Positions 1 to 64,000 of a stretch of 64,000 bases of DNA are shown here, one piece after another. The stretch's first letter is position 1; each line of letters starts with the position of its first letter. The position numbers and the translations under genes were made by a program. Origin of the DNA: Winslowiella iniecta (GTDB taxonomy: Bacteria; Pseudomonadota; Gammaproteobacteria; Enterobacterales; Enterobacteriaceae); the NCBI RefSeq assembly GCF_001267535.1, contig NZ_JRXE01000001.1, forward strand, positions 64,568 to 128,567, given 5' to 3'. Below the pieces are notes generated by a model. The model worked only from the letters and a program-made list of their open reading frames with translations, did no database searches and was not told where the DNA came from.

Positions 1-294
1 CGTGTGGCGGTGGCACGGGCGCTGCTGAAACCGGCCAGACTGATGTTGCTTGATGAACCGGGTGCCAGCCTCGACAGTGACAGCGAACGTCATGTGATGC
101 ATGCGCTGGTTCAGGCTTCACATCAACAAACCACGCTGCTGGTGACTCACCAGCTGAATCAGCTGACACAGTGGGATGAGATCTGGGTCATGCGCCAGGG
201 CCAGCTGATTCAGCAAGGCTGCTGGGATGCGCTGGTGGCGCAGGATGGGCCCTTTGCCGAACTGTTATCTCAGCGCCAGGGAGCGATTGAATGA
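1..294 (+). CDS. cydD: Cysteine/glutathione ABC exporter CydD, C-terminal end (partial)
   Basis: This is the last 97 codons of an ABC ATPase whose start lies before the window. The visible part has the Walker B and D-loop (LMLLDEPGASLD) and the H-loop histidine in LLVTHQ. The stop overlaps the start of cydC by 4 bases (ATGA), as in cydDC operons. CydD pairs with CydC in the inner membrane to form a heterodimeric exporter of glutathione and cysteine to the periplasm, needed for assembling cytochrome bd. The identification rests on the neighbour and on motif similarity. The membrane domain and Walker A are not visible. Confidence 0.9.
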   Translation, partial: RVAVARALLKPARLMLLDEPGASLDSDSERHVMHALVQASHQQTTLLVTHQLNQLTQWDEIWVMRQGQLIQQGCWDALVAQDGPFAELLSQRQGAIE

Positions 295-2021
295 AAGCCC
301 TTCTGCCATTTCTGAAACTTTATCGTCGGCACCTTGGCCGCTTAACGCTTGGCGTACTGCTGGCCATCGTCACTCTGCTGGCCAGTATCGGTTTACTGAC
401 GCTGTCAGGCTGGTTCCTCGCCGCCTCATCGCTGGCGGGCTTTGCCGGATTGTACACGTTTAACTATATGCTACCGGCGGCTGGCGTGCGCGGCGCGGCC
501 ATCACCCGTACTGCGGCACGTTATTTTGAACGCCTGGTCAGTCACGACGGCACTTTCCGCGTGCTGCAACATCTGCGGGTATTTACCTTCAGTAAATTGC
601 TGCCGCTCTCCCCTGCCGGTATTGCGCGTTTTCGTCAGGGAGAACTGCTCAATCGGCTGGTGGCGGATGTTGATACGCTCGACCATCTCTATCTGCGGGT
701 GATTTCACCGCTGGTTGGCGCATTGATGGTTATCCTGGTGGTGAGCTTTGCCCTTAGCTGGCTGGATATGCAGCTGGCTCTGACGCTCGGGCTGATTATG
801 CTGCTGACACTGTTGGTGATGCCGCCGCTGTTTTATCGCGCCGGTCGCCCGGCAGGTGAAGCCATTACGCTGCTGCGCGGTCAGTATCGTCTGCAACTGA
901 TTCGCTGGCTGCAAGGCAGCGCGGAACTGAAGATTTATGGTGCTGCCAGCGCGTATCGTGCGCGGCTGGATGAGACCGAACAACAGTGGCAGCAGGCGCA
1001 GCGCCAGCAAGCGAATCTGGGCGGGCTGTCACAGGCGATGATTCTGCTGATTAGCGGCGTTACCGTCACTTTATTGCTGTGGCTCAGCGCCGCAGGCGTC
1101 GGGGAAATGACGCAGCCTGGCGCGTTGATTGCGCTGTTTGTCTTCTGCACGCTGGCGGCGTTTGAAGCGCTGGCACCAGTAGGGGCAGCTTTCCAGCATT
1201 TAGGCCAGGTTGTCGCCTCTGCGGTGCGCGTTAGCCAGATTATTGATCAACCCGCAGCCGTCAGTTTTTCGCAGCAACACGCTGCCCGGCAGGCTGGCAT
1301 GGCCGTCGCGCTGGAAGGCGTCAGCTTTAGTTACCCTTCCACCAGCCGTCCGGCGGTTAGCGGTGTATCGCTGGCGGTTGCGCGCGGTGAAAAGATTGCG
1401 TTGCTCGGCCGCACCGGTTGTGGCAAGTCTACCCTGTTGCAATTGCTGACCCGCGCCTGGGACCCGCAAGCCGGTGAAATCCGTCTGGCCGGACTGCCGC
1501 TGCGCGACTGGGATGAAGCCTCGCTGCGTGCCAGCACCAGCGTGGTCAGCCAGCGCGTGCACCTGTTCAGCCAGACGCTGCGCGACAACCTGCTACTCGC
1601 CGCGCCCGCCAGCAGTGATGAGATGCTGACGGCGGTATTACAGCAGGTCGGCCTCGGCAAGCTGCTGGAGAATGAAGAAGGATTAAATGCCTGGGTGGGT
1701 GAAGGCGGACGTCAGCTCTCCGGCGGTGAATTACGCCGTCTCGGTATTGCCCGTGCGCTGTTGCATAACGGCGATTTACTGCTGCTGGATGAGCCGACCG
1801 AGGGGCTGGATGCCGAAACTGAACGCCAGATCCTCGAACTGCTGTGGCAGCTCGACACCAGTAAGACGGTGATTATGGTCACTCACCGTTTGCAGGGGCT
1901 GGAAAAGCTCGACCGTATTTACGTGATGGATCAGGGTGAGATTCTCGAACAGGGCCATCATGCGGAATTAATCGCCAGTCGCGGTCGTTACTGGCATTTT
2001 CACCAGCGCTTTGCGCTATAG
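291..2021 (+). CDS. cydC: Heme/thiol ABC exporter subunit CydC
   Basis: The protein has 576 residues (E. coli CydC about 573): an N-terminal exporter-type membrane domain with about six hydrophobic helices (residues 15-310) and a C-terminal ATPase. Walker A is GRTGCGKST near residue 374, the signature is LSGGE near 478, and Walker B is LLLLDEPTEGLD near 496. The start ATG overlaps the cydD stop, which indicates translational coupling. With CydD it exports reduced thiols and is needed for cytochrome bd and periplasmic c-type heme proteins (family knowledge). aat follows after 30 bp on the same strand. Confidence 0.96.
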   Translation: MKALLPFLKLYRRHLGRLTLGVLLAIVTLLASIGLLTLSGWFLAASSLAGFAGLYTFNYMLPAAGVRGAAITRTAARYFERLVSHDGTFRVLQHLRVFTFSKLLPLSPAGIARFRQGELLNRLVADVDTLDHLYLRVISPLVGALMVILVVSFALSWLDMQLALTLGLIMLLTLLVMPPLFYRAGRPAGEAITLLRGQYRLQLIRWLQGSAELKIYGAASAYRARLDETEQQWQQAQRQQANLGGLSQAMILLISGVTVTLLLWLSAAGVGEMTQPGALIALFVFCTLAAFEALAPVGAAFQHLGQVVASAVRVSQIIDQPAAVSFSQQHAARQAGMAVALEGVSFSYPSTSRPAVSGVSLAVARGEKIALLGRTGCGKSTLLQLLTRAWDPQAGEIRLAGLPLRDWDEASLRASTSVVSQRVHLFSQTLRDNLLLAAPASSDEMLTAVLQQVGLGKLLENEEGLNAWVGEGGRQLSGGELRRLGIARALLHNGDLLLLDEPTEGLDAETERQILELLWQLDTSKTVIMVTHRLQGLEKLDRIYVMDQGEILEQGHHAELIASRGRYWHFHQRFAL

Positions 2022-2051
2022 TGTTAGTTTCTTGTCCGCTGAGAATATTCC

Positions 2052-2744
2052 ATGCGACTGATTCAACTCTCACGTGATTCGCTGAATTTTCCGCCGCCGG
2101 AAATGGCGCTGAAGGAGCCGAATGGCTTACTGGCAATGGGCGGCGATCTCAGCCCTGCACGGCTGCTTAATGCGTATCAGCGCGGGATTTTTCCGTGGTT
2201 CTCACCTGGCGACCCGATTCTCTGGTGGTCGCCCGATCCGCGTGCGGTGTTGTTTCCCGAGCAGTTTCACCTTAGTCGCAGCATGAAGCGCTTTCATCGC
2301 CGTTCCCCCTATCGCGTCACCCTGAATCAGGCATTTGCAGAGGTGATTGAGGGATGCGCCAGCGAACGCCAGGAGGGAACGTGGATCACGCCGCAGGTGA
2401 AGCAGGCGTGGCTGAAATTATTTAGCATGGGCCATGCCCATTCGGTGGAAGTGTGGCTGGATGAGCAGTTAGTCGGTGGCCTCTACGGCATGGCGCTGGG
2501 GCAAATCTTTTGCGGCGAGTCGATGTTCAGCCGTAGCGAAAATGCCTCGAAAACCGCGTTACTGGTATTCAGCCACTATTTTAGCCAGCAAGGCGGCAAA
2601 CTGATTGATTGTCAGGTGTTAAATTCTCATACCGCCTCATTAGGAGCGAAAGAGATCCCGCGTGCAGACTGGCTGGCATGGCTGAATACACTGGCACAAC
2701 AGCCGGTCAGAGAGAGCTGCTGGCACGGACAGCGGCTTTTTTAA
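2052..2744 (+). CDS. aat: Leucyl/phenylalanyl-tRNA--protein transferase
   Basis: The 230-residue protein (E. coli Aat 234) starts [17 protein letters not shown] and carries the family's [27 protein letters not shown] and [15 protein letters not shown] blocks. It transfers Leu or Phe from aminoacyl-tRNA to proteins with N-terminal Arg or Lys, creating primary destabilising residues for the N-end rule. It is cytosolic. The ClpS adaptor and ClpA unfoldase that read this signal are encoded 3-4 kb downstream, so the pathway is nearly complete in one region. The stop codon is embedded in the U-tract of a terminator hairpin (2715-2742). Confidence 0.96.
2715..2742 (+). terminator. Terminator overlapping the aat 3' end
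   Basis: AGCTGCTG (2715-2722) pairs with CAGCGGCT (2730-2737), an 8-bp stem with one G-U pair and a 7-nt loop, followed by six T residues. The last codons of aat form the stem, and the TAA stop at 2742-2744 begins on the last T of the run. Confidence 0.7.
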
Positions 2745-3324
<580 letters not shown>

Positions 3325-3372
3325 TTTGCCCCATTCAGTGTCGATGCGCTAAGCCAGCGACACCCGTAAAAA

Positions 3373-3401
3373 AAGGCCGGATAATTTTATTATCCGGCCT
3401 T
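3373..3401. terminator. Bidirectional terminator between infA and clpA
   Basis: GGCCGGATAA (3375-3384) and TTATCCGGCC (3390-3399) form a perfect 10-bp stem with a TTTTA loop. On the minus strand it is followed by an uninterrupted T-run (3367-3374 read in reverse), so it is a strong terminator for clpA and a weaker one for infA. Confidence 0.85.
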
Positions 3402-3411
3402 CATTATTTGT

Positions 3412-3431
3412 GGGAGCCGATAACGGCTCCC
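3412..3431. repeat. Perfect hairpin downstream of clpA
   Basis: GGGAGCCG and CGGCTCCC flank an ATAA loop (8-bp perfect stem), 18 nt from the clpA stop. It has no T-run on either strand, so it is more likely an mRNA 3'-end stabiliser than a terminator. Confidence 0.6.
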
Positions 3432-3448
3432 CAGGGATGATGATGCGA

Positions 3449-5725
3449 TTAATGCACCGTCCCTTCAGTTTTACGCTTCTGCGCGCTCAGGAAGTGATAA
3501 GTGAGCTGGTTGTTCTCTTTATCCAGCGCCACTGACACTGAGCCACCATCGACCAGCGAACCAAACAGCAGCTCATTAGCCAGCGGTTTTTTCAGGCTTT
3601 CCTGCACGGTACGTGCCATCGGACGTGCGCCCATCGCCTTGTCGTAACCCTTCACGGCCAGCCATTCGCGGGCTTCATCACTGACTTCCAGCGACACACC
3701 TTTCGCATCCAGCTGCGCCTGCAGTTCAACAATAAACTTGTCGACCACCTGATGGATAACTTCTGCCGACAGGTGTTTGAACCAGATAATATTGTCGAGA
3801 CGGTTGCGGAATTCCGGGGTAAAGATCTTTTTGATCTCTTCCATCGCATCGGTGCTGTTATCCTGCTGGATCAGGCCGATGGATTTCCGCTCGGTCTCCC
3901 GCACTCCGGCGTTCGTGGTCATCACTACGATCACATTGCGGAAATCCGCTTTGCGGCCGTTGTTATCGGTCAGCATCCCGTTGTCCATCACCTGCAACAG
4001 CAGGTTAAACACATCCGGGTGCGCTTTCTCGATTTCATCCAGCAGCAGCACCGCATGCGGATGTTTGATTACCGCATCCGTCAGCAGACCGCCCTGATCG
4101 AAACCAACATAGCCCGGAGGCGCACCGATTAAACGGCTGACGGTATGACGTTCCATATATTCAGACATATCAAAACGCAGCAGTTCAATCCCCAACGCTT
4201 TCGCCAGCTGAACGGTCACCTCGGTTTTACCGACGCCGGTAGGGCCAGCAAACAGGAATGAACCGACCGGTTTACGATCCTGACCGAGGCCAGCACGACT
4301 CATTTTAATCGCTTCGGTTAATGCCTCGATGGCATTATCCTGACCGAACACCAGCATTTTCAGGCGATCGCCCAGCGTTTTCAGCGTGTCGCGATCGGTA
4401 GCTGAGACACTTTTCTCAGGAATACGCGCGATACGCGCCACCACCGATTCGATATCCGCAACATTGACGGTTTTCTTACGCTTGCTTACCGGCATCAGAC
4501 GGCTACGCGCACCGGCTTCATCGATCACATCGATCGCTTTGTCCGGCAGATGGCGGTCATTGATATATTTCACCGCCAGCTCAACCGCCGCCCGCACCGC
4601 TTTGGCGGTATAGCGTACATCATGATGCGCTTCGTACTTCGGCTTCAGACCGTTAAGGATCTGCACGGTTTCATCGATCGACGGCTCAGTGATATCGATC
4701 TTCTGGAAACGACGCGCCAGCGCACGATCTTTTTCAAAGATATTGCTGAATTCCTGATAGGTGGTCGAACCCATCACGCGAATTTTGCCGCTCGACAGTA
4801 GCGGTTTGATCAGGTTAGCCGCATCAACCTGGCCGCCTGATGCCGCGCCCGCACCAATAATGGTGTGAATCTCATCGATAAACAGAATACTGCTGGTATC
4901 CTGCTCCAGCTGTTTCAGCAACGCCTTAAAACGTTTTTCAAAGTCACCACGGTATTTAGTACCCGCTAACAGTGAACCGATATCCAGCGAATAGATGGTG
5001 CAATCCTTGATCACTTCCGGCACGTCGCCCTGCACAATACGCCAGGCCAGACCTTCGGCAATCGCGGTTTTACCCACGCCCGATTCACCCACCAACAGCG
5101 GGTTATTTTTGCGACGACGGCACAGTACCTGAATAGCGCGTTCCAGCTCTTTATCGCGCCCGATCAGCGGATCGATACCGCCTACGCGAGCAAGCTGATT
5201 AAGATTGGTGGTGAAGTTTTCCATACGTTCCTCCCCGCCTGCTTGCTCTTCGTTAACCGGATTTTCTGCCCCTGGCGCCTGGCCAGGTTCATCTTTACGC
5301 GTTCCGTGGGAGATAAAGTTCACCACATCCAGTCGGCTGACTTCATGCTTACGCAGCAGGTAAGCCGCCTGTGATTCCTGTTCGCTGAAAATCGCCACCA
5401 GCACGTTCGCGCCCGAGACTTCACTGCGTCCCGATGACTGAACATGGAAGACCGCACGCTGTAACACGCGCTGGAAGCTGAGCGTCGGCTGCGTGTCGCG
5501 CTCTTCTTCGCTGGCAGGCAGCACCGGTGTGGTTTGTTCGATGAAGGCTTCGAGCTCAAGACGCAGAGCAACAATATCCACCGTACAGGCTTCCAGTGCC
5601 TCTCTGGCCGACGGATTGCTGAGCAGAGCCAGCAACAGATGCTCGACGGTCATAAACTCATGACGGTGCTCGCGCGCTCTGGCGAAAGCCATGTTTAAAC
5701 TGAGTTCCAGTTCTTGATTGAGCAT
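3449..5725 (-). CDS. clpA: ATP-dependent Clp protease ATP-binding subunit ClpA
   Basis: The 758-residue protein matches E. coli ClpA in length. An N-terminal Clp-N double repeat (residues 1-150) starts [20 protein letters not shown]. It is followed by AAA+ domain 1 (Walker [10 protein letters not shown], Walker [10 protein letters not shown]) and AAA+ domain 2 (Walker [10 protein letters not shown], Walker [10 protein letters not shown]). ClpA hexamers unfold substrates and feed them to ClpP. The N domain docks ClpS, which delivers N-end-rule substrates. clpS lies just upstream (stop 58 nt from the clpA start) on the same strand, so clpSA is an operon. clpP is not in this window. Confidence 0.98.
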
Positions 5726-5783
5726 TAGGCACCTCCCCCAATTATCGCCTGACGGACAACTCCCGAATGGAGCGGAAAACCGA

Positions 5784-6104
5784 TCAGGCTTTTTCCAGCG
5801 TACAGAGCAACGGATGCTCGTTATCTTTCGCGTACTGGTTCACATGTACCACCTTGGTTTCAGCCACTTCGGCGGTGAAAACACCACAAATAGCTTTACC
5901 ACGATAGTGAACCGTAAGCATCAGTTGCGTTGCACGTTCAACATCATAAGAAAAGAACTTTTGCAGTACGTCAATAACAAATTCCATAGGTGTATAATCG
6001 TCATTGTTCAATATGACTTTATACATTGAGGGCGGCTTAAGCTCCTCACGCAGTTTATCTTCTGCAAGATGTTCAAAGTTAAGCCAGTCGTTAGTGTTTC
6101 CCAT
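5784..6104 (-). CDS. clpS: Clp protease adaptor ClpS
   Basis: The 106-residue protein starts at [18 protein letters not shown]; an earlier in-frame ATG at 6116 adds four residues not seen in the family. The core has [20 protein letters not shown] with the conserved [11 protein letters not shown]-degron pocket, then a histidine in the downstream region ([10 protein letters not shown]). ClpS binds ClpA's N domain and presents substrates with N-terminal Leu, Phe, Tyr or Trp. It pairs functionally with aat, upstream in this window. It is divergent from cspD with a 321-bp shared control region. Confidence 0.96.
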
Positions 6105-6425
6105 AGTAATCCGCAATTATTGTTCGTGACGAGCTGGCATCAGATTATCATGCCCTGCATTAAGTTTAACACGCCTGACAATTTGTCCAGCGTGGTTGAA
6201 ATTTTATCCGATACTGCCGTTGCGCGACCTTCATCACAAAATTTGCAATAGCGTTAACTGCCTCAAATTTTGAGGATTTCGTCCCCGTCTCACAGGGCCA
6301 TTAGCTTGACGCTAAGTCCGTTTTCTCTACATTGTACAGGCATAAGCTGATTGAGTTTTAATCAGCCTGGGCTGAAAGCCAGTTCACCTCATACTTATAA
6401 AATGTCTTGCGAGGGATGTAGAAGC
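6105..6425. promoter_or_regulatory. Divergent clpS/cspD control region
   Basis: This 321-bp non-coding stretch separates the clpS and cspD starts. It is AT-rich in the middle and holds the promoters of both genes by position. The best cspD ribosome-binding match is the GAGGGATG stretch at 6410-6418. I see no unambiguous -35/-10 pair or operator. Confidence 0.4.
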
Positions 6426-6653
6426 ATGGAGACGGGTACTGTTAAATGGTTCAATAATGCCAAAGGCTTCGGCTTTATCTGTCCTGTCGGTGGTGGCGAG
6501 GATATTTTCGCGCACTACTCGACGATTCAGATGGACGGTTACAGAACGCTGAAAGCCGGGCAACAAGTCCAGTTTGATGTACATGAAGGGCCTAAAGGCA
6601 ATCATGCCAGCCTTATCGTTCCAGTAGAAGTGGCGGCCGCAGTCAGTGCCTGA
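6426..6653 (+). CDS. cspD: Cold-shock-like protein CspD
   Basis: The protein has 75 residues from METGTVKWFNNAKGFGFICP. An in-frame extension to 6351 is rejected because cold-shock proteins begin exactly at MxxGTVKWFN. RNP1 (KGFGFI) and RNP2-like (DIFAHYS) motifs are present, and the C-terminal tail is Ala/Val-rich. CspD is a stationary-phase, dimeric single-stranded nucleic-acid binding protein that inhibits replication, not a cold-induced one. Its place beside clpSA is conserved in enterobacteria. Confidence 0.96.
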   Translation: METGTVKWFNNAKGFGFICPVGGGEDIFAHYSTIQMDGYRTLKAGQQVQFDVHEGPKGNHASLIVPVEVAAAVSA

Positions 6654-6688
6654 CCATTTCTCACTTATTCTGTACAACCCTACCGAAA

Positions 6689-6718
6689 AATGCCAGCCAC
6701 AGATGCTGGCATTTTTTT
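6689..6718 (+). terminator. cspD terminator
   Basis: AATGCCAGC and GCTGGCATT form a 9-bp stem around a 7-nt loop (6689-6713), followed by a seven-T run. It is 36 nt after the cspD stop. Confidence 0.88.
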
Positions 6719-6770
6719 CTCCACGCTTAACAGTAAAATTGGGTCGCCTTCGCCCTTTTCAACCCTGCGG

Positions 6771-8435
6771 CTAATCTGCCTGACCGCGAGCCAGCCACAG
6801 CACGCGCGCAAACATCTGTCGCAATATCGGTGGAATGGCCTCAGTACCGCGTTCAGCCGCATCCATCGCCACGGCAATCGCCAGATCTGGCTTTGACGAG
6901 CGCTGAATCGCCTTGGCAATAATGCGCCGCAGATTCATCGGGACGTTCGCGGGCAGATGCGCGATCTTATGATAGACCTCGCTAAATCCCTGCTTATACA
7001 GAAAATGCTCCATATCCAGCGCCGGTAACATCGTCAGATGATCGCGCTCGGCCTGCTGATGATCGCTGCACAGATTGCGCGCGGTAGCCGCATACTTTTT
7101 CCCGGCATCATCGCCATCGGTCAATACATGCCACTCAATACCCATCCGTTGGGCAAATTTCAGCAGTGGGCGCAGTCCGGATTGTGCAAATTCAATCACT
7201 TTCACCCCTTCCGCTTCAAAGTGGTGACCGCATTGCCGCGCCAGTTCATTCATCACCCAGACTTCGGTTTCTCCTTCCACCAGCAGCCAGCAGCGGGCAA
7301 ACAGCGACGACGGGCGGCTGAAGCGAATATGAAACGCGATGCGTCGACTGTCTTCCGCACTCATTCCGCCGGGGCCAAGTCGCCAGGCGGCGACCCGCAA
7401 TGGTTCGCGTACCAGACGACAAACCTGCTCCATCGGCACTTGCGACAGCAGTTCAGACGAGTTGGTGGTGGTGATTTTTTGCAGTGGCAGCAATTCCAGT
7501 AATCCCCACGCTACCGACAGCATAATCGGATGCAGACGGGTTTCCGGGTCCTCCACCAGCAGCAGCGGGCGGGCATCGGCATCGAGCTGCCAGGCACCGC
7601 GCGCCTGCGCCAGGAGCGTAAAAATCCGCAACATAATTAACCGACGACTGCGACTATTGGTATCAGCAATCAGCTGATTAAGATTATTTAAATGACGCCA
7701 GCCCTGCTGCGATTCACGCGCGCTGTGTGGCACCCTTCCCGGCTGTGCGCTGTTCTCCGGCTGCTGGACGGAAAAGTAGTGCTCCAGCAGTTGCTGCATG
7801 GTTTTTAACCCTTCACGCAGCTCACTGTCGCTGAGATGTTCCGGCCGGTTAACCAAATCGCGCGTCAGACTGTCAATCTGCCCGGCCAGCGCATTCAGCT
7901 CCGGTTCACTGTGCGCTGGCGGTGTTTCATGGCGCTGCCGACGGGTGAAGCGCGCATCGCGCAGCCGCAGCACCGGATGCAGCGCCATCAGCGTCTGCAC
8001 CGCAGCTTCATCTGGGGTGGCAATCAGCTGCTGATGCCCATCGAGGAACTGGCGGCGGGTAGTGACCTGCTGATCATCATCAAGTTCACCGCTGACGCGA
8101 TAAACAATGCGCTGTACACCGTCAGCGCCGTGCTGCCAGATATCACGCAATGGCCGGTAGCGTGGCGCGTGATAAGGATAAGACGGCCCCTGCCGAAAGG
8201 TAAAGGTCACCTGCAAATGGCGCGTACGCTGATTAAGATTGCCGGGCGGAAAGTGGAAATCATTGAGCACAAACTGATACAGCGTGGCTTGCGGTGACAG
8301 CAACAGCGTCAGTGCATCCAGCAAGCTGGATTTGCCCCAGGCATTTTCGCCGATCAGCACAGTGTTATTTTCCAGCGGCAGTGACAACCGGTTGAGGCCG
8401 CGAAACCCGACAATATCGATATTTTCCAGAATCAT
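6771..8435 (-). CDS. ybjD: OLD-family ATP-dependent endonuclease-like protein YbjD
   Basis: The 554-residue protein starts MILENIDIVGFRGLNRLSLP, typical of RecF/SMC-type ATPases. Walker A is IGENAWGKSSLLDAL (near 28-42) and the ABC-like Walker B region is RPLLLVEDPETRLHPIM. A C-terminal TOPRIM domain follows: the glutamate in LLVEGETEVWVMNEL and the acidic pair in VLTDGDDAGKKY. OLD proteins combine an ABC-type ATPase with a TOPRIM nuclease; the enterobacterial YbjD role is not established. It is divergent from lysO and ends facing cspD. Confidence 0.9.
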   Translation of the reverse strand: MILENIDIVGFRGLNRLSLPLENNTVLIGENAWGKSSLLDALTLLLSPQATLYQFVLNDFHFPPGNLNQRTRHLQVTFTFRQGPSYPYHAPRYRPLRDIWQHGADGVQRIVYRVSGELDDDQQVTTRRQFLDGHQQLIATPDEAAVQTLMALHPVLRLRDARFTRRQRHETPPAHSEPELNALAGQIDSLTRDLVNRPEHLSDSELREGLKTMQQLLEHYFSVQQPENSAQPGRVPHSARESQQGWRHLNNLNQLIADTNSRSRRLIMLRIFTLLAQARGAWQLDADARPLLLVEDPETRLHPIMLSVAWGLLELLPLQKITTTNSSELLSQVPMEQVCRLVREPLRVAAWRLGPGGMSAEDSRRIAFHIRFSRPSSLFARCWLLVEGETEVWVMNELARQCGHHFEAEGVKVIEFAQSGLRPLLKFAQRMGIEWHVLTDGDDAGKKYAATARNLCSDHQQAERDHLTMLPALDMEHFLYKQGFSEVYHKIAHLPANVPMNLRRIIAKAIQRSSKPDLAIAVAMDAAERGTEAIPPILRQMFARVLWLARGQAD

Positions 8436-8573
8436 AGGCTCTACTCTCCCCGCTTTTACTTGAGAATGGCCGCCCGCTTGCAGCAGGTCAAGTACCGCTG
8501 CCGATCATTGCTTTACTCGACAGATGTTTTTGGATAGCGTGTTGCCACTTTTTCATAAGGACCAGCCAGCGCT

Positions 8574-9473
8574 ATGTATTCGGGACTACTGATTATTCTT
8601 GTACCTTTGATTTTGGGCTATTTACTGCGGTTAAAACGTCCGGCGTTATTGCGACTGGTCAACCGCCTGCTGAGCTGGATGGTGTACGTCATTCTGTTTT
8701 TCATGGGTATCAGCCTCGCGTTCCTCGACAATCTGAGCAGTAACTTACTGTCGATTTTCCATTACGCTGCGGTCAGCGTTGCCTGCATCATCGCCTGCAA
8801 TCTGCTGGCGCTGTGGCTGCTGGAGCGGCGTAAACCCTGGGCGCACCAGCATAAACAGGAAGTGCTGCCGTCGCGCCTGCATATGGCACTGGAGTCGCTG
8901 AAGCTGTGTGGCGTAGTCGTGATCGGTTTTGCCCTCGGATTAAGCGACTGGCCGCCGCTGCACTATGCCGCTGCGGCCAGTGAGTACGCGCTGATTCTGC
9001 TGCTGTTTCTGGTCGGTATTCAGCTGCGCGGCAGCGGCATGACCTTACGCCAGATTGTACTTAACCGGCGCGGCATGATGGTGGCGTTGGTGGTTGCCGT
9101 CAGCGCACTGGCAGGCGGCCTGATCGCCGCACTGCTACTCGATTTGCCGCTGAAAACCGGGCTGGCGATGGCCTCGGGTTACGGCTGGTATTCCCTGTCC
9201 GGGATTCTGATGACCGAAGCATTCGGGCCGGTGATCGGCAGCGCCGCCTTCTTTAATGACCTGCTGCGCGAGTTGCTGGCGATTATGCTGATCCCGACGC
9301 TGGTGCGCCGCCATCGCTCCACCGCCTTAGGTCTGTGCGGTGCGACCTCGATGGATTTCACCCTGCCGGTGCTACAGCGCAGCGGCGGAATGGAAATCGT
9401 TCCGGCGGCGATTGTGCATGGCTTTGCGCTTAGCCTGCTGGCACCGGTATTGATCGCGCTGTTCTCTTCATAA
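8574..9473 (+). CDS. lysO: L-lysine exporter LysO
   Basis: The 299-residue integral membrane protein has about eight hydrophobic helices and DUF340/LysO features: MYSGLLIILVPLILGYLLR at the N-terminus, SGYGWYSLSGILMTEAFGP and NDLLRELLAIMLIP in the second half. It matches E. coli LysO (YbjE) in length and layout. LysO exports lysine and toxic analogues such as thialysine. An AAGGA ribosome-binding site (8557-8561) precedes the ATG. E. coli lysO is controlled by ArgR and a lysine-dependent mechanism; I could not see a clear ARG box here. Confidence 0.93.
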   Translation: MYSGLLIILVPLILGYLLRLKRPALLRLVNRLLSWMVYVILFFMGISLAFLDNLSSNLLSIFHYAAVSVACIIACNLLALWLLERRKPWAHQHKQEVLPSRLHMALESLKLCGVVVIGFALGLSDWPPLHYAAAASEYALILLLFLVGIQLRGSGMTLRQIVLNRRGMMVALVVAVSALAGGLIAALLLDLPLKTGLAMASGYGWYSLSGILMTEAFGPVIGSAAFFNDLLRELLAIMLIPTLVRRHRSTALGLCGATSMDFTLPVLQRSGGMEIVPAAIVHGFALSLLAPVLIALFSS

Positions 9474-9486
9474 TTTCCTGCCTGTC

Positions 9487-9506
9487 GCGGGGCTGTCTGG
9501 CCCCGC
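9487..9506 (+). terminator. Hairpin after lysO
   Basis: GCGGGGC (9487-9493) pairs with GCCCCGC (9500-9506) around a 6-nt loop, starting 14 nt after the lysO stop. The T-run is poor, so termination is probable but not certain. Confidence 0.5.
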
Positions 9507-9633
9507 TTAAACAACATCAATTCACACTTTACCCCTGTTGGCGCAAATCCCGTTTCGTTTCCTTCGACTATGCTTTTTCTGATTAATAAAGGTCATCGAC
9601 TGCCCAGCCGTTGATCACAATGAGGAGAAAAGG

Positions 9634-11355
9634 ATGAAACAAACCGTTGCCGCTCTGGTGGCAAAAACGTTAGAAAGCGCCGGCGTAAAACGCATTTGGG
9701 GCGTAACCGGGGACTCACTGAACGGACTTAGCGACAGCCTGAACCGCATGGGCACCATTGAATGGATGCCAACGCGCCATGAAGAAGTCGCCGCATTCGC
9801 TGCCGGTGCTGAAGCGCAAATCAGCGGCGAGCTGGCGGTCTGCGCCGGCTCCTGCGGGCCGGGCAACCTGCATCTGATTAACGGCCTGTTCGACTGCCAT
9901 CGCAATCAGGTGCCGGTACTGGCGATTGCCGCCCATATTCCTTCCAGCGAAATCGGCAGCGGCTATTTTCAGGAGACGCATCCGCAGGAGTTATTCCGTG
10001 AATGCAGTCATTATTGTGAACTGGTATCGAATCCTGAGCAGTTGCCGCAGGTGCTGGCGATTGCCATGCGTAAAGCGATTCTCAACCGCGGCGTGTCAGT
10101 AGTGGTGTTGCCGGGCGACGTGGCGTTACAGGCCGCTCCCGAGGGGGCAACAGCCAACTGGTATCCACCGCAGCATCCGCTGATTCAACCGCCAGCCGGT
10201 GAAATGGCCAAACTGGTCGAGACGCTGAATCAGGCGAAAAACATCACCCTGATGTGCGGCAGCGGCTGTGCCGGTGCGCATCAGGAAGTGGTGCAATTGG
10301 CCGCCATCTTAAAAGCGCCGGTGGTTCACGCGCTGCGCGGCAAAGAGCATATCGAGTATGACAACCCTTATAGCGTCGGCATGACCGGGCTGATCGGTTT
10401 CTCTTCCGGCTATCACGCGATGATGAATGCTGACACCCTGGTGTTGCTCGGCACGCAATTCCCCTACCGCGCGTTTTATCCGGCTGACGCGAAGATTATT
10501 CAGATCGATATCAATCCAGGCAGTATTGGCGCGCACAGTCATGTGGATATGGCGCTGGTCGGTGATATCAAATCGACCCTGACGGCGCTGCTGCCGCAAC
10601 TGGCGGATAAGCCTGACCGTCATTTCCTCGACAAGGCGCTGGAACACTATGCCGATGCGCGGAAAAGCCTCGACGATCTGGCGACGGCCAATGATAAGCA
10701 GGCGATTCATCCGCAATACCTTGCTCAGCAAATCAGTCATTACGCCAGTGAGGATGCGATTTTCACCTGTGATGTCGGCACCCCGACCGTCTGGGCGGCA
10801 CGCTATCTGAAAATGAATGGCAAACGCCGCCTGCTGGGTTCCTTCAGCCACGGCTCGATGGCGAATGCCATGCCGCAGGCGCTGGGTGCGCAATCCCTGA
10901 ATAAACAGCGCCAGGTGGTGGCAATGTGCGGGGATGGCGGCTTCAGCATGCTGATGGGTGATTTCTTGTCGGTGGCGCAGCTGAAACTCCCAGTCAAAAT
11001 CGTGGTGTTTAACAATAGCGTGCTGGGCTTTGTAGCGATGGAGATGAAAGCCGGTGGCTATCTTACCGACGGTACCGAGCTGGAAAACCCGAACTTTGCC
11101 GCGATTGCCAACGCGTGTGGCGTTAAAGGCATCCGGGTGGAAAAAGCCTCAGAGGTCGATGCGGCACTGGAGCAGGCGTTTGCCCATGACGGCCCGGTGC
11201 TGGTGGATGTGGTCACCGCCACCGATGAGCTGGCGATGCCGCCACAAATTAAAATGGAGCAGGCCAAAGGCTTCAGTCTGTATATGTTGCGCGCGATCAT
11301 CAGCGGTCGTGGTGATGAAGTGGTTGAGCTGGCGAAAACCAACTGGCTGCGGTAA
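9634..11355 (+). CDS. poxB: Pyruvate dehydrogenase (quinone), pyruvate oxidase
   Basis: At 573 residues this matches E. coli PoxB (572). The N-terminal TPP (Pyr) domain has the activating glutamate in [14 protein letters not shown] central FAD/Rossmann-type domain follows, then the C-terminal TPP (PP) domain with [14 protein letters not shown] and NNSVLGF. The last about 25 residues form the amphipathic membrane-binding segment. It oxidises pyruvate to acetate and CO2 and passes electrons to ubiquinone at the membrane. In E. coli it is RpoS-dependent. GAGGAG lies just before the ATG. ltaE follows on the same strand. Confidence 0.97.
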
Positions 11356-11375
11356 AACATTAATCCGGACTTGTT

Positions 11376-11402
11376 ACGGACGCTGCGGCGTCCGTTTTTT
11401 TT
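11376..11402 (+). terminator. Terminator between poxB and ltaE
   Basis: ACGGACGC (11376-11383) and GCGTCCGT (11388-11395) form a perfect 8-bp stem with a TGCG loop, followed by at least seven T residues. It lies inside the 62-bp gap between two same-strand genes, so it should cut most read-through from poxB into ltaE. Confidence 0.85.
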
Positions 11403-11417
11403 ATCAGGAGAGCAACA

Positions 11418-12419
11418 GTGGTCGATTTACGCAGTGATACCGTCACCCGACCGGGTGCCGCCATGCTGGCTGCCATGATGTCGGCAGAAACCGGGGACGA
11501 TGTTTACGGTGATGACCCTACCGTTAATGCGCTGGAGGCCGAAGCAGCAAGGCTTAGCGGTAAACAGGCGGCGCTGTTCCTCCCTACCGGCACCCAGGCC
11601 AATCTGGTGGCGTTACTCAGCCACTGTGAACGTGGTGACGAGTATATCGTCGGTCAGCTGGCGCATAACTATAAATATGAAGCGGGGGGGGCAGCGGTGC
11701 TCGGCAGCATTCAGCCACAACCGATTCTCGCCGCCGCCGATGGCAGTTTGCCGCTGGATGTGGTGGCATCGGTGATCAAACCGGATGATGCCCACTTCGC
11801 CCGCAGCACATTATTAAGCCTGGAAAATACCCATAATGGCAAAGTGCTGCCCCTGGCCTACCTTAAAGACGCTTTTGCCTTTACCCGTGAACATCAGCTG
11901 GCGCTGCACATTGATGGCGCACGTATTTTTAACGCGGTGGTGGAGCTGGATGTCACGCTGGAAGCCATCGCCCGTTACTGCGACAGCCTGACCATTTGCC
12001 TGTCAAAAGGTCTCGGCGCACCGGTCGGATCGCTGCTGTGCGGTAGCGAAGACTATATCAAACGTGCGCGGCGCTGGCGCAAAATGACTGGCGGCGGTAT
12101 GCGCCAGGCAGGGATTCTGGCAGCGGCCGGACTGTATGCTTTTCAGCATAATATCGCACGGCTGAAAGAGGATCATGACAATGCCCGCTGGCTGGCCGAA
12201 CAGCTGAAAGCTATCGGGGTCGATGTCAGACGTCAGGATACCAATATGGTGTTTGTGCGCCTCGCCGATCATCAGACAGAACCACTAAAACAGTATATGC
12301 ATCAGCGCGGTATCATTATCAGTACCGGTGCGGTCACGCGTCTGGTGACGCATCTGGATGTCGATCGTCATGCGCTGGAAGAGCTGGTCAGGCACTGGCA
12401 GGCGTTTCTTGCCATCTGA
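11418..12419 (+). CDS. ltaE: Low-specificity L-threonine aldolase
   Basis: At 333 residues it has the same length as E. coli LtaE. It is a fold-type I PLP enzyme: N-terminal MVDLRSDTVTRPGAAM, aspartate in ALHIDGARIFNA, and PLP lysine in TICLSKGLGAPVGS. It cleaves L-threonine and L-allo-threonine to glycine and acetaldehyde and also acts on phenylserine. The start ATG (GTG at 11418 in the DNA) follows CAGGAGAGC. A run of seven G (11685-11691) lies inside the gene but the frame is intact. In E. coli poxB-ltaE can be co-transcribed; here a terminator intervenes. Confidence 0.95.
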   Translation: MVDLRSDTVTRPGAAMLAAMMSAETGDDVYGDDPTVNALEAEAARLSGKQAALFLPTGTQANLVALLSHCERGDEYIVGQLAHNYKYEAGGAAVLGSIQPQPILAAADGSLPLDVVASVIKPDDAHFARSTLLSLENTHNGKVLPLAYLKDAFAFTREHQLALHIDGARIFNAVVELDVTLEAIARYCDSLTICLSKGLGAPVGSLLCGSEDYIKRARRWRKMTGGGMRQAGILAAAGLYAFQHNIARLKEDHDNARWLAEQLKAIGVDVRRQDTNMVFVRLADHQTEPLKQYMHQRGIIISTGAVTRLVTHLDVDRHALEELVRHWQAFLAI

Positions 12420-12432
12420 TTAGCAGGCCGAC

Positions 12433-12456
12433 ACGGGCGGCGAGAACGCCGCTCGT
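12433..12456. repeat. GGGCGGC-family hairpin between ltaE and amiD
   Basis: The inverted repeat ACGGGCGGC / GCCGCTCGT (one G-T mismatch) encloses GAGAAC and fills the 41-bp gap between two convergent stops. It probably serves as a shared 3' hairpin. It belongs to a family seen at several gene ends in this window. Confidence 0.6.
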
Positions 12457-12460
12457 GGGG

Positions 12461-13282
12461 TTATTCTGAGTGATATTTTTCGATTAACGCCTGGGCAATG
12501 GCGGCGGTTTCGGCATCCGGCAAACCACGATAATCTGCCGGGCGGAAATGCATCTGGAAAGCCGCGATCACTTTCCGCTGCTGCTGCGGCGTCATTCCTT
12601 CCGTCACCTCATAACCATAGCGTGCCAACAATGTCAGCAGCTCCTCTGACGGCACCGCTTGCTGCGGATCACGACCCGCCAGCCAGAAACGCACCCGCCC
12701 GGTGTCAGGCCAGGCGCCTAAGCCCTGCTGCGCCAGTAAAGTCCACGGGAATAACGGCCCGGGATCCTGTTTGCGCTGCGGCGCGATATCACTGTGACCG
12801 ACAATATTCTCTGGCTGGATCTGATAACGCTGCGCTATATCGCGCACCAGCGGTTGCAGCACGGCGATCTGTTCCGGCGTAAACGGCGTCCAGACCACCC
12901 CGGTGGCGGTGCGGGTATAGCCGGGATTAACCAGCTCAATACCAATCGAAGTATCATTCAGACGGGTCGCGCCGCGCCAGAAGCTCGGTCCGGCATGCCA
13001 GGCCAGTTGCGCTTCTGGCACCAGTTGCCAGATAAGCGGCTCGCCTTTTTTTTGTGGCGGCTGATCCGGGATCAGATAATGCACGCTGACCTGCCGATCG
13101 GTCAGCGTCGCCAGTGAGGTGGGAAAATCTTCGGCCGTATAGTGAATCACCAGCACTTTAATACGCGGACGCGCACCGTAAGCACTGTGGCGCGTGTCCA
13201 CCTTGTAGCCGTCGCGCTGTTCAATGCCGGGCGTTGAGCAGGCACTCAGCAGCATCGCCAGCAGCAGCATCCCGTAACGCAT
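12461..13282 (-). CDS. amiD: Outer-membrane N-acetylmuramoyl-L-alanine amidase AmiD
   Basis: The 273-residue lipoprotein has signal [15 protein letters not shown] with the lipobox cysteine at 15. The Amidase_2 (T7-lysozyme-like) domain has zinc ligands in VLVIHYTAED and NIVGHSDIAPQRKQDPG, and a C-terminal peptidoglycan-binding-like domain follows (TPQQQRKVIAAFQMHFRP). It cleaves the amide between MurNAc or anhydroMurNAc and the stem peptide from the periplasmic face of the outer membrane. The start codon abuts the stop of ybjQ (13282 shared), so ybjQ-amiD are coupled, as in E. coli. Confidence 0.95.
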   Translation of the reverse strand: MRYGMLLLAMLLSACSTPGIEQRDGYKVDTRHSAYGARPRIKVLVIHYTAEDFPTSLATLTDRQVSVHYLIPDQPPQKKGEPLIWQLVPEAQLAWHAGPSFWRGATRLNDTSIGIELVNPGYTRTATGVVWTPFTPEQIAVLQPLVRDIAQRYQIQPENIVGHSDIAPQRKQDPGPLFPWTLLAQQGLGAWPDTGRVRFWLAGRDPQQAVPSEELLTLLARYGYEVTEGMTPQQQRKVIAAFQMHFRPADYRGLPDAETAAIAQALIEKYHSE

Positions 13283-13602
13283 TAGCGGGTTTTCACTGCG
13301 GTTCCGCTGACGCTGACCATCAGCATACTGCTGTCTTTACCCACGGTTTCATAATCGATATCGATGCCGACAATGGCATTCGCGCCCAGCGCTTTCGCCT
13401 GCTCTTCCATCTCTTCAAATGCCAGCTTACGCGCTTTACGCAGCTCTTTTTCGTAGGCGCCGGATCGGCCGCCGACGATATCGCGGATGCCGGCAAAGAA
13501 ATCACGGAAAATGTTAGCGCCAAGAATCGCTTCGCCAGTCACCACGCCGCAGTAATCGGTAATGGTTTGCCCTTCCAGCGTTGGGGTAGTTGAAAATTTC
13601 AT
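13282..13602 (-). CDS. ybjQ: YbjQ family (UPF0145) protein
   Basis: The 106-residue cytosolic protein (E. coli YbjQ 107) starts [19 protein letters not shown] and contains [19 protein letters not shown] and [17 protein letters not shown], the hallmarks of the UPF0145 (DUF74) family. Family structures form ring-like oligomers, and a heavy-metal role was once proposed, but the function is unknown. It is the upstream gene of the ybjQ-amiD pair and divergent from ybjP. Confidence 0.92.
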
Positions 13603-13702
13603 ACTGCTCTCCTGATCGGCCTGATAGCCCGCGAGGTTAAAAACCGTGGCTATACTTTATGCTAAAAAACATGACTTGCCAGCTAACAATAAGGAAATGA
13701 AA

Positions 13703-14245
13703 ATGAAAAACATAGCGTTTGCCGCGCTGTTACCGGCCGCATTATTACTCAGCGCCTGTACGACGGTCGAACCGGCGTATAACGATATTGGCAGCCGCAG
13801 CGGACCCTGCGTGGAAGGCGGGCCGGATACCGTGGCGCAAAAATTCTACGATCTGCGTATTCAGCAGCCGACTCAGGGGCTGCCGGATGCGCAGTTGCTG
13901 GCAAAATATCGTCCTTATCTCAGTGATTCACTGTATCAGAAACTGTTGAAAGCCAATGCGGAGACGAATAAACCGGCGCAGCTTACTCAGGGCGATCTGT
14001 TCTCCAGCCTGGCCGCCGGCCCGACCTCAGCCAGCGTAGCCGATGCCTCGACCATTCCGAATACCGATGCGCGTAACATTCCGCTGCGGGTTACGCTGAG
14101 CCGCGACGGTGATAAAGCCGTAACGTGGCAGGATGAGGTGTTGATGGTGCGCGAAGGCACCTGCTGGACAGTGGATGATGTGCGTTATGTCGCCAACTGG
14201 CAGCGTGCAGGGGGCGGAAGCCTGAGCCAGACGTTAGAAAAATAA
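13703..14245 (+). CDS. ybjP: Lipoprotein YbjP (DUF3828-like)
   Basis: About 180 residues from MKNIAFAALLPAALLLSAC, with a type II signal peptide whose lipobox ends at cysteine 19. I chose the ATG at 13703 because AAGGAA (13691-13696) gives it proper spacing; the ATG at 13697 has none. The mature part includes YDLRIQQPTQGLPD, PYLSDSLYQKLLK and GTCWTVDDVRYV, matching enterobacterial YbjP. Function is unknown. Residues after the lipobox (TTV) do not include Asp+2, so outer-membrane sorting is expected. Confidence 0.88.
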   Translation: MKNIAFAALLPAALLLSACTTVEPAYNDIGSRSGPCVEGGPDTVAQKFYDLRIQQPTQGLPDAQLLAKYRPYLSDSLYQKLLKANAETNKPAQLTQGDLFSSLAAGPTSASVADASTIPNTDARNIPLRVTLSRDGDKAVTWQDEVLMVREGTCWTVDDVRYVANWQRAGGGSLSQTLEK

Positions 14246-14376
14246 TGCATTGTTAAGCGCGCCGCGACAATGCGGTGCGCTTATCGGGTGTGACGTTGCA
14301 AAAATCAATCGGCTTTACCGCTCCCCGCTTGCGATGCCCGATCTTGTGCTACGCTTTAAATACCTGACTTATCATA

Positions 14377-14415
14377 AATAAATTTTAACGCACGATGATT
14401 GCATAACTATTCTGT
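14377..14415 (+). promoter_or_regulatory. Candidate paired ArgR boxes upstream of artP
   Basis: Two 18-bp sites spaced 3 bp apart resemble the ARG box (TGAAT-N4-ATTCA core): 14398-14415 (TGCAT-AACT-ATTCT, two core mismatches) and 14377-14394 (TAAAT-TTTA-ACGCA, three). The 3-bp spacing is the standard arrangement for ArgR hexamer binding. They lie 45-83 bp before the artP start. Confidence 0.45.
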
Positions 14416-14459
14416 CGACGTTAAGATTTGCGACATCAATTGCTATTCACAATTTGCGC

Positions 14460-15188
14460 ATGAGTATTCAACTAAACGGTATTAACTGCTACTACGGTGC
14501 TCACCAGGCACTGTTCGATATTCAACTGGAATGTCCTGAAGGTGAAACTCTGGTTCTGCTCGGCCCCAGCGGCGCGGGTAAGAGCTCGCTCCTGCGCGTG
14601 CTGAATTTGCTGGAGATGCCGCGCTCCGGCACGCTGAGCATAGCGGGTAACAATTTCGACTTCAGCCACACCCCATCCGATGGCGCAATTCGTGAACTGC
14701 GTCAAAACGTCGGTATGGTATTCCAGCAATATAATCTCTGGCCGCATCTGACGGTGATGCAAAACCTGATCGAAGCGCCCTGCCGCGTGCTGGGACTCAG
14801 CAAAGATCAGGCGCGCGCGCGTGCCGATAAACTGCTGGAGCGTCTGCGTCTGACCAAGTTTGTCGACCGCTTTCCGCTGCATCTCTCCGGTGGTCAGCAG
14901 CAGCGCGTGGCGATTGCGCGCGCATTGATGATGGAGCCAGCGGTACTGCTGTTTGACGAGCCGACCGCAGCGCTGGATCCGGAAATTACCGCCCAGATTG
15001 TCAGCATTATTCGCGAGCTGTCGCAAACCAAAATCACTCAGGTGATTGTCACCCACGAAGTCGAAGTGGCCCGTAAGACCGCCAGCCGGGTGGTTTATAT
15101 GGAGAATGGCTACGTGGTTGAACAGGGTGACGCCAGCCGCTTTACACAGCCGCAAACCGAAGCGTTTGCCAACTATCTTTCGCACTGA
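14460..15188 (+). CDS. artP: Arginine ABC transporter ATP-binding protein ArtP
   Basis: The 242-residue protein has the same length as E. coli ArtP and starts [20 protein letters not shown]; a TTG two codons upstream is ignored. Walker A is GPSGAGKSS (about 36-44), the Q-loop is [12 protein letters not shown], the signature is [15 protein letters not shown], and Walker B is [13 protein letters not shown]. It is the cytosolic ATPase for arginine import with membrane subunits ArtQ and ArtM. The stop overlaps the region just before artI (TGATG), so artPIQM is a tight operon. Confidence 0.97.
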
Positions 15189-15202
15189 TGCAGGACATAA
15201 TG

Positions 15203-15934
15203 ATGAAAAAAATGGTACTTGCCGCACTGTTAGCCGGAATGAGCCTCAGCGCCACCGCCGCACAAACCATCCGCTTCGCCACTGAAGCCTCTTATCCTCC
15301 GTTTGAATTTGTCGATGCGGATAACAAAATTCAGGGCTTCGACGTTGATCTGGCCAATGCGCTGTGTAAAGAGATCGATGCCCAATGTACCTTTACCAAT
15401 CAGGCATTTGACAGCCTGATCCCGAGCCTGAAATTCCGTCGTTTTGACGCGGTAATGGCCGGAATGGACATCACGCCTGAGCGTGAAAAGCAGGTGCTGT
15501 TTACTAAAGCCTATTACGACAACTCTGCGACCTTTATCGCGCAGAAAGGCAAACTGGCCGATGTTGCGGCACTGAAGGGCAAACGCGTTGGCGTGCAGAA
15601 CGGCACCACGCATCAGAAATACCTGAGTGATAAGGAAACTGATGCCACTGTCGTGCCTTACGACAGCTATCAGAACGCCATTCTCGACCTGAAAAATGGC
15701 CGTATTGACGCGGTATTTGGTGATACTGCGGTGGTTAACGAGTGGCTGAAGCAGAATGCTAACCTTGCCCCGGTCGGCGAGAAAGTGACCGATAAAGCCT
15801 ATTTTGGTACCGGCCTCGGTATTGCACTGCGTCAGGGTAATACCGAGTTGCAGGGCAAATTTAACGCCGCACTGGATAAAGTGAAGGCAGATGGCACCTA
15901 TAAAACCATCTATGAAAAATGGTTCCAGCAGTAA
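15203..15934 (+). CDS. artI: Periplasmic arginine-binding protein ArtI
   Basis: The 243-residue SBP (bacterial extracellular solute-binding family 3) starts MKKMVLAALLAGMSLSATAA, a signal peptide with cleavage after ATAA. Earlier in-frame ATGs at 15188 and 15200 are possible. The mature start is QTIRFATEASYPPFEFVDAD, and GMDITPEREKQV and NGTTHQKYLSD are ligand-domain motifs. It shares most of its sequence with ArtJ (17454) including YDSYQNAILDLKNGR, an old duplication. It delivers basic amino acids to ArtQM; in E. coli the ArtI ligand is less certain than that of ArtJ. Confidence 0.95.
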   Translation: MKKMVLAALLAGMSLSATAAQTIRFATEASYPPFEFVDADNKIQGFDVDLANALCKEIDAQCTFTNQAFDSLIPSLKFRRFDAVMAGMDITPEREKQVLFTKAYYDNSATFIAQKGKLADVAALKGKRVGVQNGTTHQKYLSDKETDATVVPYDSYQNAILDLKNGRIDAVFGDTAVVNEWLKQNANLAPVGEKVTDKAYFGTGLGIALRQGNTELQGKFNAALDKVKADGTYKTIYEKWFQQ

Positions 15935-15941
15935 TTAATTG

Positions 15942-16658
15942 ATGAACGAATTTACACCTCTTGTCAGCGCCGCCGGGATGACCGTCGGCCTGGCCATTTG
16001 TGCGCTAATCGTCGGGCTGATTCTGGCAATGATTTTTGCCGTCTGGGAATCAGCCCGCTGGCGTCCTGTGGCCTGGCTCGGCACCGGTCTGGTGACCCTG
16101 TTTCGCGGCCTGCCGGAAATTCTGGTGGTGCTGTTTATCTACTTTGGCGCATCGCAGCTGCTGCTGACGCTGTCTGATGGCTTTGTGTTGAATTTCGGCC
16201 TGTTCCAGTTGCCGGTGCAGATGGAAATCGAAAACTTCGACGTCAGCCCGTTCCTGTGCGGCGTAATTGCGCTGTCGATTCTCTACTCCTCCTATGCGTC
16301 GCAGACGCTGCGCGGCGCGTTAAAAGCGGTGCCTGCGGGTCAATGGGAATCTGGCCAGGCGTTAGGGATGAAAAAGGCGGCGATTTTCTTCCGACTGATT
16401 ATGCCGCAGATGTGGCGTCATGCACTGCCTGGGCTGGGTAATCAGTGGCTGGTTTTACTGAAAGATACTGCACTGGTGTCGCTGATTAGCGTCAATGACA
16501 TTATGCTGCAAACCAAAAGCATTGCCACCCGCACCCAGGAGCCGTTTACCTGGTATATGATTGCCGCCGCGATTTATCTGCTGATCACGCTGTTCAGTCA
16601 GTGGGTTCTGAAACGTATTGAGCTGCGCACCACGCGCTTTGAACAGGGAAATAGCTAA
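15942..16658 (+). CDS. artQ: Arginine ABC transporter permease ArtQ
   Basis: The 238-residue inner-membrane protein (same length as E. coli ArtQ) starts [20 protein letters not shown] with ATG at 15942; a TTG one codon upstream is a weaker choice. It has about five membrane helices and the HisM-type EAA loop region ([19 protein letters not shown]). It forms the membrane channel with ArtM. The last base of its stop is the first base of the artM ATG (TAATG), giving coupled translation. Confidence 0.96.
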
Positions 16659-17326
16659 TGCTTGAGTATTTACCTGAACTGCTCAAAGGGCTTCACACCA
16701 GCCTGACGCTGACCGTTGCCTCGCTGATTCTGGCGCTGGTGCTGGCATTGCTGTTTACCGTTGTGCTGGCGCTGAAAGTGCCGGTGCTGAGTCAGCTGGT
16801 TAAAGGCTATATCACGCTGTTTACCGGTACGCCGCTGCTGGTGCAGATCTTTCTGATCTACTACGGTCCGGGCCAGTTTCCATCGATCCAGCATATTCCC
16901 TGGTTATGGCACTTCCTGTCACAGCCGTGGTTGTGTGCGCTGCTGGCGTTGTCGCTTAACAGTGCCGCTTATACGACCCTGCTGTTTCATGGTGCGGTAC
17001 GCGCCATTCCGGCCGGTCAGTGGCAATCTTGTGCCGCGCTGGGGATGAATCGCAAAGACACGCTGCGCATTCTGCTGCCGTATGCCTTTAAACGCGCCCT
17101 CTCCTCTTATTCCAATGAGGTGGTGCTGGTATTTAAAAGCACTTCGCTGGCCTACACCATCACCCTGATGGAAGTGATGGGTCACGGACAGCTGCTGTAT
17201 GGTCGCACCTATGACGTGACGGTGTTTGCCGCCGCAGGTTTAATCTATCTGGTGGTCAATGGACTGCTGACGCTACTGATGAGATTAATCGAACGGCGAG
17301 CACTGGCCTTTGAGCATAGAAATTAA
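16658..17326 (+). CDS. artM: Arginine ABC transporter permease ArtM
   Basis: The 222-residue membrane protein matches E. coli ArtM in length, with about five helices and the EAA motif (PAGQWQSCAALGMNRKDTLR). It heterodimerises with ArtQ. The artP-I-Q-M operon ends here with a terminator at 17328-17354, and artJ has its own promoter region after that, as in E. coli. Confidence 0.96.
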   Translation: MLEYLPELLKGLHTSLTLTVASLILALVLALLFTVVLALKVPVLSQLVKGYITLFTGTPLLVQIFLIYYGPGQFPSIQHIPWLWHFLSQPWLCALLALSLNSAAYTTLLFHGAVRAIPAGQWQSCAALGMNRKDTLRILLPYAFKRALSSYSNEVVLVFKSTSLAYTITLMEVMGHGQLLYGRTYDVTVFAAAGLIYLVVNGLLTLLMRLIERRALAFEHRN

Positions 17327-17327
17327 T

Positions 17328-17354
17328 AAAAAGGCGGGAGTCTCTCGCCTTTTT
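17328..17354 (+). terminator. artPIQM terminator
   Basis: The imperfect hairpin AAAAAGGCG...CGCCTTTTT lies immediately after the artM stop, with a T-run. It separates the artPIQM transcript from artJ. Confidence 0.75.
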
Positions 17355-17390
17355 CATTATTTATACACAAATATTGCATACCCATTCATT
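17352..17390 (+). promoter_or_regulatory. Candidate paired ArgR boxes upstream of artJ
   Basis: Two 18-bp sites with exactly 3 bp between them: 17373-17390 (TGCAT-ACCC-ATTCA, one core mismatch) and 17352-17369 (TCATT-ATTT-ATACA, three). They lie 65-100 bp before the artJ ATG. artJ is strongly ArgR-repressed in E. coli, which supports the call. Confidence 0.5.
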
Positions 17391-17453
17391 TAATGGCATC
17401 TTGTTTCTCGCCTTACGGCAACATAATGATAAAGAGAAACAGGAGCACGACCG

Positions 17454-18185
17454 ATGAAAAAATTGTTACTGACCGCACTGCTCGCCAGCGTCGCCTTCAG
17501 CGCCAACGCGGCTGAGAAAATTCGTTTCGCCTCTTCTGCGACCTATCCGCCGTTTGAATCTCTGGATAGTAACAACCAAATCGTCGGTTTTGATATCGAC
17601 CTCGCCAAAGCGCTGTGTAAGCAGATGCAGGCTGACTGCACCTTTACCAATAACCCGTTTGACAGCCTGATTCCGGCGCTGAAATTCCGTCGTTACGATG
17701 CGATCATTTCCGGAATGGATATCACCCCGGAGCGCAGCAAACAGGTCTCCTTTACCCAGCCTTACTATGCCAACTCGGCGGTGGTAATCGCGCAGAAAGG
17801 CAAGTTCAGCAGCCTGAGCGATCTGAAAGGCAAGCGCATTGGCATGGAAAACGGCACCACGCATCAGAAATTTATGCAGGATAAGCACCCGGAAGTGACC
17901 ACGGTGGCTTACGACAGCTATCAGAATGCGATTCTTGACCTGAAAAATGGTCGTCTGGATGGCGTGTTTGGAGATACCGCGGTGGTCAATGAGTGGCTGA
18001 AAAGCAATCCGAAGCTGGCGACCGTCGGTGAACACGTTACCGATGCGCAATATTTTGGTACCGGCTTAGGGATTGCGGTACGCCCGGATAACAAGGCATT
18101 GCTGACCAAACTGAATGATGCGCTGGCGGCAATTAAAGCTGACGGCACTTACCAGAAGATCAGTGACCAGTGGTTCCCGCAATAA
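17454..18185 (+). CDS. artJ: Periplasmic arginine-binding protein ArtJ
   Basis: The 243-residue SBP has signal MKKLLLTALLASVAFSANAA and mature start EKIRFASSATYPPFESLDSN. It carries FDSLIPALKFRRYDAIISGM, GMDITPERSKQVSF and FGDTAVVNEWLKSNPKLATV. It is closely related to ArtI at 15203. ArtJ is the high-affinity, arginine-specific binding protein that docks on ArtQM. It is a single-gene unit, preceded by ArgR-like boxes and a good GGAGCA ribosome-binding site. Confidence 0.96.
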   Translation: MKKLLLTALLASVAFSANAAEKIRFASSATYPPFESLDSNNQIVGFDIDLAKALCKQMQADCTFTNNPFDSLIPALKFRRYDAIISGMDITPERSKQVSFTQPYYANSAVVIAQKGKFSSLSDLKGKRIGMENGTTHQKFMQDKHPEVTTVAYDSYQNAILDLKNGRLDGVFGDTAVVNEWLKSNPKLATVGEHVTDAQYFGTGLGIAVRPDNKALLTKLNDALAAIKADGTYQKISDQWFPQ

Positions 18186-18290
18186 CCTGACCTGGCGGGT
18201 CAGGCAAGCGTAACGCTTACCCGGGTGAGGTTCTGCAAACGTCATTGGGCATCAGTAAGCGCCAAATCTGTCTGGCCTGCCAAATTTAAT

Positions 18291-18317
18291 ACCGCTGGCG
18301 AAAACGCCGCCCGCGGT
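18291..18317. repeat. Imperfect GGCG-family hairpin between artJ and ybjO
   Basis: ACCGCTGGCG and CGCCGCCCGCGGT flank AAAA in an imperfect inverted repeat, in the 152-bp gap between convergent artJ and ybjO. It is the least regular member of the window's gene-end hairpin family. In E. coli rlmC occupies this gap; no trace of it is seen here. Confidence 0.4.
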
Positions 18318-18337
18318 TTAAATCCGCTTTGATAACG

Positions 18338-18817
18338 TTATGACTTGTGAAAAAACTGACGGCTGCTGACCGGCACAAACAGCAGTATCAACACCACCAG
18401 ATCGGGAAATTTTTGCAGGATCAGGGTATGAACGATCTCAGCATTGGTTTCTCCGCTAATGCTGAAAATTTCCGGATAGACCCAGCCCAGCGAGGCCACC
18501 AGCATATACAGCACCACCGCCGCCTGCGTCAGCACATAACCCCAGCGCCCCCAGTTGGTGCCACGCATCAGCGCAATAGCACAACGTAACTCAATAAAGA
18601 AGATTAACTGACTGGCAATAAAAATCAGGGTCGAATCCCAGGCCTGCGCACTGCGATGAACGAAGTTAGCCAGTTCCTCATAGCCCAGTTCATTGGCGAG
18701 CAGCAGCACGCTAAGACAGCGTGTGGCAATAATCGCGCTACCGGCAATAAGTACCGGCACCGGAATCGCCGAGTGCGCTTCCATGATGCCTTTTCCCGCT
18801 CTGAACACATCCGACAT
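18338..18817 (-). CDS. ybjO: Inner-membrane protein YbjO (DUF2593)
   Basis: The 159-residue protein (E. coli YbjO about 162) has four predicted membrane helices: LIAGSAIIATRCLSVLLLA, STLIFIASQLIFFIELRCA, VLTQAAVVLYMLVASLGWV and the C-terminal LVVLILLFVPV. The block ELANFVHRSAQAWDSTLIF is conserved with the enterobacterial family. Function is unknown. It is on the same strand as potFGHI and starts 119 nt after the potI stop, as in E. coli, so it may be partly co-transcribed. Confidence 0.88.
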   Translation of the reverse strand: MSDVFRAGKGIMEAHSAIPVPVLIAGSAIIATRCLSVLLLANELGYEELANFVHRSAQAWDSTLIFIASQLIFFIELRCAIALMRGTNWGRWGYVLTQAAVVLYMLVASLGWVYPEIFSISGETNAEIVHTLILQKFPDLVVLILLFVPVSSRQFFHKS

Positions 18818-18860
18818 CTGAATTCTCCTGCAGACACCGCAACATCGCGTTAATGATCAA

Positions 18861-18887
18861 CAGCAGCGACTCACTGAGTCGCTGCTG
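18861..18887 (-). terminator. Long hairpin after potFGHI
   Basis: CAGCAGCGACTCA and TGAGTCGCTGCTG form a near-continuous 11-13 bp stem between the potI stop and the ybjO start. The T-run is poor, so it may attenuate rather than end transcription into ybjO. Confidence 0.55.
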
Positions 18888-18935
18888 ATAAATTCATTCC
18901 CTTACTGATCATTATATTGGCAAACTATTTCACTT

Positions 18936-19778
18936 TCATCCACGTGCTGCTTTCTGAATATCGCGAATACGCTGTTTTTCTTTATGCGCCATGATGCGCC
19001 AGGCGACAAAACCGGCAATGCCCACTACCAGCAGAATCAGTGACGCCAGCGCGTTAATTTCCGGGTTCATCCCGCGGCGCACTGAGTTCATAATTTCCAT
19101 CGGTAAGGTATTGGCACCCGCGCCGGTCACAAAGCGTGAAATAACCAGATCATCCAGCGACAGGGTAAAGGCCAGCAGCCAGCCGGTGACAATGGCCGGG
19201 GCAATCATCGGTAATGTGATAACGAAAAACACTTTGAGCGGCGTGGCGCCAAGATCCATCGCCGCCTCTTCAATCGAACGATCCAGCTCACGCAGGCGCG
19301 CGCTGATCACCACCGCCACATAAGCGGTACAGAATGTGACATGCGCCATCCAGATGGTGACCATGCCGCGATCCGGCCAGCCAAACGCGTGTCCCATGGC
19401 GACAAACAGCAGTAACAGCGCCAGACCGGTAATCACATCCGGCATCACCAGCGGCGCGGTCAGCATAAACGCCAGGCTGGTGGAGCCACGAAAGCGGCCA
19501 AAGCGCACCAGTACCACCGCCGCCAGCGTGCCGAGCACCACCGCCGTCGTGGCCGCCAGCACTGCGATAGTCAGACTCAGGCCGATAGCGTTAAGCATTT
19601 TGCTGTCGTGAAACAGCTGCACATACCAGCGCAGGGAAAAGCTGTCCCAGACCGTGACCAGCGGCGAGCTGTTTACCGAGTAGATAACCAGCAGCAACAT
19701 CGGCGCATACAACAGCGTAAAACCGGTGATCAGAATCGCCGTGCGCCACGGCGAACGAACAGCAGGCAGTGAATTCAT
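18936..19778 (-). CDS. potI: Putrescine ABC transporter permease PotI
   Basis: The 280-residue inner-membrane protein (E. coli PotI 281) starts MNSLPAVRSPWRTAILITGF. It has six hydrophobic helices and the EAA loop (IEEAAMDLGATPLKVFFVIT) that contacts the ATPase PotG. It pairs with PotH to form the putrescine channel. Its ATG overlaps the potH stop (ATGA), so translation is coupled. Confidence 0.96.
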   Translation of the reverse strand: MNSLPAVRSPWRTAILITGFTLLYAPMLLLVIYSVNSSPLVTVWDSFSLRWYVQLFHDSKMLNAIGLSLTIAVLAATTAVVLGTLAAVVLVRFGRFRGSTSLAFMLTAPLVMPDVITGLALLLLFVAMGHAFGWPDRGMVTIWMAHVTFCTAYVAVVISARLRELDRSIEEAAMDLGATPLKVFFVITLPMIAPAIVTGWLLAFTLSLDDLVISRFVTGAGANTLPMEIMNSVRRGMNPEINALASLILLVVGIAGFVAWRIMAHKEKQRIRDIQKAARG

Positions 19779-20695
19779 GCTTTTGCTCCCGGTTGTTTAT
19801 TCTGATGCTTATGGAACCAGATAATTGGCAAGGTCAGAATCAGCAGGATGGTCACAGCCAGTGCGGCTGCCATCGGCCAGTCGCGGTTCGAGAACACTTC
19901 TGACAGAATGGTGCGGCCAATCATCGCCGTATCCTTGCCGCCAAGCAGTTCCGGAATCACGTACTCTCCCACCGCCGGAATAAACACCAGCATTGAGCCG
20001 GCAATCACGCCGCCTTTGGTCAGTGGCACAATCACCTGGAAGAAGGTTTTGAGCGGCCCGGCACCGAGGTCAAGTGAGGCTTCCACCAGGGAATAATCGA
20101 TGCGCGTCAGAGCGGCATAGATTGGCAGCACCATAAATGGCAGATAGCAGTAAACGATACCGATATAGACCGCCACATTGGTATAGAGAATTTCCAGCGG
20201 CTGATCGATCACCCCGAGCCACAGCAGAAAATTATTCAATACGCCATTGTTGTTCAGCAGCCCCATCAGCGCGTAAACCCGCACCAGGAAAGAGGTCCAC
20301 GAAGGCAGCAGCACCAGTAACAGTAAAATGTTACGCACCGACGGCTGACTTTGCGCCACCGCCCACGCCAGCGGATAACCGACCAGTAAACAGATCAGGG
20401 TGGAGATTGCCGCCAGCTTCAGCGACTGCAGATAAGACCCGAGATAAAACTCTTCGCTGAACAGCCGTAAATAGTTGCTGAAATTCAGTACCAGACTGAA
20501 CTGGTCGTCCGCCCAGCTGATTAACTCGGTGTACGGCGGACTGGCGCGCAGTGACTCGGCGAAACTCATTTTCAGCACAAATAAAAATGGCAGAAAAAAC
20601 AGCATAAATAGCCAGATATAAGGCAGAGCAATCACCAGCTTACGGCCATGCTTTAACAGCAGGCGAGCCGCCACCGGTTGGTTAAATTGACGCAT
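19775..20695 (-). CDS. potH: Putrescine ABC transporter permease PotH
   Basis: 306 residues from MRQFNQPVAARLLLKHGRKL. A GTG at 20707 abuts the potG stop but lies upstream of the ribosome-binding site; GGAGG is 5-6 nt before the ATG at 20695, which decides the start. Six helices are predicted, with conserved HGRKLVIALPYIWLFMLFFL and the EAA loop (LVEASLDLGAGPLKTFFQVI). It forms the membrane channel with PotI. The N-terminal tail is about 10 residues shorter than in E. coli. Confidence 0.95.
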   Translation of the reverse strand: MRQFNQPVAARLLLKHGRKLVIALPYIWLFMLFFLPFLFVLKMSFAESLRASPPYTELISWADDQFSLVLNFSNYLRLFSEEFYLGSYLQSLKLAAISTLICLLVGYPLAWAVAQSQPSVRNILLLLVLLPSWTSFLVRVYALMGLLNNNGVLNNFLLWLGVIDQPLEILYTNVAVYIGIVYCYLPFMVLPIYAALTRIDYSLVEASLDLGAGPLKTFFQVIVPLTKGGVIAGSMLVFIPAVGEYVIPELLGGKDTAMIGRTILSEVFSNRDWPMAAALAVTILLILTLPIIWFHKHQNKQPGAKA

Positions 20696-20707
20696 TTTAT
20701 CCTCCAC

Positions 20708-21847
20708 TCAGACCGTCAGCACAACGCAGCTGTCGGTATCCCAGCAAAGATGCACTTCATCGCCCCAGGTCGGCGCTCCCTGACGAAAGCGATGGGCGTT
20801 CTGCAACTGGGCAGAGATCATCTGGCCACCGCGCAGGCGCACATGGTAAATAGACAGATCGCCAAGATAGGCAATATGTTCCACAACGCCGACAGCAAAG
20901 TTGCAGCCGTCCGCCGGGGGCTGTTCACACAGCATCACTTTTTCCGGCCGCAACGCGATCCACACGGGCATGTTATCCATCACCGAGCTATCAGAATCGA
21001 CCTTCAGCGGATTAATCAGTCCCGCGCTGTCGATCACTAATCCCTCTGGCTGGCGCTCACGCAGTATCCCTTCAAACACATTAACCGAGCCGATAAACTC
21101 GGCGCTGTAGCGGCTGGTGGGATGTTCATAGATCTCTTCCGGCTCGCCAATTTGCTCAAACTTGCCGCGATTCATAATGGCGATCCGCCCGGCCATGGTC
21201 ATCGCCTCTTCCTGATCGTGAGTGACCATCACGCAGGTCGCGCCGACGCGCTCAAGAATATCCACCACTTCAAGCTGCATACGGTCGCGCAGTTTCTTGT
21301 CCAGCGCGCCCATCGGTTCATCCAGCAACAGCAGCTTAGGGCGCTTTGCCAGACTGCGCGCCAGTGCCACACGCTGACGCTGGCCGCCCGAAAGCTGATG
21401 CGGCTTACGTCGGGCAAACTCCTGCAAATGCACCAGCGCCAGCATCTCCTCGACGCGGTGGGCGATTTCAGCTTTTGTCAGTCGATCCTGTTTCAGGCCA
21501 AACGCGATATTCTGCTCCACCGTCATGTGCGGAAACAGCGCATACGACTGGAACATCATATTGATGGGACGCTGATACGGCGGCACCTGCGATAAGTCTT
21601 GACCATCGAGCACAATTTGCCCGTGGCTGGGCGCTTCAAAGCCCGCCAGCATGCGCAGCAGCGTTGACTTTCCACAACCGGACGGGCCAAGCAGGGCAAA
21701 AATTTCGCCTTTATAGATGGTCAGGCTGACATCATCAACGGCGTTCTGGCCGTCAAAAGATTTGGTCAGGTTGCGGATTTCCAGCAGCGGCGTTAAAGCC
21801 TTCGCTGTTTTATTTTGCGGGCGAGGGATCGCATCGTTCACTAACAT
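20708..21847 (-). CDS. potG: Putrescine ABC transporter ATPase PotG
   Basis: The 379-residue protein (E. coli PotG 377) has Walker A GPSGCGKST, Q-loop MMFQSYALFPHMT, signature LSGGQRQRVALARSL, Walker B LLLLDEPMGALD, and a C-terminal TOBE-type regulatory domain (about 290-379). It energises putrescine uptake through PotHI. The start ATG follows 121 nt after the potF stop, and the gap contains a GGGGCGGC hairpin (21937-21956). All four pot genes lie on the minus strand in the order potF-G-H-I. Confidence 0.96.
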   Translation of the reverse strand: MLVNDAIPRPQNKTAKALTPLLEIRNLTKSFDGQNAVDDVSLTIYKGEIFALLGPSGCGKSTLLRMLAGFEAPSHGQIVLDGQDLSQVPPYQRPINMMFQSYALFPHMTVEQNIAFGLKQDRLTKAEIAHRVEEMLALVHLQEFARRKPHQLSGGQRQRVALARSLAKRPKLLLLDEPMGALDKKLRDRMQLEVVDILERVGATCVMVTHDQEEAMTMAGRIAIMNRGKFEQIGEPEEIYEHPTSRYSAEFIGSVNVFEGILRERQPEGLVIDSAGLINPLKVDSDSSVMDNMPVWIALRPEKVMLCEQPPADGCNFAVGVVEHIAYLGDLSIYHVRLRGGQMISAQLQNAHRFRQGAPTWGDEVHLCWDTDSCVVLTV

Positions 21848-21936
21848 TACTCTCCGGTGTAAAGCTGATAATCACGGCTGGCCGTTTTGGTGGGGCGGAA
21901 TAGCTGAAAACCGTTCTGACGTCGGTTTTTCTGTAG

Positions 21937-21956
21937 GGGCGGCATTTTCGCCGCCC
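21937..21956 (-). repeat. Intercistronic hairpin between potF and potG
   Basis: GGGCGGC and GCCGCCC form a perfect 7-bp stem around a 6-nt ATTTTC loop, 12 nt after the potF stop and upstream of potG. The position suggests protection of the potF 3' end, or partial termination, giving more binding protein than membrane subunits. Confidence 0.65.
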
Positions 21957-21967
21957 GTGGTTACCGG

Positions 21968-23077
21968 TTACTGACCACTTTTAACTTTAGTCCATGCGCG
22001 GGTGCGCACACGGTCAAGTTTCTGTTCCTGGACTTTCAGAATAAACAGTTTGGCCATGGTCGCGTCTGTTGGATAGATACCCGGATTATTACGAATGTCA
22101 GCCGCCACCAGTGGCAAGGACGCTTTGTTGCCGCTGGCATAGAACATTTTGTTCGAGATATCGGCAATCACTTTCGGCTCCATCAGATAATTAATAAACT
22201 GATAGGCTTCATCGACATTTTTCGCATCTTTCGGAATCGCCAGCATATCGAAGAACGCCAGCGCGCCCTCTTTCGGAATGCTGTAGGCAATATTGACGCC
22301 ATTTTTCGCTTCCTGCGCCCGCTGTTTCGCCTGCAAAATATCCCCAGCCCAGCCCACCGTCACGCAGATGTTACCGTTAGCCAGATCGTTAATATATTGC
22401 GAAGAGTGGAAGTAACGAATGCTCGGACGCAGCTTCAGCAGCAGATCGGTGGCCGCGCCAGAGTAATCTTTCGCATCGCTGCTGTTGGGATCTTTACCGA
22501 GGTAGTTCAGCACGGTGGCAAAAATCTCTTCCGGTGCATCGAGGAACGAGACGCCACAGCTTTTCAGTTTTTCCAGGTTTTCAGGCTTCAGCACCAGATC
22601 CCAGCTGTCGACCGGCGCATCTTTACCCAGCGCGGCTTTTACTTTTTCGACGTTATAACCGATGCCGGTGGTCGCCCACAGGTACGGAATCGCATATTTA
22701 TTGCCGGGATCGTGCTGTTCTAACTTCTTCATCAGCTCAGGATCGAGGTTTTTATAGTTCGGCAGCTTACTTTTATCCAGCGGCTGGAACACACCGGCTT
22801 CGAGCTGACGCGCAAGAAAACTGGAGGAAGGCACCACCACGTCATAACCGGAACTGCCAACCATCAATAAGCCTTCCAGTACTTCGTTGGAGTCGAAAAC
22901 GTCATACACCACTTTGATACCGCTCTGTTTTTCAAAGTTCGGTACGGTGTCTGGCGAAATATAGTCAGACCAGTTATATACATTCAGTGTCTTTTGTTCT
23001 GCCATGGTGCCGGCGGAGACCGCCATCAGCACGCCAGCAGCCACAGCGGACAACCATTTTTTACGTTGGTTGAACAT
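21968..23077 (-). CDS. potF: Periplasmic putrescine-binding protein PotF
   Basis: The 369-residue SBP (E. coli PotF 370) has signal MFNQRKKWLSAVAAGVLMAV with cleavage after TMA. The mature start is EQKTLNVYNWSDYISPDTVP, and VVPSSSFLARQ, TTGIGYNVEKV and the C-terminal QKLDRVRTRAWTKVKSGQ are family blocks. It captures putrescine in the periplasm and hands it to PotHI. It is the first gene of the operon; an ARG-box-like palindrome sits 100 bp upstream. Confidence 0.97.
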   Translation of the reverse strand: MFNQRKKWLSAVAAGVLMAVSAGTMAEQKTLNVYNWSDYISPDTVPNFEKQSGIKVVYDVFDSNEVLEGLLMVGSSGYDVVVPSSSFLARQLEAGVFQPLDKSKLPNYKNLDPELMKKLEQHDPGNKYAIPYLWATTGIGYNVEKVKAALGKDAPVDSWDLVLKPENLEKLKSCGVSFLDAPEEIFATVLNYLGKDPNSSDAKDYSGAATDLLLKLRPSIRYFHSSQYINDLANGNICVTVGWAGDILQAKQRAQEAKNGVNIAYSIPKEGALAFFDMLAIPKDAKNVDEAYQFINYLMEPKVIADISNKMFYASGNKASLPLVAADIRNNPGIYPTDATMAKLFILKVQEQKLDRVRTRAWTKVKSGQ

Positions 23078-23176
23078 CTCTTCCTTCCTCCTGAACCGGG
23101 GTCATCACAACTATGCAGAACAAGCGAATTGCGGTGGCGCTTCTCTGAAAGTAAAAGTGACAAAGCACAGGCTTAC

Positions 23177-23194
23177 AATGAATGAATATTCATT
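23177..23194. promoter_or_regulatory. ARG box upstream of potF
   Basis: TGAAT-GAAT-ATTCA (23179-23192) flanked by AA and TT matches the ArgR consensus core (TGAAT-WWWW-ATTCA) at all ten core positions, with only one G in the W4 spacer. It is the best ARG box in the window. A second box at 3-bp spacing is not obvious on either side. Confidence 0.6.
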
Positions 23195-23413
23195 GGGCAG
23201 TTAATAGAAAAAACCTATGCTTTTTCACGCAATATGCAGCCCCGCCAGCATAGCCCCCGATTCCGGCACAGACCAGATCCCAGGTTAAAAAACGCCTTTT
23301 ATCGATTTTTTATGCATGTTTCATCTCTGTGATACGCCATATATGGCATAAGTCACGCGAAATATCTGGCAACAGAGGGCAAAATGCAGAATAAAAATTG
23401 GTGGGACAGAAAT

Positions 23414-23438
23414 GAAAAATGCCGCTTAAAGCGGCATC
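23414..23438 (-). terminator. ybjN terminator
   Basis: ATGCCGCTT and AAGCGGCAT form a 9-bp stem (23419-23436 region). Read on the minus strand it is followed by a five-T run. It is about 20 nt after the ybjN stop. Confidence 0.82.
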
Positions 23439-23456
23439 TGAACAGCAGATAAGAGT

Positions 23457-23936
23457 TTAGTGCAACATTGACTGGCGGGTAATGGTGGTGGTGCGCTCGT
23501 CATCCTCACCGACCATCAGTAAATTGTTGGCAAACGCTTCGAGGATCACCATCGAAATTTGCTCTTCGCTCTGTTTCATAAAGTGCGAAAACTGGCCAAA
23601 CGTCAGACCGGCAGTAATGGTCATTGACTGACAGACGATCAGCTTCGGCAAATTATCATCCTGAATATCGAGGAAGGCTTTTACCGTCAGCGAACTGGCA
23701 TTAATCTGCGATAAATCGCCTACCAGCGGAATTAGCGCGGTTGGCTTCACTTCTGCCAGCGCAGAAAACAGAATAACGTCATCGACCAGGTCGAGTTTCG
23801 CATCGAAAACGCCGTCAAAGTTTTGCATATGCGGCAGGTGAAGCGCCTGGCAGGCATCGCATTCAAACCAGGTGATACTTTGCTGATCCAGCCAACGTCG
23901 TAACACGTCAATATCTGGAACGACGAGTGAATCCAT
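23457..23936 (-). CDS. ybjN: YbjN/AmyR regulator-like protein
   Basis: The 159-residue cytosolic protein (E. coli YbjN 158) starts MDSLVVPDIDVLRRWLDQQS and carries CDACQALHLPHMQNFDGVFD and MSMTITAGLTFGQFSHF-type family features. The fold resembles type III chaperones (family knowledge). In Erwinia amylovora the orthologue AmyR represses amylovoran exopolysaccharide production and virulence; in E. coli YbjN affects motility and stress. It stands alone with its own terminator, divergent from nothing and downstream of the rimK remnant. Confidence 0.92.
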   Translation of the reverse strand: MDSLVVPDIDVLRRWLDQQSITWFECDACQALHLPHMQNFDGVFDAKLDLVDDVILFSALAEVKPTALIPLVGDLSQINASSLTVKAFLDIQDDNLPKLIVCQSMTITAGLTFGQFSHFMKQSEEQISMVILEAFANNLLMVGEDDERTTTITRQSMLH

Positions 23937-24023
23937 AACCTACTGCCTCATGCTGCAATTAAAGAGCGCACAGCTTACGGAAAAAGTGCTGCAAACACCA
24001 CGTTCCTGAGCGAAATATGGCAC

Positions 24024-24663
24024 TCAACCGCCGGTTTTCAGACAGAAACCAGGGTGAGCCTGTTGCTCAATCCATTGAATCATCAGGCTGGCAATGTCTT
24101 TACCGGTGATATTTTCTACCCCTTCGAGACCGGGCGAAGCATTGACTTCCATCACCAGCGGCCCACGGGTGGCGCGCAAAATATCCACCCCCGCCACATC
24201 CAGCCCCAGCGTGCTGACCGCCTTTACCGCGATTTCACGCTCCCGCCCGGTAATCTCCACCGGACGCGCCGTGCCGCCACGATGCAAATTGGAACGAAAG
24301 TCGCCCTCTTTCGCCTGGCGCTCAATGGCCCCCACCACCTGGTCACCAATCACCAGACAGCGGATATCGCAACCTTGCGCTTCTTTAATATATTCCTGCA
24401 CCAGAATATGGGCGTTGAGTCCGCGAAAAGCATCAATCACGCTTTCCGCTGCCTGACGGGTTTCCGCCAGCACCACCCCAATACCCTGCGTACCTTCCAC
24501 CAGCTTAACCACCAGCGGTGCGCCACCGACCATCTCGATTAAATCATGGGTATCATCGGGGGAGTGGGCAATGCCGGTCACCGGCAGATCACGCCTGCGC
24601 CGCTTCAAGCAGGCGTTTGCAGGAGTAGAGAGAACCATCGCGGGATAAAATAGCAATTTTCAC
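24024..24663 (-). pseudogene. rimK: rimK, broken by an out-of-frame internal deletion
   Basis: The GTG at 24663 starts a normal RimK N-terminus ([20 protein letters not shown]), but after about 24 codons the frame hits TGA. Sequence resumes one frame over at [20 protein letters not shown], which in E. coli is residue 113. The rest, 188 codons of ATP-grasp domain through CLKTGG, is intact. Total length is 640 nt against 903 nt for E. coli, so about 263 nt (residues about 25-112) are missing. RimK adds glutamates to the C-terminus of ribosomal protein S6. A fragment with an ATG at 24656 can be read but lacks the N-terminal subdomain and is unlikely to work. Confidence 0.85.
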
Positions 24664-24685
24664 CAGCAAGCCTCATAAGCCAGAT

Positions 24686-25408
24686 TTAGCGCGTTGCCCA
24701 TCCCTGCTTGTGCAGGTAATCAAGGATAAACGGGCGGCTCTCTTTAATAATGGTACGCTGGATATGTGCGCTCCAGGTATCGCTGCGTTGATGGCTGTCA
24801 CGCTGCTGATAATAGTCCAGCAGTTGCTGGTCATACTCCTCCAGCAGTGCAGCATCCATCGGCTGGTAACTGTTTTCATGCACCAGCATGTTTGCCGGCA
24901 TACGCGGTTTGACATCCGGCTGCTGCGCCGGCCAGCCAAGGCACATGCCAAACAGTGGTAGTACATGCTGTGGCAACTTCAGCAGCTGGCCGACGCTGTC
25001 GATATTATTGCGAATTCCGCCAATATACACGCCGCCCATCCCTAATGACTCCGCCGCCACCATGGCGTTTTGCGCCATCAGTGCGGTATCCACACAGCCC
25101 AGCAACAGCTGCTCTGCCAGCCCCAGCTGTGCATCCGGGCAAATTTGCAGATGACGATTAAAGTCGCCGCAGAACACCCAAAACTCCGCCGCCTGCGCCA
25201 CATACTGTTGACCGCCGCTTAGCTCAACCAGCCGGGTGCGTAATTCGCGGTCGGTAATACGGATAATAGATGAACACTGTAAAAAACTTGAGGTCGAGGC
25301 CGACTGCGCGGCGGCAATAATCGCCTCGCGCTGCGCGTCAGTCATCGGCTGTTCGCTGAAAGCACGAATCGAGCGATGCGAACGTAATAAATCAATGGTC
25401 GGCGTCAT
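24686..25408 (-). CDS. nfsA: Oxygen-insensitive NADPH nitroreductase NfsA
   Basis: The 240-residue flavoprotein starts MTPTIDLLRSHRSIRAFSEQ; an 11-codon in-frame extension to 25441 is not conserved. The FMN-binding blocks HRSIRAF, SSFLQCSSIIRITD, GGVYIGGIRNN and KESRPFILDYLHKQGWATR are present. It reduces nitroaromatics and quinones by two-electron steps using NADPH. It overlaps the end of ybjC by 17 bp, and the rimK start lies 23 bp downstream, preserving the ybjC-nfsA-rimK operon of E. coli, which is under SoxS/MarA control there. Confidence 0.95.
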   Translation of the reverse strand: MTPTIDLLRSHRSIRAFSEQPMTDAQREAIIAAAQSASTSSFLQCSSIIRITDRELRTRLVELSGGQQYVAQAAEFWVFCGDFNRHLQICPDAQLGLAEQLLLGCVDTALMAQNAMVAAESLGMGGVYIGGIRNNIDSVGQLLKLPQHVLPLFGMCLGWPAQQPDVKPRMPANMLVHENSYQPMDAALLEEYDQQLLDYYQQRDSHQRSDTWSAHIQRTIIKESRPFILDYLHKQGWATR

Positions 25409-25682
25409 GAGAATCTCCGGATCGGGTAGTATTTTTGTCACGCTTTGGCGTGCCGAGTAATTGCGGTGCCAGCGCCTGCGCGGTTCGCCACATCAGCGTA
25501 GCCGCAGCGGGCAGCATCAGTGCAATGCCGGTAAAGATCATGATGGTCGCCGCTGCTTTGCCGTTAAGCCAGTCGGGCAGCGACAGCCACTGATTAATCG
25601 ACACCATCGCCAGCCCCAGCAGCAGAATGCCCAGTACTTCCATTACCAGTACGGCTTTGGGTAACTCTCCGAATGCACGCAT
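25392..25682 (-). CDS. ybjC: Inner-membrane protein YbjC (DUF1418)
   Basis: 96 residues from MRAFGELPKAVLVMEVLGIL. The ATG at 25682 has a strong GGAGGGGG ribosome-binding site, whereas an ATG nine codons upstream does not. Two membrane helices are predicted (LVMEVLGILLLGLAMVSI and AATIMIFTGIALMLPAAATL). Function is unknown. It is the first gene of the ybjC-nfsA-rimK operon and its end overlaps nfsA. The charged C-terminal tail is longer than in E. coli. Confidence 0.85.
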   Translation of the reverse strand: MRAFGELPKAVLVMEVLGILLLGLAMVSINQWLSLPDWLNGKAAATIMIFTGIALMLPAAATLMWRTAQALAPQLLGTPKRDKNTTRSGDSHDADH

Positions 25683-25893
25683 TTCCCCCTCCCTTTGTCG
25701 GCCATTCACTGCGGCTCAAGGCACCGCCGCTCTATTAAAACCCAATCGCTATGCTTCTGCATAGACTGCGCAAATCAGATTAACAGGCAATTCCTTCTTC
25801 CTTTCGGAGAATGATGCGGGCATCATAAGCACATTCATCGATAAACTGTGATGACAATCACAGAACAGAATCTCACCTTTGAGGAGTTACCTT

Positions 25894-26157
25894 ATGTTTG
25901 CAGTGATCTTTGGACGTCCAGGCTGCCCTTACTGTGTTCGCGCGAAAGAGCTGGCTGAAAAACTGACTGGCGAGCGTGACGATTTCAACTTCCGTTACAT
26001 TGATATTCACGCGGAAGGCATTACCAAAGCTGACCTGGAAAAAACCGTCGGTAAACCGGTCGAAACCGTGCCGCAGATTTTCCTCGACCAGAACCACGTG
26101 GGTGGCTACACCGAATTCGAAGCTTACGCGAAAGAGAACCTGAACCTGTTCCAGTAA
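25894..26157 (+). CDS. grxA: Glutaredoxin 1
   Basis: 87 residues (E. coli 85), starting MFAVIFGRPGCPYCVRAKEL. It has the CPYC dithiol active site at 12-15, TVPQIF with the cis-proline, and the GGYTEFEAYA glutathione-binding end. A GAGGAG ribosome-binding site sits 8 nt before the ATG. It is the glutathione-dependent reductant of ribonucleotide reductase and of OxyR. It is divergent from ybjC and convergent with ybjM. Confidence 0.96.
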   Translation: MFAVIFGRPGCPYCVRAKELAEKLTGERDDFNFRYIDIHAEGITKADLEKTVGKPVETVPQIFLDQNHVGGYTEFEAYAKENLNLFQ

Positions 26158-26173
26158 TTGTGGCGTAACGCAT

Positions 26174-26203
26174 AAAAAACCGGGTGCTGAACCCGGTTTT
26201 TTT
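26174..26203. terminator. Bidirectional terminator between grxA and ybjM
   Basis: ACCGGGT and ACCCGGT form the stem core, extended by A-T pairs, with an A-run before and a seven-T run after, so it works in both directions. Confidence 0.88.
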
Positions 26204-26217
26204 GTTTTTGTCGCCAG

Positions 26218-26592
26218 CTAAGAGTGGCGACGCGGGCTGAACATCGCCCGCCAGAGCATCACCACCAGCGCGCCGGAGCCGCACCAGAACAGTGCGCTGG
26301 CATGCCAGGCAAACTCCTGCCAGAAACCCGATTGCAGAATAAAATGCGTATGAAGTAACAACAGGCAGAGTGGCGTCGCAACGACTGCGCCACATAATGC
26401 CACGCCAAGCGGAGCCTCTCTGGACGTTAATCCCGCCAGCACGCCGGGAAAGATAAACAGCAACAGACCGGGTTGCACCTGCGTTTCGCCAGAGCTTTCA
26501 ATCACCATGCCAAAACGGGCGATGATAAACACCGCGCAATACAGCATGATACAGGTCATCACGCCCGGTAAACGGACGCCTTGCAGCAACAT
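26218..26592 (-). CDS. ybjM: Inner-membrane protein YbjM
   Basis: The 124-residue protein (E. coli YbjM 125) has four hydrophobic helices and the recognisable FIFPGVLAGLTSREAPLGVA, ATPLCLLLLHTHF and GFWQEFAWHASALFWCGSGA segments. Function is unknown. It shares a bidirectional terminator with grxA, as expected from E. coli synteny (grxA-ybjM-ybjL). The basic C-terminal tail (SPRRHS) is probably cytosolic. Confidence 0.85.
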   Translation of the reverse strand: MLLQGVRLPGVMTCIMLYCAVFIIARFGMVIESSGETQVQPGLLLFIFPGVLAGLTSREAPLGVALCGAVVATPLCLLLLHTHFILQSGFWQEFAWHASALFWCGSGALVVMLWRAMFSPRRHS

Positions 26593-26863
26593 AGCCTGTC
26601 CTCAGTTGAGTCGTTACTCTCCCTCCCGGAAATTAATTGTGGAAATTAATTTATTCGGCAGAGGTTCAACAGAAAATAAAAAAGAGTGCTGTTTTTTACT
26701 GGCTGAAAAATAAATAAATGCTTAAAATAATCGCGTCATTATTTATCCCTTCAGGCCTCTTTACGCCAGACGCTTAAGTGAAATGCGCCCGTTCCGGGTA
26801 GATAAACGTTAACGCATAAATTTATTCCTATCAACAACTTACTGGTAAACAAGAAGTTAAGCC

Positions 26864-28552
26864 GTGAACATAAACGTCGCAGAATTGTTAAGCGGGAATT
26901 ACATCCTGTTATTATTTGTCGTACTGGCTTTAGGTCTTTGCTTAGGAAAATTACGCTTAGGTTCTGTACAACTGGGTAATTCCATTGGCGTTTTAGTGGT
27001 ATCGCTGCTGTTAGGGCAACAACATTTCGCGATAAATACCGAGGCGCTTAACCTCGGCTTTATGTTATTTATTTTTTGTGTTGGCGTGGAAGCCGGCCCC
27101 AACTTTTTCTCCATCTTCTTTCGCGACGGCAAGAACTATCTGATGCTGGCACTGGTGATGGTGGTCAGCGCAATGGCGATGGCGCTGGGACTTGGCAAAC
27201 TGCTCGGCTGGGATATCGGCCTGACCGCCGGGATGCTGGCAGGTTCGATGACCTCCACGCCGGTGCTGGTTGGCGCGGGCGATACGCTGCGCCAGACCAT
27301 CAGCGACAGCAAATCTCTCGGCGTTATGCAGGACAATCTCAGCCTGGGTTATGCTCTGACCTATTTAGTCGGGCTGGTCAGCCTGATATTTGGCGCGCGA
27401 TACCTGCCAAAATTACAGCATCAGGATCTGCCAACCAGTGCGCAACAAATTGCTCGTGAACGCGGCCTGGATACCGACAGCCAGCGCAAGGTTTATCTGC
27501 CGGTGATCCGCGCTTATCGCGTCGGCCCGGAGCTGGTGGCGTGGGCTGATGGCAAAAATCTGCGTGAACTGGGGATTTATCGCCAGACCGGTTGCTATAT
27601 TGAACGTATCCGGCGTAACGGCATTCTGGCGAGTCCGGACGGCGATGCGGTGTTGCAGGTGGGCGATGAGATTTCGCTGGTCGGCTATCCGGATGCGCAT
27701 TCGCGCCTCGATACCAGTTTCCGCAACGGCAAAGAGGTCTTCGACCGCGACCTGCTGGATATGCGTATCGTGACCGAAGAGATTGTGGTGAAGAACCACA
27801 ATGCGGTGAATAAACGTCTCAGCCAGTTAAAGCTGACCGATCACGGCTGCTTTCTTAACCGGGTGATTCGTAGCCAGATTGAGATGCCGATTGATGACAG
27901 CATTATGCTGAATAAAGGCGACGTATTGCAGGTCAGCGGCGAAGCGCGCCGGGTTAAAACCGTTGCTGATCGCATCGGCTTTATTTCGATCCACAGCCAG
28001 ATGACCGATCTGCTGGCCTTCTGCGCCTTCTTTATCATCGGCCTGATGATCGGCATGATCACCTTCCAGTTCAGCAGCTTTAGCTTTGGGATCGGAAATG
28101 CGGCGGGGCTGCTGTTTGCCGGTATCATGCTTGGCTTCCTGCGTGCCAACCACCCGACGTTTGGTTATATCCCGCAGGGGGCGCTGACCATGGTGAAAGA
28201 GTTTGGCCTGATGGTGTTTATGGCGGGCGTCGGGCTGAGTGCCGGGAGCGGCATGACCCACGGCTTCGGCGTCGCTGGCTTGCAGATGCTGGTGTCCGGG
28301 CTGGCGGTCAGCCTGGTGCCGGTGGTGATCTGCTTCCTGTTCGGCGCTTATGTGCTGCGCATGAATCGCGCGCTGCTGTTCGGCGCGATTATGGGCGCCC
28401 GCACCTGTGCGCCCGCAATGGAAATTATCAGCGATACCGCACGCAGTAATATTCCGGCACTGGGTTATGCCGGCACCTATGCCATCGCCAATGTTTTACT
28501 GACACTGGCCGGGACCTTTATTGTCATTATCTGGCCGCTTCTGCCCGGATAA
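26864..28552 (+). CDS. ybjL: Putative AspT/YidE-family transporter YbjL
   Basis: The 562-residue protein (E. coli YbjL 561) has two six-helix membrane halves flanking two cytosolic TrkA-C (RCK_C) domains (about residues 205-375). Typical AspT-superfamily blocks are [44 protein letters not shown] and [16 protein letters not shown]. The family exchanges aspartate/alanine or other dicarboxylates; the YbjL substrate is not established. The start is GTG (26864) preceded by AAGTTAAGCC, a modest ribosome-binding site. RybB sRNA follows directly on the same strand. Confidence 0.92.
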
Positions 28553-28573
28553 AAAATAATTATTAATTGCTGA

Positions 28574-28600
28574 GAACTTTCTCGATCGGCCACAGTCTTA
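28574..28600 (+). promoter_or_regulatory. Sigma-E promoter of rybB
   Basis: -35 element GAACTT (28574-28579) and -10 element TCTTA (28596-28600), separated by 16 bp, fit the sigma-E consensus (GGAACTT / TCTRA-like). The predicted RNA start (28607) is 7 nt after the -10. RybB is a known sigma-E-dependent sRNA. Confidence 0.75.
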
Positions 28601-28606
28601 ATTAGT

Positions 28607-28673
28607 GCCACTGCTTTTCTTTGAAATCCCCAAATTGTGGAGCCCGTTAGTCGAATGACTAGCGGGTTTTTTT
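28607..28673 (+). ncRNA. rybB: RybB, Hfq-dependent sigma-E small RNA
   Basis: The RNA starts GCCACTGCTTTTCTTTGA, identical to the conserved 5' seed of E. coli and Salmonella RybB that pairs with omp mRNAs. It continues with a small CCCCAAATTGTGG-type stem region and ends with a terminator hairpin (CCCGTTAGTC...GACTAGCGGG) and seven T residues. Length is about 67 nt, shorter than the 79 nt of E. coli because the terminator stem is different. It sits downstream of ybjL, as in E. coli. Under envelope stress it represses porin synthesis; ompX is also in this window. A protein ORF crossing it (28637-28840) is rejected. Confidence 0.93.
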
Positions 28674-29016
28674 ATGGGCTGATGTACGCAATCCCCTGCC
28701 TGCCCCGGTTAAGCACTCTTCTTTCCCCTCACGGTTCTGGTCATACAAGCGTCATAAAACTGACATTAATGTTAAACCAAACCACAACACCAGCATCGAT
28801 TAGGATAAACTCCATTTACCGCAACTTTGCGCTCTTTTAAGCTATCTGCTTCGTTTTACAGCTTTTTTTTGCGCTGCCCACCGGACTGATTTTCAGCTGT
28901 TGCGCGGAGCAACCTTTTTTCCTGCGCTCTTTTTGCTGAGGCGCAGGGTTTGCTGGTTACAAATTTAACTTTCGGGTGTGTCACGCATCTGTTTAACAGG
29001 AAGAGGAAAACTGATA
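28674..29016. promoter_or_regulatory. Region between rybB and ybjG, with Pho-box-like repeats
   Basis: This 343-bp stretch has no gene with an initiation signal. At 28738-28770 three 11-bp steps begin GGTCATA, CGTCATA and TGACATT; the middle stretch 28749-28766 matches the Pho box CTGTCATAWAWCTGTCAY at 15 of 18 positions. Near 28839-28870 a weak AAGCT/AGCTT hairpin is followed by eight T, and CCTGCGC/GCGCAGG (28921-28947) forms a 7-bp stem in the ybjG leader. PhoB control of ybjG, or of a short RNA ending near 28870, is an inference. Confidence 0.45.
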
Positions 29017-29622
29017 ATGGAAGAGTTAAACCGGACGCTGTTTCTCTGGATTAACGCCACAGCAGAATCGCCACAGTGGTTGCTGACGCTGGCCACCTTT
29101 ATAGCGAAAGATCTGATCGCGATTGTGCCATTGCTGATTGTCGCGTTATGGCTATGGGGCCCCAGGCATCGCGTGACATCACAGCGCGAGCTGGTGTTAA
29201 AAACCGGTATCGCGCTGATATACGCGCTGGCAATCTCCTGGTGTCTGGGCTCACTGTTTCCGCACCCGCGTCCTTTTACGCTTAATTTTGGCCATCAGTT
29301 TCTTGAACACGCGCCGGATTACTCCTATCCAAGCGATCATGGCACCACCATTTTCACTTTTGCGCTGGCATTTGTGCTGTGGCATCGCCGTTGGTCGGGC
29401 GCGATATTAATGGTGATTGGCGTGTCTATCGCCTGGTCACGTGTTTTCCTCGGCGTACACTGGCCGATGGATATGGTCGGCGGTTTGCTGGTCGGGATGC
29501 TTGGCTGCCTGTTTTCCCAGGTCGCGTGGCAATTCTACGGCACCCGCATGCTGAATGTACTCAGTCAGTTATATCGTACACTGTTCTCTTTTCCGATCCG
29601 CAAAGGGTGGGTACGAGATTAA
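29017..29622 (+). CDS. ybjG: Undecaprenyl-diphosphatase YbjG (PAP2 family)
   Basis: 201 residues from MEELNRTLFLWINATAESPQ; an in-frame extension to 28978 is rejected on homology and because AGGAAGAGG lies just before the ATG at 29017. The PAP2 catalytic motifs are PHPRPF, YPSDHGTTIF and SRVFLGVHWPMD, and five membrane helices are predicted. It dephosphorylates undecaprenyl pyrophosphate at the periplasmic face, recycling the lipid carrier for peptidoglycan and O-antigen. The end FPIRKGWVRD is shared with E. coli YbjG. A GGCCCGC/GCGGGCC hairpin follows. Confidence 0.94.
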   Translation: MEELNRTLFLWINATAESPQWLLTLATFIAKDLIAIVPLLIVALWLWGPRHRVTSQRELVLKTGIALIYALAISWCLGSLFPHPRPFTLNFGHQFLEHAPDYSYPSDHGTTIFTFALAFVLWHRRWSGAILMVIGVSIAWSRVFLGVHWPMDMVGGLLVGMLGCLFSQVAWQFYGTRMLNVLSQLYRTLFSFPIRKGWVRD

Positions 29623-29629
29623 TGGCAAC

Positions 29630-29660
29630 AGGCCCGCAACCCGGCGGGCCTTAATATTTT
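29630..29660 (+). terminator. ybjG terminator
   Basis: GGCCCGC (29631-29637) pairs with GCGGGCC (29644-29650) around a 6-nt loop. The T-run is short and interrupted (TTAATATTTT), so strength is moderate. Confidence 0.6.
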
Positions 29661-30200
29661 CAGCCGGGTAAATGTCAGCTATTTCATTCAGACCATCGTG
29701 TTAATTAATATCCTTCCCGTGTCGCCACACGTTATTGCGCAATAGCCGCTTTTTATTAACAGATTATTTACCCTGTTGCGCAAACCGCTCAACAAATAGC
29801 CATATCTTTTTCTTATCAATGCAATCATCTGATTTAAATCGTTTTTATTTTCAGGCTGCACATAAAAACAACAATCATAACAATGTTTAATGGTAGCAAA
29901 AAAGTCAAAATACAGTTATTAAGACTGTAAATGACTGGTTAACCAGAACATGTAACAAACACCACCACCAAAAGACAGGTTAATTAACTATAAATATTAA
30001 TGCAGTTGTGATCCTGATCACCCGATATCGCCAAACTAACGCTGTCATCTGCTTATTCCGGTGGTAGAGTGTGCGCCATAAAATAATAGCGATGATTAAT
30101 CACTACTGCGGTTGACGGTTATTTTTGCAGCGCCGATCAGGCGCAATCGTCGGGTGTTAATTGATTGTTTTTTCTGTTGTGGACAGCACTGGAGAAGATT
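29661..30200 (+). promoter_or_regulatory. sdaC upstream region with CRP-type site
   Basis: This AT-rich 540-bp gap has no credible gene. At 30007-30022, TGTGA-TCCTGA-TCACC matches the CRP consensus (TGTGA-N6-TCACA) except at the last base, 180 bp before sdaC. sdaC is CRP-activated in E. coli, so the site fits. The long A/T-rich upstream part (29700-29990) may hold further sites that I cannot identify. Confidence 0.6.
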
Positions 30201-31487
30201 ATGGACTCGTCTCAAACCGCGGTTCTTGCGGGTGATAAACAGCAAAGTGTCATGGCATGGCGTAAAAGTGACACCATGTGGATGTTGGGTTTATACGGTA
30301 CCGCCATTGGCGCAGGTGTACTGTTTCTGCCGATTAATGCCGGGATCGGTGGGCTTATCCCGCTGATTATTATGGCGCTGCTGGCGTTTCCAATGACCTA
30401 TTACGCCCACCGTGGTTTATGCCGTTTTGTGCTGTCCGGCAGCAAGCCTGGCGCAGATATCACTGAGGTGGTGGAAGAACATTTCGGCGTCGGTGCGGGT
30501 AAGTTGATTACCCTGCTCTACTTCCTCGCTATCTACCCGATCCTGCTGGTCTACAGCGTGGCGATCACCAATACCGTCGACAGCTTTATTACTCACCAGT
30601 TGCAACTGCAATCGCCACCACGTGCGTTACTGGCACTGATTCTGCTGGTTGGCCTGATGACCATTGTGCGCTTTGGCAAAGAGATGATTGTCAAAACCAT
30701 GAGTCTGCTGGTGTTCCCGTTTGTCGCGGTGCTGATGCTGCTGGCGCTGTGGCTAATCCCTAACTGGAGCAGCGCAATTTTTGACAATGTTTCGCTGGCA
30801 GGCAGCGGCAATGGGCTGGTGATGACATTGTGGCTGGCGATCCCGGTAATGGTGTTCTCCTTTAACCACTCCCCGATTATCTCAGCGTTCGCCGTGGCGA
30901 AGCGTGAAGAGTATGGCGATCAGGCCGAACGTAAATGCTCACGCATCCTGGCTTTCAGCCATTTGATGATGGTAGTGACGGTGATGTTTTTCGTCTTCAG
31001 CTGCGTACTCAGCCTGACGCCGGAAAACCTGGCAGAAGCGAAACAGCAGAATATTTCCATTCTTTCATATCTGGCTAACCATTTTAATACGCCAATGATG
31101 GCGTGGCTGGCACCGATTATTGCCATCGTGGCAATTACCAAATCCTTCCTCGGTCACTATCTGGGGGCGCGCGAAGGCTTTAATGGTCTGATCGTGAAAT
31201 CACTGCGTGGTCGTGGCAAGCAGGTTAGCGAGAGCAAACTAAACCGCTTCACCGCGCTGTTTATGCTGGTGAGCACCTGGATTGTCGCCAGCTGGAACCC
31301 AAGCATTCTGGGGATGATTGAAACCCTCGGCGGGCCGATTATCGCCGTACTGCTGTTCCTGATGCCGATGTACGCGATTAACAAAGTTCCGGCGATGCGC
31401 AAATACAGCGGCGCGGCCAGTAACCTGTTTGTGGTGCTGGTGGGCCTGGTGGCCATTTCGGGGATTCTGTTTAACCTGGTGGGATAA
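30201..31487 (+). CDS. sdaC: Serine/proton symporter SdaC
   Basis: 428 residues from MDSSQTAVLAGDKQQS; 12 upstream in-frame codons are not conserved. It is an HAAAP-family amino-acid transporter with about 11 helices and long identical blocks with E. coli SdaC: DTMWMLGLYGTAIGAGVLFL, NHSPIISAFAVAKREEYGD, KSFLGHYLGAREGFNG and GMIETLGGPII. It imports L-serine with protons. In E. coli sdaC is followed by the serine deaminase sdaB; here it is followed by dacC on the other strand, so the gene is unlinked from its catabolic partner. Confidence 0.95.
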   Translation: MDSSQTAVLAGDKQQSVMAWRKSDTMWMLGLYGTAIGAGVLFLPINAGIGGLIPLIIMALLAFPMTYYAHRGLCRFVLSGSKPGADITEVVEEHFGVGAGKLITLLYFLAIYPILLVYSVAITNTVDSFITHQLQLQSPPRALLALILLVGLMTIVRFGKEMIVKTMSLLVFPFVAVLMLLALWLIPNWSSAIFDNVSLAGSGNGLVMTLWLAIPVMVFSFNHSPIISAFAVAKREEYGDQAERKCSRILAFSHLMMVVTVMFFVFSCVLSLTPENLAEAKQQNISILSYLANHFNTPMMAWLAPIIAIVAITKSFLGHYLGAREGFNGLIVKSLRGRGKQVSESKLNRFTALFMLVSTWIVASWNPSILGMIETLGGPIIAVLLFLMPMYAINKVPAMRKYSGAASNLFVVLVGLVAISGILFNLVG

Positions 31488-31493
31488 GCTTTA

Positions 31494-31515
31494 GCGGCGG
31501 CGTTGCTGCCGCCAA
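31494..31515. repeat. GGCGGCG-type inverted repeat after sdaC
   Basis: AGCGGCGGC and GCTGCCGCC-like arms lie directly after the sdaC stop, just before a separate terminator hairpin. It resembles the window's gene-end hairpin family but is imperfect. Confidence 0.4.
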
Positions 31516-31522
31516 TAAATCG

Positions 31523-31550
31523 AACGGGCAGCGTTTTCGCTGCCCGTTTT
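31523..31550. terminator. Bidirectional terminator between sdaC and dacC
   Basis: AACGGGCAGCG and CGCTGCCCGTT form a perfect 11-bp stem with a TTTT loop and a short T-run on the plus strand. It is 3 nt from the dacC stop and serves both convergent genes. Confidence 0.85.
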
Positions 31551-31552
31551 AA

Positions 31553-32758
31553 TCAGGAAAACCACTTCCCGAACCAGCCATCCAGCTTCATCATCACAAA
31601 GTCCCAGATTCGGCTGAAGAAGCCGCCTTGCTGCACTTCATCCAACACCACCAGCGGGCGCTGCTCAATGGTTTTACCGTTCAGCTGGAAATCAATGGTT
31701 CCCACCTGCTGATATTTCTTTAACGGTGCCTGGAGCTGCGGTGAAGTCAGGGTGAAGCTGGCCTTCATATTCTTCATCTGCCCTTTTGGGATAGTCAACG
31801 CGGCATCTTTCTCAACCCCCAGGTTGACCTGCTTACGGTCGCCAAACCACACGCGCTGGGTGGAAAACGCCGTGTTCGCCTTAATTGGCGTCACGGTTTC
31901 CCAGAAACGGAATCCCCACGTCAGCAACTTTTCACTTTCGCGGAAACGAATACCGTCGGTCGCCGCCCCCAGCACCACGGAAATCAGTCGCATATCCCCT
32001 TCAGTTGCCGATGCCACCAGGTTATTGCCCGCTCCGGAAGTATGACCGGTTTTGATCCCGTCCACCTTCAGGTTGCTGCTCCACAGCAGACGATTACGGT
32101 TATGCTGACGGATTTTGTTGAAGGTAAACTCTTTTTCTTTATGCAGTGCGTACTCTTCCGGCACATCGCGAATCAGTGCCTGACCAATCAGTGCCATATC
32201 GCGCGCGGTACTATACTGTCCTTCAGAATCGAGACCGTGAACGGTTTTAAAATGGGTGTTTTGCAGGCCAAGCGCTTTGACATAGTTGTTCATCAGGCCA
32301 ACAAAAGAGTCCTGACTGCCGGCGACGTAATCGGCCAACGCGATGCTGGCATCATTACCGGACTGAATCACGATACCTTTATTTAGTTCCGAGACCGGTA
32401 TCCGGTCGCCCGGCTTCAGAAACATGAGTGAGGAGCCTTGCAGGATCGGGTTACCGGTAGCCCAGGCATCTTTACCGACGGTGACCAAATCATCGTTGGT
32501 GATTTTCCCGGATTTAAGCGCTTGTCCGATCACATAACTGGCCATCATTTTGGTCAGGCTGGCGGGGTCGAGACGATCGTCTGCTGCGGATTCGGCCAGC
32601 ACTTTGCCACTGGCATAATCCATTAAAATCCAGGCCTTAGCATCAATCTGCGGCGCGGCTGGCGCCTGTTCGGCGTGGGCAAGAGCGGTTGTTAGCACAA
32701 CAAGCGTGGTGCTGGCAGCCAGTGCCCGGACACTGGCATAGAGGCGAGTTTTGTTCAT
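31553..32758 (-). CDS. dacC: D-alanyl-D-alanine carboxypeptidase (PBP6)
   Basis: The 401-residue protein (E. coli DacC 400) has a signal peptide [20 protein letters not shown]... cleaved after AHA. The penicillin-binding motifs are SLTK (active serine), SGN and KTG ([13 protein letters not shown]). The C-terminal beta domain ends in the amphipathic anchor ([20 protein letters not shown]). It trims the terminal D-Ala from peptidoglycan pentapeptides at the inner membrane's outer face, mainly in stationary phase. The product is closer to DacC than DacA by the gene neighbourhood (ybjG side, yliI side). Confidence 0.95.
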
Positions 32759-33037
32759 GGCGTGACCAGAGTATCCATTTAAAATTTTAAAGGTTTCATG
32801 ATGTTATCCAACAACATTCAACCTACTACGCTAACCTTTCGGCTAACTGAAAAAAACAGCATGACCGTAAAGTTTTTTAGAGTTTATTAGATAAATCTGG
32901 GCTTTGCTGCGAAATAGCGCAATTTCTGCCGATTATCTAATCAATCAGATTGCGTCAGATTCTGATTTTTTGCAGAACAGTTAAGGCTGTCACAAAAATC
33001 CGCTAATCTGAGTTGAGTTTGCCTGAGGAGAGTCACC

Positions 33038-33694
33038 ATGGATTTAGCCCTTTTCGATCTTGATGAAACCCTGATTTGCGAAGACAGTACCAGCCTGTGG
33101 CTACGCTGGCTGGTATCGCAGGGCTTTGCGCCGGAAGCGCTGCTCAAACAGGAGCAGGAACTGATGAGCCAGTATTATCAGGGCACGCTGTCAATGGAAG
33201 AGTATATGAATACCACTCTCGCACCGTTAACCGGTATGGCAACGCTGACGGTATCCGGCTGGCTACGTCGCTTTATTCAACGCGATATTCTGCCACGGGT
33301 TTACCCTGACGCACGTGAGCGTCTTACATGGCATCAACAGCGTGGTGATACCATTCTGGTGATTTCTGCCAGCGGCGAACACCTGGTAACGCCGATTGCG
33401 CAACAGCTGGGTGCGCATGGCGCACTGGCGGTGGGGGTTGAAATCGTTGATGATCGCTACAGCGGTCTGACTTACGGCACTATGACCTACAAGGAAGGTA
33501 AAGTCACCCGACTGACCGACTGGAAATCGCTCCAGGCTGATCCAAATTTTGATCGCACCTGGGCCTACAGCGATTCGATGAATGATATTCCGCTGCTGGA
33601 ACAGGCTGACCACGCGCATGTGATCAACCCGGATGAGCTGCTGCATCAGGAAGCGCTGAATCGCGGCTGGCAAGTCTGTCGCTGGGTAAAGTAA
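33038..33694 (+). CDS. HAD-superfamily hydrolase (HAD-IB type)
   Basis: The 218-residue cytosolic protein has all HAD motifs: motif I FDLDETL (nucleophile Asp6, general acid Asp8), motif II serine in VISASGEHLV, motif III lysine in TYKEGKV, and motif IV YSDSMNDIPLLEQA. An alpha-helical cap (about residues 20-85) groups it with SerB-like HAD-IB phosphatases. Substrate unknown; small phosphomonoesters such as phosphoserine are typical for the subfamily. A GAGGAG ribosome-binding site precedes the ATG. It lies between dacC and yliI, a place without a counterpart in E. coli. Confidence 0.85.
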   Translation: MDLALFDLDETLICEDSTSLWLRWLVSQGFAPEALLKQEQELMSQYYQGTLSMEEYMNTTLAPLTGMATLTVSGWLRRFIQRDILPRVYPDARERLTWHQQRGDTILVISASGEHLVTPIAQQLGAHGALAVGVEIVDDRYSGLTYGTMTYKEGKVTRLTDWKSLQADPNFDRTWAYSDSMNDIPLLEQADHAHVINPDELLHQEALNRGWQVCRWVK

Positions 33695-33702
33695 CTTTGC
33701 AG

Positions 33703-33724
33703 GTGGCCAGTCATCACTGGCCAC
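33703..33724. terminator. Hairpin between the HAD gene and yliI
   Basis: GTGGCCAGT and ACTGGCCAC form a perfect 9-bp stem with a CATC loop between two convergent stops. No strong T-run follows, but its position indicates a shared 3' structure. Confidence 0.6.
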
Positions 33725-33733
33725 TTCGCTGAG

Positions 33734-34846
33734 TTACTTCAGGCCGACTTTCAGTAATTTGCCATCGCTTTCATCCGTCAGCACGTAGAGGAAACCGTCA
33801 GGCCCGACGCGCACATCACGAATACGTTCGTGGCGATCTTCCAGCAGACGTTCCTGCTCAATCACTTTTTCGCCATTAATTGTCAGACGAATCAGGCTTT
33901 GCTGTTTCAGCGCGCCAATAAACAGCGAATTTTTCCACATCGGGAATTTTGCGCTGTTATAAAACGCCATGCCGCTGATAGCTGGCGACACTTTCCACCA
34001 GAAGAGCGGCTGTTCCGTCCCTTCTACCTCACCACCTTTGGATTCCGGAACTTTTTCGCCGCTATAGTCAACGCCCCAGGTCGCCAGCGGCCAGCCGTAG
34101 TTTTTGCCCTTCTCAATAATATTCACTTCATCGCCGCCGCGCGCACCGTGTTCGCTTTCCCATATCTGCTGGGTCCACGGATTAAATGCCACGCCCTGCG
34201 GATTGCGCAACCCATAGGCCCAGATTTCCGCACGCGCATTTTTACGGTCGACAAACGGGTTATCTTGCGGAATCTCGCCGTCGGCGGTCAGCCGCACCAT
34301 TTTACCCTATAGCTTACTCAAATCCTGCGCGGTGGCGCTGTGGAAATTATCGCCGAACACAATGTACAGGTAGCCATCGCGATCAAATGCCATACGGGTG
34401 CCGAGATTAGCGCCGCTGGAGAGCTGAGGCTGCTGGCGCAGCACCACCTTAAAATCACGCAACTGACGGTTATCTTCGCTCAGTACCCCATAACCGACTG
34501 CCGCACCGGCACCGCCATTTACGCCAGCTTCAGTAAAGCTCAGCCAGACGCGACGGCTTTTCTCAAAGTCGGGTGCCAGCACCACATCCAGTAAACCGCC
34601 CTGGCGGTGCGCCCACACCTTCGGCACGCCAGCAATCGGCTCTGATAACCCGCTCTGCGGATTCCATAAGCGCAACTGACCGGAGCGCTCGGTGATTAAA
34701 ATATCCGCTTTATCTGGCAAAAAGGCCACTGCCCATGGGTGATCCAGCTTATCCTGCAGCTGTTGTACCGTAACATCGGCCGCCATTAGCGAACCGGAAA
34801 CCAGTAATGAAGTACTCACAATCAGTGTCGACAGCAGGCGTGGCAT
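33734..34846 (-). pseudogene. yliI: yliI (aldose sugar dehydrogenase), interrupted by an amber codon
   Basis: A single frame of 370 codons (E. coli YliI 371) codes for a PQQ-dependent soluble aldose dehydrogenase with a Sec signal (MPRLLSTLIVSTSLLVSGSL, cleavage after MAA). Codon 180 is TAG (34307-34309). Both flanks match the family without a frame change: TAQDLSKL before and GKMVRLTADGEIPQDNPFVD after. E. coli has Gln here (DKLQGK), so CAG to TAG is the likely change. The C-terminal half keeps GLRNPQGVAFNP, WESEHGARGGDEVN and GPDGFLYVLTDESDG. The product would be truncated at 179 residues and lack half of the beta-propeller. Confidence 0.85.
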
Positions 34847-34963
34847 AGGCTCCTCCGGGTAACCATCCGATAGTGAAGATCACGCGACCTTGCGCGCAAT
34901 TTCAACGACTTTGGTAATAACCGTAGCCTGAAGGAGCCTGTACGGAATGATTTTTACAAAAAC

Positions 34964-35632
34964 TTAAGGAGTCAATTTAATATTCACCGTGTCGTTGACC
35001 ATGCTATTAATTGGCTGTTTCAGGTCTTCAAAGTTTATCGGTGCATTGCTGTTGGGGATATTTTTGCCAACGCCTTTACGTACTACCTCAACCATCGTCT
35101 TACCGCTTTGCGCATCAATCAGCTGTACTTCAAGAAACAACGCGCTCTGCTGAGTGCGATGCCCCGCAGCTGCCATGGTACCGGCAATCACTGCGCCAAT
35201 CGGGATCACTTCGTAAAACTGAACACCTTGATTCTCAGCGGTTACAGCGGTAATTGCGGTTTTCATAATCAGCGTTGCTGGCCCCGCCTGTTGTACCAGC
35301 GGTTTACGTTTGGCGACCGCGGCTCGAAGTTGCTGATCGGTATAACTTCTGATTTGATCAAGCGTTGCCTGGCTGACGCGGGCATTCGGTGCTGCCGCCG
35401 GATAATAAATCACCGGCGTAAAAACCACTCCCCGGTAATCACTTTCTTTAAAATCCGGCGAAACCCATCGCAGGGTTTCCTGTCCCGAGGCCGAACGTGT
35501 GGGTTGTAACTGACTATAATCAGGTAAAAAACCAGAAAATTGTCGGGTGTCCGCGACTTTTGATGTACAACCGGCAAGGAAAAGAGTGCTAACCATCGCT
35601 CCTGCCAACAGCATTTTGCGCTGAATAATCAT
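34964..35632 (-). CDS. DUF3313-type lipoprotein
   Basis: The 222-residue protein has lipoprotein signal MIIQRKMLLAGAMVSTLFLAGC (lipobox LAGC, Cys22). The mature domain contains FSGFLPDYSQLQPTRSASGQ, a glycine-rich IPIGAVIAGTMAAAGHRT stretch, and VEVQLIDAQSGKTMVEVVRK, as in the DUF3313 family of secreted or outer-membrane lipoproteins. Function unknown. Ser at +3 and Thr at +2 do not signal inner-membrane retention. The gene is monocistronic, with no counterpart at this site in E. coli. Confidence 0.72.
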   Translation of the reverse strand: MIIQRKMLLAGAMVSTLFLAGCTSKVADTRQFSGFLPDYSQLQPTRSASGQETLRWVSPDFKESDYRGVVFTPVIYYPAAAPNARVSQATLDQIRSYTDQQLRAAVAKRKPLVQQAGPATLIMKTAITAVTAENQGVQFYEVIPIGAVIAGTMAAAGHRTQQSALFLEVQLIDAQSGKTMVEVVRKGVGKNIPNSNAPINFEDLKQPINSMVNDTVNIKLTP

Positions 35633-35979
35633 GAAGAGATTCCTTAAGGCGGTGAAGGGGTAATGTTGTTATCAATCGCCTTTTCAGCATAGGAAGATTC
35701 GAGATAATCACCACCCTACTAACCACTTTTAACCCTGTGCCGATTAAAAATAGTCTGATTATTCTGTTGCCCTGAATTAACCCGCCCCTTTTATGCTGAC
35801 TGAAAACCCTATTCACCGTTATTGCTGGCAGACATTGTTAACGCAAAATGTCAGCCATGTAAAAAAACGCAATGCTGATTATTTTTTAAGCGGTGATATT
35901 TTATACTCTGGCGGTTGGACCAGCCAGAACCGGCGCGTCTGACAAAGGAGCTTGATTAACGAATAGGGACATAATCACT
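35633..35979. other. Gene-free region between two accessory genes
   Basis: This 347-bp gap separates the divergent starts of the DUF3313 lipoprotein and the small repeat protein. It is AT-rich from 35860 to 35910. AGGGA (35967-35971) serves as ribosome-binding site for the small protein. I see no certain promoter or RNA gene. Confidence 0.35.
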
Positions 35980-36234
35980 ATGACGAATAGCAAAAATACC
36001 AAAAAAACCTCAGGGCGTATCGCCAGCGTTGCGGCGCAGACGCTGAAAAACCCGGATGCCACCGCGATGCAAAAAAGCCTCGCGGGCTCCGCGTTAGCCC
36101 AATCGCGTACTGATAAAGAGAGCGGTAAAGAGATGGAGGGTAAGGCGTCTTCCGCATTAACCGATCCGGAATCTGATGCGTTAACCCGCAGTCTGGCAGC
36201 AAGTGTATTATCGCAGTCGAATAAAATACGTTAA
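35980..36234 (+). CDS. Small two-repeat hydrophilic protein of unknown function
   Basis: The 84-residue, Ser/Ala/Lys-rich protein has no signal peptide or membrane segment. It contains two 29-residue repeats (residues 14-42 and 52-80) with 11 identical positions, each ending S-L-A-x-S-x-L-x-Q-S: KSLAGSALAQS and RSLAASVLSQS. The linker and N-terminus are rich in Lys and Ser. Composition suggests alpha-helical hairpins. I do not recognise a function. It has its own ribosome-binding site (AGGGA) and no operon partner. Confidence 0.72.
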   Translation: MTNSKNTKKTSGRIASVAAQTLKNPDATAMQKSLAGSALAQSRTDKESGKEMEGKASSALTDPESDALTRSLAASVLSQSNKIR

Positions 36235-36275
36235 GTTATCTGTCGGCGGGAACACTCCCGCCGATATCCAGCCGG

Positions 36276-37268
36276 TTACTCCTGAATCGAGGTCAGCAAT
36301 GCATTCTGCACGATACGTTGAGCCGCCAGCGGATTTTGCTCCGCCTGCGCGGCCTGTAGCGCAGTGATATCCAGTTTATCCAGCGCGCGGTAAATATGTT
36401 TAAGAAAACGAATCGATAAGTTGGCCGCTTCGACATTATCTTCACGGAACGGGAATTGATCCAGCTGCCAGACCCCGTCCCAGTTATTTATTTTCAGCAC
36501 ATAGAAGAACTCAAAGATCTCGGTCATATGCACCGTACCGACCACCAGATCGTCATCCCAGCCGCGCAGGTTATCGTTAACGTCCATCCCAAACAGACGG
36601 CCACGGTCAATAATCAGCTGAGCTGAATCCGCAGGTGATTCGCCGGCAAACAGCGCATGACCAAAATCGAGCAGCACGCCGACGTTATCCAGTCCAATAT
36701 CATCAATGCCCAGCAAGGTTCTGGCGGCAGAATCCCAGGTCATTTTGACGCGCGGTTCACGCGGTTTATATTCAATCGCAAATTTCACATCCGGATTGGC
36801 GCTGGCCAGATCGCGCATGCCATCTACCGCCAGTTTCCATAAATTTTTATGGTCAACCTGGAACGGATAGTCCCAGCCATCCTGACCCGGCCAGACTTTG
36901 ACATAATTGGCACCGATCTCACGCACCACCCCCGCCGCTTCGTTCATCAGTTCAAACGCCTGCGCACGTGTCGCCGGATCCGGGTTGGTAAAGGCTCCGC
37001 GTGAGAATTTGCGCAGATAAATTTCCGGCGTGATCCCTATCGCCTGTAATCCCGCCTCATGCAGTGCCTCTTTGACCTCACTCAGCCCCACGCCTGGGGT
37101 AAACGGATATGGCAGGTCGACATAGGATAAATCTTCTACCTGTTTCGCCAGCATTATCTGGTCGATAGTGCTGAGCGACGGGCCATAGCCATCAACCGCG
37201 TAGCGATCAACATAGTTAGCGAAATGCCATAAACCGGCACCGAACTTGGGATAGTTATAGGTACTCAT
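36276..37268 (-). CDS. Sugar phosphate isomerase/epimerase (xylose-isomerase-like TIM barrel)
   Basis: The 330-residue protein has AP-endonuclease-2/xylose-isomerase-like TIM-barrel features. The probable metal ligands are spread over strands: glutamate in [12 protein letters not shown], aspartate and histidine in [13 protein letters not shown], aspartate in [15 protein letters not shown], and a glutamate or histidine in [11 protein letters not shown]. It starts [20 protein letters not shown]. The substrate cannot be told; the gene stands alone without transporter or kinase neighbours. A CRP-type site (37433-37448) upstream hints at carbon-source control. In E. coli this spot near gsiD is held by other genes. 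Confidence 0.75.
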
Positions 37269-37609
37269 CGTAAGATAGTCTCCGGATCAGCGTGTTATCA
37301 GATTTTGCCGTGGCAAGCCTGGGCGCACCAGACTGCACATCGGGCCAGCATTGAATATATATTCAGTAACGTTTATTTATTCATTGAGTGTTACTGATAT
37401 CTGCCGGGACATCCATCTCGCTGCGGTTGAAAAGTGACAGCTATCACAGGTTTTCGCCGCAGGACGATAAGCGGAAGAGGAATAGTTAAAAATGAAGGGA
37501 ACCTGTCGGGAAGCCGTTTTCGACTCCCGCCCTGAAGATATGCCAGGCGCTAAGCTTCGGCAGGGGCGGCGTGAATGCCGCCCCTGCATTCACACTCCTG
37601 AGTGATGCA
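37269..37609 (-). promoter_or_regulatory. Upstream region of the isomerase gene with CRP-type site and a gene-end repeat
   Basis: This 341-bp region has AGTGA-CAGCTA-TCACA at 37433-37448, a symmetric CRP-type half-site pair with one mismatch, about 165 bp before the isomerase start. At 37508-37586 is a 79-bp dispersed repeat copy whose last 26 bp are a perfect hairpin downstream of gsiD. No gene is supported. Confidence 0.5.
37508..37586 (-). repeat. 79-bp dispersed repeat, copy B, downstream of gsiD
   Basis: This shares CCGTTTTCGACTCC, a central AGGCGC-type block and the terminal GCCGCCCCTG with copy A at 46174-46252, in the same order, orientation and length. The end is a perfect 10-bp stem: CAGGGGCGGC / GCCGCCCCTG with a 6-nt loop (37561-37586). 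It lies 24 nt from the gsiD stop. Confidence 0.65.
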
Positions 37610-38515
37610 TCAGCTTTTTAATTTCGGGTCCAGCGCATCGCGTAAACCATCGCCTAACAAGTTAAACGCCAGCACGGTAAGGAATATCGCCAGGCTGGGA
37701 AAGATCGCCACATGCGGGGCAATCACCATATCAGCACGCGCTTCGTTAAGCATTGCGCCCCACTCCGGCGTGGGTGGCTGCGCGCCGAGGCCGAGAAACG
37801 ACAGGCTGGCGGCGGTGATAATCGATGTCCCGATACGCATGGTGAAATAGACCACAATCGAGGAAACCGTGCCCGGCAAAATATGGCGCATAATAATGGT
37901 GAAATCGGATGCGCCAATACTGCGTGCCGACTCGATAAATGTCTGATGTTTAAGCACCAGCGTATTACCGCGCACCAACCGGGCAAAGGCCGGAATACTG
38001 AAAATCGCCACCGCCACAATCACATTCGACATGCCGCTGCCCATAATCGCCACCACGGCAATCGCCAGCAAAATACCGGGGAAGGCAAAAAGCACATCGC
38101 AGATGCGCATAATCAGCCGATCCCACCAGCCTTCATAGTAACCAGCCAGCAGTCCGAGTGCGGTGCCAATTGCCGCACCGATTGCCACCGAAAAGAAACC
38201 GGCAATTAATGAAATCTGTGTCCCGACCAGCACCCGGCTAAAAATGTCACGCCCCAGCGAATCGACGCCGAGCCAGTGCATCATCGACGGCCCCTGGTTA
38301 AGCCGGTCATAATCAAAATAGTTTTCCGCATCGTAGGGGGCAATCCACGGTGCGATAAAGGCCACTATCAGCAGCAACAGGACAAACAACGCGGCGATCA
38401 TCGCCACATGCTGACGACGAAAACGTCGCCAGAACTCCCGCCACGGCGTGCGCACGCGATGTTCTTTTACGGTGGGCATTGCGCTCAGTGCCGCTTCACG
38501 TCGCCAGTTTTTCAT
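37610..38515 (-). CDS. gsiD: Glutathione ABC transporter permease GsiD
   Basis: The 301-residue inner-membrane protein (E. coli GsiD 303) has six helices, the DppC-type N-terminal cytosolic region ([20 protein letters not shown]) and the EAA loop ([20 protein letters not shown]). The end [20 protein letters not shown] is typical of peptide-transporter permeases. With GsiC it forms the channel for glutathione import. It is the last gene of iaaA-gsiABCD, followed by a strong hairpin. Confidence 0.95.
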
Positions 38516-38524
38516 TGCGGCTCC

Positions 38525-39445
38525 TTATTTGTAGCGAATAGCCGGGTTAATGGCGGCATACAGCATATCAACGATCAGATTGATCAAGATAAACTCCAGC
38601 GAGAACAGCAATACCTCGGCCTGAATCACCGGATAGTCGCGCATCTCAACAGAATCGACTAATAACCGCCCGAGCCCCGGCCAGTTAAATACCACTTCAA
38701 CTACAATCGAACCACCGAGCAGAAAACCGAACTGCAAACCCATCATGGTGACCACCGGGATCATCGCATTGCGCAGCCCGTGTTTTATCACCACCAGCGA
38801 TTCACGCACGCCTTTGGCGCGGGCGGTGCGCATATAATCTTCCTGCATCACCTCAACAAACGAGGCGCGGGTAAAGCGTGCCATCACGGCGGCCACCGCT
38901 GCCCCAAGGGTAATCGAGGGTAAAATATAGTGTTTCCAGCTGTCGGCACCGACGGTCGGCAGCCAGCCCAGCTCGACGGAAAAGACCTGCATCAGCAGCA
39001 TACCGAGGGCGAAAGCGGGAAAGGAAATACCGGAGACCGCCAGCGTCATGCCGAGACGGTCCGGCCAGCGGTTGCGCCAGACGGCAGACAGCACGCCAAT
39101 TGTCATGCCGAAAATCACCGCCCAGACCATACTGGAGAGCGTCAGCCAGAGCGTTGGCATAAACCGCGAGGCAATCTCTTCCGCAACCGGTCGTTTCGAC
39201 ACCATTGAGTGACCAAAATCGCCCTGCAACGCATTAAGGATAAATTGCCAGAACTGCTGGGGCAGCGGCTGGTCGAGTCCGAGCTGCTGGCGCACCATCG
39301 CCACCACGGAAGCATCCGCTTCCGGTCCGGCAATCAGCCGCGCCGGATCGCCCGGCAACATATGAACAAACAGGAATACCAGTACCGCCACAATCAGCAG
39401 CGTAGGAATCAGTCCCAGTAAGCGTTTAATAAAATAATTAAGCAT
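38525..39445 (-). CDS. gsiC: Glutathione ABC transporter permease GsiC
   Basis: The 306-residue membrane protein has the same length as E. coli GsiC. It is DppB-type: [20 protein letters not shown], then [16 protein letters not shown], six helices, and the EAA loop ([20 protein letters not shown]). It forms the import channel with GsiD. Nine bp separate it from gsiD. Confidence 0.95.
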
Positions 39446-39498
39446 GCATCATCCTGCCCGTTGCCACGCCAGCCCTGACGGACTGGCGTTGACCGGCA

Positions 39499-41037
39499 CT
39501 ACTTCAGATCGGCTTCATCGAAGCTAAAGGAGGTATCCGGCATAACATAAAAGCCGGTCAGCGTTTTGGTGTTCGCCGAAACCAACTGCTCAACCACCAG
39601 CGGAGCCCATGGACGATCGTTCCAGATGCGATCCTGTGCATCTTTATACAGTTTGGCTTTTTCAGCACGATCGGTGGTTTTCAGCGCAGCAGCCAGATCG
39701 TTATCCACCTGCGGATTGCTGTAAAACGCGGTATTAAAGATGGTTGGCGGCCAGGACGTGGTGGCGAACAGCGGCGTCAGCGCCCAGTCAGCTTCACCGG
39801 TGGAAGCTGACCAGCCGGTGTAAAACATGCGTACTCCGCTCTCTTTCTGCCCTTTACTTTCCACTTCCGCCGCGCGCTGACCGGCATCCATCGCCGTCAC
39901 TTTGACCTTAATCCCGACCTGAGCCAGCTGCTGTTGGGTAAATTGCAGCACTTTCTGCGCAGTGCTGTGATTATGCGATGACCACAGCGTGGTGCTGAAA
40001 CCGTTCGGGAAACCGGCCTCTTTTAACAGTTCACGCGCTTTGGCCGGGTCATAGGCTATCGCCGGATAAGTCTGGGCGAAGTCGATAGACGGCGGCACGA
40101 TACCGGTAGCTGGCGTCGCGAAGCCACTGAACGCCACTTTCGCCAGCGCCTGGCGGTTAATGGCGTAGTTAATCGCTTCGCGCACCTTCGGGTTGTCGAA
40201 CGGCTTCTGCGTCACATTAAAACTGATATAGCGCTGCATGATCGAAGGTGACGTCACCAGATCCAGCTTACTGTTGCCTTTCAGCACGTTCGCCTGCTCA
40301 AACGGAATCGGGAAAGCAAAGTTGGCTTCACCGGTTTGCAGCATCGCCGCGCGGGTGTTGTTATCCACTATCGGACGCCAGGTAATGCTGTCGAGTTTTG
40401 GATAACCTTTCTTCCAGTAGCCATCCCACTTTTTCACCTTCACAAAGTCGGTCTGGTTCCAGGTCACAAACTCATACGGACCGGTTCCCACCGGATGGAA
40501 GCCGATCTCTTTGCCATATTTTTTCAGGGCGGTCGGTGAAATCATGGCCGCAGCCGGATGCGCCAGGATATTGATAAAGGCCGAGAATGGTTGTTTTAAG
40601 GTTATTTTAACCGTAGTCGCATCGACCGCTTCAGTCGTGGCAATGGTTTTAAACAGGTTATAGCGTTTCAGCTGGCTGTCGGGATTACTGGCGCGATCGA
40701 GATTGACCTTTACCGCTTCGGCATTGAAGTCGGTACCATCCTGGAATTTAATCCCTGGACGCAGTTTGATGGTGTAGATCAATCCATCCGGGCTGGCCTG
40801 ATAGCTTTCGGCCAGCACGTTGGTCAGCTTCATCTCTTTATCAAAACCAAACAGCCCCTGATAAAAAGATTTCGCCACCGCCTGCGACAGCGTGTCGTTA
40901 GCATCGTAAGGATCGAGGGTGGTGAAATTGGAGGCGACGGCGATCACCGCATCCTTTGCCGCCCAGGCCGGGACCGCAGCGAAACTGCCGATCAATCCCG
41001 CAGTCACCAGCCATTTACGCGTGTGTGAAATCGTCAT
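39499..41037 (-). CDS. gsiB: Periplasmic glutathione-binding protein GsiB
   Basis: 512 residues from [20 protein letters not shown], identical in length to E. coli GsiB. The long in-frame extension (to 41241) overlaps gsiA and is not real. The signal peptide is cleaved after AWA, with mature start [20 protein letters not shown]. It is an SBP family 5 (oligopeptide-type) fold, with typical [17 protein letters not shown] and [12 protein letters not shown] blocks. It binds reduced and oxidised glutathione in the periplasm. It is separated from gsiA by 49 bp with AGGAGA before the ATG. Confidence 0.96.
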
Positions 41038-41086
41038 GTTACAAAGTTCTCCTGTAGTCCCTTGAGTTATATGAAACAAAACACCA

Positions 41087-42949
41087 TCAGGCACCGCTGA
41101 TCGCATGGCGCGCGACGTAATGCCCTGCGCCAACTTCCACCAGGGGTGCCACTTCGGGTTCATCACCCAGCGCGCGAATCGGACTGGGAATTTCATCGAC
41201 CAGTAAAGCGCGTTCACGGCGTCGATGGCCGGGGTCGGCAACCGGCACCGCTGACATCAGCTTACGGGTATACGGATGCTGCGGGCGCTCGAAAACCGCC
41301 TGTCGCGGGCCAATCTCAACAATCTGACCGAGATACATCACCGCCACGCGATGGCTGATGCGCTCCACCACCGCCATATCATGAGAAATAAACAGAAACG
41401 CAATGCCGAACTCACGCTGCAAATCGAGCATCAGATTGATAATCTGCGCCTGGATCGACACGTCGAGTGCGGATACCGACTCATCGGCAATCACCACTTT
41501 CGGATTCAGCGCCAGCGCACGCGCAATACAGATACGCTGCCGCTGCCCGCCGGAAAATTCGTGTGGATAGCGCTGCGCATGCTCCGGCAGTAATCCCACC
41601 TTCTCCAGCAGCCAGGCGACGCGCGCTTCCGCCTCGCGTCCCTTCATCACGCCATGCACCAGCAGCGGCTCCATGATCGAGAAACCGACCGTCAGGCGCG
41701 GATCGAGCGAGGCATAGGGATCCTGAAAGATAAACTGAATATCGCGGCGCAAAGGCGACAGCTCGCTGGTTTTCAGCCGGTCGATGCGCTGACCGTTAAA
41801 GGTGATACTGCCGCCCTGGCTCTCCACCAGCCGCAGCAATGAGCGCCCGGTGGTTGATTTGCCGCAGCCCGATTCGCCGACTAACGCCAGCGTTTCGCCC
41901 GGTTTCAGATCAAAACTGACCTTTTCAACCGCATGTACCCGGCGCGTTACGCGATTAAAAATACCGCTGCGAATATCAAAACGCGTCACCAAATCGCGCA
42001 CCTGCAATATCGGTTCGACTCCGGCCGGTACCGTATCCTGGGCATCCAGTGATAGCGGCTGTTCTGCACTGACCAGAGGAAATTTAGCCGGAAACGGCTG
42101 GCCAGCCATTGAGCCAAGTTTCGGCACCGCCGCCAGCAGCGCCCGGGTATAGGGCTGCTGTGGCTGACGAAAAATCTGCTCAACCGGCGCGGTTTCCACC
42201 ACTTCACCGCGATACATCACCTGTACCCGGTCAGCCATCTCAGCAACCACGCCCATATCGTGGGTGATAAAGATCACCGCCATTTCCATCTCTTTTTGCA
42301 GCACCCGAATCAGCTGCAAAATTTGCGCCTGAATAGTGACATCCAGCGCGGTAGTTGGCTCATCGGCAATTAACAGAGCCGGTTTACAGGATAACGCCAT
42401 GGCGATCATCACCCGCTGGCGCATACCGCCGGAAAGCTGATGCGGATAGCGGGTCAGCACGTTTTTCGCTTCCGGAATGCGCACTAAATCCAGCATCCGC
42501 TGCGCTTCCGCCAGCGCCTGGCGATGATTCAGCCCCTGATGCAAGCGAATCGACTCAGCGATCTGTTCACCGACGGTAAACACCGGATTCAGTGAGGTCA
42601 TCGGCTCCTGGAAAATCATCGCCATATCGGCACCGCGAATGGCGCGCATCTGCGACTGGCGTGCCGTAGCCAGATCCAGCACCGCGCCATTGCGGCGGCG
42701 CAGCCAGATTTCGCCGCTGTCCATCTTGCCGCCGCCCTGCTCAATCAGGCGCATCAGCGCCAGTGAGGTGACCGACTTGCCGGAACCGGATTCGCCGACA
42801 ATCGCCAGCGTTTCACCGCGCCTGACCTCCAGCGACAGCTGGCGCACCGCCTGCGTGGTCACGCCTTCCTGAGTGAAGCTGACACTAAGATTGCGTACCG
42901 CCAGCACCTGTTCGGCTGACAGCGGCACGTCTGCTGAGGATCCGGTCAT
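41087..42949 (-). CDS. gsiA: Glutathione ABC transporter ATPase GsiA (double ATPase)
   Basis: The 620-residue protein (E. coli GsiA 623) contains two complete ABC domains. The first has Walker [10 protein letters not shown], signature [15 protein letters not shown] and Walker [13 protein letters not shown]. The second has Walker [10 protein letters not shown], signature [15 protein letters not shown] and Walker [13 protein letters not shown]. It is one polypeptide equivalent to the DppD-DppF pair and drives GsiCD. It is located 9 bp after iaaA on the same strand. Confidence 0.96.
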
Positions 42950-42958
42950 GCTTGCTCC

Positions 42959-43927
42959 TTACTCTTCGCGATAGATTCCCACCACCGCACCATCGCCAAC
43001 ATAACCGTAGCCGCGATACATCCCTTCGCTGTTAAACGGCAGCGCGATATTGCCATCGCGATCGACCGCCACCACGCCGCCGCTGCCGCCAAGCAATGGA
43101 ATTTTTTCCATCACCACGCGTTCGCTGGCCTGCTTTAGTGACAGACCGCGATATTCCACCAGCGCAGCAATATCATAGGCCGCCAGGGTGCGCATAAACA
43201 CTTCACCGGTACCGGTGCAGGAGACGGCCACATTGGCGTTATTGGCGTAACAACCGGCACCGACAATCGGTGAATCACCGACCCGTCCGGCCTGCTTATT
43301 GGTCATTCCGCCGGTCGAGGTGGCGGCCGCCAGATTGCCTTGCAGATCGCAGGCCACCGCGCCTACTGTACCGAGTTTACGATCGTTATCCAGCGGATGA
43401 CCGTCGGCCGTTTGCGCCGCGCCATCATGATCAAGCAGCATCTGCTGGCTGGCTAACGCGCGCTGCAACTGCTGCCAGCGTTCCGGCGTCGAGAAGTAAT
43501 CCGCCGCCACGGTTTCCAGCCCGTGCTGCGCCGCAAAGCTCTCGGCACCAGCGCCGATAAACAGCGCATGCGGGCTGTGTTCCAGCACCGCTCGCGCCGC
43601 CAGTACCGGATGACGAAGATGCGAAACGCCTGCCACCGCGCCCACTTCCAGCGAGCGGCCATCCATTACGCAGGCATCCAGTTCATGAGTACCCTGATGG
43701 GTAAAAACCGCGCCTTTACCGGCGTTAAACAGCGGGCACTCTTCCAGTAAACGTACCGCTTCAGTGACCGCATCCAGCGCGCTGCCGCCCGCTGCCAGTA
43801 TCGCCTGACCACTGGCGACCACATCAGAAAGTGCCTGAATATACTGTTGCTCTTTCTCTGCGCTCATTGCCGCACGCGCAATGGCTCCCGCGCCGCCATG
43901 AATGGCGATCACTGCTCTGCTCATCAT
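42959..43927 (-). CDS. iaaA: Isoaspartyl peptidase / L-asparaginase IaaA
   Basis: The 322-residue protein (E. coli IaaA 321) belongs to the Ntn-hydrolase family. It starts (M)MSRAVIAIHGGAGAIARAAM, and the autoproteolytic nucleophile is Thr187 in NDRKLGTVGAVACD. The beta-subunit continues with STGGMTNKQAGRVGDSPIVG. It hydrolyses beta-aspartyl dipeptides and asparagine. It heads the iaaA-gsiABCD operon, linking peptide hydrolysis to glutathione import. The start may be either of two adjacent ATGs. It is divergent from moeA with a 253-bp gap. Confidence 0.95.
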   Translation of the reverse strand: MMSRAVIAIHGGAGAIARAAMSAEKEQQYIQALSDVVASGQAILAAGGSALDAVTEAVRLLEECPLFNAGKGAVFTHQGTHELDACVMDGRSLEVGAVAGVSHLRHPVLAARAVLEHSPHALFIGAGAESFAAQHGLETVAADYFSTPERWQQLQRALASQQMLLDHDGAAQTADGHPLDNDRKLGTVGAVACDLQGNLAAATSTGGMTNKQAGRVGDSPIVGAGCYANNANVAVSCTGTGEVFMRTLAAYDIAALVEYRGLSLKQASERVVMEKIPLLGGSGGVVAVDRDGNIALPFNSEGMYRGYGYVGDGAVVGIYREE

Positions 43928-44180
43928 TCACTTACCCTGTGTGTTAAATCAGCATGAAAAACACTGAGTTAGCTGAGGTTTATCAAAATTTCAGCGATTT
44001 TTGACTATAGGTAGCCTGTAAAGCGATGTAAAGCGGAATGTTTCATTCCCGGTAATAACAAAACGTTGTATCTAATAACCTGAACCGCTTTACCGCAGGT
44101 GCTGCCCGGCAACAGCGGGGATGATCCGGCCGGGGTTTCGCGCCATAATAGACAGCATCTGATGTATTGCTGGAGAGACC

Positions 44181-45416
44181 ATGGAACTGTTTACTGCGGG
44201 GTTAATCTCCCTTGAAGAAGCGCGCGAGAAAATGCTGGCGCAAATTTCCCCGCTGAGCGATGTCGAGACCCTCGCCCTCGCCGCTGCCGCCGGACGCATT
44301 ACCGCTGAGGCAGTGATCTCGCCCATTGATGTGCCGCCTTTTGCCAATTCAGCCATGGATGGTTATGCGCTGCGCCAGGCCGACTTAAACGCCGACAAAC
44401 CGTTGCCGGTGGCAGGCAAAGCCTTTGCCGGTGCGCCTTATCAGGGCGATTGGCCAGCTGGCAGCTGTATCCGCATTATGACCGGCGCACCAATTCCGCC
44501 GGGTGCCGATGCCGTGGTGATGCAGGAACAGACCGAAAGCAGTGATGAAGGCGTGCGCTTCCTCGCGGCGGTGCAACCGGGTCAAAATATTCGTCTGGCG
44601 GGTGAAGATATTCAGCAAGGTGCCAGCGTGCTCACTGCCGGAGTGAAGCTCGGCGCAGCCGAACTGCCGCTGCTGGCCTCGCTCGGTATCAGTCAGGTTA
44701 ACGTATTGCGCAAGCTGCGAGTGGCGGTTTTTTCCACCGGCGACGAGTTACAGCCGGTCGGCACGCCGCTGGCCGCCGGACAAATCTATGATACTAACCG
44801 CTTTGCCGTGCATCTGATGCTGGATGCGCTGGGCTGCGAGGTGCTTGACCTTGGTATCATTAAAGATGACCCGACAGCACTGCGCGCAGCCTTTGACCAG
44901 GCCGATACGCAAGCCGACGTGGTAATCAGCAGCGGCGGGGTTTCCGTCGGTGAAGCCGATTACACTAAGCAGATGCTGGATGAACTGGGTGAAATCGGCT
45001 TCTGGAAGCTGGCGATGAAACCGGGCAAACCTTTTGCTTTTGGCAAGCTAAACAACAGCTGGTTCTGTGGCTTGCCAGGCAATCCGGTGTCCGCTGCGGT
45101 GACTTTCTATCAACTGGTACAACCGCTGTTAGCGCGCCTTACTGGTCAGCAGAGTGACTGCCTGCCGGCAAAAATGCGCGCGCGCGCCACCGAACGCCTG
45201 AAAAAATCACCGGGTCGTCTCGATTTTCAGCGCGGAATATTCTGTCGCAACAGTGAAGGCGAGCTTGAAGTGCGCAGTACCGGTCATCAGGGTTCGCACG
45301 TATTCAGCTCTTTCAGCCAGGCGAACTGCTTTATCGTTCTTGAGCGCGAACGCAACACGGTGCAAGCGGGCGAGTGGGTAGAGATCGAACCGTTTAACGC
45401 GCTGTTGGGAGGCTGA
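44181..45416 (+). CDS. moeA: Molybdopterin molybdotransferase MoeA
   Basis: The 411-residue protein (E. coli MoeA 411) starts [20 protein letters not shown]. It shows [27 protein letters not shown], the MPT-binding [14 protein letters not shown] block, and [15 protein letters not shown]. It inserts molybdate into adenylylated molybdopterin to form active molybdenum cofactor. moeB starts one base after its stop, so they form the moeAB operon as in E. coli. GGAGAG precedes the ATG. Confidence 0.97.
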
Positions 45417-45417
45417 G

Positions 45418-46173
45418 ATGCTATCGCCACTGACCGATGACGAAACGCTGCGCTATAACCGGCAGATCGTGCTGCGCGGGTTTGATTTTGAGGGTCAGGA
45501 GACATTAAAAGCCGCCAGTGTGCTGATTGTCGGACTCGGCGGACTGGGCTGCGCCGCCAGTCAGTATCTGGCCTCGGCGGGCGTTGGTTCACTGACGCTA
45601 CTGGATTTCGACAGCGTGTCGCGCTCCAATTTGCAGCGGCAGATTTTGCATACCGATGCGCAGGTGGGCATGGCAAAAGTGGAATCCGCGCGCCAGCGGC
45701 TGGCCGCCATCAATCCGCTGATCACCCTCAACGCGATTAATGCACAACTGGATGATATCGCGCTGAAAAAACAGCTTAACAGCTGCGATCTGGTGCTGGA
45801 CTGTAGCGATAATCTGGCCACGCGCGAGCAGCTGAACCGGCTCTGTTTTGCGGCGAAGACCCCGCTGGTATCGGGTGCCGCCATCCGCATGGAAGGACAG
45901 ATTAGCGTTTTCAGCTGGCAGGAAAATGAGCCTTGTTACCGCTGCATCAGCCGTCTGTTTGGTTCCAGCGCCCTCACCTGCGTGGAAGCGGGCGTGATGG
46001 CACCTCTGGTCGGTGTGATTGGTGCCTTGCAGGCGATGGAAGCGATTCGTCTGTTAGCCGGTTACGGTAACAGCGTGGCGGGTAAACTGCTGATGTACGA
46101 TGCCATGACACTGCAATTCCGCGAGATGAAGCTGGCGAAAGATCCTGCCTGCGAGGTATGTGGGGACTTGTAG
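45418..46173 (+). CDS. moeB: Molybdopterin-synthase adenylyltransferase MoeB
   Basis: The 251-residue E1-like enzyme (E. coli 249) has ATP-binding GLGGLGCAASQYLASAGVG, then SNLQRQ with the adenylation-site Arg/Gln, and DCSDNLATR. Structural zinc cysteines are in CYRC and CEVC. It adenylates the C-terminal Gly of MoaD so that it can be sulfurated. It is the second gene of moeAB and converges on ybiT through a dispersed repeat. Confidence 0.97.
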   Translation: MLSPLTDDETLRYNRQIVLRGFDFEGQETLKAASVLIVGLGGLGCAASQYLASAGVGSLTLLDFDSVSRSNLQRQILHTDAQVGMAKVESARQRLAAINPLITLNAINAQLDDIALKKQLNSCDLVLDCSDNLATREQLNRLCFAAKTPLVSGAAIRMEGQISVFSWQENEPCYRCISRLFGSSALTCVEAGVMAPLVGVIGALQAMEAIRLLAGYGNSVAGKLLMYDAMTLQFREMKLAKDPACEVCGDL

Positions 46174-46252
46174 GGGAACCGTTTTCGACTCCGGCGCTGA
46201 GGGTATGCAGGGCGCAAACCCTCAGCATGGACGGCGAGAACGCCGCCCCTGG
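46174..46252 (-). repeat. 79-bp dispersed repeat, copy A, between moeB and ybiT
   Basis: It begins directly after the moeB TAG and ends 8 nt before the ybiT stop. It matches copy B (37508-37586) in length, orientation, order of conserved blocks and terminal hairpin (CGGCG-AGAA-CGCCG at 46232-46245). Confidence 0.65.
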
Positions 46253-46259
46253 AGGATAA

Positions 46260-47855
46260 TCAGTTATCCACGCCTTTGCTGCGCAGATAATCTTCGTAGT
46301 TGCCGGTAAAGTCGATAACCTTGTTCGGGGTAATCTCAATCACGCGGCTGGCCAGTGAGCTAACAAATTCACGGTCATGGGAGACGAAGACCAGGGTGCC
46401 TTCGTACATCTCCAGCGCCATATTCAGTGATTCAATAGATTCCATATCCAGGTGGTTAGTCGGTTCATCCATAATCAGGATATTCGGACGCTCCATCATC
46501 AGCTTACCGAACAGCATACGGCCTTTTTCACCACCGGACAGCACTTTCGCTGGCTTCTTGATATCATCCTGGCTGAACAGCAGACGACCAAGAATCCCGC
46601 GAACCACCTGCTCGTCATCGTTACCCTGCATCCACTGGCTCATCCAGTCGAACACATTCAGATCGTTGTCGAAGTCAGATGCGTGATCCTGCGCGTAATA
46701 ACCGATGCTGGCGTTTTCCGACCATTTCACTTCACCGCTATCCGGCAGCAGATCGCCGACCAGGGTTTTCAGCAAGGTCGTCTTACCGATACCGTTAGCA
46801 CCGATAATTGCCACCTTCTCACCCACTTCCAGCAGCAGATTCAGGTTTTTAAACAGTGGGCCGTTATCGAAACCTTTGGTCAGGTTTTCAATTTGCAGCG
46901 CATTACGGAACAGTTTCTTATCCTGTTCGAAACGCATAAACGGGTTCTGACGGCTGGAGGCTTTCACCTCTTCCAGTTTGATTTTATCAATCTGTTTAGC
47001 ACGTGAGGTCGCCTGGCGAGATTTTGAGGCGTTGGCGCTAAAGCGACTGACAAACGACTGCAATTCATTAATCTGCGCTTTTTTCTTGGCGTTATCCGAC
47101 AACAGACGTTCACGCGACTGGGTCGCGGCAGTCATATATTCGTCGTAGTTGCCCGGATAAACGCGCAGCTCACCGTAATCCAGGTCAGCCATATGGGTAC
47201 AGACCATGTTAAGGAAGTGACGGTCATGCGAAATAATGATCATGGTGCTGTTACGTTCGTTCAGCACCTGCTCCAGCCAACGGATCGTATCGATATCCAG
47301 GTTGTTGGTCGGTTCGTCGAGCAGCAGAATTTCCGGGTTAGAGAACAGCGCCTGTGCCAGCAGCACACGCAGTTTCCAGCCGGGTGCCACTTCGCTCATT
47401 GGACCGTAATGCTGCTCCAGCGGAATGCCCACGCCGAGTAACAGTTCTCCGGCACGCGCTTCTGCGGTGTAGCCGTCCATTTCGCCGTATTTCACTTCCA
47501 GATCGGCTACTTTATAACCGTCTTCTTCACTCATTTCCGGCAGTGCATAGATACGGTCGCGCTCTTCCTTCACTTCCCACAGTTCGTGATGGCCCATAAT
47601 CACCGTGTCGAGCACGCTGAATTTTTCAAAAGCGAACTGATCCTGACGCAGCTTACCGATGCGCTCATTGGGATCGAGGGAAACATTACCGCCGGACGGG
47701 ACGAGGTCGCCGCCAAGGATTTTCATAAAGGTTGATTTGCCGCTGCCGTTAGCGCCAATCAGGCCGTAGCGGTTACCGCCGCCAAATTTGACAGAGATGT
47801 TTTCGAACAGCGGCTTACTGCCAAACTGCATGGTGACGTTGCTGGAAACTAGCAC
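46260..47855 (-). CDS. ybiT: ABC-F family ATPase YbiT
   Basis: The 531-residue soluble protein (E. coli YbiT 530) has a GTG start (47855), then [20 protein letters not shown]. It carries two ABC domains without membrane parts: Walker [10 protein letters not shown] and GANGIGKTT, Walker [13 protein letters not shown] and [12 protein letters not shown], and signature [14 protein letters not shown] in the second. The inter-domain linker is about residues 240-310 and basic. ABC-F proteins act on ribosome-bound substrates, and YbiT is one of the four E. coli members. The first domain's signature is degenerate ([17 protein letters not shown]), as in E. coli. Confidence 0.96.
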
Positions 47856-47913
47856 AGGGATTGCCTTACGGTTGAAGAAGTGGAATGTGATTCAACGCGC
47901 ATTATGCCATAAA

Positions 47914-47937
47914 AAGCCGGGCGGCGAATACCGCCCG
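47914..47937 (-). terminator. Terminator of the sugar symporter gene
   Basis: CGGGCGG and CCGCCCG form a 7-bp stem (47918-47937) with a 6-nt loop. Read on the minus strand it is followed by five T (GGCTTTTT), 12 nt after the symporter stop. It is a member of the GGGCGGC family that is clearly a terminator. Confidence 0.78.
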
Positions 47938-47948
47938 TTGTATAACAG

Positions 47949-49430
47949 CTAGGCCTTCTGTTTTATCGCTGTCGCTATGTGCCGGGTTTCCTTATCATCA
48001 CTTAACCAGTCATGCAGATAGTGTTCAATCTGCTCCAGGCTGCGGTTACGGGTTTCCGGGATGCATTTCATCACAAAGATTGCCCCGGCGATGCCAATCA
48101 GGCCAAAGATAAAGAAGGCACCGGAAAGTCCCACCGCCGCCAGCAGTATCGGGAAGGCCAGCGAAATCATAAAGTTGGCGATCCACATGGCAAAGACTGC
48201 GCCGCCCATAAAGATCCCGCGCAGCCGTGTCGGGAAGATTTCCGACAGCAGCAGCCAGGTGACCGGCGACAGCGCACCTTGCTGGAAGCTCAGAAACATC
48301 AGCATACCCAGCAGCACCATATAACCGCGCAGCACATCCGGTTGACCATTGATGGTTTCCGGCATCAGGTAGCTGACCGCACCGATAAAGAACAGGCAGG
48401 CGGTACAGCCAAACTGGCCAATTTTCACCATGGTTCGGCGGCCAATTTTGCCCAGCAGCCAGATACCGACAAAGGTCATTAAGACCGAAATCACCCCGTT
48501 GGCAATGGTGGCGACCAGCGCCGAGTCGTTACTCATCCCAACCGCCGTCAGCATCGTCGGTGCGTAATACATAATGGTATTCACCCCGGTCAGTTGCTGA
48601 ATCACCGCCACGCCAATGCCAATCAGGAACAGTTTAAATAACCACGGGGTTGTCAAATCGCGCAGGCTCGGTTTGCCCAAATCGCGCGGTTCTTCCAGCG
48701 TTTCTTCAATCTCCGTCAGTTCCCACTCGACGTCCTCTTTGGCGCGGGTACGCTCCAGCACACGCCTGGCATCGGCTAAACGCCCTTTCATCGCGTACCA
48801 GCGCGGCGTATCCGGCATAAACATCATGCCAAACCACAGCAGGACTGCCGGAATGGTGGCAACCGCCAGCATCCAGCGCCAGGTGTTCTCACCCCCCCAC
48901 ATATGATTGAAACCGGCATTAGAAATATACGCCAGCATCTGACCGGAAACGATCATCAGCTCCTGTAACGTCACCAGCTGGCCACGCTTGTTAGCCGGAG
49001 CAATCTCAGCGATATACACCGGGACGGTCGCCGCCGCGCCACCGACTGCCACGCCCAGTACCAGACGGAAGAAAATCATCCAGTTCACATCAGGAGCCAA
49101 CGCAGAGCCGGTACCACCAATGGCGAAAATGATCGCGAGTATCAGAATAATTTTCTTCCGTCCGGCAGCGGCAGCAAAATGGCCGGAAGCCAGTGCGCCA
49201 AAGGCCGCACCAAACAACAGCGAACTGGTCACCAGACCGGTAGTAAACGGCGTCAGGTGCAGTTCGTCGCCCATAAACAGTAAGGCACCAGAAATCACGC
49301 CGGTATCATAACCAAACAGCAACCCACCTAAGGTTGCCACTGCTGCAATCACCTTAACAAACGGCTCGGTGCGCGTATTGCTGTTCGGCCCCGATGCCTT
49401 GCTCGGTGAGATATATTGCTCTTTTGCCAT
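47949..49430 (-). CDS. MFS sugar porter, inositol/galactose-type proton symporter
   Basis: 493 residues from MAKEQYISPSKASGPNSNTR; a 26-codon in-frame extension upstream is rejected because AGGAG precedes this ATG. Twelve membrane helices are predicted. Sugar-porter motifs are present: GGLLFGYDTGVISGAL, RLVLGVAVGGAAATVPVYIA, PDTPRWYAMKGR, a central QQLTGVNTIMYYAP and PETRNRSLEQIE at the end. The closest remembered relatives are bacterial myo-inositol transporters (IolT-like), not GalP/AraE, but substrate is uncertain. It is monocistronic with a CRP-type site upstream and a terminator downstream. Confidence 0.85.
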   Translation of the reverse strand: MAKEQYISPSKASGPNSNTRTEPFVKVIAAVATLGGLLFGYDTGVISGALLFMGDELHLTPFTTGLVTSSLLFGAAFGALASGHFAAAAGRKKIILILAIIFAIGGTGSALAPDVNWMIFFRLVLGVAVGGAAATVPVYIAEIAPANKRGQLVTLQELMIVSGQMLAYISNAGFNHMWGGENTWRWMLAVATIPAVLLWFGMMFMPDTPRWYAMKGRLADARRVLERTRAKEDVEWELTEIEETLEEPRDLGKPSLRDLTTPWLFKLFLIGIGVAVIQQLTGVNTIMYYAPTMLTAVGMSNDSALVATIANGVISVLMTFVGIWLLGKIGRRTMVKIGQFGCTACLFFIGAVSYLMPETINGQPDVLRGYMVLLGMLMFLSFQQGALSPVTWLLLSEIFPTRLRGIFMGGAVFAMWIANFMISLAFPILLAAVGLSGAFFIFGLIGIAGAIFVMKCIPETRNRSLEQIEHYLHDWLSDDKETRHIATAIKQKA

Positions 49431-49794
49431 ACTGAACCCGCTCCTGGTGATAAGGAAAAAACCTGAGAAATGTGAACAGATGCAACATTCACTCAGTCCG
49501 CGCTTCAATTTAGACTGATATTTTCATTTCATTTAACAATGAAAATTTAATTTTGTGGCGCAGGTCATACTGCACAGCTTACTTTGTGATACTAAGCACA
49601 TTATTGCCGTTCCGGGGTTGTCTGTTCCCGTAAACACTGCTTCGCAACACAGCCTTTTATGTTTCATGTTTATTTTGATGTGAATTTTTTATTTCAAAAA
49701 TAGCGTAACAGCAAACAACCTGAGGGAGACAGATCGAAAAAGGGAGGGATTCGGGCGGCAGGAGCGCCGCCCTGGGGATTTGTTGCGGCGTGAT
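49431..49794. promoter_or_regulatory. Upstream region of the sugar symporter; end of the efflux operon
   Basis: This 364-bp stretch has no gene. TGTGA-TACTAA-GCACA at 49585-49600 is a CRP-type site with one mismatch, about 155 bp before the symporter start. GGGCGGC/GCCGCCC at 49753-49772 is a perfect 7-bp hairpin downstream of the efflux operon, with a TCCCTTTTTCG T-run some 25 nt further on the minus strand. Confidence 0.55.
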
Positions 49795-51357
49795 TCAGAG
49801 CTGGCGTCGGGTATCAGCCGTTTCCGCCGGGCCAAATACCTTATACGTCGGCAAAGACAGGTTCTGATACGGCTCCCAGCCGCCGCCCAGCGCTTTATAC
49901 AGCGCGACTAAGTCCACACTGCTCTGCACCCGCGCCTGCTCCGCCTGCTGTTTCGCCTGCGATAACTGGCGTTGCGCATCCAGTACGTCGATAAACGTCG
50001 AAATCCCTTTGCGGTAGCTGTCATCCGCCAGATTAAAGGCGTTTTGTAGCGCGTCTACCGTTTCATCAAGTCCGGCGACCTGTTGTTGATCGGTGCGGTA
50101 ACTGACCAGCGCATTTTCCACATCCTGCAAGGCCGTCAGCACCGCCTGACGGTAGCCCAGCGCTGCGCTGGCCTGCTGCGCGCGCGCCAGCTTAACGCTG
50201 GAGACCAGTCGTCCACCCTGGAAAATCGGGATCGATACCGACGGGCCAAAGCTGTAAAAATGGCTGCTCCAGTCATCGAGATAGTTGGCATGGGTATTAC
50301 GCACGCCAAGCTCGCCGGTCAGCGACACGCTCGGGAACAGCTGCGCCACCGCGACGCCAATATTGGCGGTGGCCGCATGCAGACTGGCTTCCGCCTGGCG
50401 CACATCCGGCCGACGACGCGCCAGTTCGGCGGGCACACCCACCGGCACCGCCGCAGGCAGTTTGGGCATCGCTTTACTGGCATTCAGCTCGGCATCCAGC
50501 GCACCAGGTGGCTTACCGATTAATACCGCCAGGCCATTCTTCGCCTGCTGCGCTTGCGCCTGATATTGCGGCAGCTGGGCGCGTAACGAGCTGAGCTGCG
50601 CACGGGCATTTTCGACGTCCATCTGCGGTGCCAGTCCATTGCGCTGCTGGCTTTGCGTCAGCTCCAGCGTTTCGGTTGCCACCTCAATTTGCGTCTGTAG
50701 TGTCTGGCTGATGGCCTGCGCGCCGCGCAGCTGCATATAGACGCGCGCCACTTCGGCTTCAAGCGAGACCAGCGCATCGTTACGGCTCTCAATCGACTCC
50801 TGTTGCCGGGCACCCGACATCTCAACCTGACGCCGTACCTTGCCCCACATATCCAGCTCCCAGGCCGCATCGAAACTGCCCTGGTAGATATTAATCGGTC
50901 GGCTTAGCCCGTCGAGTGCGCTACGCACTTGCGGGTCGACCTCACCCAGCCGGTCATACACCCCGTTCGACTCCAGCTCGCCTTTCACTCCCAGTTGCTG
51001 CCGCGTCATGCCCGCTTTCGCATTAACCGAGGGAAACCAGCCGCCACGCGCTTGCGACAGCTGCTCACGTGCACCGGCGATGCGCAGCACCGACTGCTGT
51101 AGCGACAGGTTACCGGCGATAGCACGCTCCATCAGACTATCCAGCTGAGGGTCATTAAATGACGTCCACCAGCTGGGATTGGTCGACGCAGCCAGCGGCG
51201 AAGATACCTCGCCCGCGTCCATCCCGTGGTAACTGCCGCGGGTATCGTTTTTCGGTGCCTGGTAGTCAGGCCCGACAGAGCAAGCCGACAGTGCCAGCGT
51301 CAGCGTAAACGCCAGTCTGCTACGCGCCGGGAAACGCGCACGCGTTATAAAAGTCAT
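49795..51357 (-). CDS. Outer-membrane efflux lipoprotein (NodT family)
   Basis: The 520-residue protein has a lipoprotein signal ending LALSAC (Cys26), then SVGPDYQAPKNDTR, the classic start of NodT/OprM-type factors. Two repeated outer-membrane-efflux (OEP) halves contain long coiled-coil stretches (AQLSSLRAQLPQYQAQAQQA; EARRQRQLSQAKQQAEQAR-like). It forms the trimeric TolC-type exit duct for the pump encoded just upstream. The MFS gene stop is 1 nt before its ATG. Confidence 0.9.
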   Translation of the reverse strand: MTFITRARFPARSRLAFTLTLALSACSVGPDYQAPKNDTRGSYHGMDAGEVSSPLAASTNPSWWTSFNDPQLDSLMERAIAGNLSLQQSVLRIAGAREQLSQARGGWFPSVNAKAGMTRQQLGVKGELESNGVYDRLGEVDPQVRSALDGLSRPINIYQGSFDAAWELDMWGKVRRQVEMSGARQQESIESRNDALVSLEAEVARVYMQLRGAQAISQTLQTQIEVATETLELTQSQQRNGLAPQMDVENARAQLSSLRAQLPQYQAQAQQAKNGLAVLIGKPPGALDAELNASKAMPKLPAAVPVGVPAELARRRPDVRQAEASLHAATANIGVAVAQLFPSVSLTGELGVRNTHANYLDDWSSHFYSFGPSVSIPIFQGGRLVSSVKLARAQQASAALGYRQAVLTALQDVENALVSYRTDQQQVAGLDETVDALQNAFNLADDSYRKGISTFIDVLDAQRQLSQAKQQAEQARVQSSVDLVALYKALGGGWEPYQNLSLPTYKVFGPAETADTRRQL

Positions 51358-51358
51358 A

Positions 51359-52927
51359 TCAGTGTGCTCCTGCGCTGCCTTCGCTCTTAATCGGCGACAG
51401 CAGTAAACAAAATGGAATCATCATCAGCGCCACAATACCCAGCCCCATAAACACGTCGATGTAAGCCAGAATTCGCGACTGCGCCACCATCTCCTGATAC
51501 AGCTGACCGGTGGCTAACGTCACCGGGTCGCCAACCGCGCTGGTAAAGTCACGGATGGCCTGCGCCCAGTGCTCGACGGTCAGATTAAACGGCTCATTCA
51601 GCGGCGTCATATTGTGCGCCATGGTGGCACTGCGTACCTGTGAGCGATCGGTAATCGCTGCCGTCGACAGCGAAATACCGATGGATCCGGCGACGTTACG
51701 GAACATAGTAAACAGCGCCGCCGCGTCAGCATTCAGCCGCTGCGGAATCGAGATAAAGGCGATGGTGGTCAGGGGAACAAACAGGAAGCCCAGCCCGACG
51801 GACTGCGCGCTGCGCATCATCGCCAGCGTGGTGAAATCCACATTCGGCGTCAGCCGCATCGAGTAGAACATCGACAGGCATAACAGCGCGAAGCCGAAAG
51901 CAATAATCCAGCGCGTCTGCACCATCGGCATCAGCTTCAGCACCAGCGGAATGGTCATCACTACCAGAATCGCGCCGGGCGACAGCACCAGCCCCGACCA
52001 GGTGGCGGTGTAGCCTAAATCCTGCTGCGCCAGCTGCGGCAGAACCACCGAGCTGCCGTAGAGAATCATCGCCATTCCCGCCATCAGCAGGCTGGAAACC
52101 GCAAAGTTACGGTCTTTCAGGCAGCGAATATCCACCACCGGTTTTTTTGCATATAACAGCCAGTAAATTGCGCCCACCAGGCCAATGGCCGTCAGCACGG
52201 CAAACAGCTGAATAAAGCCCGAGGAGAACCAGTCGTCATCTTCGCCGCGATCCAGCATCACCTGTAAACAGCCAAGGCCGAGAGTAATCAGGCTGATGCC
52301 GATATAATCGATACGCAGTTTGCTTTTCGCCCACTTGCGCTCCCACGGCGGATCTTCCAGCAGCTGATAGATGGCCAGCACCGTCAGAATGCCCACCGGA
52401 ATATTGATTAAAAATACCCAGCGCCAGCTGTAGTTATCGGTGATCCAGCCGCCCAGCGTCGGGCCGACAATCGGCGCGACAATAATCGCAATTGATGACA
52501 GGCCAAACGCCTTGCCGCGATCTTCCGGCTTAAAGTAGTCGAGCAATACCGACTGCTGCACCGGCTGTAACCCCCCGCCGAAAAAACCCTGCAAAATGCG
52601 GAACAGAATGATTTGCCACAGTTCCGTGGCAATCCCGCACAGGAACGAGCAGACGGTAAACATCACAATGCAGATCAGGAAGAACTGTTTGCGACCAAAC
52701 ACCCGGCTGAGAAATGCCGAAAGCGGCAGTACGATGCCGTTGGCCACCAGATAAGAGGTGAGTACCCAGGTGGATTCGCTGTAGCTGGAAGAGAGTGAAC
52801 CGGCCACGTGCGGCAGTGCCACGTTAACAATGGTGGTGTCGAGAATCTCCATAAACACCGCCAGCGTGACGGTCATCGCCACCAGCCATGGGTTACTGGT
52901 GGGTTTCCAGCTCTCGCTATGACTCAT
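51359..52927 (-). CDS. DHA2-family MFS drug exporter (EmrB-like)
   Basis: The 522-residue membrane protein has 14 predicted helices, N-terminal MSHSESWKPTSNPWLVAMTV, and DHA2 motifs: LDTTIVNVALPHVAGSL (motif D1), GRKQFFLICIVMFTV (motif A) and GPTLGGWITDNYSWRWVFLI (motif C). EmrB-type pumps export hydrophobic drugs and acids with protons. The start overlaps the stop of the adaptor gene (ATGA), so adaptor, pump and duct are coupled. The substrate cannot be predicted. Confidence 0.92.
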   Translation of the reverse strand: MSHSESWKPTSNPWLVAMTVTLAVFMEILDTTIVNVALPHVAGSLSSSYSESTWVLTSYLVANGIVLPLSAFLSRVFGRKQFFLICIVMFTVCSFLCGIATELWQIILFRILQGFFGGGLQPVQQSVLLDYFKPEDRGKAFGLSSIAIIVAPIVGPTLGGWITDNYSWRWVFLINIPVGILTVLAIYQLLEDPPWERKWAKSKLRIDYIGISLITLGLGCLQVMLDRGEDDDWFSSGFIQLFAVLTAIGLVGAIYWLLYAKKPVVDIRCLKDRNFAVSSLLMAGMAMILYGSSVVLPQLAQQDLGYTATWSGLVLSPGAILVVMTIPLVLKLMPMVQTRWIIAFGFALLCLSMFYSMRLTPNVDFTTLAMMRSAQSVGLGFLFVPLTTIAFISIPQRLNADAAALFTMFRNVAGSIGISLSTAAITDRSQVRSATMAHNMTPLNEPFNLTVEHWAQAIRDFTSAVGDPVTLATGQLYQEMVAQSRILAYIDVFMGLGIVALMMIPFCLLLSPIKSEGSAGAH

Positions 52928-54063
52928 TCCAGCGTGACCTTCGGCTCAACGGACAGGCCGAGCGGCAGCGGTTTATTCGCATCGAGACCTTTATCAATCA
53001 CGATTTTCACCGGCACACGCTGCACAATCTTCACAAAGTTACCGGTGGCATTTTCCGCCGGGAAGGTGGAGAAGCGCGATCCGGAGCCCATCTGAATGCT
53101 GTCGACATGGCCTTCCAGCTTCATGTCCGGCCAGGCATCAATGCTGATTTCCACTTTATTGCCCGGACGCATACGCTCAAGCTGCGACTCTTTGTAGTTG
53201 GCGGTCACCCAGACGTCGGTGGAGACCAGCGAGAACATTGACGTTCCGGCCTGCACCAGGCTACCGAGCTGGACATTGCGCCTGGTGACAAAGCCATCGT
53301 AAGGCGCACGTACATCGGTATAAGAGAGATTAAGTTCAGCGGTATTCAGCTGTGCCTGTGCCTGCTCGACCTGCTGCTGACGCGCTTCAACATTGGTTTC
53401 CTGCTGACGAACTTGCAGTTGCACCTGCGAAGCTACTTCCACCTGCGCTTTAGCACTCTGTAACTGCGCCTGTGCAGAACGCAGCTGGGCGCTGGCGCTG
53501 TCAATATTGCGCTGCGAAGTGGCACGCGGATCAACACCACGCAAGCGACGATATTCCGCCTGCGCATTGAGTAAGTTGGCTTCCGCTTTCGCCTGGTCGG
53601 CTAACGCCTGATCGCGCTGCGCCGGATACTGCACCTTCGACAGCGACAGTTGCGCTTCTGCCTGATGGAGTTGGGCTTTTGCCAGGCCGAGTTGTGCTTT
53701 TGCCTGGTCACGTTGCGCAGTGGTATCGTTTGGATCGATTTGAACCAGCAAATCGCCTTTTTTCACCCGCTGGTTATCGTTCACCAGCAGTTTTACCACG
53801 TAACCCGCCGCTTTCGGCGCAATGGTCACCGCATTGCCTTCGATAAACGCATCATCGGTGGTTTCGATATTGCGATTGGCAATCCAGTACCACAGCGCCA
53901 CAATCACCATCAGCACCACCACGATCACCAGAATGATGATCGGCTTTTTGCCGGGTCGCTTACGGGGCTGTTCCTCACTGGTTTGTGTATTGGTTGCGGA
54001 TTGATCGGCGTCATCCTGCTGACGCGCATCATGTTCTGATGAAGGTTTCTCTGAAGTTGTCAT
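52924..54063 (-). CDS. HlyD-family membrane fusion protein (EmrA-like)
   Basis: 379 residues from MTTSEKPSSEHDARQQDDAD; a GTG at 54072 is a less likely start. The acidic/hydrophilic N-tail is cytosolic, then one membrane helix (KPIIILVIVVVLMVIVALWY, about 40-60). The lipoyl half-motif is AVTIAPKAAGYVVKLLVNDN, followed by a long alpha-helical hairpin of Gln/Ala-rich coiled coil (about 110-235) and the beta-barrel with DVRAPYDGFVTRRNVQLGSL. It bridges the MFS pump and outer-membrane duct. It is the first gene of the three-gene operon; no MarR-type regulator is next to it. Confidence 0.92.
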   Translation of the reverse strand: MTTSEKPSSEHDARQQDDADQSATNTQTSEEQPRKRPGKKPIIILVIVVVLMVIVALWYWIANRNIETTDDAFIEGNAVTIAPKAAGYVVKLLVNDNQRVKKGDLLVQIDPNDTTAQRDQAKAQLGLAKAQLHQAEAQLSLSKVQYPAQRDQALADQAKAEANLLNAQAEYRRLRGVDPRATSQRNIDSASAQLRSAQAQLQSAKAQVEVASQVQLQVRQQETNVEARQQQVEQAQAQLNTAELNLSYTDVRAPYDGFVTRRNVQLGSLVQAGTSMFSLVSTDVWVTANYKESQLERMRPGNKVEISIDAWPDMKLEGHVDSIQMGSGSRFSTFPAENATGNFVKIVQRVPVKIVIDKGLDANKPLPLGLSVEPKVTLE

Positions 54064-54181
54064 AGTTCTCACAGTTTATCGCTGACCCAAACTGAGCCAT
54101 TGAAGATCCAAACTGCTATTAACAATAGGAAGAAAACTGACAAATGCCAGGCTTTACTGACAATTCTAGATTAGCCCGAGG

Positions 54182-55297
54182 TCAGGCCGCATTAATCAGC
54201 AAAAACAATCCCCAAGCCAGCGCCATGCTCCATAACAGCATCGGGATCGAGAACAGATGAAAATGCCACCAGATACGCCGGTCTTTTGCCATGCGTAGCG
54301 CAATCAGATTCGCCAGCGAGCCGGGTAGCAAGCCAAAACCACCAATATTCACCGCCCAGGCAAGCAGCGTACTGGCCGGCAAGCTGTTCAGTAGCAGAAT
54401 TGTCGCCGGAACATTACTGATAATTTGCGACAGACCAATCGCCAATAAGTAACGTCCACCATCACCTAACTGGCTTATATGCTGTAAGGGTTCCTGTAAT
54501 ACTGGCAAGCGGGTCAGGAAAAACACGTCAATAAACATCGCGATAAATACCGCCAGTAAACTCCAGTCAATCGACAATAATACCCGGCGGGCAATACAGA
54601 GAAACACCGCCAGTAACAGTAACAGCGCCCACTGCGCCAGTTGCAACTCCAGCGCCACGATAAACACCCCATACATCGCCACGGAGATCAACAGCAGTCG
54701 GCGCTGCCAGCCACTGGCCTCATCCACAGCATGACGCTGAATCTGTTTTTTGCTGAAACTGAACCAGGTTAACAGCCACAGGCTGGCGAGGGTCAAGGCA
54801 GCAAGCGGCAGCATTTGCAGGATAAACCCCGCAAAGCCGAGCTGGCCGTGACTCCATAACAGAATGTTTTGCGGATTACCGATTGGCGTCAGCAGCGAAC
54901 CGGCGTTCACCGCCAGCGCTTCAAAGATAATCAGCCGCGAGACCGGCAGGCTGGAGAACTTGCGCAGCGTCAGAGTGAGCGGCACCAGTATAAACAGCGC
55001 GACATCGTTAGTCAGAAAGGTCGAGAGCAGCGCCGCGCCGGTAACCATAAACAGCGCCAGCGTACGCTCGCGCTGAAAACGGTGGATCAGGCGGCGCCCC
55101 AATACCTCAAAGTAGCCGCTCAGTTCGATACCTTTGGTCAGCATCAGCAAACCGCACAGGGTAATAATGGTGTTCCAGTCTACCGCCGTGACCAGCTCTG
55201 CTGATTTAAACGGGGCGAAGCAGGCTAACACCACGCCAAGAACCACTAACAGATGAAGAAAGCGATCGTGCAGAAACGGCCTGAGCAGTGTTGCCAT
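54182..55297 (-). CDS. ybiR: Inner-membrane transporter YbiR (ArsB/NhaD superfamily)
   Basis: The 371-residue protein (E. coli YbiR 372) has about ten helices and anion/cation permease features: VDWNTIITLCGLLMLTKGIE, FLTNDVALFILVPLTLTLRK, GSLLTPIGNPQNILLW and QIISNVPATILLLNSLP, the paired TNDxA/NVPAT loops of the superfamily. Substrate unknown. The mntR stop lies 29 bp upstream on the same strand, so mntR-ybiR is an operon as in E. coli, suggesting a link to manganese. Confidence 0.92.
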   Translation of the reverse strand: MATLLRPFLHDRFLHLLVVLGVVLACFAPFKSAELVTAVDWNTIITLCGLLMLTKGIELSGYFEVLGRRLIHRFQRERTLALFMVTGAALLSTFLTNDVALFILVPLTLTLRKFSSLPVSRLIIFEALAVNAGSLLTPIGNPQNILLWSHGQLGFAGFILQMLPLAALTLASLWLLTWFSFSKKQIQRHAVDEASGWQRRLLLISVAMYGVFIVALELQLAQWALLLLLAVFLCIARRVLLSIDWSLLAVFIAMFIDVFFLTRLPVLQEPLQHISQLGDGGRYLLAIGLSQIISNVPATILLLNSLPASTLLAWAVNIGGFGLLPGSLANLIALRMAKDRRIWWHFHLFSIPMLLWSMALAWGLFLLINAA

Positions 55298-55326
55298 GGT
55301 GGCTCGCAGGTCAAAGGGGGCTGAAG

Positions 55327-55788
55327 TTAGCCACGATCCAGGTAAAATTGCTGGAAAATCGCCAGCGTTTCGTCACTGACGTGGTGCTCGATACCTTCTG
55401 CATCGCGGCGTGCAGTATCGGGGCTGATGCCCAGCGCCAGCAAAAAGGTTTCGACGATATGGTGGCGTTCGCGGCTCTCTTCCGCCAGCTTCTCGCCCTC
55501 AGGGGTCAGGAATACTCCACGATATGGCACCTGCTCCACCAGACCGGCGGTTGCCAGACGCTTCAGCATTTTTGCCACCGTTGGCTGAGAAACACCGAGA
55601 CGTGCCGCCATATCCACCTGACGCGCTTCTCCAAACTCGCGGATCAGATCGGAAATTAACTCAACATAGTCATCAATCAGCTCGCGGCGATGCGCCTCGC
55701 GAACCTGACGAAATCCTTCGACATGCTCTTCGATATCTTTCAGTGGCCCATTAAGGCTGGCAACTGCGGGTTTGGCGCGACGACTCAT
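55327..55788 (-). CDS. mntR: Manganese-responsive transcription factor MntR
   Basis: The 153-residue DtxR-family regulator (E. coli MntR 155) has an N-terminal wHTH ([20 protein letters not shown] recognition region) and metal/dimerisation domain with histidine and glutamate ligands in [10 protein letters not shown] and [14 protein letters not shown]. It binds Mn(II) and represses mntH and mntS in E. coli. Divergent from the mntS locus; two MntR-box-like operators lie 100-135 bp upstream of its start. Confidence 0.96.
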
Positions 55789-55888
55789 TCAACTTCCTCT
55801 TCTTATTAACCTGCGCTTTTCACTACCTTGCAGGCCTGTTGGTGCCACATTGTAAACGAAGCTCAAAGAAGCACAAATTTTCCGGCAA

Positions 55889-55921
55889 ATAGCACTGGCT
55901 ATAGGATATAGCCTGTGCTAT
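55889..55921. promoter_or_regulatory. Two tandem MntR-type operators
   Basis: ATAGCACTGGCTAT (55889-55902) and ATAGCCTGTGCTAT (55908-55921) share the palindromic frame ATAGC-N4-GCTAT, the core of the E. coli MntR box (ATAGCAAAGGCTAT). Their centres are 19 bp apart, close to two helical turns. An extended -10 (TGCTATACC, 55916-55924) overlaps the second operator, so metal-loaded MntR would block the promoter of the small-ORF transcript. Confidence 0.82.
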
Positions 55922-55970
55922 ACCTGTTTATAAAGCAACCACTCATCATCTCACTGTGGAGGAAAAAACA

Positions 55971-56048
55971 ATGAATACACCCTTCCTGCGGTTAATGATG
56001 CCTCTGCTGCCAGTCGGCACCGGGCAGGAGTCAGTGGTATGCATGTAA
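55971..56048 (+). CDS. 25-aa peptide, possible short MntS paralogue
   Basis: ATG at 55971 with GGAGG 8 nt upstream (55958-55962), and a TAA stop after 25 codons. The peptide begins MNTPFLRLMMPLLPVG. The segment TPFLRLMM resembles SPFTLRLMLL in the MntS-like peptide encoded 45 bp downstream, and the DNA shares CTGCGGTTA and similar first codons (ATGAA-CACC-TT). It is the first ORF after the MntR operators. Either it is a translated small protein, a leader that tunes mntS, or a decayed duplicate. No homologue is known to me. Confidence 0.5.
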   Translation: MNTPFLRLMMPLLPVGTGQESVVCM

Positions 56049-56092
56049 GCAATAAGGTGATGCCATGCTGGGCGTCACAGGAGGTTACTACC

Positions 56093-56203
56093 ATGAAAGC
56101 ACCTTTATTACTGCGGTTATTTTGTCGATCGCCGTTTACCCTGCGCCTGATGCTGTTAGAGATGCTGACCGCGCCAAAGAAGCCTGACAATCAGGCTTCT
56201 TAA
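56093..56203 (+). CDS. mntS: Small manganese-starvation protein MntS
   Basis: 36 codons starting MKAPLLLRLFCRSPFTLRLM and ending KPDNQAS, with AGGAGGT (56079-56085) 7 nt before the ATG. E. coli MntS (42 aa) has the same core: RVFSHSPFKVRLMLLSML against RLFCRSPFTLRLMLLEML here, then a Lys/Pro/Asp-rich tail. MntS raises intracellular Mn(II) by inhibiting the MntP exporter in E. coli, and is expressed when manganese is low. Position matches E. coli: divergent from mntR, next to opgE (ybiP). Too short for a normal gene finder. Confidence 0.85.
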   Translation: MKAPLLLRLFCRSPFTLRLMLLEMLTAPKKPDNQAS

Positions 56204-56437
56204 ATCCTTTCGCCCGCTGCTACATAAAATCTGTCCCCCCCTTCACAGAAACTTTCTCTGCTACTGGTTGCCTTTGTTGAAAGCGAGGATTATCTTGCTA
56301 TGCCTTTCGTGAGAGTGCTGGCAAAAACGGCGCGCCAACCCCGTCCCTGACCCCATTCAAAACGAGTCGTTGCAGGCCTGATTACGTCTTCAGATATCCG
56401 CTGAAGATGCGTTTACTGCGTCTTGATAAGATAAAAA

Positions 56438-58018
56438 ATGAATTTAACTCTGATTAAAACCGCCGCGGTGACCGGTTCCCGCGAGCTGTTAAGCCCCTAT
56501 GTTGGGCTGTATTTGCTGTTCTCGCTGTTAATTAATCTGGCGTTCGGCTATCCGCTGAGCCTGCTGTACACCTTTGCGTTTAGCGCGCTGCTACTGTTGC
56601 TGCACCACCGAGCCCCCCGCACGCTCAGAGTGTTGCTGGCTGTCACTACGCTGATTGCCGCCAGCTATTACCCGTTCGGCCAGACTTACGGCCCGCCCAA
56701 CTTTAATACCCTGCTGGCGCTGCATTCGACCAATGTTGAGGAAGCCAGCGAAATCATGCAGATCTTTCCGCCGCTGGATTACGCTATCGCCTGCGTCATT
56801 CTGCTAATCGGTTTTATCGCACTACGCCGTAAGCCAGCAGTAAAACGTTCGTGGTCGCATGTCGACTCAGCCTGCCTGGCATTTGCCGCAGTGGCGTGGC
56901 TAACGCAGCCGGTGATGAATAAACTGGCGGGCTACCCTTTCAGTCTGAGCGATGCGGGCTATCCGGTGGCGCGCTTTGTTAAAGATGGCGTCGTCAGCAA
57001 TATGTCGGTGAAGGATGAGGTTGATCGTATGAACCAGTTGTCGTCGTTGCAGGATAGCTGGACGGTGACCGGGGTTAAGCCATCACGTCAGGTGTATGTG
57101 ATTGTGATTGGCGAAAGCGCGCGGCGCGACGCGCTCGGCGCTTTTGGCGGGCGCTGGAATAACACGCCGTTTGCCAGTCAGGCGAAAGGCCAGTTCTTTG
57201 TCAATTACACCTCGGCGGCTTCCTCAACCCAGAAATCGCTGGGGTTAACCCTGAATCGGGTGGTCGACGGTAAACCGCTGTATCAGGACAATATCATCAC
57301 GCTGGCCAAACGCGCAGGCTTTGACACCTGGTGGTTCTCCAATCAGGGGCAAATTGGCAAATATGACACGTCGATTGCCAGCATTGCGCGCCGGGCCGAC
57401 CACGTGCATTTCCTTAAGCAGGGGGACTTCGAGGCAGATAAATCCACCCACGATGAAGATTTGCTGAAGCTGACGCCGGAAGCGTTAAAACAGCCGGTCG
57501 ATGCTCCCCGCCTGCTGATTTACCATATTATCGGTTCACATCCGAAAGCCTGCGATCGGACGCAGGGCAAGTTCGCCAGCTTTGTGCACTCCACTGAGAC
57601 CTCGTGCTACCTGTACAGCATCACCCAAACCGACCACTTTTTGCATCAGTTGCAGCAGCAGTTACACAGTAGCGGGCTAAGTTACTCGATGCTTTACTTC
57701 TCCGATCACGGTATGGCGTTTAAAGAGAAAGGCAGCAAAAACGAGTATCTCGCCCATGATGATAAGTTTCAGCAAAACTTCCAGGTGCCGATGTTTATCA
57801 CCTCGAGTCAGGATACAAAGCACCAGCTCATTAAGGCTGCGCGCTCGGCGAATGATTTCTTACAGCTGTTTTCGCAGTGGACGGGGATCAGCAGTAAACA
57901 GATTATTGCTCGCTACCGTTTTGTCTCAAAAGATGCTGCGCCACCGGTTTATGTCACTGACTTTGCGCTGAAGAAGGTCAATTACCCGCATCTTGGGCAG
58001 GACACGTTTGCCCGCTGA
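56438..58018 (+). CDS. opgE: Phosphoethanolamine transferase OpgE
   Basis: The 526-residue protein (E. coli YbiP/OpgE 527) has an N-terminal five-helix membrane part (about 1-160) and a periplasmic sulfatase/alkaline-phosphatase-type domain. It includes VIVIGESARRDALGAFGG, TSAASSTQKSLGLTLNRV with the nucleophilic threonine/serine region, NQGQIGKYDT, IGSHPKACDR and FSDHGMAFKEKG (metal-binding Asp-His). It adds phosphoethanolamine to osmoregulated periplasmic glucans. Start ATG follows ATAAGATAAAAA without an obvious strong SD. It converges on ompX. Confidence 0.93.
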   Translation: MNLTLIKTAAVTGSRELLSPYVGLYLLFSLLINLAFGYPLSLLYTFAFSALLLLLHHRAPRTLRVLLAVTTLIAASYYPFGQTYGPPNFNTLLALHSTNVEEASEIMQIFPPLDYAIACVILLIGFIALRRKPAVKRSWSHVDSACLAFAAVAWLTQPVMNKLAGYPFSLSDAGYPVARFVKDGVVSNMSVKDEVDRMNQLSSLQDSWTVTGVKPSRQVYVIVIGESARRDALGAFGGRWNNTPFASQAKGQFFVNYTSAASSTQKSLGLTLNRVVDGKPLYQDNIITLAKRAGFDTWWFSNQGQIGKYDTSIASIARRADHVHFLKQGDFEADKSTHDEDLLKLTPEALKQPVDAPRLLIYHIIGSHPKACDRTQGKFASFVHSTETSCYLYSITQTDHFLHQLQQQLHSSGLSYSMLYFSDHGMAFKEKGSKNEYLAHDDKFQQNFQVPMFITSSQDTKHQLIKAARSANDFLQLFSQWTGISSKQIIARYRFVSKDAAPPVYVTDFALKKVNYPHLGQDTFAR

Positions 58019-58044
58019 CGCCATCGCTCAACCGATTTTGCCCA

Positions 58045-58074
58045 TAAAAAAATCCGCCACCAGGGCGGATTTTT
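58045..58074. terminator. Bidirectional terminator between opgE and ompX
   Basis: ATCCGCC and GGCGGAT form the 7-bp stem with a 5-nt loop, an A-run before and T-run after, giving termination on both strands. Confidence 0.88.
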
Positions 58075-58112
58075 AACATCAAGCCAGAAAGTATCTGGCT
58101 GGATACGCAAAC

Positions 58113-58622
58113 TTAGAAGCGGTAACCTGCACCAACAATCCAGGTGCCAACGTCTACACTGCGGATACGGCTCTGCTCGTAACCGACATCAACTGCAACG
58201 TTTTCGATTGGGTTAAACTGCAGACCCGCACCGTAGGAGAAACCGTAGTCGCTGCCGTCGCCTTTTTCGCGATCTGGACCGGTAGCGTTAACTTTACCGT
58301 AACCCACACCAACAACACCGTAGATGCTTGCCCAGTCATTCAGACGGTAAGCTGGACCCGCAGTCAGACCGTAGTACTGAGATTTAACGTAGAGAGAATC
58401 GACGTTATGATTTTTTTCAGTCCAGGTGAAAGAACCGATCCAACCCAGCGGATCGTTGCCGTTTTCGTAGCGATACTTCAAGTTGAAACCGTTGGCTTTG
58501 TTAGCTACACCCTGGAAGTCGCTCTGTGCGTAACCACCAGTAACAGTGCTTTCCGCCATAGCGGAGCCTGCGGATACAGCCAGTACACAAGCCAGTGCTG
58601 AAAGACATGCAATTTTTTTCAT
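58113..58622 (-). CDS. ompX: Outer membrane protein OmpX
   Basis: 169 residues from MKKIACLSALACVLAVSAGS; a longer frame to 58676 is rejected because the Sec signal begins here. Cleavage after AMA gives ESTVTGGYAQSDFQGV. It is an eight-stranded barrel of the Ail/OmpX family, with VGVGYGKV and the aromatic C-terminal GTWIVGAGYRF. It is a small outer-membrane protein, abundant and linked to adhesion and stress. RybB (28607) and CyaR regulate omp mRNAs in enterobacteria. It has a GAGGTGG ribosome-binding site. Confidence 0.96.
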   Translation of the reverse strand: MKKIACLSALACVLAVSAGSAMAESTVTGGYAQSDFQGVANKANGFNLKYRYENGNDPLGWIGSFTWTEKNHNVDSLYVKSQYYGLTAGPAYRLNDWASIYGVVGVGYGKVNATGPDREKGDGSDYGFSYGAGLQFNPIENVAVDVGYEQSRIRSVDVGTWIVGAGYRF

Positions 58623-58988
58623 AACCACCTCAAATGTGAAAGTACTTATCTCCTGACAACACTTAAAATATAACAAAAATCAGTAAGAAACTCTGCCTGC
58701 ATTTTGTTGTCTAACAGAATGTTTGGTGTAACAGAAAGTTAATGAATTTTTTCATGTCATTCTTTTTCCTGATATTTTCGGCAGTATAACCTGAGTAAAT
58801 TCCGATTGTAAAAAAAGGTTCATTAAGAACATTCCTAATTAAACCTGACAAATCTTTACTCAAAAGTAGCCTTTGCCGGTTATTCCCACCACTTTTTTTA
58901 CCTCATAACGCATTTTTTCTGCCCGCTCTCCATTACACTGCTCTGATAATTCTCTCTGACCCAATGGTTTTACAGGCAGGTTTGTAGC
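58623..58988. promoter_or_regulatory. Divergent ompX/rhtA control region
   Basis: This AT-rich 366-bp region holds the ompX leader and promoter on one side and the rhtA promoter on the other. No gene is seen. I could not pick single promoters with confidence. Confidence 0.4.
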
Positions 58989-59897
58989 ATGTCCTCTGCG
59001 CTTTCATCGGCGAAGTCGCCGGTATGGTTACCTATCTTAGTTTTAATTATTGCCATGACCTCTATTCAGGGCGGTGCTTCGCTGGCTAAAACGCTGTTTC
59101 CGCAGGTTGGCGCACCGGGCATTACCGCACTGCGACTGGGGCTCGGCACCCTTATCTTATGCATCGTGTTTAAACCCTGGCGACTACGCTTTAGCCATGA
59201 ACAGCGCGTACCTCTGGTGATCTATGGGCTGGCGCTGGGGGGAATGAATTACCTGTTCTATTTATCGTTGCGCACTGTGCCGCTGGGTATTGCCGTCGCA
59301 CTGGAATTTACCGGCCCGCTATTTCTCGCGCTGATTGGCTCGCGTCGGCTACTGGATTTTGTCTGGGTGTTACTGGCCATTCTCGGCTTAGGGTTTTTGC
59401 TGCCGCTCGGCCATGATATCTCCAGCGTGGATGCCGAGGGTGCCGCGCTGGCGGTCGGTGCCGGTGTCTGCTGGGCGTTATATATCTTGTCTGGTCAGAA
59501 GGCCGGCGCTGAACATGGGCCTGCAACGGTGGCGATGGGTTCGGTGATCGCTTCGGTAATTTTTGTGCCGCTTGGGCTGAGTTTTGCCGACAGCGGTATC
59601 TGGCAGCTGTCGCTGATACCGCTGGCGTTAGCCATTGCCGTGCTGTCGACCGCTCTGCCCTATTCACTGGAGATGATAGCGTTAACGCGTCTGCCCGCCC
59701 GCACCTTTGGCACTATGATGAGTCTTGAACCGGCGATGGCCGCCCTGTCTGGCATGCTGTTTCTGGGGGAAGTGCTGACGCTGGTGCAATGGCTGGCGCT
59801 GCTGGCAATCATTGCAGCTTCCGTTGGTGCGACGCTTACCTTGCGTCCGAAAAAAGTGCAGGTCGAGACGGTTGATATGCCGCGCCCCCAGAATTAG
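58989..59897 (+). CDS. rhtA: Threonine/homoserine exporter RhtA (EamA family)
   Basis: The 302-residue DMT-superfamily protein (E. coli RhtA 295) has ten helices in two EamA repeats: N-terminal WLPILVLIIAMTSIQGGASL, GLALGGMNYLFYLSLRTVPL and the second repeat's GMLFLGEVLTLVQWLALLAI. It exports threonine and homoserine. Position between ompX and dps is as in E. coli. Confidence 0.94.
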   Translation: MSSALSSAKSPVWLPILVLIIAMTSIQGGASLAKTLFPQVGAPGITALRLGLGTLILCIVFKPWRLRFSHEQRVPLVIYGLALGGMNYLFYLSLRTVPLGIAVALEFTGPLFLALIGSRRLLDFVWVLLAILGLGFLLPLGHDISSVDAEGAALAVGAGVCWALYILSGQKAGAEHGPATVAMGSVIASVIFVPLGLSFADSGIWQLSLIPLALAIAVLSTALPYSLEMIALTRLPARTFGTMMSLEPAMAALSGMLFLGEVLTLVQWLALLAIIAASVGATLTLRPKKVQVETVDMPRPQN

Positions 59898-60277
59898 GAA
59901 TATTCGTTGTTCAGCCTCATTATGGGGCTGAATAATCAGCACTTCTGTTCAGAGAATTATTTATTTTTAACCCACAGGTTAAATAATCGTTACAGTTACA
60001 TTCTGTCATTCTTCTGCACTAAATAACCTAAACTCAGATCTCCCCCTGTTAAAAAGACATAAAACACAGCAAAATCATGGTGATAAAAAACATCGTTTAA
60101 TAATAAACATTATCACTACCATTAGCATTTATATTTCTCCGTTGCCATTGAAGATTTATTACTCAACAGGTGACCGCTATCTGACTAATAGGCAGCAACT
60201 TTCCTGCAAGGTTAAAAACCGGTGCTATACTTATTCCCGTACTATTCAGGACAACCGACATTAAGAGGATATTAATG
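59898..60277 (+). promoter_or_regulatory. dps upstream region and promoter
   Basis: This AT-rich 380-bp gap has no gene. An extended -10, TGCTATACT (60223-60231), sits about 46 bp before the dps ATG and would give a start near 60237. Its TG-C-TATACT form suits both sigma-70 and RpoS. IHF, OxyR and Fis control dps in E. coli; the A/T-rich tract at 60050-60130 could hold such sites but I cannot assign them. Confidence 0.5.
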
Positions 60278-60781
60278 ATGAGTACCGCTAAACTGGTTAA
60301 AACAAAATCTTCCGATCTGATTTACACCCGTAATGATGTGGCAGAGAATGACAAAAAAGCCACAATCGAGGTGCTCAATCGTCTGGTTACCGAGCTGATT
60401 GACCTGTCCCTGATTACCAAACAGGCGCACTGGAACATGCGTGGCGCTAACTTTATTGGCGTGCATGAGATGCTGGACGGATTCCGCACCGCCATTACCG
60501 ATCACCAGGATACCATTGCAGAACGCGTCGTGCAGCTGGGCGGCGTAGCGCTGGGTACTACTCAGATTGTTAACGACAGAACACCACTGAAAAGCTATCC
60601 GCTGAATATTCACAGCGTGCAGGATCATCTGAAAGCGCTGGCTGACCGTTATGGCGTTGTCGCTAACGACCTGCGCAAAGCCATTGGTGAAGTGCCAGAC
60701 GAAGATAGCGCCGATATCTTTACCGCGGCATCACGTGACCTTGATAAATTCCTGTGGTTTATCGAATCCAATATTGAATAA
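60278..60781 (+). CDS. dps: DNA-protecting ferritin-like protein Dps
   Basis: The 167-residue protein (same as E. coli) starts [20 protein letters not shown] at the second of two adjacent ATGs. It carries the ferroxidase-site histidine and acidic residues in [26 protein letters not shown] (H51, H63, D67, with D78 and E82 downstream) and the C-terminal [13 protein letters not shown]. The lysine-rich N-tail is the DNA-binding part. Dodecamers bind DNA and oxidise iron with peroxide in stationary phase. A terminator follows at 60828. Confidence 0.97.
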
Positions 60782-60827
60782 CGGATAAATCCGGCGGCGC
60801 ACCTGTCGCCGGTCTGAACTGACCCGG

Positions 60828-60857
60828 AAAGCGGATGACCTCGTCATTCGCTTTTTT
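60828..60857 (+). terminator. dps terminator
   Basis: AAAGCGGATGAC and GTCATTCGCTTT form an imperfect 12-bp stem with a CTC loop and six T. It lies 19 nt before the ybiI ATG. A smaller CCGGCG/CGCCGG hairpin lies at 60791-60812. Confidence 0.75.
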
Positions 60858-60875
60858 ACATTGTGGAGAGAAAAA

Positions 60876-61139
60876 ATGGCAAGCGGATGGGCATCTGATG
60901 ATGCCGTTCAACAGCAAATTGATTCCACCATTGATGACGCGATCACCCGCGCCCGACAACACCTGCACGTGGGTGCCAGCGCCGAGTTTTGCCGGGAGTG
61001 CGACGAGCCGATTCCTGAAGCGCGGCGCATCGCCCTGCCAGGGGTGCAGTATTGTGTCAAATGCCAGCAGGCGCATGATGAAAAAAACAGCGCTTCGCTG
61101 TACAACCGACGCGGCAGTAAGGACAGTCAGCTGCGCTAA
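60876..61139 (+). CDS. ybiI: DksA/TraR-type zinc-finger protein YbiI
   Basis: 87 residues from MASGWASDDAVQQQIDSTID; five upstream in-frame codons are not conserved. The C4 zinc finger is CRECDEPIPEARR...CVKCQQ (two CxxC pairs 17 residues apart), with an N-terminal helical part and the tail NRRGSKDSQLR shared with E. coli YbiI (88 aa). DksA/TraR family members bind the RNA-polymerase secondary channel, but YbiI's role is not established. It follows the dps terminator. Confidence 0.9.
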   Translation: MASGWASDDAVQQQIDSTIDDAITRARQHLHVGASAEFCRECDEPIPEARRIALPGVQYCVKCQQAHDEKNSASLYNRRGSKDSQLR

Positions 61140-61238
61140 ACTTCAATTATTGATGCAGAAGTATGAGCCCGATAACATATTTCTAACTATCCTGTTCATT
61201 AATCCCCCTATTTAATGCTCTGATTGCTACTGTGCTGT

Positions 61239-61287
61239 TGCACCGTAATGATCGACGCGCACCAGGATGGTGCCCCATTACGGTGCA
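61239..61287 (+). promoter_or_regulatory. NtrC-type enhancer nested in a larger inverted repeat, upstream of glnH
   Basis: GCACCAGGATGGTGC (61259-61273) is a palindrome matching the NtrC site (TGCACY-N5-GGTGCA type). It lies between perfect 12-bp arms TGCACCGTAATG (61239-61250) and CATTACGGTGCA (61276-61287), each holding one more TGCACC half. This is about 75-145 bp upstream of the sigma-54 promoter. Confidence 0.7.
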
Positions 61288-61359
61288 TAGCACGCAAAGC
61301 TAAAGAGTTCCTGTCTGACTTGAGTTTTAAGCCACTGTTTTTCAATATAAATGAAATGA

Positions 61360-61376
61360 TGGCATAGATTATGCTT
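61360..61376 (+). promoter_or_regulatory. Sigma-54 promoter of glnH
   Basis: TGGCATAGATTATGCTT has GG at -24 and GC at -12 with exactly 10 bp between them, the invariant feature of sigma-54 promoters. The expected transcription start is near 61386, 47 nt before glnH. glnHPQ is NtrC/sigma-54 controlled in E. coli. Confidence 0.8.
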
Positions 61377-61432
61377 ATGGCAGCAGGCATCAAAAAGCGG
61401 GGCCTCCCCGATTCAATGATAAGGATAAAATG

Positions 61433-62179
61433 ATGAAGTCGATTTTTAAGGTTTCCGTTGCCGCACTGGCGCTGGCATTTGCAGTTTCTTCCACAGCGGC
61501 AGACAAGAAACTGATTGTCGCCACAGATACCGCTTTCGTACCGTTTGAATTCAAACAGGGCGATAAATATGTCGGTTTTGACATCGATTTGTGGGATGCC
61601 ATCGCAAAACAGCTGAATATCGAATATACCCTGAAGCCAATGGACTTCAGCGGCATCATTCCTGCTCTGCAAACACGCAACATCGACCTGGCACTGGCGG
61701 GTATCACCATCACTGATGAGCGCAAAAAAGCGATTGAGTTCTCTGACGGTTACTATAAAAGCGGCCTGCTGGTGATGGTCAAAGAGGACAACAATGAGGT
61801 CAAAGGCATTGATGATCTGAACGGTAAAGTGGTGGCGGTGAAGAGCGGCACCGGTTCAGTGGATTATGCGAAACAGAACATCAAAACCAAATCCCTGCGT
61901 CAGTTCCCGAATATCGACAACGCCTATATGGAACTGGGCACCAACCGTGCGGATGCAGTACTGCACGATACGCCAAACATTCTCTATTTCATCAATACCG
62001 CCGGCAAAGGTAAGTTTAAAGCGGTAGGTGAGTCGATTGAAGCACAGCAGTACGGTATTGCCTTCCCGAAAGGCAGCGACGACCTGCGTGAAAAAGTGAA
62101 CGGCGCACTGAAAACGCTGCGTGATAACGGCACTTACAACACTATCTATAAAAAATGGTTCGGCAGCGAACCTAAATAA
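61433..62179 (+). CDS. glnH: Periplasmic glutamine-binding protein GlnH
   Basis: The 248-residue protein has the same length as E. coli GlnH. Signal [20 protein letters not shown] is cleaved before [23 protein letters not shown] family 3: [51 protein letters not shown] and the end KKWFGSEPK. It binds glutamine and delivers it to GlnP. It is the first gene of glnHPQ, preceded by a sigma-54 promoter. AAGGA serves as ribosome-binding site; the ATG just before (61430) is an alternative. Confidence 0.97.
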
Positions 62180-62200
62180 ACTCTCAGGTTAGCGCCCGGT

Positions 62201-62236
62201 ATCTTAACGTGCGGCGATAACGCCGCACGTTAAGAT
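62201..62236 (+). repeat. Perfect 16-bp hairpin between glnH and glnP
   Basis: ATCTTAACGTGCGGCG and CGCCGCACGTTAAGAT are exact reverse complements around an ATAA loop. It lies 21 nt after the glnH stop, within a 191-bp intercistronic gap. No T-run follows, so it is an mRNA-protecting barrier rather than a simple terminator. Confidence 0.85.
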
Positions 62237-62370
62237 GCATGCAAGCTATTAATCTGCACGGTATTTATGCCGCTATTAAGGTTTGCAGCGCCACTTACGT
62301 CAGTGACGGCATTGCGTCTCTGCGTTTTTCCATATCAACAAAAAATTGTTTTAGTTCGGGAGAAAGCATC

Positions 62371-63030
62371 ATGCAGTTCGACTGGAGCGCCATCTGGCCT
62401 GCTCTTCCTATCCTGCTTGAAGGTGCCAAAATGACCTTGTGGATTTCGGTCCTCGGTCTGGTTGGCGGCCTGATTATCGGCCTGATAGCCGGATTTGCCC
62501 GCGCCTATGGCGGCTGGCTGTCACGTAATATCGCGCTGGTATTTATTGAGTTGATTCGCGGTACGCCAATTGTGGTGCAGGTAATGTTTATTTACTTCGC
62601 GCTGCCAATGGCATTTACCGATTTGCGTATCGATCCCTTTACCGCTGCGGTGGTCACCATCATCATCAACTCCGGTGCCTATATCGCCGAGATCACCCGT
62701 GGTGCGGTGCTGTCAATTCATAATGGCTTCCGTGAAGCCGGGCTGGCACTTGGGCTGTCGCGTCGAGAAACGCTGCGCTATGTCATTATGCCGCTGGCGC
62801 TGCGTCGTATGCTGCCGCCGTTGGGCAACCAGTGGATTGTCAGCATCAAAGATACCTCGCTGTTTATCGTGATTGGTGTCGCTGAACTGACGCGTCAGGG
62901 ACAGGAAATTATTGCGGGTAACTTCCGTGCGCTGGAGATCTGGAGTGCGGTTGCGGTTATCTATCTGTTTATTACGCTGGTGCTCAGTTTCGTGCTGCGT
63001 CGCGTTGAAAAAAGGATGAAAATCCTGTGA
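62371..63030 (+). CDS. glnP: Glutamine ABC transporter permease GlnP
   Basis: 219 residues from [20 protein letters not shown], same length as E. coli GlnP. A 44-codon in-frame upstream extension runs through the intercistronic hairpin and is rejected. About five helices, conserved [20 protein letters not shown] and the EAA loop ([20 protein letters not shown]). GGGAGAAAG before the ATG acts as ribosome-binding site. It forms a homodimeric channel. Its stop overlaps the glnQ start. Confidence 0.97.
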
Positions 63031-63749
63031 TTGAATTTAAAAACGTCTCCAAACATTTTGGTCAGACTCAGGTGCTGCACAATATCGATCTGAAGATCAA
63101 TCAGGGTGAAGTGGTGGTGATTATCGGGCCAAGCGGCTCCGGTAAATCGACTCTGCTGCGCTGCATTAACAAGCTGGAAGAGATCACCAGCGGTGAGTTG
63201 ATTGTTGATGGTCTGAGGGTCAACGACCCGAAAGTTGACGAGCGCCTGATCCGTCAGGAAGCCGGCATGGTGTTCCAGCAGTTCCATCTGTTCCCGCAGA
63301 TGTCCGCGCTGGATAATGTGGCTTTCGGGCCGATTCGCGTTCGTGGCGCAAAGAAAGAGGCGGCAAAAAAGCTGGCGAAAGAACTGCTGGCGAAAGTGGG
63401 TCTTGCCGAGCGTGCGCATCACTTCCCTTCCGAACTGTCCGGCGGTCAGCAGCAGCGCGTGGCCATCGCCCGCGCACTGGCGGTGAAGCCGAAGATGATG
63501 CTGTTTGATGAACCGACTTCTGCGCTCGATCCCGAGCTGCGTCACGAAGTACTGAAAGTGATGCAGGATCTGGCAGAAGAAGGCATGACCATGGTGATCG
63601 TTACCCATGAGGTCGGTTTCGCCCAGAAAGTGGCATCACGTCTAATCTTTATCGATAAAGGCCGCATTGCGGAAGATGGTGACCCGGATACGCTGATCAC
63701 CAACCCGCCAAGCGCCCGCCTGCGCGAGTTCTTACAGCACGTTTCCTGA
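63027..63749 (+). CDS. glnQ: Glutamine ABC transporter ATPase GlnQ
   Basis: The 240-residue protein (E. coli GlnQ 240) starts with a GTG/TTG-type codon overlapping glnP: (M)[20 protein letters not shown]. Walker [11 protein letters not shown]-loop [12 protein letters not shown], signature [15 protein letters not shown], and Walker [14 protein letters not shown]. It powers GlnHP glutamine import. A GGGCGGC hairpin with five T closes the operon. Confidence 0.97.
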
Positions 63750-63755
63750 TGTTCC

Positions 63756-63780
63756 GGGCGGCAGCAATGCCGCCCTTTTT
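63756..63780 (+). terminator. glnHPQ terminator
   Basis: GGGCGGC and GCCGCCC (7-bp stem, AGCAAT loop) are followed by five T, 7 nt after the glnQ stop. It is a clear functional member of the gene-end hairpin family. Confidence 0.85.
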
Positions 63781-63884
63781 CTGCCTGAGCTAACGCCCAA
63801 AACCTTCGCCTTTACCTTTCGCTACCCTCAGCTCCGCTATACTTGTTGGTCGACGCTGTTTTTGCGCCGCTACAGGAGAATACG

Positions 63885-64000
63885 ATGTTGGCTGTGGTTC
63901 AATCGCGACACACTCTCTGCCGCTGGTTGCTGATTTCTATGCTGCTATGCGGTTTTTCTGGTGCGGCGCTGGCGGTCAGTCTGCCTGCCGCAGCGGTTGC
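63885..64000 (+). CDS. ybiO: Start of the mechanosensitive channel gene ybiO (partial)
   Basis: ATG at 63885 with AGGAG 7 nt upstream opens a frame that runs off the window after 38 codons: MLAVVQSRHTLCRWLLISML then a hydrophobic, signal-like stretch ending AALAVSLPAAAV. The E. coli gene in this position is ybiO (large MscS-type channel), whose signal ends in the similar AHAVSIPG. The identification rests on synteny and this short similarity. An extended -10-like TATACTTG lies at 63837-63844. Confidence 0.6.
   Translation, partial: MLAVVQSRHTLCRWLLISMLLCGFSGAALAVSLPAAAV

Follow-up and report, generated by a model that had tools for sequence, protein, structure and literature searches.

A probable recent rimK pseudogene in Winslowiella iniecta, one of several apparent rimK losses in its GTDB genus

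Genomic layout of the rimK locus

The sequence analysed here, referred to as the window, was a 64-kb stretch of the Winslowiella iniecta genome (64,000 nt of contig NZ_JRXE01000001.1), and its minus strand carried the block ybjC, nfsA, rimK, ybjN, potF and further pot genes. The rimK span, 24024–24663 on the minus strand, measured 640 nt compared to 903 nt in the sister genome G034, the nearest genome compared, which carried a complete 300-codon rimK. The features of the locus were as follows.

24686–25408, minus strand: nfsA, intact upstream neighbour, 240 aa, NF008033 matched end to end
24592–24663, minus strand: rimK 5' remnant, 24 codons in frame 0 with the GTG start at 24661–24663, start position as in intact genes
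24591/24592, minus strand: deletion junction, 263 nt absent relative to sister G034, placed by the single gap in the pairwise alignment
24589–24591, minus strand: TGA stop arising at the junction and closing the 5' reading frame, read directly from the sequence
24024–24591, minus strand: rimK 3' remnant, codons 113–300 plus stop, in a frame differing from that of the start, stop-free inside
24024–24638, minus strand: 204-aa ORF opened by ATG, first codons out of frame, then RimK residues 113–300; from the ORF list, with NF007764 and PF08443 matches
23457–23936, minus strand: ybjN, intact downstream neighbour, 159 aa, PF10722

The first 72 nt of the window rimK were those of the sister, with the first mismatch at nt 73. 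The 3' side picked up at the final base of codon 112, and its 188 C-terminal codons remained open down to the natural TGA at 24024–24026, with 92% of amino acids identical to those of the sister across residues 106–300. Pairwise alignment to G034 revealed one 263-nt gap at about 24591 and none other across 24024–24663. When a full-length RimK ORF of about 300 codons was sought from the start, the window gene gave only 24 codons followed by TGA. A search for a single lesion found the G034 copy intact and the window remnant with this one gap and no further gap or stop. The comparison thus confirmed what the first-pass annotation had proposed from the sequence, namely that 24 N-terminal and 188 C-terminal codons are kept in different frames and that a 263-nt deletion removed residues 25–112 or thereabouts; the deletion is out of frame since 263 cannot be divided by three. 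Its description of the neighbours as intact also held, as DUF1418 (at the ybjC position) and the YbjN family PF10722 matched open frames on either side of rimK and NF008033 covered the whole of nfsA. The deletion brought codon 24 up against codon 112/113 in the wrong frame, and translation from the normal start halts after 24 residues. The window rimK is almost certainly dead, a genuine pseudogene that probably arose recently.

An assembly or sequencing error hiding an intact rimK in the real strain appears improbable. The genome is a draft of 92 contigs and the observation rests on one assembly of one strain; however, the absent sequence forms a single clean block well within a contig of 259 kb, away from the contig ends, with no long flanking repeat able to mislead an assembler. 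Nor was there a cluster of frame errors nearby, as four ORFs were flagged among the 34 sister ORFs matched in the window: rimK, a GSDH gene interrupted by a genuine in-frame TAG, and another two resembling start-site or spurious-frame effects.

A second probable pseudogene could be observed in the window, a glucose/sorbosone dehydrogenase gene at 33734–34940 on the minus strand with an in-frame TAG at 34307–34309. The dehydrogenase ORF at 33734–34300 matched the C-terminal half of PF07995 (150–332), and in the sister G034 the frame runs open for 405 aa.

Search for a second rimK copy

The first-pass annotation had asked for a comparison with rimK in sister strains and had counted a second rimK in the genome as evidence against its reading. 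Among the genomes compared, one per species, the sister G034 carries a full 300-codon rimK. When the assembly that contains the window was searched with the Pfam RimK model, two places were hit, the window rimK and a 350-aa frame on contig C14. The latter was rejected as a second rimK because it passes both glutathione synthase NCBIfam equivalog cut-offs. A protein search of the window genome, which is listed as 100% complete with 0.04% contamination, did not find rimK outside the window.

Domain architecture and family scores

Pfam assessment of the sister RimK revealed PF18030 (RimK_N, pre-ATP-grasp) at residues 1–94 and PF08443 (ATP-grasp) at residues 97–286. The Pfam profile search of the 204-aa remnant ORF for PF18030 gave no match, and the same ORF kept PF08443 over profile positions 10–188 of 188 with 233.6 bits. 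Against NF007764, the NCBIfam RimK model, it scored 364.3 bits with a cut-off of 331, matching profile positions 107–300 only. Because the remnant exceeds this cut-off, the loss may escape score-based annotation and a pipeline may call the ORF RimK; a family score past its cut-off should not be taken as an intact rimK. With the pre-ATP-grasp domain gone, a protein initiated within the remnant would not be expected to function as a ligase. Even a frameshift rejoining both rimK parts leaves residues 25–112 or so absent.

Age and constraint of the remnant

Substitutions in the 188-codon remnant were compared using one genome per species. Since the split from G034, the window branch accumulated 13 synonymous and 3 nonsynonymous changes and the sister branch 16 synonymous and 5 nonsynonymous changes over the same codons, with a further 27 synonymous and 3 nonsynonymous changes unpolarised. 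The proportions in nfsA, ybjN, potF, potG and grxA were similar to those in the remnant. The neutrality test applied the ratio of the sister to the portion of the branch under constraint and assumed that neutral evolution brings 2.5 nonsynonymous changes for each synonymous one; with 20% of the window branch neutral P was 0.04, and with 10% it was 0.14. As the pattern is a constrained one and neutrality over about 20% or more of the branch fits poorly, the deletion probably happened recently, or constraint still acts on the remnant. A remnant with no second lesion and with substitutions as in a constrained gene would fit a recent deletion.

The alternative of a remnant still at work as a truncated protein, in which the ATP-grasp part (residues 113–300) is made from an internal start, was considered very improbable. 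The 188 codons that stay open, the low nonsynonymous count on the window branch, the ATG at 24638 that opens the frame and the PF08443 score are all in its favour. However, PF18030 is lost entirely, the first codons of the ATG ORF are out of frame, and a recent deletion accounts for the same substitution counts. Furthermore, the available text on Pseudomonas RimK structures places N-terminal loops in the dimer contact (PMC10092738).

Origin of the deletion

The first-pass annotation had suggested that GCGCAGGCG at the junction was a short repeat through which the deletion occurred, and this suggestion was not upheld: GCGCAGGCG is the left flank and is present likewise in the sister G034. The search for a direct repeat at both breakpoints yielded a longest common word of 5 nt, a length attained at 41% of control positions. 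Local alignment of the breakpoints scored 5.0 against a control mean of 5.15, and ungapped 24-mer comparison around them found nothing with at least 15 matches. The copies of the pentamer GCAGG, common to both breakpoints, lie 261 nt apart by a hand count on the flanks, so that exchange or simple slippage there would keep the frame. Repeat-mediated deletion was therefore rejected, the words at the breakpoints being no longer than elsewhere in the gene, and the event may be read as one deletion without a notable repeat. An origin of the deletion through recombination of foreign or sister DNA into the junction is scarcely credible: identity to G034 was 99% over 149 nt in the 5' part and 88% in the 3' part, but in 100-nt bins it also reached 99% at 23800 and 25300, which makes the 24600 value ordinary scatter and a recombination tract needless.

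Distribution of rimK across the genus

A total of 37 genomes of the GTDB genus, a group associated with plants and insects and including Winslowiella arboricola and Erwinia species, were compared. The rimK gene was full-length in 25, split in two (the window genome and G003) and undetected in 10, in which only weak matches to other ATP-grasp proteins were found. All 25 full-length genes, that of G034 included, were complete 300-codon ORFs from start to stop; 19 of them passed the start check when KIAIL was demanded, and all 25 passed a looser check. nfsA was present in 37/37 genus genomes and ybjN in all 40 regions (37 genus and 3 outgroups). The spacing between nfsA and ybjN in the 10 genomes without rimK was 122–282 nt, except in G016. 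In all 10, blastn matched the sequence that immediately precedes ybjN where rimK is intact, which indicates that the losses spared the region upstream of ybjN. The second split gene, in Erwinia aphidicola (G003), had lost 4 nt in a GC run and its near relative G004 was intact; with 10% contamination listed for G003, this lesion may be a sequencing error or slippage.

Two further features of the neighbourhood were observed. The nfsA–ybjN gap in G016 (L217) measured 1138 nt compared to 122–282 nt in the remaining nine that lack rimK. In G031 and G035 (L230, L236), potF, potG, potH and potI were not found at more than 50% identity in the 17-kb stretch around ybjN.

A tree constructed from eight neighbouring genes (40 rows, with seven branches left open) called for six changes between the intact and lost states; bootstrap trees gave 5–6, and the well-supported branches alone forced four. 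The label was clustered beyond shuffles (shuffle mean 10.4; 1/500 as low), as expected when whole clades share a loss; one four-genome clade (G002, G015, G018 and G032) is what we take to be the fire-blight group. The tree of rimK itself, in which 10 of 27 branches were unresolved, otherwise agreed on the main groups and placed the window gene beside that of G034, so vertical descent with loss fits, rather than transfers. Taken with the structure of the locus, we are confident in the reading that a single out-of-frame 263-nt deletion killed the window rimK and that this is one of about six separate losses in the GTDB genus.

rimK beyond the genus

Among 80 named nfsA loci, a full rimK was found at 68, none at eight and part of the gene at four. 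Two of the partial genes were cut by contig ends and two carried frame breaks, one in Pantoea brenneri LMG 5343 and one in E. aphidicola (the same genome as G003), so loss occurs elsewhere too. The Pantoea brenneri LMG 5343 gene (L063 3745–4643) lies in two frames split at residue 147/148. Similarly, in another genus, rimK at G062:C1:567643-568471 lies in two frames with a break around residues 133–136.

A family survey revealed a rimK match in 131 of 246 genomes, and many genomes of at most 2 Mb were among the 20 listed of the 115 without a match. Five small genomes of the same family (G049, G088, G091, G150 and G249; 0.8–1.2 Mb) keep rimK with 62–69% identity, whereas larger free-living relatives lost theirs. 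Four Salinicola records (L070, L073, L105 and L112) carried an NfsA 72–79% identical to that of the window, with rimK not beside it. Since this identity is about as close as that of enterobacterial NfsA, transfer of nfsA is possible in Salinicola.

Targets of RimK

The C-terminal tail GDSEE of ribosomal protein S6 was identical in 37/37 genus genomes, whatever the state of rimK. YfiA is a second reported RimK target in E. coli, according to the text available from PMC5392934. Decay of the target tails after rimK loss was sought in the S6 and YfiA ends of the 37 genomes and none was seen. A C-terminal EE of YfiA was present in 9/10 genomes without rimK, 2/2 with a split gene and 15/25 with an intact one; the trend, if any, is opposite to decay after loss.

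In E. coli rimK mutants, besides the lost S6 glutamylation, increased aminoglycoside resistance is the sole effect named in the available part of the same source (PMC5392934). RimK alters the ribosome, and in Pseudomonas it reshapes the proteome, as the accessible text of PMC4741518 describes. Judging from the sequence, the window strain can fairly be expected to lack S6 polyglutamylation, as the first-pass annotation had also supposed.

Meaning of the repeated losses

Across these losses the flanking genes and the S6 tail stay. From the repeated loss of rimK with its neighbours and the S6 tail kept, we infer the cause of the losses: the gene would be dispensable, or sometimes disfavoured, in the group. 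A stronger version, in which selection acted against rimK time and again (some six times among 37 species, the fire-blight lineage being one instance) with GDSEE kept for a reason independent of RimK, is tentative and in our judgement rather unlikely. If it were true, the window would show the most recent of these losses, shortly after it took place. A genus in which RimK comes and goes under a constant S6 tail also offers a natural set for probing the purpose of the modification.

Comparison with known systems

The E. coli RimK (PDB 4iwx and 5zct; NF007764) belongs to the same family and its gene has the same position between nfsA and ybjN; the sister G034 protein aligns over residues 1–300. 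The window rimK differs from intact enterobacterial rimK in the out-of-frame absence of residues 25–112 or so. Enterobacterales account for a strong share of the genomes that have rimK alone, according to the available text of a 2025 study (PMC11957791). A RimK-family gene is likewise listed as disrupted in part of the group in Francisella tularensis type B; this is a distant organism, and the gene product, called a "rimK-related protein" in the accessible portion of that report, is likened here by description only (PMC2682660).

The closest precedent dates from 2011, when E. amylovora and E. tasmaniensis were described as being without rimK, with nfsA directly upstream of ybjN (PMC3181261, available portion). 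Their locus is the same as that of the window, and other enterobacteria are given there with rimK between nfsA and ybjN; in those two species rimK is gone, whereas the window gene has one lesion only. In the text available, the absence of rimK is given as gene context, with no loss count for the genus (PMC3181261). The first-pass annotation is silent on the several rimK losses in the genus; absence of the gene in two of the species is already in print. Titles and abstracts of the literature on rimK in Erwinia and Enterobacteriaceae yielded neither the window deletion nor a loss count for the genus. That this lineage can dispense with rimK was thus already known in broad terms, and the present analysis adds the window lesion and the loss count. 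The recurrence of the loss across the genus is more interesting than this one instance, and it is still gene loss of a familiar kind.
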